In this document: one piece after another, positions 1 to 64,000 of the stretch
Position numbering within the stretch: position 1 is the stretch's first letter
Layout: each line of letters starts with the position of its first letter
From: Luteimonas fraxinea
Lineage (GTDB): Bacteria > Pseudomonadota > Gammaproteobacteria > Xanthomonadales > Xanthomonadaceae
Assembly (NCBI RefSeq): GCF_021233355.1
Contig: NZ_CP089507.1
Location: 930,001 to 994,000 of the forward strand
Length of the DNA stretch: 64,000 nucleotides
Reading direction: 5' to 3'
Program-made: the position numbers and the translations under genes
Notes under the pieces: generated by a model
The model's database searches: none
What the model saw: only the letters and a program-made list of their open reading frames with translations
What the model was told of the DNA's origin: nothing

Positions 1-236
1 CACTGGTGGCCTCGGTGGCGATCTGCCATCTGCTGGCGCAGGGCAGCTTCTACTGGATCAGCGCTTCCGTCGCCGATCCCACGCTCGCCGGCTGGTGGAA
101 GAACTACAGCGACTGGCTGCTGCCCTACATGCGCACCGCCGCCCTGTACGTCGGCGCCGCTGCGATGGCCCACGTGCTGCTGACGCGCGTGCTGCCGAAG
201 CCGGCGACCAGCGTCCGTCCGCTGCACGCCGACTGA
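1..236 (+). CDS. C-terminal fragment of a membrane protein (5' end outside window)
   Basis: This is the last 77 codons of a gene whose start lies before the window; it is read in the frame starting at base 3 and ends with TGA at 234-236. Two hydrophobic stretches are visible, one beginning near VASVAICHLLAQ and one near TAALYVGAAAMAHVLL, with an aromatic loop (WWKNYSDW) between them. It is probably an inner-membrane protein. It lies 10 bp before a cobalamin adenosyltransferase, so a link to cobalt or cobalamin uptake is possible, but that rests on position only. I do not recognise the family with confidence. Confidence 0.6.
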   Translation, partial: LVASVAICHLLAQGSFYWISASVADPTLAGWWKNYSDWLLPYMRTAALYVGAAAMAHVLLTRVLPKPATSVRPLHAD

Positions 237-246
237 CGTCGCGCGG

Positions 247-798
247 ATGGGCAACCGTCTTTCGAAGATCTACACCCGCACCGGCGACGACGGCTCGACC
301 GGGCTCGGCGACGGCGCCCGGGTCGGCAAGGATTCCTTGCGCGTGGCCGCCTACGGCACTGTCGACGAGGCCAACTCGACGATCGGCCTGCTGCTGGCGG
401 CCGACGTGCCTGACGACATCCGCACCCTGCTGACGACCGTCCAGCACCAGCTGTTCGATCTCGGCGGCGAGCTGTGCATTCCCGGTCACGCCGCGATCGA
501 GGACGCCGATATCGAGCGTCTCGAGCAGCAGCTCGACCATTACAACGACGATCTGCCGCCGCTGAAGGATTTCATCCTGCCCGGCGGTGGCGAAGCGGCG
601 GCGCGCTGCCACATCGCCCGCACCGTGGTCCGCCGCGCCGAGCGTGAGTCGGTCGCGCTGGCGCGGGTCGAGGACGTCCGCCCGCAGGCGGTGCGTTATC
701 TCAACCGACTGTCGGACTTGCTGTTCGTGCTCGCCCGGGTGCTGGCGCGCGCCAGTGGCCACGGCGAAGTGCTGTGGCACCACGAGCGGCGGCGCTGA
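247..798 (+). CDS. PduO-type ATP:cob(I)alamin adenosyltransferase
   Basis: This enzyme transfers the adenosyl group of ATP to cob(I)alamin to make adenosylcobalamin, in the cytoplasm. The 183-residue length is typical of the PduO family. Family motifs are visible: the N-terminal ATP-binding stretch TRTGDDGSTGLGDG (residues 10-23), VDEANSTIG (39-47), the RRAERESV segment near residue 129 and NRLSDLLFVLAR near residue 153. The start is the ATG ten bases after the preceding membrane-protein gene, and the stop is followed after 3 bp by the next gene, so the three probably form one transcript. The family assignment is firm; which cobalamin-dependent enzyme it serves cannot be told from this window. 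Confidence 0.93.
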   Translation: MGNRLSKIYTRTGDDGSTGLGDGARVGKDSLRVAAYGTVDEANSTIGLLLAADVPDDIRTLLTTVQHQLFDLGGELCIPGHAAIEDADIERLEQQLDHYNDDLPPLKDFILPGGGEAAARCHIARTVVRRAERESVALARVEDVRPQAVRYLNRLSDLLFVLARVLARASGHGEVLWHHERRR

Positions 799-801
799 GC
801 G

Positions 802-1755
802 ATGCACCATCCGGTCGGCTTCGGTGGCAGTGACCAGCGGCGGGTGCCGGTGTTCTCGCATCCGAGTCTGCTGGACCACGACACCGGCCCCGGCCATGCC
901 GAGCGCCCCGAGCGCCTGGCCGCCGTCATCGAGGCACTGCGGACCGCGTTCCCCGATCTCGATCTGCGCCAGGCGCCGCCCGCGACCCGCGGCCAGCTGT
1001 TGCGCGTCCACGACGCCGCTCTGCTCGCCACCGTGCTCGATTCGCAACCAAGCGGCCGCATTCCGCTCGACAGCGATACCGTGCTGTCCCCGGGCTCGGC
1101 ACAGGCCGCGCTGCATGCGGCAGGCGCCGGCGTCGCCGCGGTCGATGCGGTGCAGGGCGGCACGGAGCGCCGCGTGTTCTGCGCGGTGCGCCCGCCCGGC
1201 CACCACGCCACCGGCGACATCGCGATGGGCTTCTGCCTGTTCAACAACATCGCCGTGGCGGCTGCGCACGCGCTCGACCGCTACGGCCTGACCCGGATCT
1301 CGATCGTCGATTTCGACGTGCACCACGGCAACGGCACCCAAGCGATCTTCGAGGCCGAACCGCGGGTGCAATACGTCAGCTCGCACCAGATGCCGCTGTT
1401 TCCCGACACCGGGCGCCGCGACGAGCGGGGGGTCGGCAACATCGTCAACCTGCCGCTGACCGCGGGCACCGGCAGCCGCCGCTTCTGCGAAGCCTGGCGC
1501 GAACGCCTGCTGCCCGAGATCGATGCCTTCGCGCCGCAGCTGCTGATGATCTCGGCCGGCTTCGACGCGCACTGGCGCGATCCGCTGGCCCAGCTGCAGC
1601 TCGATGCCGAAGATTTCGGCTGGCTGACCGGCGAACTCGTCGCGATTGCCGAGCGGCACTGCGAAGGCCGGATCGTCTCGATGCTCGAGGGCGGCTACGA
1701 CCTGCAGGCGCTGCGCGAAAGCAGCGTCGCGCACCTGCGCGCCCTGGCCGGCTGA
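802..1755 (+). CDS. Histone-deacetylase-like family hydrolase (acetoin utilization/acetylpolyamine type)
   Basis: This is a zinc-dependent deacetylase-fold protein of 317 residues. The class II HDAC-like signatures are all present: RPPGHHA at about 130-136 (catalytic His pair), DFDVHHGNG at about 171-179 (metal-binding Asp and His) and SAGFDAH at about 252-258 (second metal-binding Asp). Bacterial members deacetylate acetylpolyamines or acetyl-lysine, and the substrate here cannot be deduced. The gene lies 3 bp after the cobalamin adenosyltransferase, which implies co-transcription but no obvious shared pathway. Active-site residues look intact, so I expect an active enzyme. Confidence 0.93.
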   Translation: MHHPVGFGGSDQRRVPVFSHPSLLDHDTGPGHAERPERLAAVIEALRTAFPDLDLRQAPPATRGQLLRVHDAALLATVLDSQPSGRIPLDSDTVLSPGSAQAALHAAGAGVAAVDAVQGGTERRVFCAVRPPGHHATGDIAMGFCLFNNIAVAAAHALDRYGLTRISIVDFDVHHGNGTQAIFEAEPRVQYVSSHQMPLFPDTGRRDERGVGNIVNLPLTAGTGSRRFCEAWRERLLPEIDAFAPQLLMISAGFDAHWRDPLAQLQLDAEDFGWLTGELVAIAERHCEGRIVSMLEGGYDLQALRESSVAHLRALAG

Positions 1756-1890
1756 CGTGTCTTCAGCCGGTCGCCCAGCCGGCCCGGAATTACTGATATC
1801 GCAGGTGAACAGGATGTCTTCGAGCCGCATTGCCGCTGCCCGGTGGATCGGTCATGCTGGCGCCCGTTTTTCCCGCTGAACGGATCGACC

Positions 1891-4359
1891 GTGCGCACAG
1901 CCCTCCGCTTGCTTCCCCTTCCGTTCTGCATCGCGGTTTCGCTGTCCGCCAACGCCGACGACAGGCTCCGTCCGAACTACTGGGCGCTGTGTCCGATCGA
2001 GGACGCGGTGCCGGCCTTCACCGACGCCCAGGCGCCGGTCGGCACGGTCGAACAGCGCGAAGCCCAGCCCACCGACATCGACGGCGACGCCTTCGACGGC
2101 CTGGCCGGCGTGGACAGCGACTTCACCGGCAATGTCACCGGCAACGTCACCCTGCGCCGCGGCGACCAGTTCCTCGGCACCGATGACCTGCAGTTCTCGC
2201 AGGACGACGGCACCTTCGTCGCCGACGGCAATGTGCGCTACCAGGATCGCGGCATGCGCGTCGTAGCCGATCGTGTGGAGGGCGACACGATCGCCGAGTC
2301 CTACCGCATGGACAGCGTGCAATACCAGCTGACCGCGCGCCGCGGCAATGGCGGCGCCGACCACATCCGCATGGACGGCACCGTCGGCGCCCTGCTCGGT
2401 TCGACCTATTCGACCTGCACACCCAGCGACCGTTGGTGGGAGTTGAAGGCCGGCCAGATCGACATTGACACCGACATGGGCATGGGCACCGCGCGCAACG
2501 CGACCCTGCGCGTGGGCAAGGTGCCGGTGCTGTACGTGCCGTGGTTCCGCTTCCCGATCGACGAGCGGCGCCTGACCGGCCTGCTGTTCCCGCGCATTTC
2601 ACAGTCTGGTCGCAACGGCTTCGACTACACCCAGCCGATCTATCTGAACCTCGCGCCGAACTACGACATGACGCTTGAGCCGCGCTTCATGAGCCGGCGC
2701 GGCGTGCAGTTGGGCACCGAATTCCGCTTCGCGACCGATCGCACGCGTGGCGAACTGGACGTGGCCTATCTGCCGTCTGACAAGCTGACCAGTCGCGAGC
2801 GCGAGCTCGAAGAAGAGCAGGTGCCGATCGTCGAGAACCGGCGCAAGGCCGACCGCGCATTCCTCGGCTTCGGCGGGTCGCTGGACATCAACCCGACCTG
2901 GCAGGGCCGCGCCAATCTGACCTGGATGAGCGACCCGCGGTATCTGGAAGACTCGAGCAACAACGTCGACGGCATTTCGTCGGTCAGCGCGCTGAGCCAG
3001 ATCGGCGTGTTCGGCCAGGGCTCGTCGGGCGACCGCGGCTACTGGAATGCGAGCGTGCTCGGCGACTACCAGTTGCTGACCGACTACACGCTTCCCGAAT
3101 CCGTGCTGCCCTACAACCGGCTGCCGCATGCCTCGTTCACTTGGCAGCGCCCGTACGGTGACTGGATCAACGCCGGCGTCGACACCACTGCGACGCGCTT
3201 CGCGCACATCGACGATGCCGCGCGTCCGGGTGGCAGCCGTCTCGATCTGAAGCCCTATATCTCGCTGCCGTTCGAAGGCGCGGCGTGGTTCGTGCGACCG
3301 ACGCTCGCCTGGCGCCACACCAGCTACGCGCTGGACCGCGCACTGACAGACCAGATCGCCGCGCAGCGCGCACGCGCCGAACTCGGTATCCCGGGCGATC
3401 AGCCCGTGCCCGCCGATACGCTGGCGCTCTACAGCAACAGCTCGCCGAGCCGTAGCCAGCCGATCGGCTCGATCGACGCTGGCCTGTTCTTCGACCGCAA
3501 CACCAGTTGGCGCGGCGAGGAGTATCTGCACACGCTCGAGCCGCGGCTGTTCTATCTGAACTCGCCGTACCGCGACCAGTCCGCGCTGCCGCTGTTCGAC
3601 ACCACCCCGCTGACCTTCGGCTGGGGCCAGCTGTTCCGCGACAACCGCTATTCCGGTGCCGACCGCCAAGCCGACGCGAACCAGATCACGATGGCGGTCA
3701 GCACGCGCCTGATCCGCGAATCCGACGGCCAGGAAAAACTGTCGGCCAGCCTCGGCCAGATCGTCTATCTCTCCGATTCGCGGGTCACGATTCCCGGCGA
3801 AGCGCAGGTCGAACAGGGCCGCTCGGCCTGGGTCACCGACGCGACCTACGCGATCAACGACCGCTGGACGGTTAGCGCCGGTTACCAGTGGGATCCCAAG
3901 TTCCGCCGCGAAGACCTGATGTCGCTGCGCACGCGCTACCTGATCGGCGAGGAAGGCATCGCCAACTTCGCCTACCGCCGCCGCGCGGATCTGATCGAGC
4001 AGGCCGACCTGTCGTTCCTGTATCCGATCAGCCCGGCGTGGAGCATCGTCGGCCGCTATTACTACTCGTTCACCGACAGCCGTCTGCTCGAAGCAGTGGC
4101 CGGTGTGCAGTGGGACAGCTGCTGTCTCGCGGCGCGCGTCGTCGGCCGTCGCTACCTGCGCAATCGCCAGGGCGAGCTGAACAACGCCATCATGTTCGAA
4201 CTTGAACTGAAGGGTCTGGGCTCGGCCGGACCCAACACGGAAGACCGTTTGCGCCGTGCTATTCTCGGTTATTACCGCGATGACCTCTATCTCGTGCCGC
4301 CGTCCGAGCTGCGCAACAGCGACGACGATGAGACCCTGACCCCCGGCCTGAGCCAATGA
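1891..4359 (+). CDS. lptD: LPS-assembly outer-membrane protein LptD
   Basis: LptD forms the outer-membrane beta-barrel that, with the lipoprotein LptE, inserts LPS into the outer leaflet. I place the start at GTG 1891 because it gives a clean signal peptide ending ...SLSANA; the open frame extends upstream to a GTG at 1843, but that adds a polar stretch before the signal. The product is 822 residues, close to the family norm. Four cysteines sit where the family needs them for its two long-range disulfides: C34, C176 and the adjacent pair C744-C745. An OstA-like N-terminal domain precedes the barrel. The stop overlaps the surA start (ATGA), so the two are translationally coupled. Confidence 0.95.
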   Translation: MRTALRLLPLPFCIAVSLSANADDRLRPNYWALCPIEDAVPAFTDAQAPVGTVEQREAQPTDIDGDAFDGLAGVDSDFTGNVTGNVTLRRGDQFLGTDDLQFSQDDGTFVADGNVRYQDRGMRVVADRVEGDTIAESYRMDSVQYQLTARRGNGGADHIRMDGTVGALLGSTYSTCTPSDRWWELKAGQIDIDTDMGMGTARNATLRVGKVPVLYVPWFRFPIDERRLTGLLFPRISQSGRNGFDYTQPIYLNLAPNYDMTLEPRFMSRRGVQLGTEFRFATDRTRGELDVAYLPSDKLTSRERELEEEQVPIVENRRKADRAFLGFGGSLDINPTWQGRANLTWMSDPRYLEDSSNNVDGISSVSALSQIGVFGQGSSGDRGYWNASVLGDYQLLTDYTLPESVLPYNRLPHASFTWQRPYGDWINAGVDTTATRFAHIDDAARPGGSRLDLKPYISLPFEGAAWFVRPTLAWRHTSYALDRALTDQIAAQRARAELGIPGDQPVPADTLALYSNSSPSRSQPIGSIDAGLFFDRNTSWRGEEYLHTLEPRLFYLNSPYRDQSALPLFDTTPLTFGWGQLFRDNRYSGADRQADANQITMAVSTRLIRESDGQEKLSASLGQIVYLSDSRVTIPGEAQVEQGRSAWVTDATYAINDRWTVSAGYQWDPKFRREDLMSLRTRYLIGEEGIANFAYRRRADLIEQADLSFLYPISPAWSIVGRYYYSFTDSRLLEAVAGVQWDSCCLAARVVGRRYLRNRQGELNNAIMFELELKGLGSAGPNTEDRLRRAILGYYRDDLYLVPPSELRNSDDDETLTPGLSQ

Positions 4360-5675
4360 AGACACTGATCTATTCCCTCGCGGCCGCTGCCGCGCTGTTC
4401 GCATCGACTGCGCACGCGCAGGACCTCCAGCCGCTGGACCGCATCGCCGCCGTCGTCGACGAGGACGTGATTCTCGCCAGCGAACTCGAGCGCGCGGTCA
4501 CCAACATCCGCGGCCAGTACGCGACCCGCCAGGACCAGCTGCCGCCGCAAGAAATCCTCGAGCGCCAGGTGCTGGAGCGGCTGATCACGATGCGCCTGCA
4601 GACCGCGAACGCGCAGCGTACCGGCGTGCGCGTCAGCGATCAGGAAGTTGATCAGGCCATCGCCGCGATCGCCCAGCAGAACAACTTCACGATGGATCAG
4701 CTGCGCCAGCAGCTGGCGGGCGACGGCATGTCGTTCGACGACTTCCGCGCCTCGCTGCGCGAAGAACTGATGATCCAGCGCATGCGTCAGCGTTTCGCCC
4801 AGACCCGTATCTCGGTCAGCGACGCGGAAGTCGATGCGGCGCTGTCGGCCGAAGCGACCGGCGCGCAGTACCGTCTCGCCCACATCCTGGTGGCACTGCC
4901 GGAAGGCGCGACGCCGGAGCAGATCCAGACCGGCCAGCAGAAGGTCGACGGCATCAAGTCGCTGCTCGACCGCAACGAGATGGAATTCTCGGCCGCGGCC
5001 GTGCGCTACTCCGACAGCCCGAACGCGCTGGAAGGCGGCGATCTGGGCTGGCGTCGTGCCGACGAGATTCCGGCTGCGTTCGCGAGTGCGGTCACCAGCC
5101 TGCAGCCCGGCCAGACGATCGGCCCGATCCGTGGCCCGAGCGGCTTCCAGATCCTGCAGCTCGTCGACCGCCGCGAAGCCGCGCAGTCGGCCGATGCCGG
5201 CTCGGTCACCGAGTACCAGGCGCGCCACATCCTGATCCGCAGCGAGCCGGGCAACGATGCCGCCGCCAAGGGTCGTGCGGACAGCCTGCGCGCCCGCCTT
5301 GTCGGCGGTGCGGACTTCGCCGAAGTCGCGCGCGAGAGCTCGGAAGACAACGCCACGAAGGCCAACGGCGGCGACCTCGGCTGGTTCACCCAGGACGAGT
5401 TCGGCCCTGACTTCGGCGGCCAAGTCGCGGCGATCGGCGACGGCGACGTCTCCGAGCCCTTCCGCACCCAGGCCGGCTGGCACATTGTCCAGCGCCAGGC
5501 CACGCGCCAGGCAGCCGGCAACGACAACAACCGTCGTGCCCAGGCCCGCGAAGCCATCGGCCAGCGCAAGCTCGAGGACGAGTGGGACCGCTACGTGCGC
5601 GAACTGCGCGGCGAAGCCTACGTCAGTGTCCGCGTCGGTCCGAACCGCGATCCCGAGATCGGCAGCGGCGGCTGA
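4356..5675 (+). CDS. surA: Periplasmic chaperone and peptidyl-prolyl isomerase SurA
   Basis: SurA escorts outer-membrane proteins such as LptD through the periplasm. The protein is 439 residues with a signal peptide ending ...STAHA, an N-terminal SurA domain to about residue 165, and two parvulin-type PPIase domains starting near YRLAHILVALPEG (about 172) and YQARHILIRSEPG (about 287). The start ATG overlaps the lptD stop by four bases, and the stop is one base before pdxA. Its position beside its own best-known client gene is the conserved gammaproteobacterial arrangement. No unusual features were seen. Confidence 0.96.
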   Translation: MKTLIYSLAAAAALFASTAHAQDLQPLDRIAAVVDEDVILASELERAVTNIRGQYATRQDQLPPQEILERQVLERLITMRLQTANAQRTGVRVSDQEVDQAIAAIAQQNNFTMDQLRQQLAGDGMSFDDFRASLREELMIQRMRQRFAQTRISVSDAEVDAALSAEATGAQYRLAHILVALPEGATPEQIQTGQQKVDGIKSLLDRNEMEFSAAAVRYSDSPNALEGGDLGWRRADEIPAAFASAVTSLQPGQTIGPIRGPSGFQILQLVDRREAAQSADAGSVTEYQARHILIRSEPGNDAAAKGRADSLRARLVGGADFAEVARESSEDNATKANGGDLGWFTQDEFGPDFGGQVAAIGDGDVSEPFRTQAGWHIVQRQATRQAAGNDNNRRAQAREAIGQRKLEDEWDRYVRELRGEAYVSVRVGPNRDPEIGSGG

Positions 5676-5676
5676 G

Positions 5677-6657
5677 ATGCGACCCGTCCGGTTGGCGCTG
5701 GTCCCGGGCGAACCGGCCGGCGTCGGGCCGGAACTCTGCGTGCGCGCCGCCTGGCGCGCCTGGGACTGCGACCTCGTCGCCATCGGCGACCGTCCCACCC
5801 TGCAACGCGCGGCCGATGCCATCGGCCTCTCGATCGTCTTCACCGATGCCGAAGCCACCGATGTGGCGCCCGGCACGCTGCGCCTGATCGAACTGCCGCA
5901 CGCCGCGGTCACAGCCTTCGGCACCCCGGATCTGCGCAACGCCCGCAGCGTGCTCGACGGCCTGCTGCATGCCGCAGCCGGCTGCCGCGACGGCCGTTTC
6001 GACGGCATGGTCACCGGCCCTGTGCACAAGGCGGCGATCAACGCCGGTGGCGTGCCCTACACCGGCACCACGGAGCTGCTGGCCCACGACGCCGGCTGCG
6101 ATGTCGTGATGATGTTGGCGAACCCGACGTTGCGCGTCGCACTGGCGACGACGCACCTGCCGCTGCGCGCCGTGCCGGACGCGATCACCGCGCCGCTGCT
6201 GGAACGCGTGATCGGCATCCTCGACGCCGCTTTGCGCTCGGACTTCGGCATCGCCGCACCGCGCATCGCCGTTCTGGGCCTCAATCCGCATGCCGGCGAA
6301 GCCGGACATCTCGGCCATGAGGAAATCGAGACCATCACGCCGGTGCTCGAACGCCTGCGCGCACGCGGCCTGCTGCTTGAGGGCCCGCTGCCGGCGGATA
6401 CCGCGTTCCTGCCCGCACGCCTGGCCAACGCCGACGCGGTGCTGGCGATGTATCACGACCAGGGCCTGCCGGTGCTCAAGTACAGCGGCTTCGAATCCGC
6501 GGTGAACCTCACCCTCGGCCTGCCCTACCCGCGTGTCGCCGTTGACCACGGCACCGCGCTGGAACTGGCCGGCAGCGGCCGCGCGGACCCGTCGAGCCTG
6601 TTCGCGGCGATCGACCAGTGCACCGCGCTCGGCCGCAACCGCAGGCACGCCGCGTGA
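5677..6657 (+). CDS. pdxA: 4-hydroxythreonine-4-phosphate dehydrogenase
   Basis: PdxA oxidises 4-phosphohydroxy-L-threonine in the DXP-dependent vitamin B6 (pyridoxal phosphate) pathway. The start chosen is ATG 5677, one base after the surA stop, giving 326 residues that begin MRPVRLALVPGEPAGVGPEL, matching the family N-terminus; the open frame continues upstream inside surA but that is a shadow. Metal-binding and active-site motifs are visible: THLPLRAVP near 162, GLNPHAGEAG near 200 and MYHDQGLPVLKY near 258. The stop overlaps the next start (GTGA), so csaA is translationally coupled. Confidence 0.95.
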   Translation: MRPVRLALVPGEPAGVGPELCVRAAWRAWDCDLVAIGDRPTLQRAADAIGLSIVFTDAEATDVAPGTLRLIELPHAAVTAFGTPDLRNARSVLDGLLHAAAGCRDGRFDGMVTGPVHKAAINAGGVPYTGTTELLAHDAGCDVVMMLANPTLRVALATTHLPLRAVPDAITAPLLERVIGILDAALRSDFGIAAPRIAVLGLNPHAGEAGHLGHEEIETITPVLERLRARGLLLEGPLPADTAFLPARLANADAVLAMYHDQGLPVLKYSGFESAVNLTLGLPYPRVAVDHGTALELAGSGRADPSSLFAAIDQCTALGRNRRHAA

Positions 6658-7001
6658 GCGCGGACGACACGATCGGCTGGGACGAGTTCATGCGCGTCGA
6701 TCTGCGCGTCGGCCGCGTGGTGTCAGCCGAACCGTTCCCGGAAGCGCGCCGCCCGGCCTACATCCTCCACGTCGATTTCGGCCCGGAGCTCGGCGTGCGC
6801 AAGTCCAGCGCGCAGATCACTGCGCACTACACGCCCGAGGCGCTGGTCGGCCGGCTGGTGGTCGGCGTGGTCAATTTTCCGCCCAAGCAGATCGGCCCGT
6901 TGATGTCCGAATGCCTGGTCACCGGCTTCCACGATGCCGACGGCCACGTGCGACTGTGCGTGCCCGACGGCGACGTCGCGCCCGGCACGCGCCTGCTGTG
7001 A
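6654..7001 (+). CDS. csaA: CsaA-type tRNA-binding-domain protein
   Basis: This is a 115-residue protein consisting essentially of one tRNA-binding (OB-fold) domain, similar to Bacillus CsaA, which binds tRNA and has been described as chaperone- or secretion-related. The motif FMRVDLRVGRVVSAEPFPEA lies at the N-terminus and KQIGPLMSECLVTG further on, as in that family. I chose GTG 6654, which overlaps the pdxA stop, over an upstream ATG at 6618 that lies inside pdxA and adds a basic tail not seen in CsaA. It sits between pdxA and rsmA, which are usually adjacent. Confidence 0.88.
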   Translation: MSADDTIGWDEFMRVDLRVGRVVSAEPFPEARRPAYILHVDFGPELGVRKSSAQITAHYTPEALVGRLVVGVVNFPPKQIGPLMSECLVTGFHDADGHVRLCVPDGDVAPGTRLL

Positions 7002-7035
7002 CCCACCCCTCCTTCCGTTTCGGCTTGACCACACG

Positions 7036-7845
7036 ATGATGCGTTCCCCTGCCGCGCCCGGCGCGTTCTCCGAACCGCCGAAAAAATCCCTCGGCCAGAA
7101 CTTCCTGCACGAGCGCGGCGTCGTGGATCGCATCGTGCTGGCGGTGAATCCGCAGCCCGGCGACCGGCTCGTCGAGATCGGCCCCGGCCAGGGTGCGATG
7201 ACGTTTCCGCTGCTCAAGCGTCACGGCGCGCTGACCGCGATCGAGTTCGACCGCGATCTGCTCGAGCCGCTGACGCTGCAGGCCGCCGCGCATGGCGAAC
7301 TGGAACTGATCCACGCGAACGTGCTCGACGTCGACTTCACCGCGCTCGCCGGCGATGCGCCGATCCGGCTCGTCGGCAACCTGCCCTACAACCTCTCGTC
7401 GCCGATCCTGTTCCACGCGCTTGACCATGCGGCGGTCGTGACCGATATGCATTTCATGCTGCAGAAGGAAGTCGTCGAGCGCATGGCGTCGGGTCCCGGC
7501 AGCAAGGTCTATGGCCGCCTCAGCGTGATGCTGCAGGCCTACTGCGAAGTCACGATGCTGTTCGTCGTCGGCCCCGGCGCATTCCGTCCGCCGCCGAAGG
7601 TGGATTCGGCCGTCGTGCGCCTGAAGCCGCGTCCGGCCGACACCGTCGGCATCGACGATCCCCGGCGCTTCTCCGACATCGTGCGCGCCGCGTTCGGCCA
7701 GCGTCGCAAGACGCTGCGCAATGCGCTGTCGACGCTCATGGACAGCGATGCGATCACCGCTGCCGGCATCGATCCACAACTGCGCGCAGAGCAGCTCGCA
7801 GTCGTGGATTTCGTGCGTCTGGCGAATCATCCGGTGACAACGTAG
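7036..7845 (+). CDS. rsmA: 16S rRNA (adenine1518/1519-N6) dimethyltransferase
   Basis: RsmA (KsgA) dimethylates two adjacent adenines near the 3' end of 16S rRNA during small-subunit maturation. With the start at ATG 7036 the product is 269 residues; a second ATG follows at once. The family motifs are visible: KKSLGQNFL near the N-terminus, the SAM-binding EIGPGQG near residue 47 and the catalytic NLPYN near 115. It lies 34 bp after csaA and 38 bp before apaG in the conserved lptD-to-apaH operon. The assignment is secure. Confidence 0.96.
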   Translation: MMRSPAAPGAFSEPPKKSLGQNFLHERGVVDRIVLAVNPQPGDRLVEIGPGQGAMTFPLLKRHGALTAIEFDRDLLEPLTLQAAAHGELELIHANVLDVDFTALAGDAPIRLVGNLPYNLSSPILFHALDHAAVVTDMHFMLQKEVVERMASGPGSKVYGRLSVMLQAYCEVTMLFVVGPGAFRPPPKVDSAVVRLKPRPADTVGIDDPRRFSDIVRAAFGQRRKTLRNALSTLMDSDAITAAGIDPQLRAEQLAVVDFVRLANHPVTT

Positions 7846-7883
7846 TCGATGCATTCATGGCCTGCGGATACACTGTCTCCAGC

Positions 7884-8267
7884 ATGGACGAGACAGCCGA
7901 CTACACACTCGAGATCCAGATCGCGACGCGCTTCCTCGACGAGGAATCGACGCCCGACGACGACCGCTACGTGTTCGCCTACACGATCCGCATCCGCAAC
8001 ACCGGCCGCCTGCCTGCGCAGCTGATGGCCCGCCACTGGGTCATCACCGACGCCAATGGCCGGATCGAGGAAGTGCATGGCGACGGCGTGGTCGGCGAAC
8101 AGCCGCGTCTGGAGCCCGGCGAGGCCTTCACCTACACCTCGGGCGCGGTGCTATCGACCGCGGTCGGCACGATGGAAGGTTCCTACGACATGGTCGGCGA
8201 CGACGGTGCGCAGTTCGATGCGCCGATTCCGCCGTTCACGCTCTCGATCCCGCGAACCCTGCACTGA
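7884..8267 (+). CDS. apaG: ApaG domain protein
   Basis: ApaG is a small fibronectin-III-like protein of uncertain role, nearly always encoded beside apaH. The start at ATG 7884 gives 127 residues, matching the usual length; an in-frame ATG at 7857 would add nine residues not expected in the family. The sequence shows the typical FAYTIRIRNTG and RHWVITDANG segments followed by the GEQPRLEPGEAFTYTSG region. A TACACT at 7869-7874 resembles a -10 element but has no good -35. The stop overlaps apaH by one base. Confidence 0.94.
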   Translation: MDETADYTLEIQIATRFLDEESTPDDDRYVFAYTIRIRNTGRLPAQLMARHWVITDANGRIEEVHGDGVVGEQPRLEPGEAFTYTSGAVLSTAVGTMEGSYDMVGDDGAQFDAPIPPFTLSIPRTLH

Positions 8268-9118
8268 TGGCCGTCTGGGCGATCGGCGATCTGCAGGGCT
8301 GCTACGGCCCGACGCAGCGACTGCTCGAAGCGATCCGCTTCGACCCGGCGGTCGATCGTCTGTGGTTCTGTGGCGATCTGGTCAACCGCGGCGGCGAATC
8401 GGTCGAGACGCTGCGACTGGTGCATTCGCTGCGCGACAACGTGGTCAGCGTGCTCGGCAATCACGACCTCTCGCTGCTGGCCATCGCCGAGCGGCGCGAG
8501 GAAGACCAGCGCAAGGTCAACGCCGATCTGCAGGGCGTGCTGTTCGCACACGACCGCGACGTGCTGCTCGACTGGCTGCGTGCGTGTCCGCTGCTGCACG
8601 TCGACCGCGAACTCGGCTGGATGATGCTGCATGCGGGGCTAGCGCCGCGCTGGGACGTCGATTTGGCGCAGCGTCACGCGCGCGAGATCGAAAACAAGCT
8701 GCGCGGCCCGGGCTACAAGAAACTGCTGCGCAACATGTACGGCGATCGCCCCGCGTGGTCGCCCAACCTGACCGGCTATGACCGCGACCGCGCGATCATC
8801 AACGTGTTCACGCGCATGCGGTACTGCTCGCCGCGCGGGCGCATCGCGTTCGAGGAAAAGGGCACGCCCGGCACCCAGCAGCCCGGCATCTATCCCTGGT
8901 TCGAAGTGCCCGGCCGCGCCGAGCGCGATCTGAAGATCGTCTGCGGCCACTGGTCGACGCTGGGCCTGTTCCTGGGCCTGGGCGTGCACGCACTCGACAC
9001 CGGCGCGGTCTGGGGCGGCACGCTCACCGCGCTGCAGCTCGATGCCGAAACCCTGCACCTGGTGCAGGTGCCCGGCCGCGATGTGTCCGGCCTGCCGCCG
9101 CGGAAGGTCCAGGCCTGA
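8267..9118 (+). CDS. apaH: Symmetrical diadenosine tetraphosphatase
   Basis: ApaH cleaves Ap4A to two ADP and so limits this stress-linked nucleotide, and it also removes Np4 caps from RNA in E. coli. The 283-residue protein carries the metallophosphatase signature: GDLQGCYG at 7-14, GDLVNRGGE near 36 and GNHD near 64. The start overlaps the apaG stop by one base. Length and motifs are complete, and the gene closes the conserved part of the operon. Confidence 0.96.
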   Translation: MAVWAIGDLQGCYGPTQRLLEAIRFDPAVDRLWFCGDLVNRGGESVETLRLVHSLRDNVVSVLGNHDLSLLAIAERREEDQRKVNADLQGVLFAHDRDVLLDWLRACPLLHVDRELGWMMLHAGLAPRWDVDLAQRHAREIENKLRGPGYKKLLRNMYGDRPAWSPNLTGYDRDRAIINVFTRMRYCSPRGRIAFEEKGTPGTQQPGIYPWFEVPGRAERDLKIVCGHWSTLGLFLGLGVHALDTGAVWGGTLTALQLDAETLHLVQVPGRDVSGLPPRKVQA

Positions 9119-9123
9119 TCCCG

Positions 9124-9720
9124 ATGCGGGCGGTGGCGCGGCTGGCGTTGCTCCTGCTGTTCTCCTGCGTTGCCCTGCAGGCGGCAGCGACGCCGGCGCT
9201 GGTCGATGCGGCACGGGCACAGGTTGGCGTGACCGTGCGCTATGACCCGGCTTATGTGCGTCTTTCGTATCCCGGTGGCGACGTGCCCGAGGACCGCGGC
9301 GTCTGCACCGATGTCATCGTGCGCGCCATGCGCACACAGGGACTGGATCTGCAGCGTGCGATCCACGAGGACATGCGTACCGCATTTGCCACATATCCGA
9401 ACGACTGGGGCGCCCGCGCGCCCGATCGCAACATCGATCACCGACGCGTGCCCAACCACATGCGTTGGTTCGAGCGGCAAGGCTGGCAACGTGCGATCGG
9501 CGAGAAGCCCGCGGATTTCCGCCCCGGAGACATCGTCGCCTGGCGGCTGCGCAATGGCCTGCTGCACATCGGCATCGTGTCGGATCGCCGCAGCGCAGCG
9601 GGTACGCCGTTGATCCTGCACAACATCGCGCGCGGCACGCGCGAACAGGACCTGCTGTTCGATCACACGATCATCGGCCACTACCGGCCGACGCTGCCCC
9701 TCGCACGCGCAGCACGCTGA
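9124..9720 (+). CDS. Secreted DUF1287 family protein
   Basis: This 198-residue protein starts with a signal peptide (hydrophobic LALLLLFSCVALQA, likely cut after the Ala run near residue 20). The rest matches DUF1287, with the conserved RGVCTDVIVRAMR (Cys near residue 61), a PDRNIDHRRVPNH segment and a LLHIGIVSD histidine. The Cys-His arrangement recalls NlpC/P60-like peptidases or amidases, so a role in envelope or peptidoglycan hydrolysis is possible, but no member function is established that I can cite. It starts 5 bp after apaH and ends exactly where convergent folA ends, so it is probably the last gene of the lptD operon. Confidence 0.88.
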   Translation: MRAVARLALLLLFSCVALQAAATPALVDAARAQVGVTVRYDPAYVRLSYPGGDVPEDRGVCTDVIVRAMRTQGLDLQRAIHEDMRTAFATYPNDWGARAPDRNIDHRRVPNHMRWFERQGWQRAIGEKPADFRPGDIVAWRLRNGLLHIGIVSDRRSAAGTPLILHNIARGTREQDLLFDHTIIGHYRPTLPLARAAR

Positions 9721-10224
9721 TCAGGCGCGGCGGTACTCGACGAACTCGAAGGCATGCGCATGACGCGCATCTGCTGCGTGCGGGATGCGCGAGACCTCGC
9801 GCCACCTCGCGGCATCCCAGACGGGAAAGAACGCATCCGCGCCGTCGACTATCGTGTCGACGTGGGTCAACTGCAGCACGTCCGCCTGAGGCAGGGTGAG
9901 CGAGTAGATCTCGCCGCCGCCGATGACGCACAACTCGCCCGCATTCTGCGCGGCGGCCATGGCGATCGCCTCGTCGAGCGTCGCGACGGCCTGCATGCCG
10001 TCGAACGGGACGCGTCCGCTGCGGGTCAGCACCAGATTGGTCCGGCCGGGCAGCGCGCGTCCCAGCGATTCCGCGGTGCGTCGCCCCATCAGCACCGGCT
10101 TGCCGAGCGTCAGCGCCTTGAAGTGGCGGAAATCGTCGGGCAGATGCCAGGGCATCGCATTGCCGCGACCGATCGCACGGTGGCGATCGAGCGCCGCGAC
10201 GAGGACCAGCGCCGGCCTGCTCAT
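9721..10224 (-). CDS. folA: Dihydrofolate reductase
   Basis: The enzyme reduces dihydrofolate to tetrahydrofolate with NADPH, replenishing the cofactor oxidised by thymidylate synthase encoded upstream. The start at 10224 gives 167 residues beginning [13 protein letters not shown]; the frame is open further upstream but that part is a shadow. Visible motifs include the MPWHLPDDFRHFK segment with the catalytic Asp, GKPVLMGRRTAESLG (NADPH-binding) and CVIGGGEIY. Its ATG overlaps the stop of the upstream lipoprotein gene (ATGA). The stop abuts the stop of the convergent DUF1287 gene with no spacer. Confidence 0.96.
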   Translation of the reverse strand: MSRPALVLVAALDRHRAIGRGNAMPWHLPDDFRHFKALTLGKPVLMGRRTAESLGRALPGRTNLVLTRSGRVPFDGMQAVATLDEAIAMAAAQNAGELCVIGGGEIYSLTLPQADVLQLTHVDTIVDGADAFFPVWDAARWREVSRIPHAADARHAHAFEFVEYRRA

Positions 10225-10775
10225 TCGGCGTCCAGCGCGTTGCGCAGGCGACCATCGGACGCGAAGTCCCAGTCGCCACCGAACTCGACGTCGTCGACGC
10301 GCCACTGCGCGTTCTCGCAGCGCATCAGCGCATGGTCGCGCCAGCGAGCGTCGCCCTGCCCGACATAGGTCATCTCGACCGCCACGCGCGTGGGCGCGGT
10401 GGGATCGGCCTCTGCCGACAGCACCGCAGTCGGACCTTCGAACAGGCTGGTGAAGAGGCTGCCTTCGATGAAGGACGGTTTGTCATCGGGAGACGCCACG
10501 ATCTCGGCCTGCTGGCGGACGCGCGCCTGCGCAATCGAAGCCTGCATGCCGGATGACAGCAACGGGCCGAGCGTGCGCATCGCGTCCGCCGACGGCAGCC
10601 CGCGGGGATTCAGCGCGACGATTTGCCGATAGAACGTCTCCGCGGCATCGACTGGCGATGCACCCGCGCACGCCGCGGACGACGCCGACGTGCCGCCATC
10701 GCGCGTCGGCGTCTGCTGGCAACCCGCCGAGCCCAGCGACACGACGAACGCCAGCGCGATGCGCGCGAGCGTCAT
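10221..10775 (-). CDS. Predicted lipoprotein of unknown function between thyA and folA
   Basis: I do not recognise this 184-residue protein. It begins with a short hydrophobic segment and a lipobox ending GSAGCQQ (Cys at about 19), so it should be a lipoprotein facing the periplasm. The rest is a compact soluble domain with segments such as [14 protein letters not shown] and [12 protein letters not shown], reminiscent in style of NTF2-like or DUF4878-type small domains, but I cannot show this. Both ends are translationally coupled by ATGA overlaps: its start with the thyA stop and its stop with the folA start. The open frame upstream of 10775 runs inside thyA and is not real. Confidence 0.82.
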
Positions 10776-11566
10776 ACCGCGATCGGCGCCTTGATCGCCG
10801 GCGCCGGATCGTAGCCTTCGATCGCGATGTCCTCGAAGCGGAACCCGAACAGATCGGTGACGTCCGGATTGAGCCGCAGCGTCGGCAGCGCGCGCGGCGT
10901 GCGGGTCAGCTGCTCGCGGGCCTGTTCGTAGTGGTTCGAGTACAGATGCGCATCGCCCAGCGTGTGCACGAAATCGCCGACGCCCAGGCCGGTGACCTGC
11001 GCGACAATGTGGGTCAGCAGCGCATAGCTGGCGATGTTGAACGGCACGCCGAGGAAGATGTCGCCGCTGCGCTGGTAGAGCTGGCAGCTGAGCTTGCCGT
11101 CGACGACGTAGAACTGGAACAGCGCGTGGCAGGGCATCAGCGCCATCTCCGACAGCTCGCCGACGTTCCAGGCGCTGATCACCAGTCGACGCGAATCGGG
11201 ATTGCGGCGGATCTCGTCGACCAGCCACTGCATCTGGTCGATCGTGCGGCCGTCGGCCGTTGTCCAGCGCCGCCACTGCTTGCCGTAGACCGGGCCCAGT
11301 TCGCCATCGGCGTCGGCCCATTCGTCCCAGATGCTGACCTTGTTGTCGCGCAGGTAGGCGACGTTGGTGTCGCCCTGCAGGAACCACAGCAGCTCGTGGA
11401 TGATCGAGCGCAGGTGCAGCTTCTTCGTCGTCACCAGCGGGAAACCGGCATTGAGGTCGTAGCGCATCTGCCAGCCGAACACGCTGCGCGTGCCGGTGCC
11501 GGTGCGATCTGACTTCTCGGCGCCATGCTCGAGGACGTGCTGCAGCAGATCGAGGTACTGCTTCAT
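10772..11566 (-). CDS. thyA: Thymidylate synthase
   Basis: ThyA methylates dUMP to dTMP using methylene-tetrahydrofolate and releases dihydrofolate for FolA. The start at 11566 ([15 protein letters not shown]) gives 264 residues, the same length as the E. coli enzyme, and puts the catalytic cysteine at C146 in [11 protein letters not shown]. Other family blocks are visible, including GTGTRSVFG and the nucleotide-binding NIASYALL. It follows lgt by 38 bp on the same strand, as in many gammaproteobacteria where lgt and thyA are neighbours. Confidence 0.97.
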
Positions 11567-11604
11567 CGCGATCTCCGGATCATGCGGGGCGATGCATGCA
11601 TCGC

Positions 11605-12504
11605 TTACTTCGTGTCGACGGTGGCCGCGGGCGGCACCGGCTGCAGGGTCGGCGCACTGCGCGAACGCCACAGCAGGAACAGGCCCAGCGCGATCAGCGG
11701 CAGCGACAGCACCTGGCCCATCGTCAGCCAGCCGAAGGCCAGATAGCCGAGTTCGGCATCGGGCACGCGGACGAACTCGACGATGAAGCGGAACACGCCG
11801 TACAGCAGCGCGAACAGGCCCGACACCGCATACCGCGGCCGCGGTTTGCGTGAGAACCACCACAGCACGACGAACATCACCAGGCCTTCGAGAAACGCCT
11901 GGTAGAGCTGCGAGGGATGACGGGCGAACTGGTCCAGCGCGCCGGTCGCGAATTCACTCTGCAGGCGCTCGGCCGACCAGCCGCGAAACGCGGGATCGGT
12001 CGGGAACACCACGCCCCAGCCGGCCTGCGTGTACTTGCCCCACAACTCGGCGCCGATGTAGTTGCCGACACGGCCAAGACCGAGACCCGGCGGCACCCAT
12101 GGTGCGACGAAATCCATGACGTCGAAGAAGTGCAGACCCTGCTTGCGCGTCCACCACCAGGCCGCCACCAGCACGCCGAGCAGGCCGCCGTGGAAACTCA
12201 TGCCGCCATCCCAGACCTTGACCAGCATCAGCGGGTCACGCATCAGATCGCCGAACGCATAGAACAGCACGTAGCCGATCCGGCCACCCAGAATCACGCC
12301 GAGAATGCCGTAGAACAGCAGATCGCCGAACTGCTCGACATCGACGCCCGGCAGGCGCTCGGCGCGGATGCGGCTGCGTCCGAGCAGCCAGGCGGTGCCG
12401 AACGCCAGCAGGTACATCAATCCGTACCAGTGGATCGACGGATGGAAGGGGCCCACCTGTGGCAGGTGGACCGCGATCGGATCGATCTGGTGGAGGATCG
12501 TCAT
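11605..12504 (-). CDS. lgt: Prolipoprotein diacylglyceryl transferase
   Basis: Lgt is an inner-membrane enzyme that adds diacylglycerol to the lipobox cysteine, the first step of lipoprotein maturation. The start at 12504 gives 299 residues ([14 protein letters not shown]). The Lgt signature [15 protein letters not shown] and the [13 protein letters not shown] block are present, with about seven hydrophobic segments. The stop is 38 bp before thyA. It begins 4 bp after the TerC-type gene, so the minus-strand run from terC-like through folA may be one transcript. Confidence 0.95.
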
Positions 12505-12508
12505 CGGA

Positions 12509-13288
12509 TCAACGCGGCAACGGATCGGTCGGTTCGTCCACCGGCGGCGTGCGCTCGCCGCGCACGCGCATCGCATTGCGCTTGGCCCACAGGTTCAGCA
12601 TCTCGACCGCGGCCGAGAAGCCCATCGAACCGTAGATGTAGCCCTTCGGAATGTGCAGGCCGAACCCATCGAGCAGCAGGTACATGCCGATCAGCACGAT
12701 GAAGGTCAGCGCCAGCATCTTCACCGTCGGGTTCGCGTCGATGAACTTGCCCAGCGGCTGCGCCGCCAGCAGCATCACCGCGACCGCCAGCAGGATCGCG
12801 CAGACCATCACCGGCACGTAATCGCCGGCCATGCCGACGGCGGCGATCACCGAGTCGAGCGAGAACACGATGTCGATGACCGCGATCTGTGCGATGACCG
12901 CGCCGAACGAAGCCGTCGCCTTGCCGAGCGTGCCGTGCGCTTCGCCGTCCTCGCCCTTGAGCTGCTCGCGGATCTCCATCGCGCCCTTCACGATCAGGAA
13001 CAGACCGCCGAGGATCAGCACCAGATCGCGGACCGAGATGCCGCGGCCGAACAGTTCGAACAGCGGCTCGGTCAGACCGGCCAGCCAGGCCAGCATCAGC
13101 AGCAGGCCGATACGCGTGATGCACGCGACCGCGATACCGAACTTGCGCGCGAACTCGCGCTGTTCGACCGGCAGCTTGGCCACCGCGATCGAGATGAAGA
13201 CCAGGTTGTCGATGCCCAGCACGATTTCGATCGCACTGAGCGTGATCAGCAGGATCCAGACCTGCGGGTCGGTAATCAATTCCATCAT
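12509..13288 (-). CDS. TerC-family integral membrane protein
   Basis: This 259-residue multi-pass protein belongs to the TerC/YgdQ/YoaE family, members of which have been linked to metal export (Mn) and tellurite resistance. The conserved [15 protein letters not shown] with its membrane-embedded acidic residues is near the N-terminus, and the second half repeats this pattern ([17 protein letters not shown]). I chose ATG 13288 because a GAGGA Shine-Dalgarno lies ten bases upstream of it; an upstream GTG at 13297 would sit on top of that site. The substrate is not known. Confidence 0.9.
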
Positions 13289-13343
13289 CGGTGACACATC
13301 CTCATTGAGATTCGATCGGCGCGGCGCCCGGCCGCCACCACGC

Positions 13344-13724
13344 TCACAGCCAGCGCGGCAGCAGGATCAGGCCCCACACCACCACTACATTGACCATCGT
13401 GACGAACACCGCGGCCGAGCCCATGTCCTTGGCTCGACCCGCGAGTTCGTGGAATTCAGGGCCGTAGCGCTCGATCACGGCTTCGATCGCCGAGTTCAGC
13501 AATTCCACGGCCAGCACCAGCAGACAACTGCCGAGCAGCAGCGCACGCTCCACGCCGTCGGCGCCCAGCCAGATCGCCAGCGGCGCGAGCACGACCAGCA
13601 GATACACCTCGAGCCGGAACGAGGACTCGTGCAGCCAAGCCGCGCGCAGGCCCTGGCAGGACCAGACGGTCGCCTGGAACATGCGCACGAAGCCGCGTGG
13701 GCGATGACCGATCCCGTCTGCCAT
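13344..13724 (-). CDS. dgkA: Diacylglycerol kinase
   Basis: DgkA phosphorylates diacylglycerol in the inner membrane, recycling the lipid released when periplasmic glucans are modified. The protein has 126 residues and three membrane segments. The DAGK signature ELLNSAIEAVIERYG is followed by ELAGRAKDMGSAAVF. It lies 55 bp before the TerC-type gene on the same strand. Length and motifs agree with the family. Confidence 0.95.
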   Translation of the reverse strand: MADGIGHRPRGFVRMFQATVWSCQGLRAAWLHESSFRLEVYLLVVLAPLAIWLGADGVERALLLGSCLLVLAVELLNSAIEAVIERYGPEFHELAGRAKDMGSAAVFVTMVNVVVVWGLILLPRWL

Positions 13725-13940
13725 GGTTCACGGCACCCGTCGGACGGCAGGCCGCGCGGGGCGCGCCACGCTGCAGCCAGGCGCGGGCCGCGGAACAGTC
13801 GGGGACATGGTGGGCCGGAGGCGTCGGGCAGTCGCGTTGCGGCAATTCTGACACATCGCCTGCAAGGCGACGGCGGTCCCGGTTTGCATTGCCGGCCGAC
13901 GGCTGTTTGACTGGCCGGCGCATTTTCCAGGAGCGACACC

Positions 13941-14654
13941 ATGTCCATTCGCCATCTGTCCCACCGCTGCCGGGCCCTGTGCGCCACCGCGCTGCTCGCC
14001 GTCGGCCTGCTCGCAGGCTGCGCCACTGGCAGCGGCGTGCTTGCAGGTCTGGACCCGGTGTCCTCGCCGGAATGGGCCACGGACATGGCGCGCTTCGCGG
14101 CCGAAGACGCCGCCACGCCTCCACCCGAGCGCCCGATCGTCTTCACCGGCAGCTCGTCGGTGCGGATGTGGGAAACGCTGGCCGCGGATTTCCCGGACGC
14201 GACCGTGCTCAACCGCGGCTTCGGCGGCTCGCAGGTCCGCGACGCGATCTGGTACGCCGATGAAGTCGCCCTGCGCTACCGGCCGCGTCAGATCGTGCTC
14301 TACGCCGGCGACAACGACATCGCCGAGGGCCGCTCGGCTGCGCAGGTCCTCGCCGACACGCAGGCCTTCGTCACCCGCATCCGCACGACCCAGCCGGGCA
14401 CGCCGATCGCCCTGCTCGGCATCAAGCCCAGTCCCTCGCGCGCAAACCTGCTCGGCGTGCAGCTCGACGCCAACACCGCGTTGCGCGACTGGGCCGCGAC
14501 CCAGCGCAATGTCGCCTACATCGATGTGTTCACGCCGATGCTCGATGCCGACGGTGTGCCGCGCGAGGACCTGTTCATTGCCGATCATCTGCACATGAAC
14601 GCTGCGGGTTACGCGATGTGGAAAGACATCATCGGGCCGTATCTGGTGCGTTGA
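13941..14654 (+). CDS. SGNH/GDSL-type hydrolase lipoprotein
   Basis: This is a 237-residue lipoprotein: after a basic N-terminus the hydrophobic signal ends in the lipobox LLAGCATG. The body is a GDSL/SGNH esterase domain with the nucleophile Ser in FTGSSSVRMW, the Gly block NRGFGGS, the Asn block YAGDNDIA and the C-terminal Asp-His pair in ADHLHM. Members hydrolyse acyl or acetyl esters, often on glycans or lipids; the substrate is unknown. AGGAG lies about 8 bases upstream of the ATG. It is a lone gene, divergent from dgkA and separated from the protease by a 398-bp gap. Confidence 0.88.
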   Translation: MSIRHLSHRCRALCATALLAVGLLAGCATGSGVLAGLDPVSSPEWATDMARFAAEDAATPPPERPIVFTGSSSVRMWETLAADFPDATVLNRGFGGSQVRDAIWYADEVALRYRPRQIVLYAGDNDIAEGRSAAQVLADTQAFVTRIRTTQPGTPIALLGIKPSPSRANLLGVQLDANTALRDWAATQRNVAYIDVFTPMLDADGVPREDLFIADHLHMNAAGYAMWKDIIGPYLVR

Positions 14655-15052
14655 ACCGGGCGGTCGCACGCGGCCGGGCGCAGGTAATGCAACACCCGGT
14701 AACGCCAGGTGCAGATCACTGGAAAGTCGTGGGATTCCGGCGTGCGCCGGGATGACGGGCGCTCGTGCAACGCGATGCGCGAATCGACCGATCCAAGCGC
14801 GCGTCACGCCGACGCAGCCTTGCTGATTCTGCGCGATGGAAATGATTCCCGCCTGCGCTTGAACCGGTTACACGGCCATTTCCGTGTGCTCGCGCACAGC
14901 GCGAGCGGGCGTCGGGTGTGCACGTTTCCCTGTTCATTGACACCTGCAACCGTCGCCGCCAGCGTCGAGCAACCGGTGCGGCGCGCATGCGTGTCACCCG
15001 GGACAGGAACAGGGGGAAACCGCGGTAGCCACCCTTCATCAAGGAATCCACG
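14655..15052 (+). other. 398-bp intergenic region before the secreted protease
   Basis: No gene is visible here. The region holds a REP-like palindrome at 14726-14758 (listed separately) and a perfect 8-bp inverted repeat at 14888-14906 with a three-base loop and no T-tract. A TTGACA at 14937-14942 has no -10 partner at normal spacing, so I do not call it a promoter. The end of the region carries AAGGAA, a Shine-Dalgarno for the protease. The length suggests a regulated leader or upstream control region. Confidence 0.5.
14726..14758. repeat. REP-like intergenic palindrome
   Basis: A seven-pair stem with one wobble (14735-14741 against 14746-14752) and a four-base loop is followed by GATGACG. 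It has the same ATTCC...GGRATGACG architecture as the palindrome at 42117-42144. Such elements are common in intergenic DNA of this bacterial family and are usually mobilised by RAYT transposases; no RAYT gene is present in the window. Confidence 0.7.
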
Positions 15053-16276
<1,224 letters not shown>

Positions 16277-16294
16277 TCGCGCGGATGCACGATG

Positions 16295-16322
16295 AAAAAG
16301 GGCGCCCTCGGGCGCCCTTTTT
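16295..16322. terminator. Bidirectional rho-independent terminator
   Basis: A perfect 8-bp GC stem (GGGCGCCC on both arms, 16300-16307 and 16310-16317) with a two-base loop is flanked by AAAAA on the left and TTTTT on the right. It can therefore end transcription of the protease from the left and of the convergent macB permease from the right. Confidence 0.93.
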
Positions 16323-16332
16323 CTTGCCGACC

Positions 16333-17568
16333 CTATTGCTGCCGCAGCGCGTCGATCGGATCGAGTTCCGAGGCCTTGCGCGCCGGGTAGTAGCCGAAGA
16401 ACAGGCCGGTCGCGACCGAGAAGCCCGCGGCCAGCAGCACGATCTGACTGTTGAGTGCGGTCGGCAGATCGCTGAAACGGCCCACCAGCAAGGCGCCGCC
16501 GACGCCGATCGCGATGCCGAGCACGCCGCCACCGAGCGAGAGCAGCATCGCTTCGGCGAGGAACTGGCGGCGTACATCGGTGGGTCCGGCGCCGACCGCC
16601 ATGCGCAGGCCGATTTCGCGGATGCGCTCGGTCACCGACACCAGCATGATGTTCATGATGCCGATGCCGCCGACGATCAACGAGATCGTCGCGACCGCGC
16701 CGAGCAGCAATGACATCAGCCGCGTCGTCGCGGTGCGCGTGGCGACGATTTCGGAAATGTTGCGCACGCTGAAATCGTCTTCCGCGCCGGGCGCGATGCG
16801 GTGGCGCTGCCGCAGTAGCGCTTCCACTTCGCCTTGTACATAAGGCAGATCGTCGGCGTTGCCGACCGTCAACGCGATCTGCATCACCGCGCCGGCCGGC
16901 ATGCCCATCGCGCCGAGCAGACGCCGGCGCCCGGTTTCGAGCGGCACCATCATCACGTCGTCCTGGTCCTGGCCGAAGCCGCCCTGCCCCTTCGAATTCA
17001 GCACGCCGACGACCACGAACGGCGTACGCCCGATGCGCACTGTCTGACCGACGCCACTGTCCTCGCCGAACAGTTCGCGCCGCACGGTCTCGCCGATGAT
17101 CACGTTCTTGCCGGCGCCGCTGTAGTCCTGTGGTTCGAAGCCGGCGCCTTCGACGACCGTCCAGCCGTTGATCTCGAAGAAATCCGGCTGCACGCCCTGC
17201 CAGCTGCTGGCCCAGTTCTTCTCGGCGAACACGATCTGGCTGCTGCCGCGCAGCGAACCCGAGACCAGCTGTACTTCGGGAATCTCGCCGCGAATCGCTT
17301 CGGCGTCGCCCTCGTTCAAGGTGAAGAAACTGCTGCCCGACTGACGCGCGCCGCCCGGCGTGCGCCGCGAGCCCGGCGAGATGTCCAGTCGCTGCGAGCC
17401 CAGGCCCGACACCATGCGATCGATCTCGGCCTGCGTGCCCTGACCCACCGACACCATGACGATGACCGCGGCGATACCGATGATCACGCCCAGTGACGTC
17501 AGCGCGCTGCGCATCCAGTTGCCGCGCAGCGCGAAGATCGCGGTGCGCAAGACATCGAGATAGGTCAT
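16333..17568 (-). CDS. MacB-type ABC transporter permease
   Basis: This is a 411-residue inner-membrane subunit of a tripartite ABC exporter. It has one N-terminal membrane helix (SLGVIIGIAAVIVMVSVGQG), a large periplasmic MacB core region and three C-terminal helices of the FtsX/MacB type, with the conserved VTERIREIGLRMAVGA loop. The ATPase is a separate gene upstream, with a start/stop overlap (17565-17568). With the adaptor further upstream this makes a MacAB-like efflux pump for peptides, siderophores or antimicrobials; the substrate cannot be deduced. The gene ends at a shared terminator. Confidence 0.92.
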   Translation of the reverse strand: MTYLDVLRTAIFALRGNWMRSALTSLGVIIGIAAVIVMVSVGQGTQAEIDRMVSGLGSQRLDISPGSRRTPGGARQSGSSFFTLNEGDAEAIRGEIPEVQLVSGSLRGSSQIVFAEKNWASSWQGVQPDFFEINGWTVVEGAGFEPQDYSGAGKNVIIGETVRRELFGEDSGVGQTVRIGRTPFVVVGVLNSKGQGGFGQDQDDVMMVPLETGRRRLLGAMGMPAGAVMQIALTVGNADDLPYVQGEVEALLRQRHRIAPGAEDDFSVRNISEIVATRTATTRLMSLLLGAVATISLIVGGIGIMNIMLVSVTERIREIGLRMAVGAGPTDVRRQFLAEAMLLSLGGGVLGIAIGVGGALLVGRFSDLPTALNSQIVLLAAGFSVATGLFFGYYPARKASELDPIDALRQQ

Positions 17569-18323
17569 GACGCGGCTCCGGTCTGCGCGTGCGCGCGAGT
17601 GTCGTAGGGGCCTTCCTCGTGCAGCTCGCCGTCGCGCATGACGAAGGTGCGGTCAGCGTGTGCGGCGACTTCGGGATCGTGGGTGATCAGCACGACGGTG
17701 TGGCCGTCGTCGCGCAGACGTTTGAACAGGCTGAGGATTTCCTCGCCGGTCTTGGTGTCGAGCGCGCCCGTGGGTTCGTCGGCGAGCAGCACCGGCGGCC
17801 GGTTGATCAGCGCGCGCGCGATCGCCACACGTTGCTGCTGACCGCCCGACAGTTCGCTCGGACGATGCGTGCCGCGGTTCTCCAGACCGACCGAGGCCAG
17901 CGCCTCGCGCGCACGTTCGGCGCGTTCCTCGTTCGGCACGCGCGCGTAGCCGAGCGGCATCGCGACGTTCTCGAGCGCGGTCATGCGCGGCAGCAGATTG
18001 AAGCCCTGGAACACGAACCCGATCTTGTCGCGGCGCAGCTCGGCCAGTTGCTCGCGGTCGAGCGTGGCGACGTCGATGCCGTCGCACAGGTACTGGCCGC
18101 CGGTCGGCGTGTCGAGACAGCCGACGAGATTCATCAGCGTCGACTTGCCCGAGCCCGACGGACCCATGATCGCGACGAACTCGCCGTGCGCGATCGACAT
18201 GTGCACGCCCTTGAGCGCGACCACTTCAGCCTCGGTGCCGGCCGAATAGATCTTCTCCAGCCCGCGGGTCTCGATGACCGGCGGCCGGGTACCGGCCTGC
18301 GGCGCAACGTCGGTCGTGCTCAT
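17565..18323 (-). CDS. MacB/LolD-type ABC transporter ATP-binding protein
   Basis: This ATPase of 252 residues powers the adjacent permease. Walker A is GPSGSGKST, the signature is LSGGQQQRVAIARAL and Walker B is VLLADEPTGALD, followed by the His switch in LITHDPEVAAH. The start at ATG 18323 overlaps the macA stop (ATGA); the longer open frame upstream lies inside macA. In canonical MacB the ATPase and permease are fused; here they are split into two coupled genes, as in many DevDCA/LolCDE-like systems. Confidence 0.94.
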   Translation of the reverse strand: MSTTDVAPQAGTRPPVIETRGLEKIYSAGTEAEVVALKGVHMSIAHGEFVAIMGPSGSGKSTLMNLVGCLDTPTGGQYLCDGIDVATLDREQLAELRRDKIGFVFQGFNLLPRMTALENVAMPLGYARVPNEERAERAREALASVGLENRGTHRPSELSGGQQQRVAIARALINRPPVLLADEPTGALDTKTGEEILSLFKRLRDDGHTVVLITHDPEVAAHADRTFVMRDGELHEEGPYDTRAHAQTGAAS

Positions 18324-19843
18324 CGGGTCGCCGCGCGCTCGCCGGTGACGATCAGATCGCCTTCCGACACACCACCCGAGGCCTCGGTCATGCTGCCGTC
18401 GCTGGCTCCGAGTCGCACCGGCACCGCCTCGCGACGTCCATCGACCAGGCGGTACACGGTAACGCGGGTCGCGCCGACGGTCGCAGCCAGCGTGCGGTTC
18501 CACTGCGCGCGCTGGTTGGCGTCGAGCGTCGCGGTGAAGTCGGCGAAGGTCTGCTGGAAGCGATCCATCATCCGCTGGCGGATCTGCGCCTGCACGCTGG
18601 GATCGCTGCTGCCACCACCCATGCTCATGCCGGGCGGCGGACCGCCACCTGCATTGCCGCGCTGACCACCCGGCGGGCCGCTCGGACGCGGCGCCTGCTG
18701 ACGCTCGCGCATCGCGGCAAGCGCGCTGTCGAATGCGGCCTGCTGCGGCGCGGTGAGCTGCATCGCGGCCGCCGCGGCGGCGAGATCGTCGGCCAGCCCG
18801 CCGCCGCGCGGCGCGTTGCCACCTTCGGGGCGCGCGGCCGCGGCGATGTCGGCGGCGTCGGCCGGCCGATAACGCAGCGCCGCGTTCGCGATCTTCAGCA
18901 CGTCCTCGCGGTTGCTGACTTCGATTTCGGCATTGACGGTCAGGCCCGGCAACAGCGTGCCGTCGGCGTTGTCGACTGCGACGACCACCGGATACGTCAC
19001 CACGTTGTTCGTCGTCGTAGCTGCCAGGCGCACCTGCTCGACGGTGCCGTTGAAGCGGCGGTCGTTGAACGCGTCGGAGGTAAACGTCACCGCCTGACCG
19101 ACCTGCACCTGGCCGATATCGGCTTCGTCGACCGCGAGTTCGATGCGCATCTTGCGCAGGTCCTCGGCGATGGTGAACAGCTCCGGCGCCTGCAGGCTCG
19201 CGGCGACGGTCTGGCCGGGTTCGATCGACCGCGTGAGGATCGTGCCGTCGACCGGCGAGCGGATCACCGTGCGCTCCATGTTGATGCGCGAGGTCTGCGT
19301 GGATGCAGTTTGCTGGACGATCTGTGCCTGCGCGGCGTTCGCCTGCGCCTTGGCCTGATCGAGCGCGGCGCGCGCGAGATCGACATCGCTGCGCGCGACC
19401 AGCTGCTGGCCGGCCAGCGAGGCCTTGCGGTCGTAATCGAGCTGCGCGTTGCGCAGGCTGGCCTGAGCCTGCGCCAGCGACGCGCGCGCACTGTTGACCT
19501 GGGCCGAGCCCTGTTCGATCTGCGCTTGGAACGTCGCCGGGTCGATGCGCGCGAGCACCTGGCCCTGGGTGACCGGATCGTTGAAGTCGACCAGCACGTC
19601 GGTGATCTGGCCCGACACCTGGCTGCCGACCACGACCGTCGAGGTCGCGCTGAGCGTACCGGTGGCCGAGATCACCACGCGAATGTCACCGCGTTCGACC
19701 GGCGTGGTGCGCCAGGCGCCTTCCGCGGCGGCGGCATTGCGCTGCGACCAGAACCAGACACCGCCGGCGACGACGGCGGCGATCACGATGACGGGAACGA
19801 GGCGCGATACGGCGCGGCGACGGGGCTTGGGACGGGTCGACAT
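18320..19843 (-). CDS. macA: MacA-type periplasmic adaptor with a helical Gly/Pro-rich insertion
   Basis: This is a membrane-fusion (HlyD-like) protein of 507 residues linking the ABC pump to an outer-membrane channel. An N-terminal anchor (VPVIVIAAVVAGGVWFW) is followed by barrel-sandwich and hairpin segments (VVGSQVSGQITDVLVDFND; VRSPVDG-like IRSPVDGTIL). Start ATG 19843 was chosen over a TTG seven codons upstream. Unusually, residues of roughly 335-455 form an insertion with LTAPQQAAF at 363-371, a Gly/Pro-rich stretch and LDANQRAQW near 440, before the membrane-proximal domain resumes (TVYRLVDGRREAV). The stop overlaps the ATPase start. Confidence 0.9.
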   Translation of the reverse strand: MSTRPKPRRRAVSRLVPVIVIAAVVAGGVWFWSQRNAAAAEGAWRTTPVERGDIRVVISATGTLSATSTVVVGSQVSGQITDVLVDFNDPVTQGQVLARIDPATFQAQIEQGSAQVNSARASLAQAQASLRNAQLDYDRKASLAGQQLVARSDVDLARAALDQAKAQANAAQAQIVQQTASTQTSRINMERTVIRSPVDGTILTRSIEPGQTVAASLQAPELFTIAEDLRKMRIELAVDEADIGQVQVGQAVTFTSDAFNDRRFNGTVEQVRLAATTTNNVVTYPVVVAVDNADGTLLPGLTVNAEIEVSNREDVLKIANAALRYRPADAADIAAAARPEGGNAPRGGGLADDLAAAAAAMQLTAPQQAAFDSALAAMRERQQAPRPSGPPGGQRGNAGGGPPPGMSMGGGSSDPSVQAQIRQRMMDRFQQTFADFTATLDANQRAQWNRTLAATVGATRVTVYRLVDGRREAVPVRLGASDGSMTEASGGVSEGDLIVTGERAATR

Positions 19844-19960
19844 GGGTCCGGTCTTGATGGGCAACTGGAGACGCTAACGCATCGCGTGGCGTGGAGTTGA
19901 CCGGAGCGCGGACTTTTTTTGCTTCTGACTTGCTGGCGCCGACATCGCGTCGGCGTCGAT

Positions 19961-21274
19961 TCAGACCAGACGGTCGCCGAGCACGATGGTGACCGTGGTG
20001 CCCTCGTCGGGCGCGCTGTCGAGTGCGACCGGCCAGCCGAAGCGCGTACCGAGGCGACGCACGATCGACAAGCCGATGCCCTTGCCGGACTGCGAGAACG
20101 GATCGGCGCGGTAGAACGGGTCATAGACGCGCTTGAGCACGTCGGGCGTCATGCCGATGCCGGTGTCGCGGACGATGATGCGGTCGCGATCGACAATCAC
20201 CTCGACGCCGCCGGTTTCGGTGAACGCCCAGGCGTTGCGCAGCAGATGTCCCAGCATCACGCCGAGCACGCGCGGCGGCGCGTCGAGCCGCGGCCGGCCC
20301 TGGATATCGAATGTCAGCGACAGCTGCTTACCTTCGAACAGTGGCCGCACCTTGTCGATTTCCTCTTCGACCACCTCGACCACGTCGAACACTTCGCTCT
20401 GTGGCATGACGCCGCGCTCGCGCGCGAGCACCAGCAGCGCGTCGATCACCGCTTCCATGTCCTGCGTCGCGCGGCGGATGCGCAGCAGCGGACGCTGCTG
20501 GTGCGGCGGCGTGGCCGGATCGGCGGCAATCATGTCGCTGGCGACGCGGATCACCGTCAGCGGGGTGCGCAGTTCGTGGCTGGCGTCGCGGGTGAACTCG
20601 CGCTCGCGGCGCACGAAGGCGCCGATGCGGTCACCGAGCCCGTGCAATGCGCTGGTCAATGCCTGCGCTTCACGTCCGGCATCGTCGCGCGTGGTCAGCG
20701 CCGCGGGCACGCCGTCGTCGTTGTCGGACGGGTTCCAGCGGCCCACTTCGTCGGCCAACCGGTGGATCGGCAGCACCATGCGTTTGGACGTGCGGTAGGT
20801 CATCCACGAGACGACGAACATCGTCGCCATCATCAGCAGCGCGAGGCCACCCGCGGCCAGCGCGAGGATGCGATCGAACAGCGACAGCGACGCGGCGAGA
20901 TACAGAGTGCCGGCCTCGCGCCGGTCGACCAGCAGCACGCCTTCGGTGTCGCGCCGCGGCGAGAAGCCCTCGGGTGCGCCCTTGAACCACAGCAGATTCG
21001 CGACCGCGCGATCGCCACCGATGATCGCCTGCAGTTCACCGCCACCGGCGGGCATGAAATAGCCCTGCAGGTTCACGCCGAACGGCGGCGGATATGACGC
21101 GTCGGTGGCCTTGGCCTGCCACCAGGCATCGGCCTCGGCCTGCAGCCACTGCCGCGCGACGACCTCGCGGCCGATAAAGGCCGCGGTCATCACGCAGACG
21201 ATGAGCGTCATCCCGGCGATGACCGCCTGGAAGGTGAACGCATCACGGATGCGGTTGGGCAGCCCCTGGGGCAT
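19961..21274 (-). CDS. Membrane sensor histidine kinase
   Basis: This 437-residue two-component kinase has two membrane helices, near residues 20-37 and 133-155, bracketing a periplasmic sensor of about 95 residues. The phospho-acceptor is in DASHELRTPLT near residue 233, and the N box (LLRNAW), DTGIGM and GKGIGLSIV ATP-binding motifs follow. It is 22 bp downstream of the OmpR-type regulator and 117 bp upstream of the MacAB genes, so it very probably senses envelope stress or a compound exported by that pump. The signal is unknown. Confidence 0.93.
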   Translation of the reverse strand: MPQGLPNRIRDAFTFQAVIAGMTLIVCVMTAAFIGREVVARQWLQAEADAWWQAKATDASYPPPFGVNLQGYFMPAGGGELQAIIGGDRAVANLLWFKGAPEGFSPRRDTEGVLLVDRREAGTLYLAASLSLFDRILALAAGGLALLMMATMFVVSWMTYRTSKRMVLPIHRLADEVGRWNPSDNDDGVPAALTTRDDAGREAQALTSALHGLGDRIGAFVRREREFTRDASHELRTPLTVIRVASDMIAADPATPPHQQRPLLRIRRATQDMEAVIDALLVLARERGVMPQSEVFDVVEVVEEEIDKVRPLFEGKQLSLTFDIQGRPRLDAPPRVLGVMLGHLLRNAWAFTETGGVEVIVDRDRIIVRDTGIGMTPDVLKRVYDPFYRADPFSQSGKGIGLSIVRRLGTRFGWPVALDSAPDEGTTVTIVLGDRLV

Positions 21275-21296
21275 GGTCGAACGGCGCGTCGTCGGC

Positions 21297-22010
21297 TCAG
21301 GCCGGCGACTGCTCGATGTCGGCGATGCGATACCCGGCGCTCTGCACGGTGTGCAGCAGCTGCTTGTCGTAGGGCTTGTCGATGATCTTGCGCAGGTTGT
21401 AGAGATGGCTGCGCAGGGTGTCGGAGTCCGGCAGGCTGTTGCCCCAGATCTCGCGCTCGATCTCCTGACGGTTCACCACACGCGGCGATTCACGCATCAG
21501 GATCGTCAGCAGCTTCATGCCGATCGGCGAGAGCTGCAGTTCGGTACCACCACGGGTGGCGCGCATGCTGGCCGGATCAAGCACCAGGTCGGCGACCTTG
21601 AGCACTTCCGAACCCACCTGGCGACGCTCGCGGCGGATCAGCGCACGCAGACGCGCTTCGAGTTCCTGGATCGCGAAGGGCTTGGTCAGATAGTCGTCGG
21701 CGCCGGAACTCAGGCCGGTGAGCTTTTCGTCGAGCGTGTCGCGCGCGGTCAGCATCAGCACCGGCGTCGACTTGCGCGCGTCCTCACGCAGGCGCTTGCA
21801 GACTTCGATGCCGTCCAGACGCGGCAGCATCAGGTCGAGCACGATCACGTCGTAATTGTTTTCGGTGGCCAGGCGATAGCCATCCAGACCGTCGGCGGCG
21901 TAGTCGACCTCGAAGCCGCGACCTTCCAGATACTCGCCGACCATCTCGGAAATGTTGCGGTTGTCCTCGACGATGAGGACGAGGCCTCCGGGTTCCTGAC
22001 CTGCGCGCAT
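21297..22010 (-). CDS. OmpR-family response regulator
   Basis: This is a 237-residue DNA-binding response regulator. The receiver domain holds acidic E15-D16, phospho-acceptor D59 in VIVLDLMLPRLDG and Lys near 108 in YLTKPFA; a winged-helix domain fills about 140-230 (RQEIEREIWG, SHLYNLRKIID). I start at ATG 22010, since the upstream in-frame start at 22067 falls within the motif-bearing upstream region. It heads the regulator-kinase-macAB gene run and probably controls it. Repeated TTTGTGAA motifs lie just upstream (22046-22090). Confidence 0.93.
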   Translation of the reverse strand: MRAGQEPGGLVLIVEDNRNISEMVGEYLEGRGFEVDYAADGLDGYRLATENNYDVIVLDLMLPRLDGIEVCKRLREDARKSTPVLMLTARDTLDEKLTGLSSGADDYLTKPFAIQELEARLRALIRRERRQVGSEVLKVADLVLDPASMRATRGGTELQLSPIGMKLLTILMRESPRVVNRQEIEREIWGNSLPDSDTLRSHLYNLRKIIDKPYDKQLLHTVQSAGYRIADIEQSPA

Positions 22011-22045
22011 GTACGACTCCGTAGCTGGGTGCGTGTGGATTAAGC

Positions 22046-22090
22046 TTTGTGAATTTCCCACTTTCACAGTGCAGGATTTGTGAAGATTTC
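22046..22090. promoter_or_regulatory. Candidate operator: repeated TTTGTGAA motifs before the response regulator
   Basis: TTTGTGAA occurs at 22046-22053 and again at 22077-22084, 31 bp apart (about three helical turns), each followed by a TTTC-like tail. A reverse-oriented copy of the core (TTTCACA) lies between them at 22062-22068. On the minus strand a TGAAAG and a TTAATC spaced 17 bp could be -35/-10 elements for the regulator gene. OmpR-type regulators bind paired direct repeats, so autoregulation is the likely meaning; this is inference. Confidence 0.5.
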
Positions 22091-22162
22091 GTGGATCGCC
22101 CGCGTCACAACGGGCTTGGCGCTACGATCTGCGCCGTCCCCGCCCCCTTCGGAAATCCCGTC

Positions 22163-22507
22163 ATGCCCGGCTACGAGCGCTATCTGCCCATCCTGCTGCT
22201 ACTGGGCTCGAACATCTTCATGACGTTCGCCTGGTACGGGCATCTCAAGTACCGCAGTGTGCCGATCCTGACGGTCATCGTCGTCAGCTGGGGCATCGCG
22301 TTCTTCGAGTACATGCTGATGGTGCCGGCGAACCGGATCGGCGCCGCGGTCTATTCGGCGCCGCAGCTCAAGGGCATGCAGGAGGTCATCACGCTACTGG
22401 TGTTCGCGGGCTTTTCGACCTGGTATCTGGGCCAGCCGCTGAAGTGGAACCACTGGGCGGGTTTCGCGCTGATCGTGGTGGCGGCCTGGCTAATCTTCCT
22501 GGAGTGA
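22163..22507 (+). CDS. DMT/DUF486 family small membrane protein
   Basis: This 114-residue protein is almost wholly hydrophobic, with four predicted membrane helices beginning at LPILLLLGSNIFMTFAW and ending at FALIVVAAWLIF. The spacing and motifs (FAWYGHLK, FFEYMLMVPANRIG) match DUF486, a small drug/metabolite-transporter-like family of unknown function. The start ATG 22163 is preceded by a region shared with the divergent response regulator. It may be transcribed alone. Confidence 0.88.
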   Translation: MPGYERYLPILLLLGSNIFMTFAWYGHLKYRSVPILTVIVVSWGIAFFEYMLMVPANRIGAAVYSAPQLKGMQEVITLLVFAGFSTWYLGQPLKWNHWAGFALIVVAAWLIFLE

Positions 22508-22516
22508 CCGCCGCTG

Positions 22517-22819
22517 TCAGAAGCGTATACGGCCGATCAGGATGTCCTTGAACATCACCCAGTCGCCGATGAAGGAATAGATCGGATGCTTGAACGTGGC
22601 AGGCCGGTTCTTCTCGAAGAAGAAGTGTCCGACCCACGCGAAGGCGTAACCGCAGACCAGTGCGGCCCAGAGCCACATCGGATTGCGCTGCCAGATCGCC
22701 ACGCCGACCAGCGCGAGCACGCCGCAGCTGCCGATGAAATGCAGGCGTCGCGACACCGGATGCGCGTGCTCGCCGAGATAGAACGGATAGAACTCGCGGA
22801 AGCTGGCGAAGCGGCGCAT
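22517..22819 (-). CDS. Mpo1-like (DUF962) membrane protein
   Basis: This is a 100-residue protein with the DUF962/Mpo1 pattern: REFYPFYLGEHAHPVSRRLH at the N-terminus, then two or three hydrophobic helices and the SFIGDWVMFKDIL C-terminus. Yeast Mpo1 is an iron-dependent dioxygenase acting on 2-hydroxy fatty acids; the histidines (EHAH, RRLHFIG) are kept here. Start 22819 is preceded by a GGGAGGA Shine-Dalgarno, better than the upstream ATG at 22861. The bacterial function is not known. Confidence 0.86.
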   Translation of the reverse strand: MRRFASFREFYPFYLGEHAHPVSRRLHFIGSCGVLALVGVAIWQRNPMWLWAALVCGYAFAWVGHFFFEKNRPATFKHPIYSFIGDWVMFKDILIGRIRF

Positions 22820-22886
22820 GCGTCCTCCCAGAGCTGGTGGTGTACGCGCCATTGATCGCACCGGTGCCTGCGTGCGTCAACCGTCG

Positions 22887-23210
22887 TCAGGCGCTGCGCG
22901 GGGCGAACATGATCACCGCCATGCCGCCGAGGCACAGCGCGGCGCCCAGCAGATCCCAGCGACCGGGCACGATGCCGTCGACGCGCCACAGCCACAGCAG
23001 CGCGACCGCGACGTAGACGCCGCCGTAGGCTGCGTACACGCGCCCGGAGGCGGTGGGATGCAGGGTCAGCAGCCACACGAACGCGGCCAGAGCGGCGGCG
23101 GCCGGCAGCAGCAACCACGCGCTGCCGTCCTTGCGCAGCCACAGCCACGGCAGATAGCAGCCGACGATCTCGAAGAACGCGGTCGCGACGAACAGCAGCA
23201 GCGTTTTCAT
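22887..23210 (-). CDS. YnfA family inner-membrane protein
   Basis: This 107-residue protein has four membrane helices and the YnfA hallmarks: [18 protein letters not shown], then [19 protein letters not shown] and [13 protein letters not shown]. YnfA proteins are SMR-like small membrane proteins; transport of cationic compounds has been proposed. Its ATG overlaps the mazG stop by four bases, so the two are co-translated, though no functional link is obvious. Confidence 0.9.
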
Positions 23211-24034
23211 GTCTCGCGCTCGGCCTGCTTGGCGCGGTTCCAGTACGCATCCTGCGCGTCCAGCGACTGGCCTGCGAGCGCACTGCCCTCGGCCTCGGCC
23301 ATCGTTTCCATCGCGCGGAAGCGACGCTCGAACTTGTGGTTGGCTCGCCGCAATGCGGCGCCGACATCGACCTTCGCGTGCCGCGCGAGATTCGCCGCGA
23401 CGAACAGCAGATCGCCCAGTTCTTCTTCGAGTCGATCCTGCGCCGCAGTGTCATCCGGATCGGCAGCGACCGCGTCGAACTCCACGCGCACCTCGTCGAT
23501 CTCCTCGTGCAATTTCGCGATCACCGGCTCCGGGCCCGACCAGTCGAAGCCGACACGCGCGGCGCGCTGCTGCAGCTTCACCGCGCGCTGCCATTCCGGC
23601 AGCCCGCGTGCGATGCCGGCCAGTGCCGACGCGTCCGTCTCGCCCGCCGCGGCACGCTCCTCGCGCTTGATCGCCTCCCAGTTGCGCAGCACGGTCTCGG
23701 CATCGTCGGCCGAGACGTCGCCGAAGATGTGCGGGTGCCGGCGGATCATCTTGTCGCTGATCGCATCGACGACATCGCCGAACGCGAACGCGCCCTGCTC
23801 CTGCGCCATCTGCGCGTGGAAGACGACCTGCAGCAGCAGATCGCCGAGTTCATCGCACAGACCGGGCAGATCGCCGCGATCGATCGCGTCGGCGACCTCG
23901 TAGGCCTCCTCGATCGTATAGGCGGCGATGGACGCGAAATCCTGTTTGACGTCCCAGGGACAGCCGCTCTGCGGATCGCGCAGGCGCGCCATGATGTCGA
24001 GGATGCGATGGATATCGCCGGGGGCATGCGACAT
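23207..24034 (-). CDS. mazG: Nucleoside triphosphate pyrophosphohydrolase MazG
   Basis: MazG hydrolyses (d)NTPs to the monophosphates and can affect ppGpp-linked stress responses. The 275-residue protein contains two MazG domains: the first with [20 protein letters not shown] and [14 protein letters not shown], the second with [15 protein letters not shown] and [18 protein letters not shown]. The acidic metal-binding residues are intact in both. It is 115 bp downstream of cysQ, and the ynfA start overlaps its stop. Confidence 0.95.
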
Positions 24035-24149
24035 GGGAAATCCTGTGGCCTGACGTGGGATGCGGCGTGCGCCAGTCTAGCCAGCGTCGTGCGTGTCTGC
24101 GTTTGCCCGGGGCGCCGAAAGGCGTCCATACGTCCTGTCGAAGCGACGT

Positions 24150-24980
24150 CTAGTCGCGCGGATCGAGCCAGTCACGCCACGGCAACGACGGATCGCCCAG
24201 CGCGATGAAATCGCCATTGAGGATCGTGTCGCGCTGGTTGTACCGGAACGGCCGGCCCTGCGGGTCAAGCACTGCGCCGCCTGCGCCTTCGAGGATCGCC
24301 TGGCCGGCCGCGGTGTCCCACTCGCTGGTCGGACCGAAGCGCGGATAGACATCCATGCCGCCCTCGGCGAGCCGGCAGAACTTCAGCGAAGAGCCCAGCG
24401 GCACCGGCGTCACATCGCCGATCCGCTCGAGCAGCGCCGTCGTGCGCGGATCGCGATGCGAGCGGCTCGCGGCGACGCGCAGCGCGACGGGCCTCGCGGG
24501 ATCGTGACGCGGCGCGTGAAGTGCGGTATCGCGATCGCCTTCGCGGACGAACGCACCATGCCCGGGTGCGCCATGCCACAGCGCGCCGGTCACCGGCGCC
24601 TGGATCACACCGAACACCGCGACGCCGTTGTCGATCAGCGCGATGTTGACCGTGAACTCGCCATTGCGTTTGACGAACTCGCGCGTGCCGTCGAGTGGAT
24701 CGACGAGCCACATCCGCGTCCATGCGCGGCGCTCCTCAGCAGGCACCACGACGGCGGATTCTTCGGAGACGATCGGAATATCGGGCGTCAGCGCGCGCAG
24801 GCCGTCGACGATGACGCGGTGCGCGGCCAGATCGGCGGCGGTGACCGGGCTGGCGTCGGCCTTGCGGATGACGTCGAAGTCTTCGGCGTAGACGGCGAGG
24901 ATCGCGTCGGCCGCGGCGCGTGCGATCGCGATGACGCCGTCGCGGACCGCTGCGGTGACGGGTCCGGCGGCGTCAGCCAC
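24150..24980 (-). CDS. cysQ: 3'(2'),5'-bisphosphate nucleotidase CysQ
   Basis: CysQ hydrolyses PAP to AMP, clearing a by-product of sulfate assimilation. The inositol-phosphatase-fold motifs are visible: the acidic SEESA, DPLDGTREF and the C-terminal WDTAAGQAIL. I start at GTG 24980, where the start lies within the nudE stop region (overlap of eight bases), giving 276 residues; the frame is open to 25046 but that part lies within nudE and lacks conservation. The operon order is nudE-cysQ, as in many gammaproteobacteria. Confidence 0.93.
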   Translation of the reverse strand: MADAAGPVTAAVRDGVIAIARAAADAILAVYAEDFDVIRKADASPVTAADLAAHRVIVDGLRALTPDIPIVSEESAVVVPAEERRAWTRMWLVDPLDGTREFVKRNGEFTVNIALIDNGVAVFGVIQAPVTGALWHGAPGHGAFVREGDRDTALHAPRHDPARPVALRVAASRSHRDPRTTALLERIGDVTPVPLGSSLKFCRLAEGGMDVYPRFGPTSEWDTAAGQAILEGAGGAVLDPQGRPFRYNQRDTILNGDFIALGDPSLPWRDWLDPRD

Positions 24981-25524
24981 CGTGGTGACGCAGCCAGTCG
25001 CGGACGATGAACAGCGCGGCGATCGAACGGCCTTCGGAGAACTCATCGAGCAGGATCAGCTCGTGCAGTGCATCGAGCTTCCACGGCACTACGTCGAGCT
25101 CTTCGGGCTCGTCGCCGGCCAGGCGCTCGGGATACAGATCGCGCGCGATGACCAGCGTCGCCTGGTGGCTCATGTACTGCGGCGCCAACGAGATCGAGCG
25201 CAGCGCTTCGACACTGCGCGCGCCATAGCCGATCTCTTCCTTGAGTTCGCGGTTGGCGGCTTCGAGCGCGGACTCGCCCGCGTCGATGCGGCCCTTGACC
25301 AGACCCAGCTCGTAGCGATGGAAGCCGGCGGCGTACTCGCGCACCAGCAGCACGGTCTCCGTATCCAGCATCGGCACCACGATCACCGCGCCATGGCCGC
25401 GGCCATGCAGACGTTCGTACAGGCGCCGTTCGCCGTTGGAGAACTCCAGATCGAGCCGCTCCATGCGGTACAGCGCCGCTTCGTGCTCGGTGACCTCGTG
25501 GATGGTCGGCAGCGTCTTGCTCAT
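24973..25524 (-). CDS. nudE: ADP compounds hydrolase NudE
   Basis: This Nudix hydrolase of 183 residues cleaves ADP-ribose, Ap3A and NADH-type substrates. The complete Nudix box runs GRIDAGESALEAANRELKEE followed by IG, with all catalytic acidic residues. The N-terminus MSKTLPTIHEVTE and the C-terminal GRSIAALFIVRDWL fit NudE. It is divergent from bioA with only 53 bp between the two starts and is coupled to cysQ downstream. Confidence 0.93.
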   Translation of the reverse strand: MSKTLPTIHEVTEHEAALYRMERLDLEFSNGERRLYERLHGRGHGAVIVVPMLDTETVLLVREYAAGFHRYELGLVKGRIDAGESALEAANRELKEEIGYGARSVEALRSISLAPQYMSHQATLVIARDLYPERLAGDEPEELDVVPWKLDALHELILLDEFSEGRSIAALFIVRDWLRHHGG

Positions 25525-25577
25525 GCGGGCGCCCTCCCGTCTGCACGGTGGCGGCGCTGGGGAGCGATAATGACGGG

Positions 25578-26981
25578 ATGACTGGACAGATTCACGATGC
25601 GGCCATTCTAGCCGACGGCAACGACTGGCGGACCCGCGACCTCGCCGCGGTCTGGCACCCCTGCACCCAGATGCGCGAGCATCCCGACATCCAGCCGATG
25701 TTGCCGATCGTGCGCGGCGAAGGCGCCTGGCTGATCGAGGCCGGCGGCCGGAAGATCCTCGATTCGGGCAGCAGCTGGTGGACCAACCTGCACGGCCATG
25801 CCGAGCCGCGCATCGCCGAGGCCATCGCCACGCAGGCGCGCACGCTGGAACAGGTGATCCTGGCCGGCTGCACGCACCCCGCTGCGGTGGAGCTTGCCGA
25901 ACGCCTGCTCGCCGTGGCCCCGCGCGAACCGGGCCGCCCGCCGCTGACCAAGGTGTTCTTCGCCGACAACGGCTCGGCCGGCGTCGAAGTCGCCCTGAAG
26001 ATGGCGTTCCAGTGGTTCCAGAACCGCGGCGACGAACCGCGCCGGACCAAGTTCGTCGCGCTGCAGAACGGCTATCACGGCGAGACGCTCGGCGCGCTCG
26101 CGGTCGGCGACATTCCGCTGTACCGCCGCGTCTACGCGCCGCTGCTGTGCGAGTCGGTCTTCGCGCCCTCGCCCGACGCCTACACCGCGCGTGCCGGCCA
26201 GAGCGCGGCCGGTCATGCCGAAGACGCGGCCGATGCGCTGGCGCATCTGCTCGACGCGCATGCCGGTGAGATCTGCGCGCTGATCCTCGAACCGCTGGTG
26301 CAATGCGCGGGCGGCATGCGCATGCACGACCCGGTGTATCTCAAGCGCGTGCGCGAACTGTGCGACGTGCACGGCGTGTTCCTGATCGCCGACGAGATCG
26401 CGGTCGGCTTCGGACGCACCGGCACGCTGTTCGCATTCGAACAGGCCGGCGTGCAGCCGGATCTGCTGTGCCTGTCGAAGGGCCTGACCGGCGGCTTCCT
26501 GCCGCTGTCGACAGTGCTGGCGACGCAGGCGCTGTACGACGGCTTTCTCGACGCCTCGCGCGAGCGCGCCTTCCTGCATTCGCACAGCTACACCGGCAAT
26601 CCGCTGGCCTGCGCCGCGGCGCTGGCCTCGCTTGACATCTTCGCCACCGATGACGTGCTTGCGCGCAACCGCGACACGGCCGCGAAGATGGCGACACTCG
26701 CGGCGCAGATCGGTGCGCACCGGCACGTTGCCGACACGCGCCAGACCGGCATGATCGTCGCGTTCGAACTCACCCGCGATGGCGACAAGGCCACGCCGTT
26801 CGATCCGGCGCTGCGCGTCGGTTTGCGCGCCTATCGGCACGCGGTCGAACGCGGCGTGTTGCTGCGTCCGCTCGGCGACATCCTCTACTGGATGCCGCCC
26901 TACTGCATCGACGATGCACAGCTGCAGCTGCTCGCCGACGTCACCGCCGAAGCCATCGAGGCGGGCACCGCATGCGTGTGA
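25578..26981 (+). CDS. bioA: Adenosylmethionine-8-amino-7-oxononanoate aminotransferase
   Basis: BioA makes 7,8-diaminopelargonate from KAPA using SAM as amino donor and PLP as cofactor, in biotin synthesis. The 467-residue protein shows the family motifs VWHPCTQM, SSWWTNLHGH, QNGYHGETLGA, LIADEIAVGFGRTG and the PLP lysine in CLSKGLTGGFLPLS. Start ATG 25578 was chosen over one at 25548. It stands apart from other biotin genes, and its 3' end overlaps rsmE by ten bases. Confidence 0.95.
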   Translation: MTGQIHDAAILADGNDWRTRDLAAVWHPCTQMREHPDIQPMLPIVRGEGAWLIEAGGRKILDSGSSWWTNLHGHAEPRIAEAIATQARTLEQVILAGCTHPAAVELAERLLAVAPREPGRPPLTKVFFADNGSAGVEVALKMAFQWFQNRGDEPRRTKFVALQNGYHGETLGALAVGDIPLYRRVYAPLLCESVFAPSPDAYTARAGQSAAGHAEDAADALAHLLDAHAGEICALILEPLVQCAGGMRMHDPVYLKRVRELCDVHGVFLIADEIAVGFGRTGTLFAFEQAGVQPDLLCLSKGLTGGFLPLSTVLATQALYDGFLDASRERAFLHSHSYTGNPLACAAALASLDIFATDDVLARNRDTAAKMATLAAQIGAHRHVADTRQTGMIVAFELTRDGDKATPFDPALRVGLRAYRHAVERGVLLRPLGDILYWMPPYCIDDAQLQLLADVTAEAIEAGTACV

Positions 26982-27709
26982 TCCGCGCCTTCGTCGATCG
27001 CCCGCTCGCCACCGGCCAGCCGGTCGAACTGCCCGACGACGCCGTGGCGCATCTGGTGCGTGTACTGCGCCTGCGCGAAGGCGATGCCTGCGTACTGTTC
27101 AACGGCGACGGCATCGATCACGACGCACGCCTGGTGCGCGTGGACAAGCGCAGCGCGGTGGCCGAGATCACCGGTAACCGCGTGATCGATCTGGAGTCGC
27201 CGCTGTCGATCACCCTGGTCCAGGGCATCGCGCGCGGCGAGAAGATGGACTGGATCCTGCAGAAGGCGACCGAGCTCGGCGTCGCCGCCTTCGTGCCGGT
27301 CTCCAGCGATCGCAGTGAAGTGAAGCTCGACGCCGAGCGCGCGGCCAAGCGCCTCGCGCACTGGCGCAGTGTGGTGGTGTCGGCCTGCGAACAGAGCTGG
27401 CGTTCGAGGATTCCGGCAGTCGCGCCGCCGCGCGCGCTCGCGGCCGCACTTGCAGATCTGCCTGCAGACGCCTCGCGCTGGCTGCTCGATCCCGATGCGA
27501 CATCGGGTCTCGCGACGATGACGCCGCCGTCCGGCAGCATCGTGCTCGCGATCGGGCCGGAAGGCGGCTGGTCCACGAACGATCGTGCGGCGTTGATCGC
27601 CGCCGGCTTCAATGGATTGCGACTGGGCCCGCGCATCTTGCGTACCGAGACCGCCGGCATGGCCGCGATCGCGGCGCTGCAGGCGCGGTTCGGTGATCTC
27701 GCCACCTGA
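26972..27709 (+). CDS. rsmE: 16S rRNA (uracil1498-N3)-methyltransferase
   Basis: RsmE is a SPOUT-class methyltransferase acting on U1498 of 16S rRNA. The 245-residue protein has the N-terminal PUA-like region (HLVRVLRLREGD) and the knot motifs: LVQGIARGEKMDWILQKATE, LAIGPEGGWS and LRLGPRILRTETA. It begins inside the end of bioA (10-bp overlap), a pairing also seen in other Xanthomonadaceae. It ends 50 bp before the convergent chpC. Confidence 0.95.
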   Translation: MRVIRAFVDRPLATGQPVELPDDAVAHLVRVLRLREGDACVLFNGDGIDHDARLVRVDKRSAVAEITGNRVIDLESPLSITLVQGIARGEKMDWILQKATELGVAAFVPVSSDRSEVKLDAERAAKRLAHWRSVVVSACEQSWRSRIPAVAPPRALAAALADLPADASRWLLDPDATSGLATMTPPSGSIVLAIGPEGGWSTNDRAALIAAGFNGLRLGPRILRTETAGMAAIAALQARFGDLAT

Positions 27710-27759
27710 GCGCCGGTCTCAAGTTCGAGCATTCCCGGCAGCTGAGCGCCAACGGCGAC

Positions 27760-28227
27760 TCAGGCAGACAGCGCCTCGCGCACCGACTGTTCGATCAGGT
27801 CGATATCGGGAATCAGCGCGACGTCGTCGTTGAGGCGCACGCGGGCGCGTACCGCGAACGGGAGCGCATCGCCGTCGCCGTCGGATTCGTCGAGCAGATT
27901 CGCTTCGGAAATCGTCACCAGCCGCGGGAAACCTTCGGTCAGCAGCGCGAAGAACGGCAGGCGCGCATCGCCGCCCAGCGTCTTCAGCACGACAACCTTG
28001 CTGGCCAGTTCGGCGCGTTCGTCGCCCTGCTTCGACAGCACCGGAAAGGCGACCAGCGGCAGACGCCAGCCGCGCCAGCGTAGACGGCCCAACAGCCAGT
28101 CGGGTGCATTCGCCACCACTTCGGGCGGCGAGTAGGACAGCACCTCCGAAATCGTCGCATTGGGCAGCAGCAGCTGCGTCGCGCCGGCGCGGATCAGCAC
28201 ACCGCGGATTTCTTGATCTGCGCTCAC
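27760..28227 (-). CDS. chpC: CheW-like adaptor ChpC of the twitching chemosensory system
   Basis: This 155-residue CheW-domain protein would couple receptors to the ChpA kinase or modulate the system. The pattern is VLIRAGATQLLLPNATISEV, WRGWRLPLVAF, and the C-terminal IPDIDLIEQ. I start at GTG 28227, which overlaps the stop of the CheB-like gene (GTGA). It is the last gene of the pil-chp operon and in the position of P. aeruginosa chpC. Confidence 0.87.
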   Translation of the reverse strand: MSADQEIRGVLIRAGATQLLLPNATISEVLSYSPPEVVANAPDWLLGRLRWRGWRLPLVAFPVLSKQGDERAELASKVVVLKTLGGDARLPFFALLTEGFPRLVTISEANLLDESDGDGDALPFAVRARVRLNDDVALIPDIDLIEQSVREALSA

Positions 28228-29750
28228 AGCGACAACCCTCCGGAATCGAAACGGCGCGCGCTCGGCATCCAGCGCGCGATCAGCCAGTCGGCGATATCGG
28301 TCGGACTGCCCGACGGACCACCGCGCTGCGCGACCGCGCGCGCGGCGATCGGGTCGTAGCAGCCTTCTTCGCTCTGGCCGCCAACGAGTGCGCCCTGCCA
28401 CGCCGGGCCCATCGCCACGTCGACGAGCGACGGATCAGCGCCGCTGAGGAACAGCAATGCGCTGTCGTCGGCCGGCACCGCATCGGCGAGAGCGGTGATG
28501 TCGCCGGCTTCGGCGAAACGCAGTGCGCCACCGGCCGCGTTCGGCATCAGATCCGGCGGCAGGAAATAGACCTCGCCAGGCGAGACGGTCATGCCCGCTT
28601 CGGCCAGCTGCACCGGCATCGCGGTCGCGCGTTCCATCTGCCGCACGAGCCGGTCGTAACGACCGCCATCGAGTTGCAGCCGCACCAGTACCGGACGCGG
28701 AAAGCCTTCGGGCAATGCACCCAGCAACTGGCGCACCGCGTCGGGGCCGCCCAGACCGCCTTCGATCAGCACGACGCCCTTGACCGGTCCGTTACCGTAG
28801 CTGTCGGTATCGGTGAGGCTCAACCCGGAAATGCGTGATTCCAGATCGGACAGATCGCGCTGCAGCGTCTTGGCCGGCGTGACTGCAGCGGGCGCGTCGT
28901 CTTCAACCGGCGCCGCAGCGCGGAAGGACGGCAACGCATCGCCATCGAGCAGCGTCAACGGTTCGGATGTCGACTCGACGGCCGGTACGGGTGCGGGCTC
29001 TACGGGCGCATCGATCGATGCATCGGCCTCGATCGCATCCGCGACCGGCGGCTCGACCGGCGCGGTCGACTCATCCGACCACGCGGCCAGATTCTCGTTG
29101 AGATCGCGCACTTCGCCCGGCGGCGCAGCCGGCGGGATGTAGCTGCTCTCGTCGTATTCGGCGAGTTCGAAATCGAAACTGAACTCCACAGCAGGCGTCT
29201 GCACGCTCGGCGGTGCGTCGAACTCGGCCGCGACCGGATCGAATGCGAGATGCGTCCCATCGTCGGATGTCGATTCCGGTGTGATCGGCCTTTCGATTTC
29301 CGGCGCCGTTGGCGCTTCCGAAGCAACGAACGCCGCAGCTTCCGTGTGCGCATCGAACTCCAGCGTCAGCGGGGACCCCTCGTCCGGCGTATCGTTGTAC
29401 GCCGATGGCGGCAGCACATCGCCGACACCCCGCAGCTTCGCGGCAAGATGACGGACCCAGCGCGCGGCATCCCAGCCGGTGCGCTCGAGCACCAGCGCGG
29501 CTTCTTCGAAGATCACCGTGCGGCCGGGCGCGGCGAAGGCCGGCTCGAAGGCTTCGAGTGCGTCCTCGTCGACGGGATCGAGCACCACCACCAGTACCGA
29601 CGGCGCCAGCGCTTCGAGTGCTTCCGGCGCGTGCTGCGAGGGATCGAGCGTCGCGACCAGTTCGGCGCCGGCTTCGGTCAGGCCTTCGACCACGCGATCA
29701 CACGCGGCACCTGCGCGCGCCAGCACCACGGTGCGGATCGCGTCAGTCAT
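28224..29750 (-). CDS. Degenerate CheB-like protein (ChpB position), predicted catalytically inactive
   Basis: This 508-residue protein occupies the place of chpB, the receptor methylesterase gene. The N-terminal 100 residues resemble a receiver domain that has lost the acidic pair (LARAG in place of a VDD-type motif). A long acidic, Pro/Ala-rich linker follows (about 115-310), then a CheB-like C-terminal domain (VKGVVLIEGGLGG onward). Aligned with E. coli CheB, the catalytic Ser is G332 (IEGGLGG for IGASTGG), His is Q359 (VRLQLDGG for TQHMPPGF) and Asp is S441 (LSGADPSL for LTGMGNDG). It therefore probably acts as a binding partner rather than an enzyme. It overlaps chpA (8 bp) and chpC. Confidence 0.8.
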   Translation of the reverse strand: MTDAIRTVVLARAGAACDRVVEGLTEAGAELVATLDPSQHAPEALEALAPSVLVVVLDPVDEDALEAFEPAFAAPGRTVIFEEAALVLERTGWDAARWVRHLAAKLRGVGDVLPPSAYNDTPDEGSPLTLEFDAHTEAAAFVASEAPTAPEIERPITPESTSDDGTHLAFDPVAAEFDAPPSVQTPAVEFSFDFELAEYDESSYIPPAAPPGEVRDLNENLAAWSDESTAPVEPPVADAIEADASIDAPVEPAPVPAVESTSEPLTLLDGDALPSFRAAAPVEDDAPAAVTPAKTLQRDLSDLESRISGLSLTDTDSYGNGPVKGVVLIEGGLGGPDAVRQLLGALPEGFPRPVLVRLQLDGGRYDRLVRQMERATAMPVQLAEAGMTVSPGEVYFLPPDLMPNAAGGALRFAEAGDITALADAVPADDSALLFLSGADPSLVDVAMGPAWQGALVGGQSEEGCYDPIAARAVAQRGGPSGSPTDIADWLIARWMPSARRFDSGGLSL

Positions 29751-32700
29751 CGTCGCGCTCCAGCTTCAGCAGTTCGTAGACATGGCGCAGCAACTCGGGC
29801 TCCTGGTAGGGCTTGCCGAGATAGCGGTCGACGCCGATCTCGAACGCGCGCTGGCGATGTTTCTCGCCGGTACGCGAAGTGATCATCATGATGTGCACGT
29901 CGCGCAGACGCGGATCGGCCTTCATCTGCGTCGCGAGTTCGTAGCCGTCCATGCGCGGCATCTCGATGTCGAGCAGCATCAGATCGGGCACGCGCTCGTC
30001 CATGCGCTCCAGCGCATCAAGGCCGTCCTTCGCGGCCACGACCTCGAAGTTGTGGCGCTCCAGCACGCGGCCGGTGACCTTGCGCATCGTCACCGAATCA
30101 TCGACGACCATCACCAGCGGCACCGCGCGACGTTCGACCGCAGGCTCCGCTGTCTGCACGGGCGCATCGATCTGTGCGGCTTGGTTGCCGTGGCGACGCA
30201 CCAGCGGTGCGATGTCGAGAATCACGACCACGCGGCCGTCGCCCATGATCGTCGCGCCGAAGATGCCCGGGATCGAGGTGATCTGCGGACCCACCGGCTT
30301 CACCACGATTTCCTTGTTGCCGACGATCTCATCGACCGCTACCGCCGCGCGCAGTTCACCGGCGCGGATCAGCAGCAAGGGCATCTGCAACTGGCCTTCC
30401 GCACGCGCCGAAGGCTGACCGACGAGGCGACCGAGGTCGTACAGCGGATAGTCCTCGCCGCCGTAGCGATAGATCGCGCCGGGCTTCGCTTCGGTGCGGG
30501 CGATACGACCGACGCCGCGCACCGATGCGATCGGCACCGCGAAGCTGGTTTCGCCGATGCGCACGAACGCGGCCTGGGTGACGGCCAGCGTCTGCGGCAG
30601 GCGCAGCGTGAACGTGGTGCCCGCGCCATCGCGCGAGCGGATATCGAAGGTGCCGCCGAGCTGGCGGACTTCGCTGGCGACGACGTCCATGCCGACGCCG
30701 CGACCGGCCAGACGGCTCACTTCGGTCGCGGTCGAGAAGCCCGGCTGCAGGATCAACGCGTCGAGATCGACATCGGCGACGTCGGCGCTCGCCTGCAGCA
30801 GGCCGCGTTCCTCGGCGCGCCGGCGGATCGCGGCGCGGTCGAGACCGGCGCCGTCGTCGCCGACTTCCAGCACCACTTCCGAGCCCTCGCGGCGGACGGC
30901 GATATGGACGCTGCCCTCGTCGGCCTTGCCGGCGCTGCGACGTGCGTCGGGCGCCTCCAGTCCATGCGCGACCGCGTTGCGCAGCATGTGTTCCAGCGGC
31001 GAGACCATGCGTTCGAGCACGTTGCGATCCAGCTCGCCCTGCGTGCCTTCGAGGCGCAGCTGCACCTGCTTGCCGGTGTCCTGCGCGGCCTGGCGGACCA
31101 CACGACGCAGTCGCGGCACGAGGCCGTCGAACGGCACCATGCGCGTGCGCATCAGGCCTTCCTGCAGATCCGAACTCACCCGCGACTGCTGGGTCAGCAG
31201 CGTCTCGTACTGGCGGGTCTGGTCTTCGAGCATCTGCTGCAGGCTGCCGAAGTCGGACGCGGTCTCGCTGAGACCACGCGAGAGCTGTTGCAGCGTCGAG
31301 AACCGGTCGAGTTCCAGCGGATCGAAGGTGGTATCGGTGTCCTCGCCTTCGCGCTGGTAGCGCGCGACAATCTGCGCTTCGGTCTCGCTGTCGAGGCGGC
31401 GCAGCTGATCACGCAGACGCGTATTGGTCTGCGCGAGTTCGTTCATCGCACCGCGGAACGCACCGAGCTGCTGCTCCAGACGCGCGCGATAGATCGCGAC
31501 CTCGCCGGCGTAGGTGACCAGCTTGTCGAGCAGGTCGGCGCGGATGCGCACCTGCTCCTGCGAGCCGCGCAGCGCGTTCTCTTCATCCTCGGCGGTGCCG
31601 CTGTCGAGCGGCAACGGCGCAGACAGCGGCGCGAGTTCGACCTTCGGTGCCTCGTCGGCGGGCGTCGGAGACGCGGCCTGCGATTCGCTCGGGCGCTTGC
31701 CACTGAACGCATCGACCAGCGCCTGCGACGGGCCGATCGCACGGCGGTCGCCAGCGCGGGTCACCATCGTGTGCAGACGGTCGAAACCGCGTTCGAGCAG
31801 CGTCACGTCGCCACGGCGCAGCGTGCGCCGACGCTCGGCCACGGATTCGAGCAGGGTCTCCATCGCATGACCCAGCTCGCCGATCTCCATCAGGCCGGCC
31901 ATGCGCGCGCCGCCCTTGAGTGTGTGCAGATCACGCTGCAGACCGGCCACCGCGTCGCGGTTGTCGGGCGCGACACGCAACTGCGCCAGCAGCGCGTCGG
32001 AATGGTCGAGCAGGTCGATCCCTTCCTCGACAAAGATGTCGATCAGTTCCGGATCGAGACCGTCGAGCGCAAGCGCGGCATCGGGGTCGTCTTCGTTGGC
32101 TGGCAGATCGTCAGCGGCTGCGGGGGCGGCGGCATCGGCCGGGGCCTCGGTTTCGGTGTTATTTGCCGACGCTTCGGTAGTGTCCGTCGATACTTCGGTC
32201 TCGTCGTCGATCGAATCGACTGGCGCGGCTTCGAGGTCGGAAGGTGGCGCGGCTGCGACGTCGTCGACTTCAGGGTCGACGGTCGACGCATCCGCTTCGA
32301 TGTCCGCCGCGGGCTCTGTGGTTTCGACGGCTTCCGCGTCGGCGTTGTCCGGCGAATCTGCCGTTGCATCCGCAGCCTCATCGACATCGATGATGTCAAA
32401 CACCAGCGCATCATCGGCAACATCCGCCGATCCGATCTCCGGCGACGTCGCGACGTCCTCGCTCGATGACGTTTCGACATCGGACGCCGCGTCGACGATC
32501 CCGACTGCATCGATGTCGTCTGCAGCAACGTCGAGGGATTCCATCACGGTCGGCGCGCTTGCCTCCGCGGCTGCCGACTCGGCATCACGCAGACGACGTG
32601 CGGTTTCGTCCTGATCGAAGCGGGCACGCTCGGCGACCAGCACACTGGCGTCGATGTGGGCCTGACGGCGCAACTTCTCGAACGCTTCGATCGCGATCCG

Positions 32701-35700
32701 CGCGGCATCCGCCTGGCGCGCGTCTTCGACTTCGACGTCTTCCACCGCGGTCTCACCCGCCGCCGCAGCAATCTCGGCCGCCTCTGCAGCCTGCTCGGCC
32801 GCCAGACGTTCCTGTACCTGCTGCTCGGCTGCGGCGCGTTCCGCTTCGACGCGTTCCGCGTCCGCCCGTTCGATCTCGAGGCGCGCGAGCGCGGCCCGCT
32901 CGGCTTCGTCCTGCGCAGCACGCTCGGCGGCGAGCCGCTCTGCTTGCAGCCGCTCGGACTCGACACGCTCGGCGTCGAGTCGTGCGGCTTCCGCCTGCTC
33001 GGCTTCTTCCTGAGCGGCGCGCTCGGCGGCGAGACGCTCCTCTTCCGCGCGCTCGTTCTCGAGACGCTCGGCTTCGATCCGGGCCGCTTCCGCCTGTTCC
33101 GCTTCTGCCTGTGCGACACGCTCGGCAAGGAGGCGTTCCTGCTCCAGACGCTCGGTCTCGACACGCTCGGCGTCGAGGCGCGCCGCTTCGGTCTGTTCGG
33201 CTTCGGCTTGCGCGAGACGCGCGGCGTCGAGACGATCCTGTTCCAGACGCTCGCGTTCGACGCGTTCCGATTCGAGGCGCTCGGCTTCTGCAAGCGCGAG
33301 AAGTTCTGCATCCAAGCGTTCCTGTTCGAGACGCTCGGCCTCGACACGCTCGCTCTCTGCACGCTCGGCTTCGAGCCGCTCGGCTTCCGCCTGCGCAGCG
33401 CGCTCGGCCTCGAGACGCTCGGAGTCCGGCTGCACCTGCCCGGCCTCATCGTCTTCGTCGAGTGCGATCGACGTCGAATCGGACAGATCGTCAAGCGCAT
33501 CGATGTCGTCGGGCAGATCGAATTTGAACCGTTCGACCGGTGCTTCGGGCAGGCGATCGCGCAATGCGCCGACCTGGTCGGCCAACGCGGTCAGTACCGC
33601 GATACGCGGCTCCGGCTCATGCAACTGGCGCAGCGCCTCGCGGGCGGCGACGCAGACCGCGTCGAGCACAGGCGTGACATCGGCCTCCGGCGCAGTGCCG
33701 GCGGCGACCAGACGGCGTGCGTATTCCTCTGCGGGACCGAGCAGCAGGCCAATCGCCGGCACTTCGGCCATCGCGAACGCGCCGTGCATGGTGTGCAGCG
33801 CGCGCAGCAGGCGCTCGCCATCGGCAGGCACGCCGGCATCGATCGCACCGAGCCAGTCGCCGACGGTCTGCAGATGGCCCTGCACTTCGTTGTCGAGAAT
33901 TTCGAGCAGCAGCGCGTCGACGGATGCGGGCACGGTCTCGATTTCGTCGGACGCGGCGGCTGGCGTTGGGTCCAGGATCTCGGGGGTCGCATCGTCGTCT
34001 GTCGCAACCGGGGCGACGTCGGATTCGACATCCACCGGCGCCGACACGTCTTCAACTTCGACTTCGACGGTGTCAGCAGCAACCGCGAGCGCCGCGGGCT
34101 GCACCGGCAAGGTGTCATCGCCGGCAGCGATGCGTGCCGCATTGGCCTGCATCGTGTCCAGATCGGCACGCAGCGTGGCTTCGCCGCGCAGCACCGCCTG
34201 CAGTTCGGGCAGCGTGTAGAACGCCTGGTCGACCATCTCGATCACGGCCGGCGTCGCCGGGCGACCATCAATCACGCGATTGAGCATGGTCTCGATCGAC
34301 CAGCTGAACTCGCCGAGCGCCTTTGCGCCAACGAGCCGGCCGCTGCCCTTGAGCGTGTGGAACACGCGCCGGATCGGCCGCACGAGTTCGATGTTGTCCG
34401 GCTGCGCGCGCCAAGGCGGCAGCAGGGCGTCGAGATTCTCGATCTCGCCGGCGAACTCCTCGAGGAACACTTCGCGGATTTCGTCGTCGATCTCGTCGCC
34501 GACGTCCTCGAAACCACCGGCGACATTACGCGCCGGCGCAGGCGTCGGCGCGAGCGATGCATCCACCGTGCCCGCGATTGCGGCAGGCGTCGGTTCGACC
34601 TCGGCCGCCGGTGGTTCCCACACCTCGATGCCGCGTGCGAACTGGTCGAGGTGGAAGCCGGCTGTCGCACTGTCGTCTTCGTCGAACGGACTGTCGTCGA
34701 CGACGGTCTCGTCGGAAACGCTCGCTTCCGGCAGCGGCCAGTAGCCCAGCGCTTCCAGCGAACTGCGCGCGATGTCGAGAATGTCGGCGCGGTTCGGGCG
34801 CTGCTCGCGCAGGGCTTCGAGGTAGTACTCCAGACTCGCCAGCGCATCGGCAAAAGTGTCGAGCTGGCGGCCATTGGGCACGCGCTGACGCGCGATCAGT
34901 TCGCGCTCGGCGTACAACCGCACGCCGGCCAGATAACTGACGGCCTGCGGCAGTTCCAGCATCGCCAGCGCACCGCCGACCTCGGCCAGCAGACGCGGGA
35001 CTTCCTGCAGCTCGGCGTGATCCCAGCTGGTTTCGACGAACGCGACCAGCGCCTGGCGCGCGTCGGAGAAATTGGCGATCGCCTCGCGGACCAGCACCGC
35101 CATCGACTGCTGCGCCTCGACGGCGAGCGTGTCGTCAGAGCCGTCGGTGACCTCGGCGCCGAGACGCGAGACCTGGTCGTCGAGCGTCGCGTCGACATAG
35201 AGCAGCGCCCCGGCGACATCGAGCAGCGTGTCTTCGCTGGCCGGCGTGGCGCCGCTGACGATGCCGCGCATCGTGTCGCGCTGCTGCTGCACCACGGTGC
35301 GCGCCGCACCCAGCCCCAGCATGCCGAGCGTGTCGGCGACGCCGGCCAGCACTTCGACCTGCGGTTGCAGGCCGGCGATGTCGGTCGAGCCGGTGCGCAG
35401 ATGCAGATCCAGCGCGTCCTTGACCCGCAGCAGGTCTTCCTTGACCGCGGCGGCAACCGTGCCGAGCAGCGCGCGGTTGCGGCCGCCGAGGCTGCCGCGT
35501 GCATGTTCGAGCTCCGCCTCGCTCGGCAGTTGCGCCTGCAGGTCGAAAGCCTCGCGCAACGCGTCGAGCGCGGGATGCGCGGCGTCGCTGTGGGCGACGT
35601 GATAGAGCAACTGGCGCGTCGGTTCCTGCGCGCCGTCGGCGAGCGTCGCGTCGAGGCGCGGGGCCTGCGCATACTGGCGCACTTCGCGTTCGACGCCGGC

Positions 35701-36408
35701 GAACACCTGGCGCAGCGTGGGATGCACGACCGGCGCGAACGCGCCATCGGCCAGTGCGTCGGCGACGCGCGAGGCGACCCACAACATGCGGCGCTGGGTT
35801 TCGGCGCCGGCCTGTGCGGCGAGTGCGGACAGGCCCGATACCAGTGCACCGGTATCGCCGGGGCTGCCGGTCGCCGGCCAGGCCTGCAGCGCGACACGCA
35901 ACTGGCGCAGTGCGGCGTCGGGATCGATGCCGGCGTCTTCGACCGGCGCGGTGTCGGGCAGCGCGCGCGCCAGATCCGGCGCGAACAGGATGCTTTCGCT
36001 CAGCCCGGTTTCGCCGCGCGCGGCGCGTAGCTCGTTAAGCAGCGGCAGCAGCACGATCGGGATATCGCGATGCCCGCCCTGCAGGCGTTCGAGGTAATCG
36101 GGCAGCAGCACCATGCCGCGCAGCAGCGCAGCCGAGGCGATGTCGCGGTCGGCGGTCGTATCGTCGCGCAGCGCATCGGCCAGCCGCTCCATTTCCTCGA
36201 CGACCATCGCCGGCGCGTACAGCTCGACCATGCGCAACGTGCCCTGCGCCTGGTGCAGATAGCCGGCGCACAGACGCATGCGGCCCGGATCGTCCGGCGC
36301 GTCGACGAAGCCTTCCAGTTCGATCCGCGCCTGGCGCAGCACTTCGTCCAGCTCCGGCTTGATCCAGCCGAGCATCGTGTGGTCGATGGCATCGCGCAGA
36401 CCGCTCAT
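29743..36408 (-). CDS. chpA: Giant hybrid chemosensory kinase ChpA (PilL-type)
   Basis: ChpA is the CheA-type kinase that controls type IV pilus motility and surface sensing, phosphorylating PilG and PilH. Its 2221 residues hold several histidine-phosphotransfer modules: a degenerate one at H52 (LHQAQGT), H684 in HTLKGSG, H872 in HTMHGAF and H1495 in HTLKGGA. A very charged Glu/Arg/Ala repeat lies at about 990-1225. After it come a dimerisation region, an HATPase (HMLRNAVAHGLE near 1812; GRGVGMDVV), a CheW-like domain (about 1940-2075) and a receiver domain with D2147. P. aeruginosa ChpA has a similar multi-Hpt design. The stop overlaps the CheB-like gene; a 19-codon reading frame overlaps its start. 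Confidence 0.95.
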   Translation of the reverse strand: MSGLRDAIDHTMLGWIKPELDEVLRQARIELEGFVDAPDDPGRMRLCAGYLHQAQGTLRMVELYAPAMVVEEMERLADALRDDTTADRDIASAALLRGMVLLPDYLERLQGGHRDIPIVLLPLLNELRAARGETGLSESILFAPDLARALPDTAPVEDAGIDPDAALRQLRVALQAWPATGSPGDTGALVSGLSALAAQAGAETQRRMLWVASRVADALADGAFAPVVHPTLRQVFAGVEREVRQYAQAPRLDATLADGAQEPTRQLLYHVAHSDAAHPALDALREAFDLQAQLPSEAELEHARGSLGGRNRALLGTVAAAVKEDLLRVKDALDLHLRTGSTDIAGLQPQVEVLAGVADTLGMLGLGAARTVVQQQRDTMRGIVSGATPASEDTLLDVAGALLYVDATLDDQVSRLGAEVTDGSDDTLAVEAQQSMAVLVREAIANFSDARQALVAFVETSWDHAELQEVPRLLAEVGGALAMLELPQAVSYLAGVRLYAERELIARQRVPNGRQLDTFADALASLEYYLEALREQRPNRADILDIARSSLEALGYWPLPEASVSDETVVDDSPFDEDDSATAGFHLDQFARGIEVWEPPAAEVEPTPAAIAGTVDASLAPTPAPARNVAGGFEDVGDEIDDEIREVFLEEFAGEIENLDALLPPWRAQPDNIELVRPIRRVFHTLKGSGRLVGAKALGEFSWSIETMLNRVIDGRPATPAVIEMVDQAFYTLPELQAVLRGEATLRADLDTMQANAARIAAGDDTLPVQPAALAVAADTVEVEVEDVSAPVDVESDVAPVATDDDATPEILDPTPAAASDEIETVPASVDALLLEILDNEVQGHLQTVGDWLGAIDAGVPADGERLLRALHTMHGAFAMAEVPAIGLLLGPAEEYARRLVAAGTAPEADVTPVLDAVCVAAREALRQLHEPEPRIAVLTALADQVGALRDRLPEAPVERFKFDLPDDIDALDDLSDSTSIALDEDDEAGQVQPDSERLEAERAAQAEAERLEAERAESERVEAERLEQERLDAELLALAEAERLESERVERERLEQDRLDAARLAQAEAEQTEAARLDAERVETERLEQERLLAERVAQAEAEQAEAARIEAERLENERAEEERLAAERAAQEEAEQAEAARLDAERVESERLQAERLAAERAAQDEAERAALARLEIERADAERVEAERAAAEQQVQERLAAEQAAEAAEIAAAAGETAVEDVEVEDARQADAARIAIEAFEKLRRQAHIDASVLVAERARFDQDETARRLRDAESAAAEASAPTVMESLDVAADDIDAVGIVDAASDVETSSSEDVATSPEIGSADVADDALVFDIIDVDEAADATADSPDNADAEAVETTEPAADIEADASTVDPEVDDVAAAPPSDLEAAPVDSIDDETEVSTDTTEASANNTETEAPADAAAPAAADDLPANEDDPDAALALDGLDPELIDIFVEEGIDLLDHSDALLAQLRVAPDNRDAVAGLQRDLHTLKGGARMAGLMEIGELGHAMETLLESVAERRRTLRRGDVTLLERGFDRLHTMVTRAGDRRAIGPSQALVDAFSGKRPSESQAASPTPADEAPKVELAPLSAPLPLDSGTAEDEENALRGSQEQVRIRADLLDKLVTYAGEVAIYRARLEQQLGAFRGAMNELAQTNTRLRDQLRRLDSETEAQIVARYQREGEDTDTTFDPLELDRFSTLQQLSRGLSETASDFGSLQQMLEDQTRQYETLLTQQSRVSSDLQEGLMRTRMVPFDGLVPRLRRVVRQAAQDTGKQVQLRLEGTQGELDRNVLERMVSPLEHMLRNAVAHGLEAPDARRSAGKADEGSVHIAVRREGSEVVLEVGDDGAGLDRAAIRRRAEERGLLQASADVADVDLDALILQPGFSTATEVSRLAGRGVGMDVVASEVRQLGGTFDIRSRDGAGTTFTLRLPQTLAVTQAAFVRIGETSFAVPIASVRGVGRIARTEAKPGAIYRYGGEDYPLYDLGRLVGQPSARAEGQLQMPLLLIRAGELRAAVAVDEIVGNKEIVVKPVGPQITSIPGIFGATIMGDGRVVVILDIAPLVRRHGNQAAQIDAPVQTAEPAVERRAVPLVMVVDDSVTMRKVTGRVLERHNFEVVAAKDGLDALERMDERVPDLMLLDIEMPRMDGYELATQMKADPRLRDVHIMMITSRTGEKHRQRAFEIGVDRYLGKPYQEPELLRHVYELLKLERDDD

Positions 36409-36464
36409 GCGGCGGCTCCGCGAAGGACGCCGCGCGCGTCAGCGCGAATGAAGCAGACGGTCAT
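36405..36464 (-). CDS. Possible 19-residue leader peptide ending on the chpA start codon
   Basis: In the pilJ-chpA gap an ATG at 36464 opens a frame of 19 residues (MTVCFIRADARGVLRGAAA) whose TGA overlaps the chpA ATG as ATGA. Its Shine-Dalgarno is weak (GGA only). If translated it could couple ribosomes to chpA, which has no obvious Shine-Dalgarno of its own. It is too short to judge by coding statistics; chance is a serious alternative. Confidence 0.25.
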   Translation of the reverse strand: MTVCFIRADARGVLRGAAA

Positions 36465-36481
36465 GGAATCCGTTCCGTGGC

Positions 36482-38503
36482 TCAGGCCGGCAGCTTGAAG
36501 TCGGCGACCGAGCGACGCAGGTCGGCGGCCAGCTGCGCCAGGTTGCCGATCGATGCCGCGGTCTGGTTCGCACCCTGCGAGGTCTGCTTGGTGATCGACT
36601 GGATCGTGTGCATGGCCGTGGTGATGTTGGTCGCGGCCGAGGACTGCTGGTGCGCGGCCGAGGAGATGCCCTGGATCAGGTCGGCGAGGCTGGTCGAGAC
36701 GCTTTCGATCTCGCCCAGCGCGGTGCCTGCGTCTTCGGCCAGGCGCGCACCGGCAACCACTTCGGAGGTCGTCTGTTCCATCGACGTCACCGCTTCGTTG
36801 GTGTCGGACTGGATCGTCTGCACCAGCGTTTCGATGCGGCGGGTCGCATTGGTCGCGCGTTCCGCGAGGCGCTGCACTTCGTCGGCCACGACCGCGAAAC
36901 CGCGGCCGGCTTCACCGGCAGAGGCCGCCTGGATCGCGGCGTTGAGCGCCAGGATGTTGGTCTGCTCGGAGATGTCGTTGATCAGTTCGACGATCGAGCC
37001 GATCTCCTGCGAGCTTTCGCCCAGCCGCTTGATGCGCTTCGAGGTTTCCTGGATCTGGTCGCGGATCGAGTCCATGCCGGCGATCGTCTCGCGCACCACG
37101 CCCGCACCCTTGGTCGCGATCTGCACCGAGCGCTGCGCCACGTCGGCCGATTCGGCCGAGTTCTTCGACACCTGGTCGATGCTGACCGCGATCTCGTTGA
37201 TCCGGTCCGACGCGGAGTTGATTTCCTGCTCCTGGTGCTCGGCCGCTTCGGCCAGATGCATCGCTGTGGCCTGGGTTTCCTGCGCGCTGGAGGCGACCTG
37301 CACCGAGGTGTCGTTGATCGTCTGCACGAGGCTGCGCAGCTGCTCGATCGCGAAGTTGATCGAGTCGGCGATCGCGCCGGTCATGTCCTCGGTAACCGTT
37401 GCCTTGACCGTCAGGTCGCCTTCGGCGAGCGAACCCATTTCGTCCAGCAGGCGCATGATCGCCTCCTGGTTGCGGTTGTTGAGTTCCATCGTGGTCTCGT
37501 AGCGTTCGCGCTGCGCGCGGTTCAGCGAGACGAGCAGACCGGCGATGGCGACCAGTGCGATCAGGCCGGCGACGATGCTGATCCAGATGTTGCCGAGGAT
37601 GCTGCGGTCGGTCAGCGAACCGAACGCGGTGAAAGCGTTGAACAGCGATTCGCTGTCGCTCAGCAGCTGATCGGAACCGGTCACCAGTGCGCCGGCCGCG
37701 GCCTGCGCCTGGAACAGCTGCTCGCTGCTGCCAAGGATGGCTTCGAGTTCGGCGCGCATCTGCGCCCAGGCCTCGTCGGCGCGGGTCAGCGCGGCGAGCG
37801 CATTGCCGTTCGTCAGTGCCTGCAGTTCGCGCGACGGGTCGCCTTCGCGCAGACCGGTCATGACCTGCTGGAAATCTTCCGCGTTGCGACGCAGCCCCTG
37901 GCCCGCGATCGCCGCGCCGGCGCCGCCGGACTGCACCTCGGTCACGCGGCGCGCCATGTCGCCGGCGATCACCACCTGGCGCAGCGCCATGTAGACCTGC
38001 GAGGACGGCGAGCCGCTGCTCGACATCGCACGCACCAGTTCGTCGAGCAGCGCCTGCAACTGCGGCACGCCCTGGCTGAAGCGCTGGGCCTGGCCGGCGA
38101 ATGCGGTCACTGCAGCTTCGCTGTCGGCGAGCCGCTGCGCGCTGGCGCCGAGCGGCGTCCAGGTTTCGGTGACCTTGGCGACCGCGCCGGAGACGCCCGG
38201 CGTGTCGCCATAGCTGGCGTTGAGCTGCTGGATGTCGCCGTCGATCTGCGCGCGCGTGGCCTTGAACGTGGCGAATGCCGCCGCGTTGCCGCGGACCGCG
38301 TCGCTGCCCTGGTTGGCCAGCCGCTGGCTGTCCACGCGCAGGTTCGAGGCCGAGGTACTGGCGCCGCCGAGGGCCGAGGCCTTCCACGTGCCGTAACCGG
38401 TGTTGAGGACCAGGATCGCACCGGCCACGACCAGCACCACGACCCAGAAGTTCGTGCCGAAGGTGCGACGTTTGATGGCGAGAGTATCGGCGGCTGTGCT
38501 CAT
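36482..38503 (-). CDS. pilJ: Type IV pilus methyl-accepting chemoreceptor PilJ
   Basis: PilJ is the membrane receptor of the Pil-Chp system. With start 38503 it has 673 residues: a cytoplasmic start ([12 protein letters not shown]), a first helix ([17 protein letters not shown]), a large periplasmic region, a second helix near residue 310 ([18 protein letters not shown]), a HAMP-like stretch and the MCP signalling hairpin ([17 protein letters not shown] near 540). PilJ senses pilin or pilus-related signals in Pseudomonas. It is 40 bp after pilI and 73 bp before chpA. The upstream-extended frame to 38626 lies in pilI and is not used. Confidence 0.95.
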
Positions 38504-38543
38504 GCGGGCTGTCCGTTCCTGATGCTGGGTGCGACGGCGGCCA

Positions 38544-39104
38544 TCAGGCCGCGGCGTGTCTGAATTCCGGGGTGCGACCGAGACGTTCGAGGCTGAAAAC
38601 GCCCCAGGTCGCGTTGGCATGCGCATACGCGCGCTCGACGAAGTGGCCGTAGCGGCCTTCGGCGATGCGGTCGGCCGAGACCTCGTCTTCCTCGAGGAAA
38701 CTGCGCTGGCCGAACAGTTCGTCGATCGTCAGCGCGACGTCGCCGCCGGGCTGGCGCACGATCAGCACGCGCTGGCTTTCCTGCAGAACCGTGCGCTCGC
38801 CTTCGAGGAACTGCTTGAGGTCGACGATCGGCAGCAGGCTGCCGCGGATGTTGGCGACACCGAGCACCCACGGCTGCGCGCCGGGCACCGGCGTCACCGG
38901 CGGCATCGGCAGGATCTCGATGACCTCGTCGAACGACGAGGCCAGCATGCGCCGGCCGATCCGGTAGCCGACGCCGCGCCACAGGCCGGGCGCGTCGAGC
39001 TGGTCGGGTAGACCGATGCGATGCGCCAGGCTGCGCCGCTCGTACTCGGCCAGAAGTGCGAACGCGCCCGTGGCGGGCGCGTCGATGGATTGCGTGGTGG
39101 ACAT
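38544..39104 (-). CDS. pilI: CheW-like coupling protein PilI
   Basis: PilI bridges PilJ and ChpA. The 186-residue CheW domain is complete: [38 protein letters not shown] and [17 protein letters not shown] 39104 overlaps the pilH stop by one base. This matches the P. aeruginosa order pilG-pilH-pilI-pilJ. Confidence 0.93.
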
Positions 39105-39469
39105 CAGCTCGCCAGAACCGCGTTGACCTGACTGATCAGCGCGTCCTCGGTCGGCGGCTTGACGATGTAGCCCTTCGCGCCCTGGCGCATGCCCCACATC
39201 TTGTCCGTTTCCATGCCCTTGGTGCTGATGATGATGACCGGGATGCCGGATGTTTCGGCGTCCTTGGCCAGCGCACGCGTGGCCTGGAAGCCACTCATGC
39301 CCGGCAGCACCACGTCCATCAGCACGAGGTCGGGGCGCTCGCGCTTGCACGCGACGATGCCGTCCTCGGCGTTGCCCGATGCGGTGACCTCATGCCCGTG
39401 CCGTTCCAGCCACTGCGTCAGCACCGCGGTATCGGTCGGCGAATCCTCGATCAACAGGATGCGTGCCAT
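39104..39469 (-). CDS. pilH: Single-domain response regulator PilH
   Basis: PilH is a CheY-like receiver of 121 residues that works with PilG to balance pilus extension and retraction; in Pseudomonas it may act as a phosphate sink. Acidic E8-D9, phospho-acceptor D52 in LVLMDVVLPGMSG and K104 in YIVKPPTED are all present. It lies 17 bp downstream of pilG and overlaps pilI by one base. Confidence 0.94.
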   Translation of the reverse strand: MARILLIEDSPTDTAVLTQWLERHGHEVTASGNAEDGIVACKRERPDLVLMDVVLPGMSGFQATRALAKDAETSGIPVIIISTKGMETDKMWGMRQGAKGYIVKPPTEDALISQVNAVLAS

Positions 39470-39486
39470 GCCCTGCTCTCCCCTGA

Positions 39487-39891
39487 TCAGGCGGTGACGT
39501 GCGTACGGATCGCGTCGAGGAGTTCCTCGCGCGTGAATGGTTTGGTGACGTATTGCTCGGAGCCGACGATGCGGCCGCGCGCCTTGTCGAACAGGCCGTC
39601 CTTGGACGACAGCATGATCACCGGCGTATTGCGGAACACCTGGTTGTTCTTGATCAGCGCGCAGGTCTGATACCCGTCCAGCCTCGGCATCATGATGTCG
39701 ACGAAGATGATCTGCGGCTTCTGGTCGGCGATCTTGGCGAGCGCCTCGAATCCGTCGACGGCGGTGACGACCTCGGCCCCTTCGCGACGCAGCAGCGTCT
39801 CGGCGGTGCGCCGGATGGTCTTCGAGTCGTCGATCACCATCACCCGCAAGCCATCGAGGCTGCCGGAGGACGGCTTGTCGTCACTGGTCAT
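39487..39891 (-). CDS. pilG: Single-domain response regulator PilG
   Basis: PilG is the CheY-like output of the Pil-Chp pathway, promoting pilus extension and, in Pseudomonas, cAMP production. The 134-residue product starts at ATG 39891 behind a GGGAGA Shine-Dalgarno and has D21-D22, D65 in IIFVDIMMPRLDG and K117 in YVTKPFT. Much longer open frame upstream of the ATG is antisense to gshB and is not coding. A good promoter lies about 50-80 bp upstream; pilG heads the operon. Confidence 0.95.
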   Translation of the reverse strand: MTSDDKPSSGSLDGLRVMVIDDSKTIRRTAETLLRREGAEVVTAVDGFEALAKIADQKPQIIFVDIMMPRLDGYQTCALIKNNQVFRNTPVIMLSSKDGLFDKARGRIVGSEQYVTKPFTREELLDAIRTHVTA

Positions 39892-39943
39892 GCATTCTCC
39901 CCTGGTGCGCGGCGCGGGACTTCGCGCGCCGGTGCAGGACGGA

Positions 39944-39974
39944 GTTATACCGCGGCCCGGCGTCGGCCTGTCAA
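39944..39974 (-). promoter_or_regulatory. Sigma70-type promoter of the pilG-chpC operon
   Basis: On the minus strand TTGACA (39969-39974) is followed 18-19 bp later by GTATAAC (TATAAC at 39944-39949). The -35 is a perfect consensus and the -10 differs in one base, with an AT-rich stretch upstream. Transcription should begin near 39937, leaving a leader of about 45 bases to the pilG ATG at 39891. Confidence 0.72.
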
Positions 39975-40039
39975 GATTTTCACGCGCTTTGTGCGCAGCG
40001 CCTCGAAATGCGGCGGCGCGGCAAGGGAACCGCCCCTGA

Positions 40040-40045
40040 TAAGAT
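40040..40045 (+). promoter_or_regulatory. Possible -10 element of gshB
   Basis: TAAGAT inside CTGATAAGATCG lies 29 bp before the gshB ATG and resembles TATAAT. No recognisable -35 lies 16-18 bp upstream, so the call is weak; the divergent pilG promoter is close by. Confidence 0.35.
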
Positions 40046-40074
40046 CGTGCGTCCCTATTCCGCAGGTCGTACGC

Positions 40075-41037
40075 ATGTCCCTGGATGTCGTCGTGGTGAT
40101 GGACCCGATCGGGTCGATCAAGATCGCCAAGGACTCGACGTTCGCGATGCTGCTCGAAGCGCAGCGCCGCGGCCATCGCCTGCACTACGTGATTCCGGGC
40201 GGTCTGGCGATGACCGGCGGCGAGGCAGTCGCACGGACCGCACCGCTGACCGTGCGCGAAGACCCGAACGACTGGTACACCCTCGGCACGCCAGCGCTGC
40301 GCCGTTTCGGCGAAGGCGACGTGGTGCTGATGCGCAAGGACCCGCCGGTCGATCCGGAGTTTGTCGGCGACACGCAGATTCTGGGCGTGGCGCAGCGGCA
40401 GGGCGCGATGATCGTCAACGATCCGCAGGGCCTGCGCGACATGAACGAGAAGCTCGGCGCGCTGGCGTTTCCGCAGTGCTGTCCGCCAACGCTGGTCAGT
40501 CGCGATGCGCCCTCGCTGAAAGCCTTCGTCGCCGAACATCGCGACGCCGTGCTCAAGCCACTCGACGGCATGGGCGGTCGCTCGATCTTCCGCGCCGTCG
40601 CCGGCGACGCCAACCTCAATGTGATTCTGGAAACGCTGACCGACGGCGGCCGTCGCCTGGCGATGGCGCAGCGCTATCTGCCGGAGATCGTCGATGGCGA
40701 CAAGCGCATCCTGCTGATCGACGGCGTGCCGGTCAACTACTGCCTGGCGCGGATTCCGCAGGGCGACGAGTTCCGCGGCAACCTCGCGGTCGGTGGCCGT
40801 GGTGAAGCGCGTCCGTTGAGCGAGCGAGATCGCTGGATCGCCGCGCAGGTCGGTCCGACGCTCGCCGCGCGCGGCATGCGCTTCGTCGGGTTGGATGTCA
40901 TCGGCGACTGGCTGACCGAGGTCAACGTCACCAGCCCGACCTGCATCCGCGAGATCGACGCCGCCTACGGCACCAACATCGCCGGCCTGCTGTTCGACGC
41001 GATCGAGCGCGGCCCGGTCGCCACGCACACGCCCTGA
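40075..41037 (+). CDS. gshB: Glutathione synthetase
   Basis: GshB joins gamma-glutamylcysteine and glycine using ATP. Start ATG 40075 gives 320 residues. The ATP-grasp features are visible: MDPIGSIKIAKDSTFAML at the N-terminus, the ATP-binding KPLDGMGGRSIFR, and RGNLAVGGRGEAR with the metal-binding TEVNVTSPTCIREID near the C-terminus. It is divergent from the pilG operon and followed by a tonB-like gene 20 bp downstream. Confidence 0.96.
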   Translation: MSLDVVVVMDPIGSIKIAKDSTFAMLLEAQRRGHRLHYVIPGGLAMTGGEAVARTAPLTVREDPNDWYTLGTPALRRFGEGDVVLMRKDPPVDPEFVGDTQILGVAQRQGAMIVNDPQGLRDMNEKLGALAFPQCCPPTLVSRDAPSLKAFVAEHRDAVLKPLDGMGGRSIFRAVAGDANLNVILETLTDGGRRLAMAQRYLPEIVDGDKRILLIDGVPVNYCLARIPQGDEFRGNLAVGGRGEARPLSERDRWIAAQVGPTLAARGMRFVGLDVIGDWLTEVNVTSPTCIREIDAAYGTNIAGLLFDAIERGPVATHTP

Positions 41038-41057
41038 CGCGACCCGCACTGCCGACG

Positions 41058-41933
41058 ATGCAGGCCGCCCCGCCGCCTCCGCAGATCGACGACGGCGCGC
41101 GCCTCGGTGCGACGCTTGTCTTGTCGCTGCTGGTGCACGGCCTGCTGGTGCTGGGCATCGGCTTCGCGACCGAGGACGCCGCGCCGGTGATGCCGACGCT
41201 GGACGTGATCCTGACCGAAACCACGAGTCCGCTGACCCAGGCCCAGGCCGACTTCCTCGCCCAGGCCAGCAACCAGGGCGGCGGCGAGCACGAGCAGACC
41301 AACCGCCCGCGCGAAGCGCAGATCGGCCAGGTGCCGCAAGACACGACCGGCGTCGCACCGATGGAACTGCGCGCGCAGTCGCCGGATGCGCAGCCGCCGC
41401 CGCTCGACCGCGTGGTCGCGAGCACGCGCGGCGAGACGGCGTTGCCTGTCGAAGACCCGACCACGCAGACCGATCCCTCGACGCTGCCGCGAGGGCCGGA
41501 GAAGATCGAGCGCGATCTGGAAATGGCACGGCTTGCGGCCGAGATCCACATGCGTTCGGAGCGCTACGCCCGCCGGCCCAAGCGCAAGTTCGTCTCGGCG
41601 AGCACGCAGGAATACGCGTACGCCGCGTACCTGCGGCAATGGGTGGACCGCGTGGAGCGCGTCGGCAATCTCAACTATCCCGACGAAGCACGGCGCCGGC
41701 AGCTGGCCGGTGAGCTGGTGATCAGTGTGGCGATCCGCCGCGACGGTTCGGTGGAACGCGCCGACATTATCCGCAGCAGCGGCACGGCGATGCTCGACGA
41801 CGCTGCGCTGCGCATCGCACGGCTGGCCGAGCCCTATCCGCCGTTGCCGGCGACGGGTGACGAGATCGATGTGTTGCACGTCACCCGGACGTGGAATTTC
41901 CTACCGGCTGGAGAGTTGATCGACGATCGGTGA
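41058..41933 (+). CDS. TonB-family energy transducer
   Basis: This 291-residue protein has a short cytoplasmic start, one membrane helix (ATLVLSLLVHGLLVLGIGF, about 18-36), a polar periplasmic linker and a C-terminal TonB domain (GNLNYPDEARRRQLAGELVI to the ...TRTWNFLP end). TonB proteins pass proton-motive-force energy to outer-membrane receptors. The linker is rich in Gln, Glu and Thr and lacks the long Glu-Pro/Lys-Pro repeats of classical TonB. The position after gshB is conserved in Xanthomonas and Pseudomonas relatives, where it is usually an accessory TonB. Confidence 0.9.
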   Translation: MQAAPPPPQIDDGARLGATLVLSLLVHGLLVLGIGFATEDAAPVMPTLDVILTETTSPLTQAQADFLAQASNQGGGEHEQTNRPREAQIGQVPQDTTGVAPMELRAQSPDAQPPPLDRVVASTRGETALPVEDPTTQTDPSTLPRGPEKIERDLEMARLAAEIHMRSERYARRPKRKFVSASTQEYAYAAYLRQWVDRVERVGNLNYPDEARRRQLAGELVISVAIRRDGSVERADIIRSSGTAMLDDAALRIARLAEPYPPLPATGDEIDVLHVTRTWNFLPAGELIDDR

Positions 41934-41987
41934 GGTCTGCGTGCGTTGGCAGTTCTTCCATGAAGTTTTTTCTGGAGAGGCGCTGCC

Positions 41988-42034
41988 CTCACCCGACGCG
42001 CTTTGCGCGTCGACCTCTCCCAGAGGGAGAGGTG
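41988..42034. repeat. Intergenic repeat with two hairpins (CCCTCACCC/CTCTCCC type)
   Basis: The stretch starts CCCTCACCC and contains two stems: GACGCG (41995-42000) with CGCGTC (42006-42011), and a perfect nine-base ACCTCTCCC/GGGAGAGGT pair (42013-42021 and 42025-42033). This is the typical layout of a short repeated intergenic element in Xanthomonadaceae. It lies between convergent gene ends and may also act in transcript ending or stability. Confidence 0.65.
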
Positions 42035-42116
42035 TGCTTCAGTGCGGCTTCGAGCGTCAGGCGTCAGACCTTTGCCCGGGTGCCCTGAGGCAACGCTGAT
42101 CAAGTCTCTCTTTATT

Positions 42117-42144
42117 CGTCATTCCCGCGAGGGCGGGAATGACG
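42117..42144. repeat. REP palindrome
   Basis: A perfect 12-bp inverted repeat (CGTCATTCCCGC, 42117-42128, against 42133-42144) with a four-base GAGG loop. It is the same family as the element at 14726-14758. It lies just before the lepB stop, so it is in the 3' untranslated region of the minus-strand operon and of the tonB-like transcript. Confidence 0.78.
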
Positions 42145-42160
42145 ACTTTTCAGCGGTGCC

Positions 42161-42805
42161 CTAAAGCTTCCGCCAACCAAAACCATCACCCGTGCGCCAG
42201 AACACGCCGCGCGCCTGACCGTAGATCGCCGCCGCCGGGACGAAGCCGAAGTAGCGCCCGTCGATGCTGGCACCGCGATGATCGCCGAGCACCAGCACCT
42301 GACCATCGGGCACCTGCAGACCGTTGAGGTCGGGGCCGCCACCCGAGTCGAGGTTCAGCGTGACCTGCACGTCGCCGAAGTCCTCCGGCGCATCGAACGG
42401 ATCGGCGAGTGGCGCACCGTTGATCGCCAGCCTGCCGTCGACGAGATCGACACGGTCGCCACCGACGGCGACCACGCGTTTGATCAGGCGGATGCCGTCC
42501 GAAGGCGAGCGGAACACGACGACATCACCGCGCGCCGGCGCATCGCCTCCCCACACCGCCCATTGCGTGAACGGCACGCGGAGGCCGTAGGCGCGCATGT
42601 CGACGACGACGCGGTCACCCGGCAGCAGCGTCGGCTCCATCGAGCCGCTGGGCACGTAGTAGTGATTGGCCAGCGACGAACGCGCGACCAGCAGCAGGCC
42701 GAGCAGACAGACCAGCGGCAGGCCTTCGCGGCGCAACCAGCCACGCAGGCGCGCGCCACGCTGACCGGCGCGCCAGGGCGAAGGCGGTGGGGACGTCGCG
42801 GTCAT
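42161..42805 (-). CDS. lepB: Signal peptidase I (short form)
   Basis: The protein cleaves signal peptides from exported proteins. Start 42805 (GGAGAG Shine-Dalgarno) gives 214 residues, shorter than E. coli LepB, with a single N-terminal membrane segment (LPLVCLLGLLLVARSS). Catalytic S55 is in PSGSMEPTL and K109 in RLIKRVVAVGGD. The final box reads GDHRGASIDGRYFGFVP where the family usually has GDNRxxSxDSR. It may be a second, specialised peptidase. It lies 26 bp downstream of tsaB. Confidence 0.92.
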   Translation of the reverse strand: MTATSPPPSPWRAGQRGARLRGWLRREGLPLVCLLGLLLVARSSLANHYYVPSGSMEPTLLPGDRVVVDMRAYGLRVPFTQWAVWGGDAPARGDVVVFRSPSDGIRLIKRVVAVGGDRVDLVDGRLAINGAPLADPFDAPEDFGDVQVTLNLDSGGGPDLNGLQVPDGQVLVLGDHRGASIDGRYFGFVPAAAIYGQARGVFWRTGDGFGWRKL

Positions 42806-42831
42806 GTCGCGCTCTCCATGAGGGGCCGGTG

Positions 42832-43569
42832 TCAGACCGTGCCCGGCGTGCCGGGTTCCGCAGCGCGGCGGGAGGCGCGCAAGGCGATCTGTTCGACGAG
42901 GGTCAGCGCGACGTTGTCGCGCAGGTAGGCGGGTTCGACGCGCTCGGGCGCGACTGCTTCCCCGCGTGCGAATGCTGCAGCTGCAATGTGTGCGAGATCC
43001 GCCGCGCGCGGCAGCGCGGTCGCGTCGATCCGCGCGAAGCGCGCGCGCAGACGCGACTGCAATGCACCGTCGACCGCCGAGAAGCCGGTGCCGACACCCG
43101 ACCATGCGGCGGCATCGCCCGGCAGTTCGACTGCATCGGGCGCGGACACGCGCGCAGGGCCGAGTGCGCGCAGGCCATCGGCTTCGTGGACGAAGGCCTG
43201 GCTGTAGACTTCGCCCATGCGCGCGTCGATCGCGGCCAGGACCTGCGTGCCTGGCGCAGCCTGGGCGCGCATCGCCAGCACCTCGAGCGTGGAGCGCGCG
43301 ACGACCGGTCGATCGAGCGCCAGTGCGATGCCCTGCACCAGTGCGATCGCAAGACGCACGCCGGTGAACGCACCGGGGCCGCGGCCGACCGCCACCGCGT
43401 CGAGCTGGCTGCGCGCGATGCCGGCTTCCGCCAGCAGCGCCTCTGCCCACGGCAATGCGAGTTCAGCGTGCCGGCGCGGCGCGATTTCGAAACGCTCCAG
43501 CACACGGCCGTCGTCCCAGATGGCGACGGAGCAGGCCTCGGTGGCGGTTTCGAACGCGAGCAGTTTCAT
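42832..43569 (-). CDS. tsaB: tRNA threonylcarbamoyladenosine biosynthesis protein TsaB
   Basis: TsaB is the non-catalytic partner that with TsaD and TsaE forms t6A at A37 of ANN-decoding tRNAs. The 245-residue protein begins MKLLAFETATEACSVAIW and has HAELALPWAEALL, VAVGRGPGAFTGVRLAIALV and the IDARMGEVYSQAF segment. ATG 43569 overlaps the helicase stop (ATGA). The long upstream open frame lies in the helicase and is not coding. Confidence 0.95.
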   Translation of the reverse strand: MKLLAFETATEACSVAIWDDGRVLERFEIAPRRHAELALPWAEALLAEAGIARSQLDAVAVGRGPGAFTGVRLAIALVQGIALALDRPVVARSTLEVLAMRAQAAPGTQVLAAIDARMGEVYSQAFVHEADGLRALGPARVSAPDAVELPGDAAAWSGVGTGFSAVDGALQSRLRARFARIDATALPRAADLAHIAAAAFARGEAVAPERVEPAYLRDNVALTLVEQIALRASRRAAEPGTPGTV

Positions 43570-45650
43570 CGGGACAGGGATTCGGGAGTCGGGACGGAGA
43601 ATTCGGACGGCGTGTCCACTGGCATTGTCGCAGGCACCGGCACTTCGCGGCTCGCGAAGAATGCCGCGACGGTCGACAGTTCCCGGGTGCGCGGCAGCGG
43701 CGGCAGCGAATCGAGGAACACACCACCGTAGCTGCGGCCGAGCAGGCGCGGATCGCACAGCACCAGCACGCCGCGATCGAATTCGGTGCGGATCAGGCGG
43801 CCCACGCCCTGCTTGAGCGCGATCACCGCCTGCGGCAACTGCTCGTCGCGGAACGGATTGCCGCCGGCGCGGCGGATCGCATCGAGCCGCGCCTCGAATA
43901 CCGGATCGTCGGGCGCGGCGAACGGCAGTTTGTCGATGACCACGACGCTCAGCGCGTCGCCGGCGACGTCGACGCCTTCGCGGAAACTCGCTGCGCCCAG
44001 CAGCACGCCGTTGCCCGACTCGCGGAAGCGCTGCAGCAGCACGTGGCGCGGCGCCTCGCCCTGCACGAACAGCGGCCAGGGACAGTCGCGGCTGCCATCG
44101 CGCAGCAGCGCCGCGGTTTCGCGCAGGGCGCGATGCGACGCGAACAGCAGGAATGCGCGTCCGGCCGAGGCTTCGAGCACCGGCAGCACCGCATCGACAA
44201 CGGCGCGCGTGTAGTCCTGGGCCGAAGGTTGCGGCAGTTTGGGCGGCAGGTAGCACAGCGCCTGATGCGGCCAGTCGAACGGGCTCGGCGTCAGCAGGGT
44301 CTGCGGCGCTTCGATGCCCAAGCGCTCTGCGATGTGATCGAAGTGACCGTCGACCGCCAGCGTCGCCGACGTGAAGATCCACGCCGCGCCCGAGGCTTCG
44401 CGATGCGTACGCAGCGGCGCCGAGACATCCAGTGGCGTGCGCTGCAGGCGGAAGCCGCGCGGGGTGAGCTCATACCACAGCACGCCGTCGTCGAGCGGCG
44501 GCGCCTCGGCGTTTTCGACGGGCGCTTCGTCGTCGAACATCGAATCCGCCGCCGCGCTGCCATCGTTCCAGCGCCGCAGCTTCGTGACGAAAGTCTGTGC
44601 ACGGGCGTGGCAGCTGTCGAAACCGGGCGAGGCTTCGCGCAGCGGACCGAGCGCATCGCGCAGATGCAGCAGTGCGTCGTCGAGCGCGTGCAGCGCGTCC
44701 TCGACCGCAGGTTCGTACAGCGCGCGATAGCGGGTGCCACGTGGCGGCAGCCCGTCCATCGCGGTGCGCAGCGCGCGCGTCGCCTCTTCCAGCGCATGCG
44801 CCGGGGACTGCAGCACCGGCAACGCGCCGGGCACCTCTTTGCATTCGGCAATCGCGTCGCGCGCCAGCTCGACCAACGGCCGCGCGCTCATGCCCTCGCC
44901 GAAGAACTGCGCCGCGAGTTCGGGCAACTGGTGGGCCTCATCGACGATGAACACCTGCGCGCCCGGCAGGATCTCGCCGAAGCCTTCCTGCTTCAGCGCC
45001 AGATCGGCCAGCAGCAGATGGTGATTCACCACGACCACATCCGCGGCCTGCGCACGCTGGCGCGCCTGCACAAGAAAACACTCGCTCCAGAACGGGCAGT
45101 CGTTGCCGAGGCAGTTGTCGACGGTCGAGGTCACCAGCGGCAGCAGCGGCGTGTCTTCGGGCAGGCCGTCGAGTTCGGCCATGTCGCCCATGCGCGTGCG
45201 CCCGGCCCAGGCAACGATGCGCTGGAACTGGTGGATCTGTTCGCGCGAGGCCAGCCGCGGTTCGCCACGCGCCTGCTCCAGGCGATACAGACACAGATAG
45301 TTCGCGCGGCCCTTGAGCAGCGCGCTGCGCAGTCCACTGCCGAGCGCATCGCGCACGCGCGGCAGGTCGCGATGGAACAGCTGGTCCTGCAGCGCGCGCG
45401 TGCCAGTCGAGACGATCGTCTTCAGACCCGACAGCAGCGCCGGCACGAGGTACGCGAAGGTCTTGCCGGTACCGGTGCCGGCTTCGGCGAGCAGCGTGGC
45501 GCGCTGGTCGATCGCATCGGCGACCGCCATCGCCAGCGACTGCTGGGCGACGCGCGGCCGGAAAGCGGGAATCCGCTCCGCCAGCAGGCCGCCTTCGACG
45601 AGGGCCTCGCGGCTGCGGTCCGCGAGGCGGGCGTCACGCGCGTCGAGCAC
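43566..45650 (-). CDS. yoaA: DinG/YoaA-type ATP-dependent DNA helicase with Fe-S cluster
   Basis: This is an XPD-like superfamily 2 helicase of 694 residues. Walker A is AEAGTGTGKT (K63) and Walker B is VDEAH (237-240). Four cysteines (C120, C180, C185, C191) are placed to bind a [4Fe-4S] cluster, and LPFAAPDDPVFEAR and QGVGRLIRTEFDRG mark the C-terminal helicase motifs. I place the start at GTG 45650 because it follows the lipoprotein stop; the frame is open upstream. YoaA works in DNA repair and replication restart in E. coli. It overlaps tsaB by four bases. Confidence 0.9.
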   Translation of the reverse strand: MLDARDARLADRSREALVEGGLLAERIPAFRPRVAQQSLAMAVADAIDQRATLLAEAGTGTGKTFAYLVPALLSGLKTIVSTGTRALQDQLFHRDLPRVRDALGSGLRSALLKGRANYLCLYRLEQARGEPRLASREQIHQFQRIVAWAGRTRMGDMAELDGLPEDTPLLPLVTSTVDNCLGNDCPFWSECFLVQARQRAQAADVVVVNHHLLLADLALKQEGFGEILPGAQVFIVDEAHQLPELAAQFFGEGMSARPLVELARDAIAECKEVPGALPVLQSPAHALEEATRALRTAMDGLPPRGTRYRALYEPAVEDALHALDDALLHLRDALGPLREASPGFDSCHARAQTFVTKLRRWNDGSAAADSMFDDEAPVENAEAPPLDDGVLWYELTPRGFRLQRTPLDVSAPLRTHREASGAAWIFTSATLAVDGHFDHIAERLGIEAPQTLLTPSPFDWPHQALCYLPPKLPQPSAQDYTRAVVDAVLPVLEASAGRAFLLFASHRALRETAALLRDGSRDCPWPLFVQGEAPRHVLLQRFRESGNGVLLGAASFREGVDVAGDALSVVVIDKLPFAAPDDPVFEARLDAIRRAGGNPFRDEQLPQAVIALKQGVGRLIRTEFDRGVLVLCDPRLLGRSYGGVFLDSLPPLPRTRELSTVAAFFASREVPVPATMPVDTPSEFSVPTPESLSR

Positions 45651-45670
45651 GGGCCCGGCCGGTGGCGCGA

Positions 45671-46204
45671 TCAGTAGCGATTGGGTCCGGCGACACGACA
45701 GCCGTCGGCCTGGCCGCGCGCCTGGGTCGCGCCTTCGGCATCGCCGGTCGACAGCCGTACCTGTTCGAGCGTGACCCAGTGACGGCGGCACAACGGCCCC
45801 ACCTGCGCGCCGAGCGCGTAGGCGCGTTCGGCCAGCTGCGTGGCCTTGGGCAGATCGTTCTGCAGGATCGCGAGTTCCGCGCGCTCCTGCAGCAGTGCGG
45901 GATCGCTGTCGACGATCGTCATCGCCTCATCGAGTGCGGCGACGGCGCCCGCCAGATCGCCCTGCGCTTCCAGCGTGACCGCACGTGCGCGCAGGTCCTC
46001 GACCATCGGATCGCGCAGCGGCTGCACGGCGAGTTCGCCGTCGCCATCGCCAGCGGAGGCGCGGATCGCTTGGACCATGGTCGCCGGCGGAATGGTCGAC
46101 ACCGGCGCGGCGTCGGCGGTGGTCGGCGACGGACTGGCGCAGGCGACGAGCACGAGCGCGGCGGACAGCGCGGACAGACGGAACGCGAGACGGAACGGAT
46201 GCAT
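45671..46204 (-). CDS. TPR-like lipoprotein, candidate PBP1b activator (LpoP-type)
   Basis: This 177-residue lipoprotein has a lipobox ending LVAC (C22). Beyond a short linker, about residues 70-160 carry TPR-like helices: VTLEAQGDLAGAVAALDEAM, DPALLQERAELAILQNDLPK, ATQLAERAYALG. Its start overlaps the mrcB stop by one base. In P. aeruginosa, a TPR lipoprotein encoded next to PBP1b (LpoP) activates that synthase, unrelated in sequence to E. coli LpoB. Position, lipobox and TPR content fit that role, but the identity is inferred rather than shown. Confidence 0.8.
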   Translation of the reverse strand: MHPFRLAFRLSALSAALVLVACASPSPTTADAAPVSTIPPATMVQAIRASAGDGDGELAVQPLRDPMVEDLRARAVTLEAQGDLAGAVAALDEAMTIVDSDPALLQERAELAILQNDLPKATQLAERAYALGAQVGPLCRRHWVTLEQVRLSTGDAEGATQARGQADGCRVAGPNRY

Positions 46205-48684
46205 CAGGGTGACTCCTCGACAGGCGGTGCGGGCGCAGGCGCCGGCGCGGGGGCCGGCGGCGCGGTGTCGGCCGGTGGCGCGGCCTCCTCATCACGGCCG
46301 AAGCCGAAGAACTCGCGCCAGCCGCGGCGCTCCTGCTGCACCGGTGCGCCGGTCGCATCGACGAGATTGCCATCCGCGTCGACGAAGGTCTGGTTCGGAT
46401 CGTAGGTCGGGCACGGCTGGTACGGCGGCGCGTAACCGGCGACGAAGGCGAAGCGGCGCGCGTCGGGGCAGTCGGCGTCGGTGCTGTTGGACTGCGCGAC
46501 CCACTGCCACTCGAGACCCGCGTCGCCGACTTCGAGCGGTGCACTCGGCAGGCGCGAGAAGATGCCAGACCACACGCGCATCGCGCCGGTCGCGCCGTAG
46601 AGACCGGTCTGCTCGTTCTGGTCGTTGCCGACCCACACCACGGCCAGGTGATCGCCGGTCCAGCCGGCGAACCAGCTGTCGCGGCCGTCGTTGCTGGTGC
46701 CGGTCTTGCCGGCGGCATTGAGCCGGCCGAGGCCGTCGCTGACCAGCTGGCGGCCTGTGCCCGAGGTCACCGCGTGCTGCAGCCCCAGCGTTACCAGGCG
46801 CGCAGCGATCGCGTCGCCTTCCTGCGCGGGGCGCGGAGCGTTGTCATAACGGTTGACGACGCGTCCCTGCTCGTCGATCACGCCGCGCACCGCGCGCAAC
46901 GGCTGGATCTCGCCACCGGAGGCGAGGAACTGGTAGAGCTGCGCCATCGCATACGGGCTCTGGTCCATCGAACCAAGCGTCAGCGACGGATTGGGCGTGG
47001 CGCGCACGCCGGCGAGCACGTGCACCAGATCGGCCAGCGCACGCGCGCCGACGGCTTCGCCGATGCGCACCGTCGCCTGGTTGTACGAGCGCGCCAGCGC
47101 ATCGATCATCCGCACCGTGCCGTGGCTGCGGCCGTCGGAATTGCCTGGCGACCAACGTTGTCCGTTCTCCAGCGTGATCGTCACCGGCGAATCGTCGACC
47201 CAGCTCGCCAGCGAATACTGCGCGGGATTACCGAACGCGAGCAGGTACACGAAGGGCTTGAGCAGCGAGCCGACCGGGCGATGCGCTTCGACCACGCGAT
47301 TGAACCCGTGCTCGACCGGATCGCGACTGCCGACCGCAGCCACCACTTCGCCCGAATGCACGTCGGTCACGACGAGTCCGGCCTGCAGCGGCGGCCGCTT
47401 GCCCGTGCTCAGATCCTTGATCGTGCGCACCGTCGAGCCTTCCGCATACGCCTGCGCCGACGGCGCCATTGCGGTCATCACCGACAGGCCTGCGCCCTGC
47501 AGTTCGCCGGTCGGATAGTCGCGCGCCAGCTGGCGACGCACGAGATCGACATAGGCGGGAAAGCGGTTCGCGGCGATGCTGCCGGGGGTCTCGGTGACGC
47601 CGAGCGGCCGCTTGACGGCGCGGTCGTGCGCGGCCTGATCGATCAGGCCGGATTCGAGCATCTTGCCGAGCACGAAATCGCGGCGTTCCAGTGCGCGTTC
47701 CGGATTGCGGCGCGGGTCGTAATGCGAGGGGCCGCGGATGATGCCGACCAGCAGCGCGACCTGCTCGGTTTCCAGATCGTCGAGACGACGGCCGAACCAG
47801 AACTCCGCGCCCGCGGCGACGCCGTGGATCGCCTGCGCGCCGCGTTGGCCCAGATACACCTGGTTGAGATAGGCCTCGAGGATCGGGCCCTTGCCGTAAC
47901 GCGCCTCGATCAGCATCGCGTACAGGATTTCGTTGAACTTGCGCGTATAGGTCTGCTCGCGGCCGATGCCGAGCAGGCCGCTGCGCGCGAGCTGCTGAGT
48001 CAGCGTGCTCGCGCCCTGCCGCGTCTCGCCGGCGCGCAGATTGATCATCGCCGCGCGGGCCATGCCGCTGAGGTCGATGCCGTGGTGATGCGCGAAATCC
48101 TTGTCCTCGACCGCCTGCAGCGTGTCGGTCAGCAACTGCGGCACTTCGTCGATGCGCACCAGCCGGCGCTCTTCCTGGCGCTGGCCATAGAGCGTGGCGA
48201 TACGCGCCGGATCCATGCGCGCGACCTTGAGCGCGCGCTCGCCCTCGCCATCGCGCAGCCGCGACACGCGCCCACCTGACAGCGTGAGCTGCACACGGCC
48301 GGGCGCCACGGCGCCGTCGACATCGCGATAGCCGCGGCTGGAGATCGTCCAGCGCCCGCCCTCGCTCGCGTACGTGCCCGGCTTGACGCCGTCGCCTTCG
48401 CGATAGCCCGCAGCGTCGAGCTCGGTCTTGAGCGTCGCGGCGTTCATCGCCACGCCCGGCGTGATCTGCAGCGGACGCGCATAGACGCGCGTCGGCACCT
48501 GCCAGGTCAGCGCCCCGAACTTCTCGCTGACCTGGTGGTTCAAATACAGCGTGTAGGGAATCAAAAAACCGAGTCCGAGACCGACCAGTGCGAGCACCGC
48601 GGTCACCGCGCGCCGTCGCCAGGCGGGCGGCGCGTCGTCGTTCAGATCGTCGGTGTCGTCGTCTTCGTAATCGATCCGGGCCAT
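46204..48684 (-). CDS. mrcB: Penicillin-binding protein 1b (bifunctional transglycosylase/transpeptidase)
   Basis: PBP1b polymerises and cross-links peptidoglycan. The 826-residue protein has a cytoplasmic tail, a membrane anchor (AVLALVGLGLGFLIPYTLYL), a UB2H-like region, the GT51 domain (EDKDFAHHHGID with catalytic Glu near 193; QGASTLTQQLARSG) and the transpeptidase domain: GSLLKP (active-site Ser near 473), SYN in SYNQATVRIG and KTGTSNDG. The C-terminus is rich in Pro and Ala. It is the first gene of the minus-strand run that continues through the lipoprotein, helicase, tsaB and lepB. Confidence 0.96.
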   Translation of the reverse strand: MARIDYEDDDTDDLNDDAPPAWRRRAVTAVLALVGLGLGFLIPYTLYLNHQVSEKFGALTWQVPTRVYARPLQITPGVAMNAATLKTELDAAGYREGDGVKPGTYASEGGRWTISSRGYRDVDGAVAPGRVQLTLSGGRVSRLRDGEGERALKVARMDPARIATLYGQRQEERRLVRIDEVPQLLTDTLQAVEDKDFAHHHGIDLSGMARAAMINLRAGETRQGASTLTQQLARSGLLGIGREQTYTRKFNEILYAMLIEARYGKGPILEAYLNQVYLGQRGAQAIHGVAAGAEFWFGRRLDDLETEQVALLVGIIRGPSHYDPRRNPERALERRDFVLGKMLESGLIDQAAHDRAVKRPLGVTETPGSIAANRFPAYVDLVRRQLARDYPTGELQGAGLSVMTAMAPSAQAYAEGSTVRTIKDLSTGKRPPLQAGLVVTDVHSGEVVAAVGSRDPVEHGFNRVVEAHRPVGSLLKPFVYLLAFGNPAQYSLASWVDDSPVTITLENGQRWSPGNSDGRSHGTVRMIDALARSYNQATVRIGEAVGARALADLVHVLAGVRATPNPSLTLGSMDQSPYAMAQLYQFLASGGEIQPLRAVRGVIDEQGRVVNRYDNAPRPAQEGDAIAARLVTLGLQHAVTSGTGRQLVSDGLGRLNAAGKTGTSNDGRDSWFAGWTGDHLAVVWVGNDQNEQTGLYGATGAMRVWSGIFSRLPSAPLEVGDAGLEWQWVAQSNSTDADCPDARRFAFVAGYAPPYQPCPTYDPNQTFVDADGNLVDATGAPVQQERRGWREFFGFGRDEEAAPPADTAPPAPAPAPAPAPPVEESP

Positions 48685-48752
48685 GATCTGCGTGATGCGG
48701 TAGGAGGTGTGCCAACATATGCGTTGAACCTTCGCAGTCTAGTCGAACGCCC

Positions 48753-50066
48753 ATGCCTGTTGGCCCTGCTCCACGGTCGGCCGTTCGCCTGTCGCCCATC
48801 GATTTGCTCACTGTTTATCTGCCATTCCAATGGCGGCGCCTGCATGCCCGCCTGCATCGTCTGTGCGTCGCGCTGGGCTCTCGTGGCGTATCCGCCCTGC
48901 GTCGCCCGGCCAATCCGTCGAGCGGCGCAACACCGGGCCCAGTGGCTCTGGAAAGCCAGGATCGCGCGGGCATCCTGTTGATTGACACTGCGCCGCCACG
49001 TCCTGACCGCGATTCTGGATCGCTGCGCATGTACACCCTGATGCAGCTGCTGGTGTCGCTCGGGTACGCGGTCACGCTGTATTGCGAAGATGAAGCGCCC
49101 TCAGCCGAAGATGTCGAACGGTTACGCGCCATCGATGTCCACGTCTTGTTTCCGGTCGATGGATATCCGCATTGGCTCCTCGACGCGACGACGCCGTACA
49201 GCGCGATCATCGTGTGCCGCTACCATCTCGCTTGGCATTGGATGCCATTGCTGCGCCACGCACTACCTCATGCGCTGCAGATCCTCGACACCGTGGATCT
49301 CCACCATCTACGCGAGCGTCGCGAAGCGTACTTACATCAGAGCGCGCTCCGGCGCACGATCGCTGCCCAGACCCGCCGTCATGAGATGCGCATGATTCGT
49401 CATGCGGATGCGACGTGGGTGGTGAGCACTGCCGAACGCGACTATCTCCACGATCTCGTCCCCGATGCACAGATCGATGTCGTGCCAAATCTGCACGATT
49501 ACGTAGACTGCATCGCACCGTTCGATGGCCGTAGCGGCCTGCTGTTCGTAGGCGGGGGGCGCCACCCTCCTAACATTGACGCGATCACCTGGTTGCTGCG
49601 CGAAATATTTCCACGAATCCGCGCACAGCTGCCTGATGTTCACTTGCACGTCGTAGGCGACGGCATCGTCGAAGCAGCTGGCATCGTGCGCGAGCGCCAT
49701 CCAGGCGTAATGTTCCACGGGCATGTCCCCGACCTTGCATCGCTTCTGGCCACGTGCCGGATCAGCATCGCACCCTTGCGCTTCGGCGCCGGCGTCAAAG
49801 GCAAAGTGACCCAGGCGCTGGTGCACGGGCTACCCGTGGTCACCACCCCCATCGGCGCAGAAGGGCTGCAACTGGAAAGCCGGACCCACGCCATGATTGA
49901 AGACGCAGCCTCCGCGCTGGCCTCTGCCGCCGTAGATCTCCACGAGAATCCGGCATTGTGGCAGCGGCTGTCGGACAACGGGCGCCTGATCATGCGTCAA
50001 CGATTCTCGCTCGATCAGGTCCGCGCTACGCTGGCCGCACGCTTGCCGGCACCTACCAAGACTTGA
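48753..50066 (+). CDS. Glycosyltransferase, GT4-like
   Basis: This is a 437-residue glycosyltransferase with a GT-B fold and no signal peptide. The N-terminal half has ILLIDTAPPRPDRDSGSLRM, an opening often seen in GT4 enzymes of polysaccharide loci, and the C-terminal half has GLLFVGGGRHPPNIDA and the sugar-nucleotide site GAGVKGKVTQALVHGLPVVT. The acceptor and sugar are unknown. It starts 68 bp from divergent mrcB and ends 2 bp before the next small gene. Its codon use appears less GC-rich than its flanks. Confidence 0.88.
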   Translation: MPVGPAPRSAVRLSPIDLLTVYLPFQWRRLHARLHRLCVALGSRGVSALRRPANPSSGATPGPVALESQDRAGILLIDTAPPRPDRDSGSLRMYTLMQLLVSLGYAVTLYCEDEAPSAEDVERLRAIDVHVLFPVDGYPHWLLDATTPYSAIIVCRYHLAWHWMPLLRHALPHALQILDTVDLHHLRERREAYLHQSALRRTIAAQTRRHEMRMIRHADATWVVSTAERDYLHDLVPDAQIDVVPNLHDYVDCIAPFDGRSGLLFVGGGRHPPNIDAITWLLREIFPRIRAQLPDVHLHVVGDGIVEAAGIVRERHPGVMFHGHVPDLASLLATCRISIAPLRFGAGVKGKVTQALVHGLPVVTTPIGAEGLQLESRTHAMIEDAASALASAAVDLHENPALWQRLSDNGRLIMRQRFSLDQVRATLAARLPAPTKT

Positions 50067-50068
50067 CG

Positions 50069-50296
50069 ATGCTGTTGGCTCTTAAAAAATTCGTCATCCG
50101 ACACCCGAGCATCAAGCGTTGGCTCGGTCGTGCGATCACGTCGATGCCCACGCTCGACCTATGGCTTCGCAACCGCATCACCGTCAGCCTCTACACGCCA
50201 TCCGCGTTGCAGGTGGATGCCCGCCATCTGCCCGAGGAGGCTCGCCCCATCCAAGAGGCACTGATGGCGCGGTTGAACATCGACGACACGCCATGA
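50069..50296 (+). CDS. 75-residue protein of unknown function between two glycosyltransferases
   Basis: I do not recognise this gene. It starts at ATG 50069, 2 bp after the first glycosyltransferase, and its TGA overlaps the next ATG (ATGA). The N-terminal half is basic and amphipathic (ALKKFVIRHPSIKRWLGRAI), then a DLWLRNR segment, and it ends acidic (NIDDTP). The basic amphipathic stretch could attach to membrane. Coupling on both sides argues that it is translated. It may be a small partner of the polysaccharide enzymes or a remnant of a larger glycosyltransferase domain. Confidence 0.65.
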   Translation: MLLALKKFVIRHPSIKRWLGRAITSMPTLDLWLRNRITVSLYTPSALQVDARHLPEEARPIQEALMARLNIDDTP

Positions 50297-52803
50297 AGTT
50301 GCTGATTGATCTGACCGGCGCGCAAACGCGCAGCCATCGCCGGGGCATTGGGCGCTATACACGCGAGTTGACCAAGGCTTTTCTTCGCCAATCGGACGGA
50401 CTCGATATTCACCTCGCGCTGAGCGCGCCGCTCGAAGCAGCGACCGACGCGCTACTTACGGAATTGGGCGACACAGTTCCGGCCGAGCAACGACACTACC
50501 TGCGACTTCCGTACGGCACAGCGGAGGAGGCGCCGACCAACCGTTGGCGAAATGCGTCGGCGTCGCGTTTGTTCGCGCACGCAATCGATACGATCGCGCC
50601 TGACATCGTATTGCACAGCAGTCTTTTCGAGGGTTTCGATGAGGATGCTGTGCTCCCGGACTTCGACAAGACACGGGCACTGCACGCGGCGATCCTGTAC
50701 GACGTGATTCCGTTGCAGGATCTGGACCAGCATTTGCCCGGCATCCTGGCCAGAACCTGGTATCGCAAGCGCGCGGACCAGCTTCTGCGTGCCGACATCG
50801 TGCTCTCGATTTCGCAGTGGAGCGCGCAGGATGCTTCCGAACGTCTCGGTCTGGATCAGCAGCGCGTGACCGTGATCGGGACAGGCGTAGACGCGCGCTT
50901 CTCGCCCTCGGCATTCGATTCTGTTCCGTGCGCGGCTGTTCTCTCAAGTCTCGGAATCGAACGCCCTTACGTGCTGTGCAGCGGTGGACTCGACAGGCGC
51001 AAGAATGTTCCCGCACTGTTGGAAGCCTTCGCGCGAATGCCCGAAGGACTCCGTGCACGCCATCAACTGGTCGTGACCGGAGACGATCGCGAGGCCCTGC
51101 GTGCGCTCAATGCCCAGGCCGACCGGCTGGGTATCGATGCCTCCCGCCGTGTTTTCGTCGGACATGTCGACGACGCGACGCTCATCGAGCTGTATCGGCA
51201 ATGCGCCCTGTTCGTGTTCCCTTCGTTGCAGGAAGGCTTTGGCCTGCCCGCCCTCGAAGCCATGGCATGCGGGGCCCCGGTGATCTGCAGCGATGTCAGC
51301 AGCCTGCCCGAAGTCGTGGGCCACCCCGACCTGCTCGTCCCCCCCGGCGATGTCGCTGCCCTGTCGACCCGCATGGCAGCCGTCCTGGACAGCCCGGTAC
51401 GCGCGCAGGCGATGCGCGCCCATGGCCTGCAACGGGCGACAAATTTCAGCTGGGATGCCGTCGCGACCCGCGCACGCGTCGGCCTGGAGGCCGCGATCAG
51501 ACAGCGCGATGCCGCAGAGGGGCCTCGGGATGCAACCAGGACAGCCCCATTCCAGCGCGATACGGAAACAGCCTTGCTCGACGACCTGGCTGGGCTGCCT
51601 GGCCGGGCGACAGCGGACGACGTCGCTCAGGCGGCATTCTCGGTGTGCAGCATGCGTCCGCGCACCTCCACGCCGCAGTGGCTGGTAGATGTCAGCAGCA
51701 TCGCCGCCAATGACATCGGCACCGGGACGCATCGAGTCACGCGCAGCATTCTGCGCGAATGGCTGCGCGCGCCACCCGAAGGTGTGCGCGTCGTGCCGGT
51801 GCGCTTCGCAGACGGGCACTACAGACACGCCGAGCACTTCGCCGGGACGTTGGCGAAGGCTGAAACGGTCCACCGCGACGGCATCGTGATGCCTCATCCC
51901 GGTGACGTCTTCGTCGGTCTGGACTGGGCACCGGAGGCAACGATCGCGGCCGCGTCGCGATTGGCAGACTGGCGTCGAGGTGGTGTGGCCACGTGCTTCG
52001 TTGCCCACGACATCCTGCCCATCAGCCACCCCGAGTACTTCCATCCACATGCTCGACAAGTGTTCGACAGCTGGCTGCGACAGGTCGCCTACCTGTCTGA
52101 CTGCATCGCCTGCGTATCCAGAACAACGGCAGAGGCCATCTCGGGTTGGCTTCCGGAAGATGCTCGGTATCAGTTCGGCCGCTCGCCCCACGTCGGGTCT
52201 TTCGCGCTGGGTGCCGACTTTTCACCTGGGGTCGCGGAACTAGGTTCGATCAGACCAGCGGTGCGAGAAGCATTGCAACGCGGCGCTACCCTGCTTTCGG
52301 TGGGGACGATCGAGCCGCGCAAGGGTCATGCAGACGCGCTGCGCATCTGCCAGGCGTTGTGGGACCGGGGCGAGGCCGCCAACCTTGTGATTGTTGGTCG
52401 GCGCGGCTGGTCCGAGGATGCATTGGAGCGGCAACTGCGGCAGCATCCGTTGAATGGCACCGCATTGTTCTGGCTCGAGGATGCAAACGATGTCGAGCTT
52501 GCTGCCCTGTACGTTCACGCCACTGCGCTGCTTGCGCTATCCAAGGCGGAGGGCTTCGGGTTGCCGCTCGTGGAAGCAGCCAGCATAGGACTGCCGATCC
52601 TGGCTCGCCCGCTGCCGGTATTTCGCGAAGTTCTGGGGACATACCCCCACTTTCTCGACGCAGATGCGCCCTGCAGTTGGGCAGCTGCAGTCGAGAACTG
52701 GCTGCACGCGCCGACTTCGCACCCGGCAAAATCGATGATGTCATGGCACGAGAGCGCGCAGTTGCTTGCGGAGCTCATTGCCGTAAACCTCCGAGATCAC
52801 TGA
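50293..52803 (+). CDS. Two-domain GT4 glycosyltransferase
   Basis: This is an 836-residue protein made of two GT-B glycosyltransferase units. The first (about 1-415) starts MKLLIDLTGAQTRSHRRGIG and carries the EX7E-type motif in EGFGLPALEAM near 313. A linker follows, and the second unit (about 455-836) starts WLVDVSSIAAND and carries EGFGLPLVEAA near 752. Both units keep their nucleotide-sugar motifs, so both should be active. Bimodular GT4 enzymes such as E. coli WbdA polymerise O-antigen sugars; a similar role in LPS or exopolysaccharide is inferred. Start ATG 50293 overlaps the upstream stop. Confidence 0.88.
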   Translation: MKLLIDLTGAQTRSHRRGIGRYTRELTKAFLRQSDGLDIHLALSAPLEAATDALLTELGDTVPAEQRHYLRLPYGTAEEAPTNRWRNASASRLFAHAIDTIAPDIVLHSSLFEGFDEDAVLPDFDKTRALHAAILYDVIPLQDLDQHLPGILARTWYRKRADQLLRADIVLSISQWSAQDASERLGLDQQRVTVIGTGVDARFSPSAFDSVPCAAVLSSLGIERPYVLCSGGLDRRKNVPALLEAFARMPEGLRARHQLVVTGDDREALRALNAQADRLGIDASRRVFVGHVDDATLIELYRQCALFVFPSLQEGFGLPALEAMACGAPVICSDVSSLPEVVGHPDLLVPPGDVAALSTRMAAVLDSPVRAQAMRAHGLQRATNFSWDAVATRARVGLEAAIRQRDAAEGPRDATRTAPFQRDTETALLDDLAGLPGRATADDVAQAAFSVCSMRPRTSTPQWLVDVSSIAANDIGTGTHRVTRSILREWLRAPPEGVRVVPVRFADGHYRHAEHFAGTLAKAETVHRDGIVMPHPGDVFVGLDWAPEATIAAASRLADWRRGGVATCFVAHDILPISHPEYFHPHARQVFDSWLRQVAYLSDCIACVSRTTAEAISGWLPEDARYQFGRSPHVGSFALGADFSPGVAELGSIRPAVREALQRGATLLSVGTIEPRKGHADALRICQALWDRGEAANLVIVGRRGWSEDALERQLRQHPLNGTALFWLEDANDVELAALYVHATALLALSKAEGFGLPLVEAASIGLPILARPLPVFREVLGTYPHFLDADAPCSWAAAVENWLHAPTSHPAKSMMSWHESAQLLAELIAVNLRDH

Positions 52804-52912
52804 TCTCGGAACTGTCCTATCCGTCGAGAAGGCGCGCCATGGTTACCGGGCAGAGAGATGAGGGCACGATCTGCCCATCTTCTGCAAACCCCTGAAACCA
52901 GCGCTTTCCAAG

Positions 52913-54463
52913 TCAATCCGGCTTCATCGAAGCGGTCCTGAGCCGCCGCGCGAATTCCGAATGGCCCGGCACGCCGGCGTCGACATCGCGCGCCGATGCC
53001 AGCGCAGCCTCCGCGCCGACCAGATTGCCCGCGCCGAGACGCTCATCGCCGATCGCGAGCCAGCGCTGCGCCAGCCGCCGGCGTGCTTCGCGCACGGCGT
53101 TGCCTTCGTCGCCGAGCACTTCGCGGGCATCGAGGCAGGCGCGCGCGCGCGCCAGGCTGTTTGCGCGTAAGCCTGCATCGAAACATTGCCGGGCCGACGG
53201 CAGCAGGCGCGACGAGGCGCGTGCGACCGCCGCATCGTCGGGCGCCACCAGGCGCGCGGCGCGGATCTTGTCGTAGGCACTGTCGCCGGGCGGCGTCAGC
53301 AGATCACCGCGCGCTTCGGCGGCAGCGGCCTGCCGCAGCAGAGTGTCCACACGCTGGCGGCGTTGGGCGGGCGGCAGTTGCGGCCCGAGGCGCGCGTGGC
53401 GTGCGCGCGAGCGCTCGACGTGTTCGCCGGCCGTGCGCACGGCATCGCTGTCGGCCGCCAGCGCACGCGCTTCGCGCAGCTGCGCGTCGGCATCGGCGAA
53501 ATTGAAGTCGCGCGCGAAGCGTTCCGCGCGAGCTGCGTAGGCAGCGCCGGCATCGTGCAGGCCACGTTGCGCGCGTGCGTCAGCTGGATCGAACGCGAGC
53601 AGCGTGCGCCACTCGGCGACCGCGCGTTCGACATGGCCGGCCTCCAGACTGCGCGCGGCGCGGCGGCGCAGCGCATCGAGTTCTTCGGTCAGTCGCGCGT
53701 CGGTGTCGGGCAGATCGACGTGGCCGGCATCGTATTCGCGCACGCGTGCGATCAAGTCGGCCGCTTCGCGCAGACCGCCTTCGCGCAGACGACGCCGCGC
53801 GTCCTCCAGCAGCGAGGCCAGTGCATCTTCGCGACCGCGCAGGGCGTCGGCATTGTCGGGCTGTAGTGCCAGCACGCGTCGATACAACGGCAACGCGCTG
53901 TGCTCGCCCGCGTCAAGCATGCCGGCCGCCTGCGCAGCCTGCGCCTCGGCGACCAGGCGATCGAGCCCGGCACCCGACGCTTCCCGTTGACGCAGCGCGG
54001 CCGTCACCGCATCGACATGCTCGCGAGGCGCCGAGAGTTCATTGGCGAGTCGCAGCGCGATATGCGCCTCGTCGAAGCGACCTGCCTCGACCGCGGTCGC
54101 CGCCTGCACCACCGCCGCGCGCGCGACCTCGGCCAGCCCGGCGCGGGGACGGACATCGTCGGGATCCAGTGCGAGCGCTGCTTCGTAGAGCTGTCGGGCG
54201 CCGTCGCCATCGGGCGTACTCAGGCGTCCCGCCGCGGTCGCGACTGCTGCCTCGTCGAGCAAGGCCTGCGCGCGGGTTTCCGGCCAGAGCCGGTCGACCA
54301 GAAACAGGCGCACCAGCACCACCAGCACCACCACGACCGCGAGCACACCGGCCGCGATCCACCAGCCGCGCCGACGCTGCAGTGCATCGGCCGCGGTGGA
54401 TCGCGCTCGCGACGACGCGCGCGCCAAGCGCTCACGCGGTGGCGGTGCGGAATGGTCAGGCAT
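52913..54463 (-). CDS. TPR-repeat inner-membrane protein of unknown function
   Basis: This 516-residue protein has a cytoplasmic Arg-rich start, one membrane helix (WWIAAGVLAVVVVLVVLVRL near 36-56) and a long Ala/Arg/Asp-rich periplasmic region. TPR-like repeats are visible, such as ARQLYEAALALDPDDVRPRAG and ALPLYRRVLALQPDNADALR. No enzyme motif was found. I use ATG 54463; an upstream start at 54505 would add 14 residues. It lies 54 bp downstream of relA on the same strand. Its role is unknown; proteins like it scaffold envelope complexes. Confidence 0.82.
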   Translation of the reverse strand: MPDHSAPPPRERLARASSRARSTAADALQRRRGWWIAAGVLAVVVVLVVLVRLFLVDRLWPETRAQALLDEAAVATAAGRLSTPDGDGARQLYEAALALDPDDVRPRAGLAEVARAAVVQAATAVEAGRFDEAHIALRLANELSAPREHVDAVTAALRQREASGAGLDRLVAEAQAAQAAGMLDAGEHSALPLYRRVLALQPDNADALRGREDALASLLEDARRRLREGGLREAADLIARVREYDAGHVDLPDTDARLTEELDALRRRAARSLEAGHVERAVAEWRTLLAFDPADARAQRGLHDAGAAYAARAERFARDFNFADADAQLREARALAADSDAVRTAGEHVERSRARHARLGPQLPPAQRRQRVDTLLRQAAAAEARGDLLTPPGDSAYDKIRAARLVAPDDAAVARASSRLLPSARQCFDAGLRANSLARARACLDAREVLGDEGNAVREARRRLAQRWLAIGDERLGAGNLVGAEAALASARDVDAGVPGHSEFARRLRTASMKPD

Positions 54464-54517
54464 GTCGGATTCGCGTCGCACGCGGCGCAGTATGAAAGCC
54501 GCCAATGAACGGACGCG

Positions 54518-56680
54518 TCACCGGCGCGCAGCGTCCACGCCGGGCATGCCGTCGAGCTTGCCGAGCAGACGGGCGAGTTGGCCGTAGTCCGCGACCCGCA
54601 CGCGCAGTTGCAGGCGCACGCGCGACAACCCGAGGGACTCGCTCTGGATCGACAGCACGTGCACGTCCTCCTGCGCGATCGCATTGCTCAGATCCTTGAG
54701 CAGATGCCGGCGGTCGACGGCCTCGACGACGATGTCAGATGCATGGCCGCCACTCGCACGCCCCCACTCCACCGGCAGTACGCGCTGCGGCTCGTGCGCC
54801 GACAACCGCAGGAACGACGGGCAATCACGGCGGTGCACGGTCACGCCGCGCGCGCGGGTCAGATAGCCAGCGATCGGCTCGCCCGGCACCGGCCGGCAAC
54901 AGCGCGCGACCTGCACCAGCAGATTATCGACGCCGACCACATGGAACTCGGAATCGGCGGTCTTGGGCAGGCGGCGCGGTTGCCGCAGCGGCAAGGTCGG
55001 TGCGGCCGCTTCGGTCGGCGCCTCGCGTTCGCGCTCCAGTTCAAGCAGCGCACGCCCGACCTGGTTCGGGCCGACATCGCCGAGCGCGACCAGCACGTGC
55101 AGATCGTCGACGGTGGCGACATTGAAGCGCGACAGCACCGGCACGAGATCCGCCTGCAGCAGGCCGAGGCGTCGCAGATCTTTGTCCAGCAGCTCGCGAC
55201 CGGCTTGCAGATTGCGCGCACGGTCGAGCTTGTGGAACCAGTTGCGGACTTTCTCGCGCGAGCGCGCACTGGCCAGGAAGCCGTTGGACACCACCAGCCA
55301 GTCGCGACGCGGCGACGGCGTCTTCGCGGTCAGGATTTCGACCCGCTCGCCGCTGTGCAGCACATAGTCCAGCGGCACGATACGGCCGTCGACCTTCGCG
55401 CCGCGACAGCGGTGCCCGACCATCGTGTGCACGTGATAGGCGAAATCCAGCGGCGTCGCGCCCTGCGGCAGGTCGACGATTTCGCCCTTGGGCGTCAGCA
55501 CGAAGACGCGGTCCTCGACCAGTTCGGTACCGAGAGCGCCTGCGAGCGACGGATCGCCCTCGCCCGCCGGTTCCGTGTGCGCATCGAGCAGGCGTCGCAT
55601 CCATTCGATCCGACGCTCCAGCGCGGCATCGCCGGCCGATGACGAGCGCTGCGAACCGCCGCTCTCCTTGTAGCGCCAGTGCGCGGCGACGCCCAGTTCG
55701 GACGCCTCGTGCATCTCGCGGGTGCGGATCTGCACTTCCAGCGTCTTGCCGTCCGGTCCGACCACGGCGGTATGCAGCGAGCGGTAGTCGTTGTGCTTGG
55801 GCCGGGCGATGTAATCGTCGAACTCGCTGGGGATCGGCGTCCACAGCGCATGCACCACGCCGAGCGCGGCATAGCAGGCGGGAATGTCGTCGACCAGCAC
55901 ACGCACCGCGCGCAGATCGTAGAGCTCGCCGATCGGCACCTGCTTGCGCTGCATCTTCTTCCAGATGCTGAAGATGTGCTTGGGCCGGCCTGCCACCTCG
56001 CCACGCACGCCCTGCGCGGCCAGCGCCTCGCCGAGCTGCACGCGAACCGCTTCGATGTGGCGCTCGCGACCGGTGCGCTTGTCGTCGAGCAGGCCGGCGA
56101 TACGGCGATAGGTGTCAGGCTCGAGATAGCGGAACGCGAGATCCTCGAGTTCCCACTTCAGCTGCCAGATGCCGAGCCGGTTCGCCAGCGGCGCATGGAT
56201 GTCGCGGGTCAGGGACGCCAGCGCACGGCGCGCGTCATCATCCTCGCTGCGTGCGGCCGCGCGCATCAGGGCCAGTTGCCGCGCCAGCAGCACCAGCACC
56301 AGACGCAGGTCGCGGATCAGCGCCAGCAGCAGACGCCGCAGGCCTTCGGGATTGCCTTCGCTCGCGTGCTCGGCATGCAGCGACCAGACCTGGTGCGCGG
56401 CGGCCAGACCTTCGATCAGCGGGACGATCGCCGGCAGTCGCGCCACCAGCAGAGGCCGCCACGCGGGCACCGCATCGGCGAGCGCGGTCGCGACGACTTC
56501 GACGTCGGCGCCGAGCAGACCCAGCGAACCGACGGTATCCAGCAGCACGGCCGCATCGCCCGCCACGATCTCCATATCGTCCGGCAGCGACGCCAGCAAA
56601 GCGCGCAGCGATGGGCCGGACGCGGCCATCGTCGGCAGCGCCAGCAGGCGGTCGCGCAGGTTGTCCGGAGGCTCGGGCAT
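54518..56680 (-). CDS. relA: GTP pyrophosphokinase RelA
   Basis: RelA makes (p)ppGpp on stalled ribosomes. Start 56680 gives 720 residues. The N-terminal hydrolase region has lost the HDxxED motif, as in monofunctional RelA. The synthetase domain has GRPKHIFSIWKKMQRK and the RelA-type EFDDY (near 286) with NDYRSLHTAVVG. A TGS domain follows (LTPKGEIVDLPQGATPLDFA) and an ACT/RRM-type domain closes the protein. It is divergent from the tandem secreted paralogues. The frame upstream of 56680 is not coding. Confidence 0.95.
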   Translation of the reverse strand: MPEPPDNLRDRLLALPTMAASGPSLRALLASLPDDMEIVAGDAAVLLDTVGSLGLLGADVEVVATALADAVPAWRPLLVARLPAIVPLIEGLAAAHQVWSLHAEHASEGNPEGLRRLLLALIRDLRLVLVLLARQLALMRAAARSEDDDARRALASLTRDIHAPLANRLGIWQLKWELEDLAFRYLEPDTYRRIAGLLDDKRTGRERHIEAVRVQLGEALAAQGVRGEVAGRPKHIFSIWKKMQRKQVPIGELYDLRAVRVLVDDIPACYAALGVVHALWTPIPSEFDDYIARPKHNDYRSLHTAVVGPDGKTLEVQIRTREMHEASELGVAAHWRYKESGGSQRSSSAGDAALERRIEWMRRLLDAHTEPAGEGDPSLAGALGTELVEDRVFVLTPKGEIVDLPQGATPLDFAYHVHTMVGHRCRGAKVDGRIVPLDYVLHSGERVEILTAKTPSPRRDWLVVSNGFLASARSREKVRNWFHKLDRARNLQAGRELLDKDLRRLGLLQADLVPVLSRFNVATVDDLHVLVALGDVGPNQVGRALLELEREREAPTEAAAPTLPLRQPRRLPKTADSEFHVVGVDNLLVQVARCCRPVPGEPIAGYLTRARGVTVHRRDCPSFLRLSAHEPQRVLPVEWGRASGGHASDIVVEAVDRRHLLKDLSNAIAQEDVHVLSIQSESLGLSRVRLQLRVRVADYGQLARLLGKLDGMPGVDAARR

Positions 56681-56741
56681 CGGCCGCTCGATGCGGGCAG
56701 GACGGTCTACACTAGCGGCGCCCCGACCAGAGGAACAGAGC

Positions 56742-57260
56742 ATGCGTGCAGTCCACAGTGTCTTGATCGCGGCGGCGCTTGCCGCAGCCGTGCCCGCATT
56801 CGCGCAGCAGACGCGGATCGAGGATCGCCTGACGGATGCCGAGTTCCGTGCGGCGGGTCTGGAGAAGCTCAGCGACGCCGAGCTCGCACGCCTCAACGAA
56901 CTGCTGGCGCGTGGCACGTCGCAGGCCGCGCCTGTTGCCTCCCCGGATGTCGAAGCGCGCATCGCACAGGCCCGCGAAGAAGGTCGCCGTGAAGCGGCCG
57001 TGGCGTCGGACCAAGGCGTGCGCCCGGCCGAGTCACGCGAGCCGGTCGAGAGCACCATCCCCGGCGCGTTTGCGGGCTTCGCGCGCGGTCGCGAGTACAC
57101 GCTGGCGAACGGCCAGGTCTGGAAGCAGACCGACAACGCGTCGATCGCCGGTGCGCGTGGCCAGAACATCGGCGTCCGGGTTCGTCCTGGCCTGCTGAGT
57201 GCCTGGTGGTTGCAGGTCGATGGTTACAACGCCCAGGCCAAGGTCGAGCGGGTTCGCTGA
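56742..57260 (+). CDS. Secreted protein with GREYTLANGQVW motif, copy 1
   Basis: This 172-residue protein has a signal peptide ending ...AVPAFA, a coiled-coil-like region (FRAAGLEKLSDAELARLNEL; a Glu/Arg-rich AREEGRREAA) and a C-terminal domain with GREYTLANGQVWKQ and LSAWWLQVDGYNAQAKVERV, the pattern of a small beta-rich domain common in Xanthomonadaceae hypothetical proteins. GAGGAA lies 8 bases before the ATG; a TACACT at 56708-56713 resembles a -10 element. The function is unknown. It is paralogous to the next gene. Confidence 0.85.
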   Translation: MRAVHSVLIAAALAAAVPAFAQQTRIEDRLTDAEFRAAGLEKLSDAELARLNELLARGTSQAAPVASPDVEARIAQAREEGRREAAVASDQGVRPAESREPVESTIPGAFAGFARGREYTLANGQVWKQTDNASIAGARGQNIGVRVRPGLLSAWWLQVDGYNAQAKVERVR

Positions 57261-57294
57261 GCAACCAACCGACGCTTCTTTTAGGATCCATACG

Positions 57295-57792
57295 ATGCGC
57301 GCAACTTCCTTTCTGATCCTCGCCCTGTCGCTTGCAGGCGCCAGCGCCGCCTGGGCGCAGACTTCCACGCTGGAAACGCGTATGGGGAACACGCAATTCC
57401 GCACGTCGGGCCTGCACAAGCTCGATCCGGCCGAACTGCGCGCACTCGAGCAATGGATGGCCACCCAGACGACGGCCGCGCAGGCACCTGCCGAAGCACA
57501 GCTTGCGGAAGCGCGTGCCGAAGGACGCCGCGAAGCGGCACAGCTGCGTACGCCACCGGAATCGGCACCCGAGCCGGTGAGCAGCACACTGACCGGCCGA
57601 TTCGAAGGTTTCAGGCGCGGGCGCGAGTACACGCTCGCCAACGGCCAGGTCTGGAAGCAGGTCGGCGAGACATCGATGGAAGGCGTGCGTGCCGAAGGGC
57701 CGGCCGTCCAGATCGAGCCTGCCCGTATGGGCGGCTGGTGGATGCGCGTCGCCGGTTACAACCTGCGCGTCCGCGTCGAACGCATCAATTAA
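57295..57792 (+). CDS. Secreted protein with GREYTLANGQVW motif, copy 2
   Basis: This 165-residue paralogue of the upstream gene keeps the same plan: a signal peptide ending ...AAWAQ, the FRTSGLHKLDPAELRALEQW helix, a charged linker (AEARAEGRREAAQLR) and the GREYTLANGQVWKQ C-terminal domain ending VRVERIN. AGGA lies about 9 bases before the ATG, 35 bp after copy 1. The two copies differ in the linker and at many positions, so the duplication is not recent. The stop overlaps the 3' end of convergent hrpA by eight bases. Confidence 0.85.
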   Translation: MRATSFLILALSLAGASAAWAQTSTLETRMGNTQFRTSGLHKLDPAELRALEQWMATQTTAAQAPAEAQLAEARAEGRREAAQLRTPPESAPEPVSSTLTGRFEGFRRGREYTLANGQVWKQVGETSMEGVRAEGPAVQIEPARMGGWWMRVAGYNLRVRVERIN

Positions 57793-60700
57793 GCGCCGCC
57801 ACCCGCGTCGCCAGTTTCTTCGGCGACACGCCGCCCTTCGCGCCCAGTTCCTGGGCGAACAGTGACACCCGCAACTCCTCGATATCCCAGCGCAGCGCCT
57901 GCCAGTCGGGCGCGTCGCTGCGGCCGCGCGCGGCGGCTTCGGCAAGCGCGTCGACGAAGGGTTTGACGTCGAGCATGCGCTGCTGGTCGCGTTGCGGATC
58001 GCGTTGCGCCCGTTCGGCGCGCAATGACAACGCATGCAGCCAGCGCGCGTATTCCGACAGCGCCGTCGCCGGCACCGTGCGCAGGAATCCCGGCGGCACC
58101 AGCGCGTGCAGCTGGGCCTGCATGTCGTCGAGGTTCGCACGCGCCCAGCCCATCAGCTTCGATTCGAGCTTCGCGCGGACTTCGGCAACGCGATCGAGAA
58201 TCGCCTCCGCCTGTCGCAGGCGCGCCATCGCTTCACCGAACAGCGCCTTGCCGACCGCGTCGCGATGCGCGGCGAAGGCATCGGCATCGCGGATCGTGTC
58301 GAGCCCCTCGGCGAGCAGCGCGGCGAGCGCGCCGTCGACGAGATCCTCGCGCAAGCGGTCACCGGGCTTGCCGTCGCGCGGCGCCGCGGATTCGATCGCG
58401 GCATAGAGCAACGCCGTCTTCGGCGCGACCGGCAGTTGCTTGCGCGCATGCCGCACGCGATCCGCCAGTGCGATCGTCAGCAGGCGCCGCACGCCCTGCG
58501 GATGCAGGCGCCGCGCATGCGTCGCGTCAGCGTGGACCGCAAGTGACGCGCTGTCACCGTCGTCCTGCAATGCGGGATACGCCGGCAGGCCGCCGGCGCC
58601 AGGAATCGACACTGGGACCGGTGTCTCCGGAAACGTCGTCAGCCCGCCTTGCTGCAGGCCATCGGCGGCGTGCGCGGCGAAGGCCCGTGCCGCGCGCTCG
58701 CCGAAGCGGTGCCGCAGGTCGTCGAGATCGCGCGATTCGGCGAGCACCGTGGTGCCTTTGCGGTCGCGGCCCGTGTCGACCAGACGCAGGTTCGCGCGCA
58801 GGTGTGGCTCCAGGGCCACCTCGTCGAAATCCGATGCGGCGATGTCGACGCCGGCGAGCTTCTTGAGGAACCGCGCCATGGTGCCGGTGAACGCATCGGC
58901 ATCGCCGTCTCGCCAGGCCTGCGCGAATGCACGCGCGAAATCCGGTGCCGGCACGAAATTGCGGCGTAGTACCTTCGGCAGGCTTCGGATCAAGGCCGCG
59001 GCCTTGTCCTCGACGAAGCCGGGCGCCAGCCACGACAACCGCACCGGATCGATCGCGTTGAGCAGATGCAGCGGCACCGAAACGGTCATGCCGTCATCGA
59101 CCGCGCCCGGCTCGAAGCGGTACGACACGGCGAGCCGCGCCTCACCAAGCGCGATGAAGGCCGGGAACAGATCGGCATCCACGCCATCGGCGACCAGCAG
59201 ATCGTCGCGGCTCCAGGCCAATGCCTGCTTCGCCGCCTCGGGCGCCTTGCGCCACCACGCATCCAGCGCCTGCGCCGACAGCACATCGGCGGGCAGGCGC
59301 TGCGCGTACCACTGCGCCATCCAGTCTTCGTCGACGACGAGTCCCGAGCGGCGCTGCTTGGCTTCCTCTTCGCGCGCGCGTTCGAGCGTGCGCAGGTTGC
59401 GCTCGACGAACGTCGCGCGTGTGTTGATCTCGCCGGTGACCAGTCCGTCGCGCAGGAACAGCGCGCGCGATTCGTCCGGATACAACCGCCCGTAATCGAC
59501 CGGCTTCTTCGGTGCGAGCACCAGACCGAACAGGCTGATCTGTTCGCTGCCGACCACGCGCCCTTGCGAACGCGACCAGCGCGGATCGTGGTGGCGCCGC
59601 GCCAGCAGATGATCGAGTTCACTGATGACCCAGTCCGGCTCGATCGCCGCGTTGGTCAGCGACCAGACCTTCTCGGTGTCCAGCAAGGTCGCCGACAGCA
59701 CCCACGGCGGCGGCTTCTTCGACAGCGGCGAACCGGGAAACAGCTGGAAGCGTCGGCCGCGCGGGCCTTCGTACTGGCCGGACACGCGCCCGCCGCCACC
59801 GGGATCGGCGCGATGGCCGACCTGGGTCGGCAGGCCTGCGATCAGCGCGCGATGCAGCGCGATGAATGCCGCTGCTTCCGCCTTAGCCGCCATGCGCGGA
59901 TCCGCATCTACGACTGCGCCGGCACGCGCCTCGATCGACCAGCCGAGCTCCTCGCATTGCAGCCGCAGCTGGCGATGCAGCTCGCGCCACTCGCGCATGC
60001 GCAGGAAGCCGAGGAAGTTGCGGTCGCACCATTTGCGCAGCTGCGACTGGGTGAGATCGGCATGCGCCTCCCGGTAGCCGTCCCACAGTTTCACGATGCC
60101 GACGAATTCGGACCTCGGATCGGCGAACTGCGCGTGCGCCGCATCGGCTGCGCCGCGCTGGTCGGACGGCCGCTCGCGCGGATCCTGGATGCCGAGGAAC
60201 GAGGTGATCGCGAGCATCGCATCGAGACAGCCATGCGCACGCGCGGCGACGAGCATGCGCGCGAGCTTGGCGTCGACCGGCAGCTTCGCCATCGTACGGC
60301 CGGTCGCGGTGAGCGTGCGCGCACCATCGATCGCGCCCAGTTCGGCCAGCTGCTGCCAGCCGTCGGCGACCGCGCGCGGATCCGGCGGTTCGACGAACGG
60401 GAAGGATTCGATATCGCCCAGGCCCAAGGAGAGCATCCGCAGGATCACGCCCGACAGCGATGCGCGCCGGATTTCGGGATCGGTATACGCGGGGCGCGAT
60501 GCGAAATCGGCTTCCGAGAACACGCGGAAACACGTGCCCGGCGCGATGCGACCGCAACGGCCCTTGCGCTGGTCGGCGCTGGCCTGGCTGACCGGCTCGA
60601 TGTGCAGACGGTCGAGCTTCTGCCGTGGGCTGTAGCGCTTGACGCGGGCAAGACCCGGATCGACCACGTAATGGATGCGCGGCACCGTCAGCGAGGTCTC

Positions 60701-61765
60701 GGCCACATTTGTTGCCAGCACGATGCGCCGCTGCGGCCCGGGATTGAACACGCGATCCTGGTCCTTGGCCGACAGCCGCGCATACAGCGGCAGCACTTCG
60801 GTGTGGCGGTACTTGCGGCGCTCGAGCGCCTGATGCGCATCGCGGATTTCGCGCTCACCGGGCAGGAAGATCAGCGTGTCGCCGGTCCCGCGGATCTGCA
60901 TGATTTCGTCGCACACCGACACGATGCCGTCGAGCACGCTGCGTTCGCCGGCGTCATCGCCCTCGCCTTCCAGCGGCCGGTAGCGCACGTCGACCGGAAA
61001 GCCGCGGCCTTCGACATCGACCACGGGCGCGCCGTCGAAGTGTTCGGCGAAGCGCGCGGTGTCGATCGTCGCCGAGGTCACGATCAGCTTGAGATCCGGG
61101 CGCCGGCCCAGCAGCTGCTTCAGATAGCCCAGCAGGAAATCGATGTTGAGGCTGCGCTCGTGCGCCTCGTCGATGATGATCGTGTCGTAGGCCGACAGCC
61201 AACGATCGGAGCCGATCTCCGCGAGCAGGATGCCGTCGGTCATGAACTTGATCGCGGTCGCATCGCTGACGTTGTCGTTGAAGCGGACCTGGTAGCCGAC
61301 CAGGCCGCCGCTCGGCACCTGCAGTTCTTCGGCCACCCGCTTCGCCACCGTGCGCGCGGCGATGCGGCGCGGTTGGGTGCAGCCGATCAGGCCAGCGGCG
61401 CCGCGGCCGGCGGCCAGGCACAGCTTGGGCAACTGCGTGGTCTTGCCCGAACCGGTCTCGCCGGCGACGACGACGACCTGGTGCGCACGGATCAGCGCGA
61501 CGATCTCCTCGGCCTTGCCGGCGATCGGCAACACCGGATCGACTTCGGCACGCGGCAGTTGCGCGGCGCGCGTCTCGCGCTGCCGGATGGAGGCCTGCAA
61601 GCGCGTCTCGAACGCCTCGCGCGCCGACGCATCGCCAGGTGCGCGCCGCCAGCGACCGAGCAGCCCGAGCAGCCGACCACGGTCGCGCGTCGACGCGGTT
61701 TCGATCGCGGTTTGCGCGTCTTTCAACGCGCCGTTCACCGCCTTGTCGCTGGAATGCTGCGTCAC
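57785..61765 (-). CDS. hrpA: ATP-dependent RNA helicase HrpA
   Basis: HrpA is a DEAH-box RNA helicase; in E. coli it acts on mRNA and stalled ribosomes. The 1326-residue protein starts at GTG 61765 (MTQHSSDKAVNG), with a TTG alternative at 61798. Walker A is GETGSGKTTQLPK near 98, DEAH is in IDEAHERSLNIDF near 200, SAT is in VTSATIDTARF, and QRKGRCGRIAPG is motif VI. A long C-terminal extension (DUF3418-type) completes the usual length. It is divergent from dps with an 83-bp gap. Confidence 0.95.
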   Translation of the reverse strand: MTQHSSDKAVNGALKDAQTAIETASTRDRGRLLGLLGRWRRAPGDASAREAFETRLQASIRQRETRAAQLPRAEVDPVLPIAGKAEEIVALIRAHQVVVVAGETGSGKTTQLPKLCLAAGRGAAGLIGCTQPRRIAARTVAKRVAEELQVPSGGLVGYQVRFNDNVSDATAIKFMTDGILLAEIGSDRWLSAYDTIIIDEAHERSLNIDFLLGYLKQLLGRRPDLKLIVTSATIDTARFAEHFDGAPVVDVEGRGFPVDVRYRPLEGEGDDAGERSVLDGIVSVCDEIMQIRGTGDTLIFLPGEREIRDAHQALERRKYRHTEVLPLYARLSAKDQDRVFNPGPQRRIVLATNVAETSLTVPRIHYVVDPGLARVKRYSPRQKLDRLHIEPVSQASADQRKGRCGRIAPGTCFRVFSEADFASRPAYTDPEIRRASLSGVILRMLSLGLGDIESFPFVEPPDPRAVADGWQQLAELGAIDGARTLTATGRTMAKLPVDAKLARMLVAARAHGCLDAMLAITSFLGIQDPRERPSDQRGAADAAHAQFADPRSEFVGIVKLWDGYREAHADLTQSQLRKWCDRNFLGFLRMREWRELHRQLRLQCEELGWSIEARAGAVVDADPRMAAKAEAAAFIALHRALIAGLPTQVGHRADPGGGGRVSGQYEGPRGRRFQLFPGSPLSKKPPPWVLSATLLDTEKVWSLTNAAIEPDWVISELDHLLARRHHDPRWSRSQGRVVGSEQISLFGLVLAPKKPVDYGRLYPDESRALFLRDGLVTGEINTRATFVERNLRTLERAREEEAKQRRSGLVVDEDWMAQWYAQRLPADVLSAQALDAWWRKAPEAAKQALAWSRDDLLVADGVDADLFPAFIALGEARLAVSYRFEPGAVDDGMTVSVPLHLLNAIDPVRLSWLAPGFVEDKAAALIRSLPKVLRRNFVPAPDFARAFAQAWRDGDADAFTGTMARFLKKLAGVDIAASDFDEVALEPHLRANLRLVDTGRDRKGTTVLAESRDLDDLRHRFGERAARAFAAHAADGLQQGGLTTFPETPVPVSIPGAGGLPAYPALQDDGDSASLAVHADATHARRLHPQGVRRLLTIALADRVRHARKQLPVAPKTALLYAAIESAAPRDGKPGDRLREDLVDGALAALLAEGLDTIRDADAFAAHRDAVGKALFGEAMARLRQAEAILDRVAEVRAKLESKLMGWARANLDDMQAQLHALVPPGFLRTVPATALSEYARWLHALSLRAERAQRDPQRDQQRMLDVKPFVDALAEAAARGRSDAPDWQALRWDIEELRVSLFAQELGAKGGVSPKKLATRVAALN

Positions 61766-61803
61766 GCTCGAACCCGCCCTCAAGTCACAAATCCACAACG
61801 GAT

Positions 61804-61822
61804 GCGCCCATATTGTGGGCGC
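61804..61822. other. Inverted repeat between hrpA and dps
   Basis: A perfect seven-base inverted repeat, GCGCCCA (61804-61810) and TGGGCGC (61816-61822), with a five-base loop, lies 39 bp after the hrpA start and 26 bp before the dps ATG. It could be an operator or the 5' hairpin of one transcript. No T-tract is present, so it is not a terminator. Confidence 0.45.
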
Positions 61823-61848
61823 AATCCCCTCATCACCGGAGTCCTGTC

Positions 61849-62412
61849 ATGGCCAAGACCAAGCCGAGCAAGTCCAAATCCTCCAAGACACCGGTTGCGC
61901 CGGCCGTTGCATCGCCGGACGCACAGTCGAAGGCGCCGGCCATCGATATCGGGATCAGCGACGCCGATCGCAAGGCGGTCGCCCAGCATCTGTCGGTGTT
62001 CCTCGCCGATGCCTACACGCTGTATCTCAAGACCCACAACTTCCACTGGAACGTCACCGGGCCGATGTTCAACGCTCTGCACGTGATGTTCGAGGGCCAG
62101 TACACCGAACAATGGAATGCGCTGGACGAGATCGCCGAGCGCATCCGCGCGCTGGGCTACAACGCGCCGGGTTCGTATGGCGAGTTCATCCAGCTGTCGT
62201 CGATCAAGGAAGAGCCGGGCCTGGAGAAGGCGCCGGACTGGCGCGAGATGGTGCGCCAGCTGGTCGTCGGCAACGAGGCCGTGTGCCGCAGCGCGCGCAA
62301 GGCGCTGGATGTGGCCGACGACGCCGACGACGATCCGACCGAGGATCTGCTGATCCAGCGTCTGCAGACCCACGAGAAGAACGCCTGGATGCTGCGCTCG
62401 CTGTTGCAGTAA
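61849..62412 (+). CDS. dps: DNA-binding ferritin-like protein Dps
   Basis: Dps forms a 12-mer that stores iron, detoxifies peroxide and packs DNA in stress. The 187-residue protein has a Lys/Ser/Pro-rich N-terminal tail of about 35 residues (AKTKPSKSKSSKTPVAP), typical of Dps proteins that bind DNA by their tail. Ferroxidase residues are H66 in THNFHWNVTG, H78 in ALHVMFEGQYTE, D93 and E97. GGAG lies 8 bases before the ATG. It ends at a strong terminator. Confidence 0.95.
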   Translation: MAKTKPSKSKSSKTPVAPAVASPDAQSKAPAIDIGISDADRKAVAQHLSVFLADAYTLYLKTHNFHWNVTGPMFNALHVMFEGQYTEQWNALDEIAERIRALGYNAPGSYGEFIQLSSIKEEPGLEKAPDWREMVRQLVVGNEAVCRSARKALDVADDADDDPTEDLLIQRLQTHEKNAWMLRSLLQ

Positions 62413-62433
62413 ATCTCGCGTTCCGCTTCACGT

Positions 62434-62458
62434 AAACGCCCGGCATCGCCGGGCGTTT
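62434..62458. terminator. Bidirectional rho-independent terminator
   Basis: An 11-bp stem with a three-base loop (AAACGCCCGGC on the left, GCCGGGCGTTT on the right) and a T-run on each transcribed strand. It ends dps from the left and the convergent symporter gene from the right. Confidence 0.92.
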
Positions 62459-62481
62459 TCATGTCCGCGAGCAGCCGGTCG

Positions 62482-63855
62482 TCAGGCCGTCTTCAACGGC
62501 TCGGGCGCGTCGTCCTCGCCACGCGAGACCAGCGCCGCGATGCCGAGATCGCCGGTCACGTTGACCGTGGTCCGGCACATGTCGAGGAAGTGGTTGACGC
62601 CCAGCACCAGGCCGATGCCCTCGGCCGGCACGCCGACCATCGTGCAGATCAGCGCCACCACCGGCAGCGAACCCGAGGGCACACCGGCCGTGCCGATGCC
62701 GCCGAGGATGCAGACCAGCATCACCAGCACCTGCTGCCAGATCGACAGGTCCACGCCGAAGAACTGGGCCAGGAAGATCACCGTGACGCCCTCGAACAGC
62801 GCGGTGCCGTTCTGGTTGGCGGTCGCGCCGACGGTCAGCACGAAGCGCGACACCTTGCGCGGCAGCTTGAGGTTCTCGTCGGCGATGCGCAGCGCGGTCG
62901 GCAGCGTAGCGTTGCTCGACGCGGTAGAGAACGCCATCAGCATCGCTTCCTGCACGCCGCGGAAGAACGCCAGCGGCGACCAGCCACCGACGAACTTCAG
63001 CGCCAGCGAATACGTCACCAGCATGTGCAGCGCCAGCGCGCCGACTACGACCAGCACATAGGCGCCCAGACGCAACAGCAGATCCCAGCCGAACAGCACG
63101 GCCAGATTGAACATGAAGCAGAACACCGCTATCGGCGCGAGGCGGATCACCAGGCCGATCAGCGTCATCGACACTTCGAACAGACCTTCGATGCCGCGCT
63201 TGAGCGTCGCGGTAGCCTCGGACTTCGTCAGCACCAGGCCGATGCCGAACATCAGCGCGAAGAACATCAGCGACAGGATGTTGGCGTTGTCCGATGCGGC
63301 GCCCACCACGTTCTGCGGCACGATCGACATCAGCATGTCCATGCCGGTCGCGCCTTCCTTGCTGTCGCGCACAATCGCCGCGATGCGCTGCGCGCCTTCG
63401 GCCAGCAGCTGCTGCGCGAGCGCGGGATCCACACCGTCGCCGGGGCGGAACAGGTTCACCATCACCAGTCCCACCACCACCGCGATACCCGACAGCACGA
63501 CGGTCCACGCGAGCGTGCGCCAGCCGATCCGGCCGAGCGCCGCGACATCGCCCATTTCCGACACGCCGATCACCAGCGCCGAGAACAGCAGCGGCACGAT
63601 CAGCATGAAGATCAGGCTGAGAAACAGCGTGCCGAGCGGCTCGGTGACCCAGCCGACGAAGCTCTCGATCAACGGTCGGCACTGCCACGACGGCTCCGCG
63701 CCGGTGCAGGCGGCCGATGCGGGATCGGCCAGCGTCCAGGAGGTCAGGCCGGTGTAGTGCGCGATCAGGCCGAGGACGAGACCGGCCGCGAAGCCGATCG
63801 CGATCTTCCAGTGGAGCGGCATGCGGGAACGTACGGGAGCGTTGGAATCGGCCAT
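62482..63855 (-). CDS. Dicarboxylate/amino acid:cation symporter (DAACS family)
   Basis: This is a GltP/DctA-like transporter of 457 residues in the inner membrane, importing glutamate, aspartate or C4-dicarboxylates with Na+ or H+. The re-entrant loop motifs are STASSNATLPT and GATANQNGTALFEG, and the GIGTAGVPSGSLPV and NHFLDMCRTTVNVTGD segments are typical. ATG 63855 (MADSNAPVRSRMPLHWK) was chosen over a frame opening at 63960. The substrate cannot be told from sequence alone. Confidence 0.93.
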   Translation of the reverse strand: MADSNAPVRSRMPLHWKIAIGFAAGLVLGLIAHYTGLTSWTLADPASAACTGAEPSWQCRPLIESFVGWVTEPLGTLFLSLIFMLIVPLLFSALVIGVSEMGDVAALGRIGWRTLAWTVVLSGIAVVVGLVMVNLFRPGDGVDPALAQQLLAEGAQRIAAIVRDSKEGATGMDMLMSIVPQNVVGAASDNANILSLMFFALMFGIGLVLTKSEATATLKRGIEGLFEVSMTLIGLVIRLAPIAVFCFMFNLAVLFGWDLLLRLGAYVLVVVGALALHMLVTYSLALKFVGGWSPLAFFRGVQEAMLMAFSTASSNATLPTALRIADENLKLPRKVSRFVLTVGATANQNGTALFEGVTVIFLAQFFGVDLSIWQQVLVMLVCILGGIGTAGVPSGSLPVVALICTMVGVPAEGIGLVLGVNHFLDMCRTTVNVTGDLGIAALVSRGEDDAPEPLKTA

Positions 63856-63901
63856 GGCGTGGAGACCGCGGGAAAGCGCGGAGGCTAGCAGGAAGCGGGG
63901 C

Positions 63902-64000
63902 TCAACGGCGCGGGTACAGCGGCGGCAGGTCCGGGCCGCGCGGCGCACGCGCAGGCGCATCGCGCCACGACGCGCCGCTGCGGAACTCCGCGCGCAGCGC
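63902..64000 (-). CDS. C-terminal fragment of an unidentified protein (start outside window)
   Basis: The minus strand from the window end is open for 32 codons to a TGA at 63902-63904, reading a Arg/Ala/Pro-rich tail that ends LPPLYPRR. Its position 46 bp upstream of the symporter start, on the same strand, fits the end of a real gene. The family cannot be recognised from so short a piece. Confidence 0.45.
   Translation of the reverse strand, partial: ALRAEFRSGASWRDAPARAPRGPDLPPLYPRR

Follow-up and report, generated by a model that had tools for sequence, protein, structure and literature searches.

The Pil-Chp cluster of Luteimonas fraxinea encodes a ChpB protein in which all three catalytic residues of the CheB methylesterases have been replaced, in a locus that carries no pilK methyltransferase gene. 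It is quite probable that this ChpB orthologue has turned into a pseudo-methylesterase, and that it now serves the PilJ-ChpA array as a non-catalytic subunit. Comparison with relatives indicates an ordered collapse of a chemotaxis adaptation module, with the methyltransferase disappearing first, the esterase triad later, and the esterase protein itself being kept.

The window, meaning the whole stretch of 64,000 nucleotides that was analysed, belongs to a genome made of one contig of 4.0 Mb. The chpB frame was confirmed as an open reading frame at 28224..29750 on the minus strand, as are all features described below for the window, and encodes 508 amino acids. Its start overlaps the stop of chpA (29743..36408), also called pilL, which codes for a hybrid kinase of 2221 amino acids with four Hpt stretches and ATPase, CheW and receiver domains; its stop overlaps the start, a GTG, of chpC (27760..28227), whose product is CheW-like. 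The cluster continues upstream of chpB and chpA with pilJ (36482..38503; 673 amino acids if begun at the likely Met, with an ATG of the frame already at 38626), one CheW-like protein, pilI (38544..39104, approximate start), and two single-domain response regulators named by position, pilH-like (39104..39469) and pilG-like (39487..39876, approximate start). The placement of the gene between chpA and the CheW-like chpC, downstream of pilJ, is that of a ChpB orthologue, and among the matches listed the closest database proteins bearing names come from Luteimonas. The locus is a Pil-Chp cluster without pilK, as first read from the DNA letters: the pilJ and chpA open frames lie 47 bases apart, with no CheR between them. 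As a separate observation, about 260 residues of ChpA (about 996-1255; 32644-33423) are enriched in Ala, Glu, Arg and Leu, at 28% A, 26% E, 15% R and 9% L with no K. They probably form a long charged helix, and their coding DNA consists of degenerate tandem repeats with periods of 99 and 84.

ChpB shares its two-domain architecture with triad-bearing ChpBs. An N-terminal receiver-like domain (residues 1-108; 29427..29750) is followed by an acidic linker (residues about 111-320, or 111-322; 28791..29420), modelled with low confidence, and by a C-terminal domain (residues about 321-495; 28266..28790) with a CheB fold in the predicted structure, although the PF01339 match spans only positions 1-74 of 174. 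The difference from the CheB methylesterase/deamidase family (PF01339; solved structures 1chd, 1a2o, 3sft and 6ymz) lies in the catalytic residues. The original prediction had placed G332 (28755..28757), Q359 (28674..28676) and S441 (28428..28430) at the Ser, His and Asp positions, and both the residues and their alignment columns were confirmed. All three paired with the triad in MAFFT alignments with two CheB domains of this genome that do have it, and all three columns were likewise paired by hhalign, comparing five host-family (Xanthomonadaceae) domains, including that of the window, with seven triad-bearing ChpBs. The Ser and His columns were also aligned by phmmer against 3sft and 1chd, in a match that ends before the Asp column, as does a separate profile match. 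A Ser-His-Asp triad located elsewhere in the domain, the finding that the original prediction had named as speaking against it, does not occur, since the C-terminal domain contains no His. These comparisons support the view that ChpB would here be devoid of methylesterase catalysis, its triad being gone.

Two further features had been put forward together with the triad, namely a receiver part without its acidic pair and a long acidic linker. The acidic pair after strand 1 is indeed absent, but it does not work as a sign of loss, since triad-bearing ChpBs are nearly all the same: two acids at positions 11-13 were found in 0/34 triad-bearing ChpBs with pilK, and an adjacent acidic pair nearby in 1/34. 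A degenerate receiver was consequently rejected as a mark of decay. The N domain has a receiver-like fold and a GWDxxRWxRHLAxKL motif, with the acidic pair in 0/40 host-family rows and, at position 58 (end of strand 3), D in 20 of the 40 rows and E in the other 20; it does not present the acidic pocket plus phosphorylatable Asp of a receiver. The missing pair in triad-bearing rows is in line with PMC12632253, according to which the P. aeruginosa ChpB is not believed to undergo phosphorylation. Unexpectedly, 8 of the 16 rows taken from other families of the order do carry such a pair behind strand 1 (for instance LFDDA), examples among order-level N domains without pilK being those of loci L082 and L087. 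Concerning the linker, residues 111-322 count 45 D/E versus 6 K/R, so that its acidic nature holds for the window ChpB; as a special feature it was rejected, because linkers of pilK-bearing ChpBs can be long and as acidic. The median net acidic fraction was 0.147 in 39 host-family rows versus 0.127 in the 14 pilK-bearing rows that have a linker over 60 residues; the negative minimum in pilK-bearing rows comes from rows that are short or misaligned and is an artefact. Host-family linkers vary from 36 to 371 residues, and one host-family ChpB of only about 328 residues (L070:12510-13493), with a linker of about 36, indicates that a long acidic linker is dispensable.

A ChpB match was obtained in 116 of 119 sampled host-family genomes; in two (G012 and G034), matches to ChpB, PilK-like proteins and CheR are all absent, which possibly represents the next step, the loss of both genes. 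Forty host-family clusters, mostly one per genus, were fetched (30 picked from the ChpB match list and 10 by chpA), making 41 with the window. Gly occupies the Ser position in 40 of these 41, none of the 40 having a full triad. The absence of pilK was seen in 36 of the 40 Gly-bearing clusters, the contig ending before pilJ in the other 4, and the triad is lost in all 36 clusters seen to lack pilK. The remaining cluster (L076) has both pilK and S-H-D. The picks had followed match strength and had missed 11 genomes resembling that of L076. These emerged when the L076 proteins were compared with 30 host-family genomes, selected mainly because their ChpB match was weak or missing: an L076-like ChpB domain plus an L076-like PilK were found in 12 of the 30 (the genome of L076 among them), distributed over 7 genera. 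In the 11 genomes other than that of L076, identities are 63-73% for the ChpB domain and 71-81% for PilK; in 8 of them the two share a contig at a distance of 7.9-9.5 kb, in 3 they are on separate contigs, and S-H-D was read in all 11. The catalytic loss covers, therefore, most of the host family but not all of it.

The same picture was given by 80 loci with database titles, some of them from the same genomes as the fetched clusters and belonging to Lysobacter, Luteimonas, Pseudoxanthomonas, Stenotrophomonas, Xanthomonas, Vulcaniibacterium and other genera. Gly stands at the Ser position in 80/80, CheR in the flank was found in 0/80, and pilJ was seen in 68. The titled Xanthomonas and Lysobacter loci, two of the genera whose chpB-position proteins had been named for comparison in the original prediction, all have this Gly. 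Among listed homologues (the best 120 of 1644 plus the best 120 of 1770), Gly was present in 240/240 and the full triad in 0/240. Xylella ChpB falls outside these samples, being neither among the 80 named loci nor among the best 120 of 1770, and is expected to be of the same triad-less type.

The relation between triad and pilK was followed over 140 fetched stretches (40 from the host family, 60 of 143 order-level and 40 of 128 class-level genomes with a chpA match). Together with the window they gave 141 clusters, of which 34 have pilK, all of these with chpB, 56 have chpB alone and 51 have neither gene; the latter show, as a rule, a CheW gene right after chpA (for example L104, L106 and L108). 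Across the 86 assessable clusters with chpB, the triad is present in 35/35 pilK-bearing versus 4/51 pilK-less clusters, or 46/46 versus 4/51 when the 11 further L076-kind genomes are added. This count leaves out L043, L062, L065 and L066, all four with Gly and with a contig that ends before pilJ; it takes L094 as pilK-bearing, as its contig is cut and pilJ-pilK lie on another contig of the same genome, and L151 as having the triad, since its YHD reading results from a broken frame with the Ser motif in the adjacent frame. The four pilK-less clusters keeping the full triad (L079, L089, L091 and L095) look intermediate, which suggests that pilK was lost first. All four count against the scenario proposed below, and in the genomes of L079 and L091 (G217 and G145) a CheR match is absent anywhere.

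A ChpA tree built by a quick method places L076 as sister to the remaining 40 host-family members (support 96) and L084, which has pilK and triad, inside group f12 beside L079. The PilK proteins of L076 and L084 form one branch with those of group f3 (support 98), meaning that pilK is probably ancestral; as this tree took in 3 of 14 non-cluster CheRs, it says little about other CheRs. Parsimony over 85 rows required pilK to change 4 times and the triad 3 times. Among clusters that lack pilK and belong outside the host family, A, T, E or S occupies the Ser position, indicating that those losses were separate from the one that left Gly in the host family. The strength of the association must be read knowing that 36 of the 51 pilK-less clusters form one clade, and that the independent contrasts amount to 3 pairs on starred branches, with a sign test that is not significant; a Fisher p value was set aside because it takes no account of relatedness.

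In the proposed scenario, pilK would have been lost first, an order supported by the comparison above, rendering the hydrolysis of receptor methyl esters useless, after which the triad would have been lost. The CheB fold, kept according to prediction, would have seen its former active-site loops become a new surface, in agreement with the strong conservation described below. The receiver-like N and CheB-like C domains may each bind an array or polarity partner, the most plausible array partner of the C domain being PilJ, contacted through the old substrate face, while the flexible acidic linker would join the two binding domains. Bound in this way, ChpB would sustain the activity or polarity of the pili in a system that does not adapt by methylation.

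PilJ was the only MCP matched in a search of the genome. Three methylation pairs predicted for P. aeruginosa PilJ in PMC10896506 were transferred by spacing, that sequence being outside the alignment; on this basis the window PilJ retains pairs 1 and 2 as predicted methyl-accepting sites and lacks the third, reading Q635/S636 there (36596..36601). For pairs 1, 2 and 3, respectively, E/Q residues are found in 35/36, 36/36 and 10/36 of pilK-less host-family PilJ, compared with 32/34, 33/34 and 33/34 in pilK-bearing clusters and 15/15, 13/15 and 14/15 in other pilK-less clusters with chpB. The rows with neither pilK nor chpB gave 22/48, 24/48 and 12/48, a contrast that is confounded by greater divergence and includes one cut contig (L133). 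Pil-Chp clusters of this last type (order groups f2, f7 and f9, and 23/40 class clusters) resemble that of the window in having no methyltransferase beside pilJ, and differ in that chpB is also missing and the PilJ pairs are eroded. Pairs 1 and 2 were perhaps retained for packing, or as a ChpB docking site. Their conservation where ChpB stays, and erosion where both genes are gone, gave rise to a more specific and tentative idea, with perhaps a modest chance of being right, in which ChpB acts as a non-hydrolysing clamp whose rebuilt active-site face grips the methylation helices of PilJ and fixes its signalling state, with no methylation memory. If so, most of the host family would steer its pili with a chemosensory array without such memory.

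The array-subunit reading presupposes that the C domain still has a function. An unlikely alternative is that chpB is a relic, carried along after pilK loss by operon translational coupling, with a functionless C domain. The overlaps of chpB with chpA and chpC fit such a scenario, as do 16 domains taken from other families of the order (L094 and 15 without pilK), in which the former invariants Q371 and S436 dropped from 100% to 43% and from 100% to at most 50%, respectively. In the host family, however, ChpB has persisted, as foreseen, under purifying selection: the median dN/dS is 0.13 for the C domain, near the 0.117 of the N domain (22 close host-family pairs each), and 0.316 for the linker (21 pairs). 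Catalysis lost while purifying selection acts on the fold is the pattern of a pseudoenzyme kept by selection. Also against the relic scenario stand the persistence of ChpB in nearly all host-family genomes and the appearance of new near-invariant residues. In the 40 host-family domains, D337, R340, L360 and G477 are at 100% and D466 at 95%, while in 34 pilK-bearing domains the most frequent residue at positions D337, R340 and D466 reaches 41-44%; taken together, D337, R340, L360, G362, R374, D466, R493 and W494 are constant in 87-100% of the host-family domains versus 14-58% for the commonest letter in the pilK-bearing ones, a conservation that partly reflects shared descent because the host family is younger than the pilK-bearing set. 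In addition, a Y-x-P-S-I-D segment that is well conserved in pilK-bearing domains is deleted in host-family ChpB. With new near-invariants here and relaxed invariants elsewhere, the host family seems to have refitted the domain that others are eroding. Finally, PMC9956873 reports that deletion of chpB in Xylella reduced twitching and left competence unchanged. This phenotype is the one direct hint of a structural or regulatory partner role; the persistence behind that earlier suggestion is well founded, and the role itself continues to be an inference.

A little less probable still is that PilJ continues to be methylated by another methyltransferase, ChpB having lost only its demethylation role. 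The genome search for a CheR-type methyltransferase, which had been pointed out as a check on the prediction, found a single CheR domain, in a CheB-CheR-PAS fusion encoded outside the window, and the near-complete retention of E/Q in PilJ pairs 1 and 2 of pilK-less host-family members would agree with ongoing methylation. Against this stand the distance of about 0.75 Mb between the fusion and chpB, the presence of a CheB domain in the fusion itself and of a separate CheB beside it on the opposite strand, both with Ser-His-Asp (C1:1710289-1712388; L001-L003), and the loss of the third pair in most pilK-less host-family PilJ. Furthermore, a CheR match is absent in 38 of 119 host-family genomes, 36 of which still match ChpB. 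The initial statement that receptor methylation has been lost is likely, and is tempered by the two pairs kept and the one CheR domain encoded; on the CheR and PilJ-pair evidence, loss of PilJ methylation in this lineage is probable. It is very improbable that the ChpB domain has retained enzymatic activity through a different set of residues, such as the invariant Cys464 (40/40 host-family domains) or the new polar near-invariants, for instance Asp or Arg, since 7 of the 40 host-family domains, including that of the window, have no His, and Cys464, also at 91% in the 34 pilK-bearing domains, is not new.

The non-catalytic array subunit proposed here has its nearest described counterpart in P. 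aeruginosa ChpB, with which the comparison was made through descriptions and triad-bearing relatives instead of the sequence of that species. The gene likewise lies between chpA and chpC and encodes a receiver-like N domain and a CheB-fold C domain, and the triad-bearing relatives mostly have no acidic pair either; the window ChpB differs by the missing triad, the missing pilK and, relative to most pilK-bearing domains, the deleted segment mentioned above. PMC10896506 describes P. aeruginosa chpB mutants as keeping twitching and losing direction. The absence of pilK had already been noted in Lysobacter capsici (PMC4960238), while the Xcc operon is said to include pilK in PMC7698356, contrary to the 5 Xanthomonas loci seen here, which have no CheR in the flank. 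In the literature searched, consisting mostly of listings and abstracts, no published account of a comparably inactive CheB or ChpB was found, and the dead triad of ChpB, as opposed to the absence of pilK, is apparently undescribed. The genera concerned are Xanthomonas, Stenotrophomonas, Lysobacter, Luteimonas and the like, in which twitching is predicted to proceed without receptor methylation, and the triad-less ChpB would offer a natural system for studying CheB functions besides hydrolysis.

Some database records title the ChpB of these genera "protein-glutamate methylesterase". One Stenotrophomonas-like ChpB (P0199) is filed under Bacillus subtilis, the record being probably mislabelled or contaminated.
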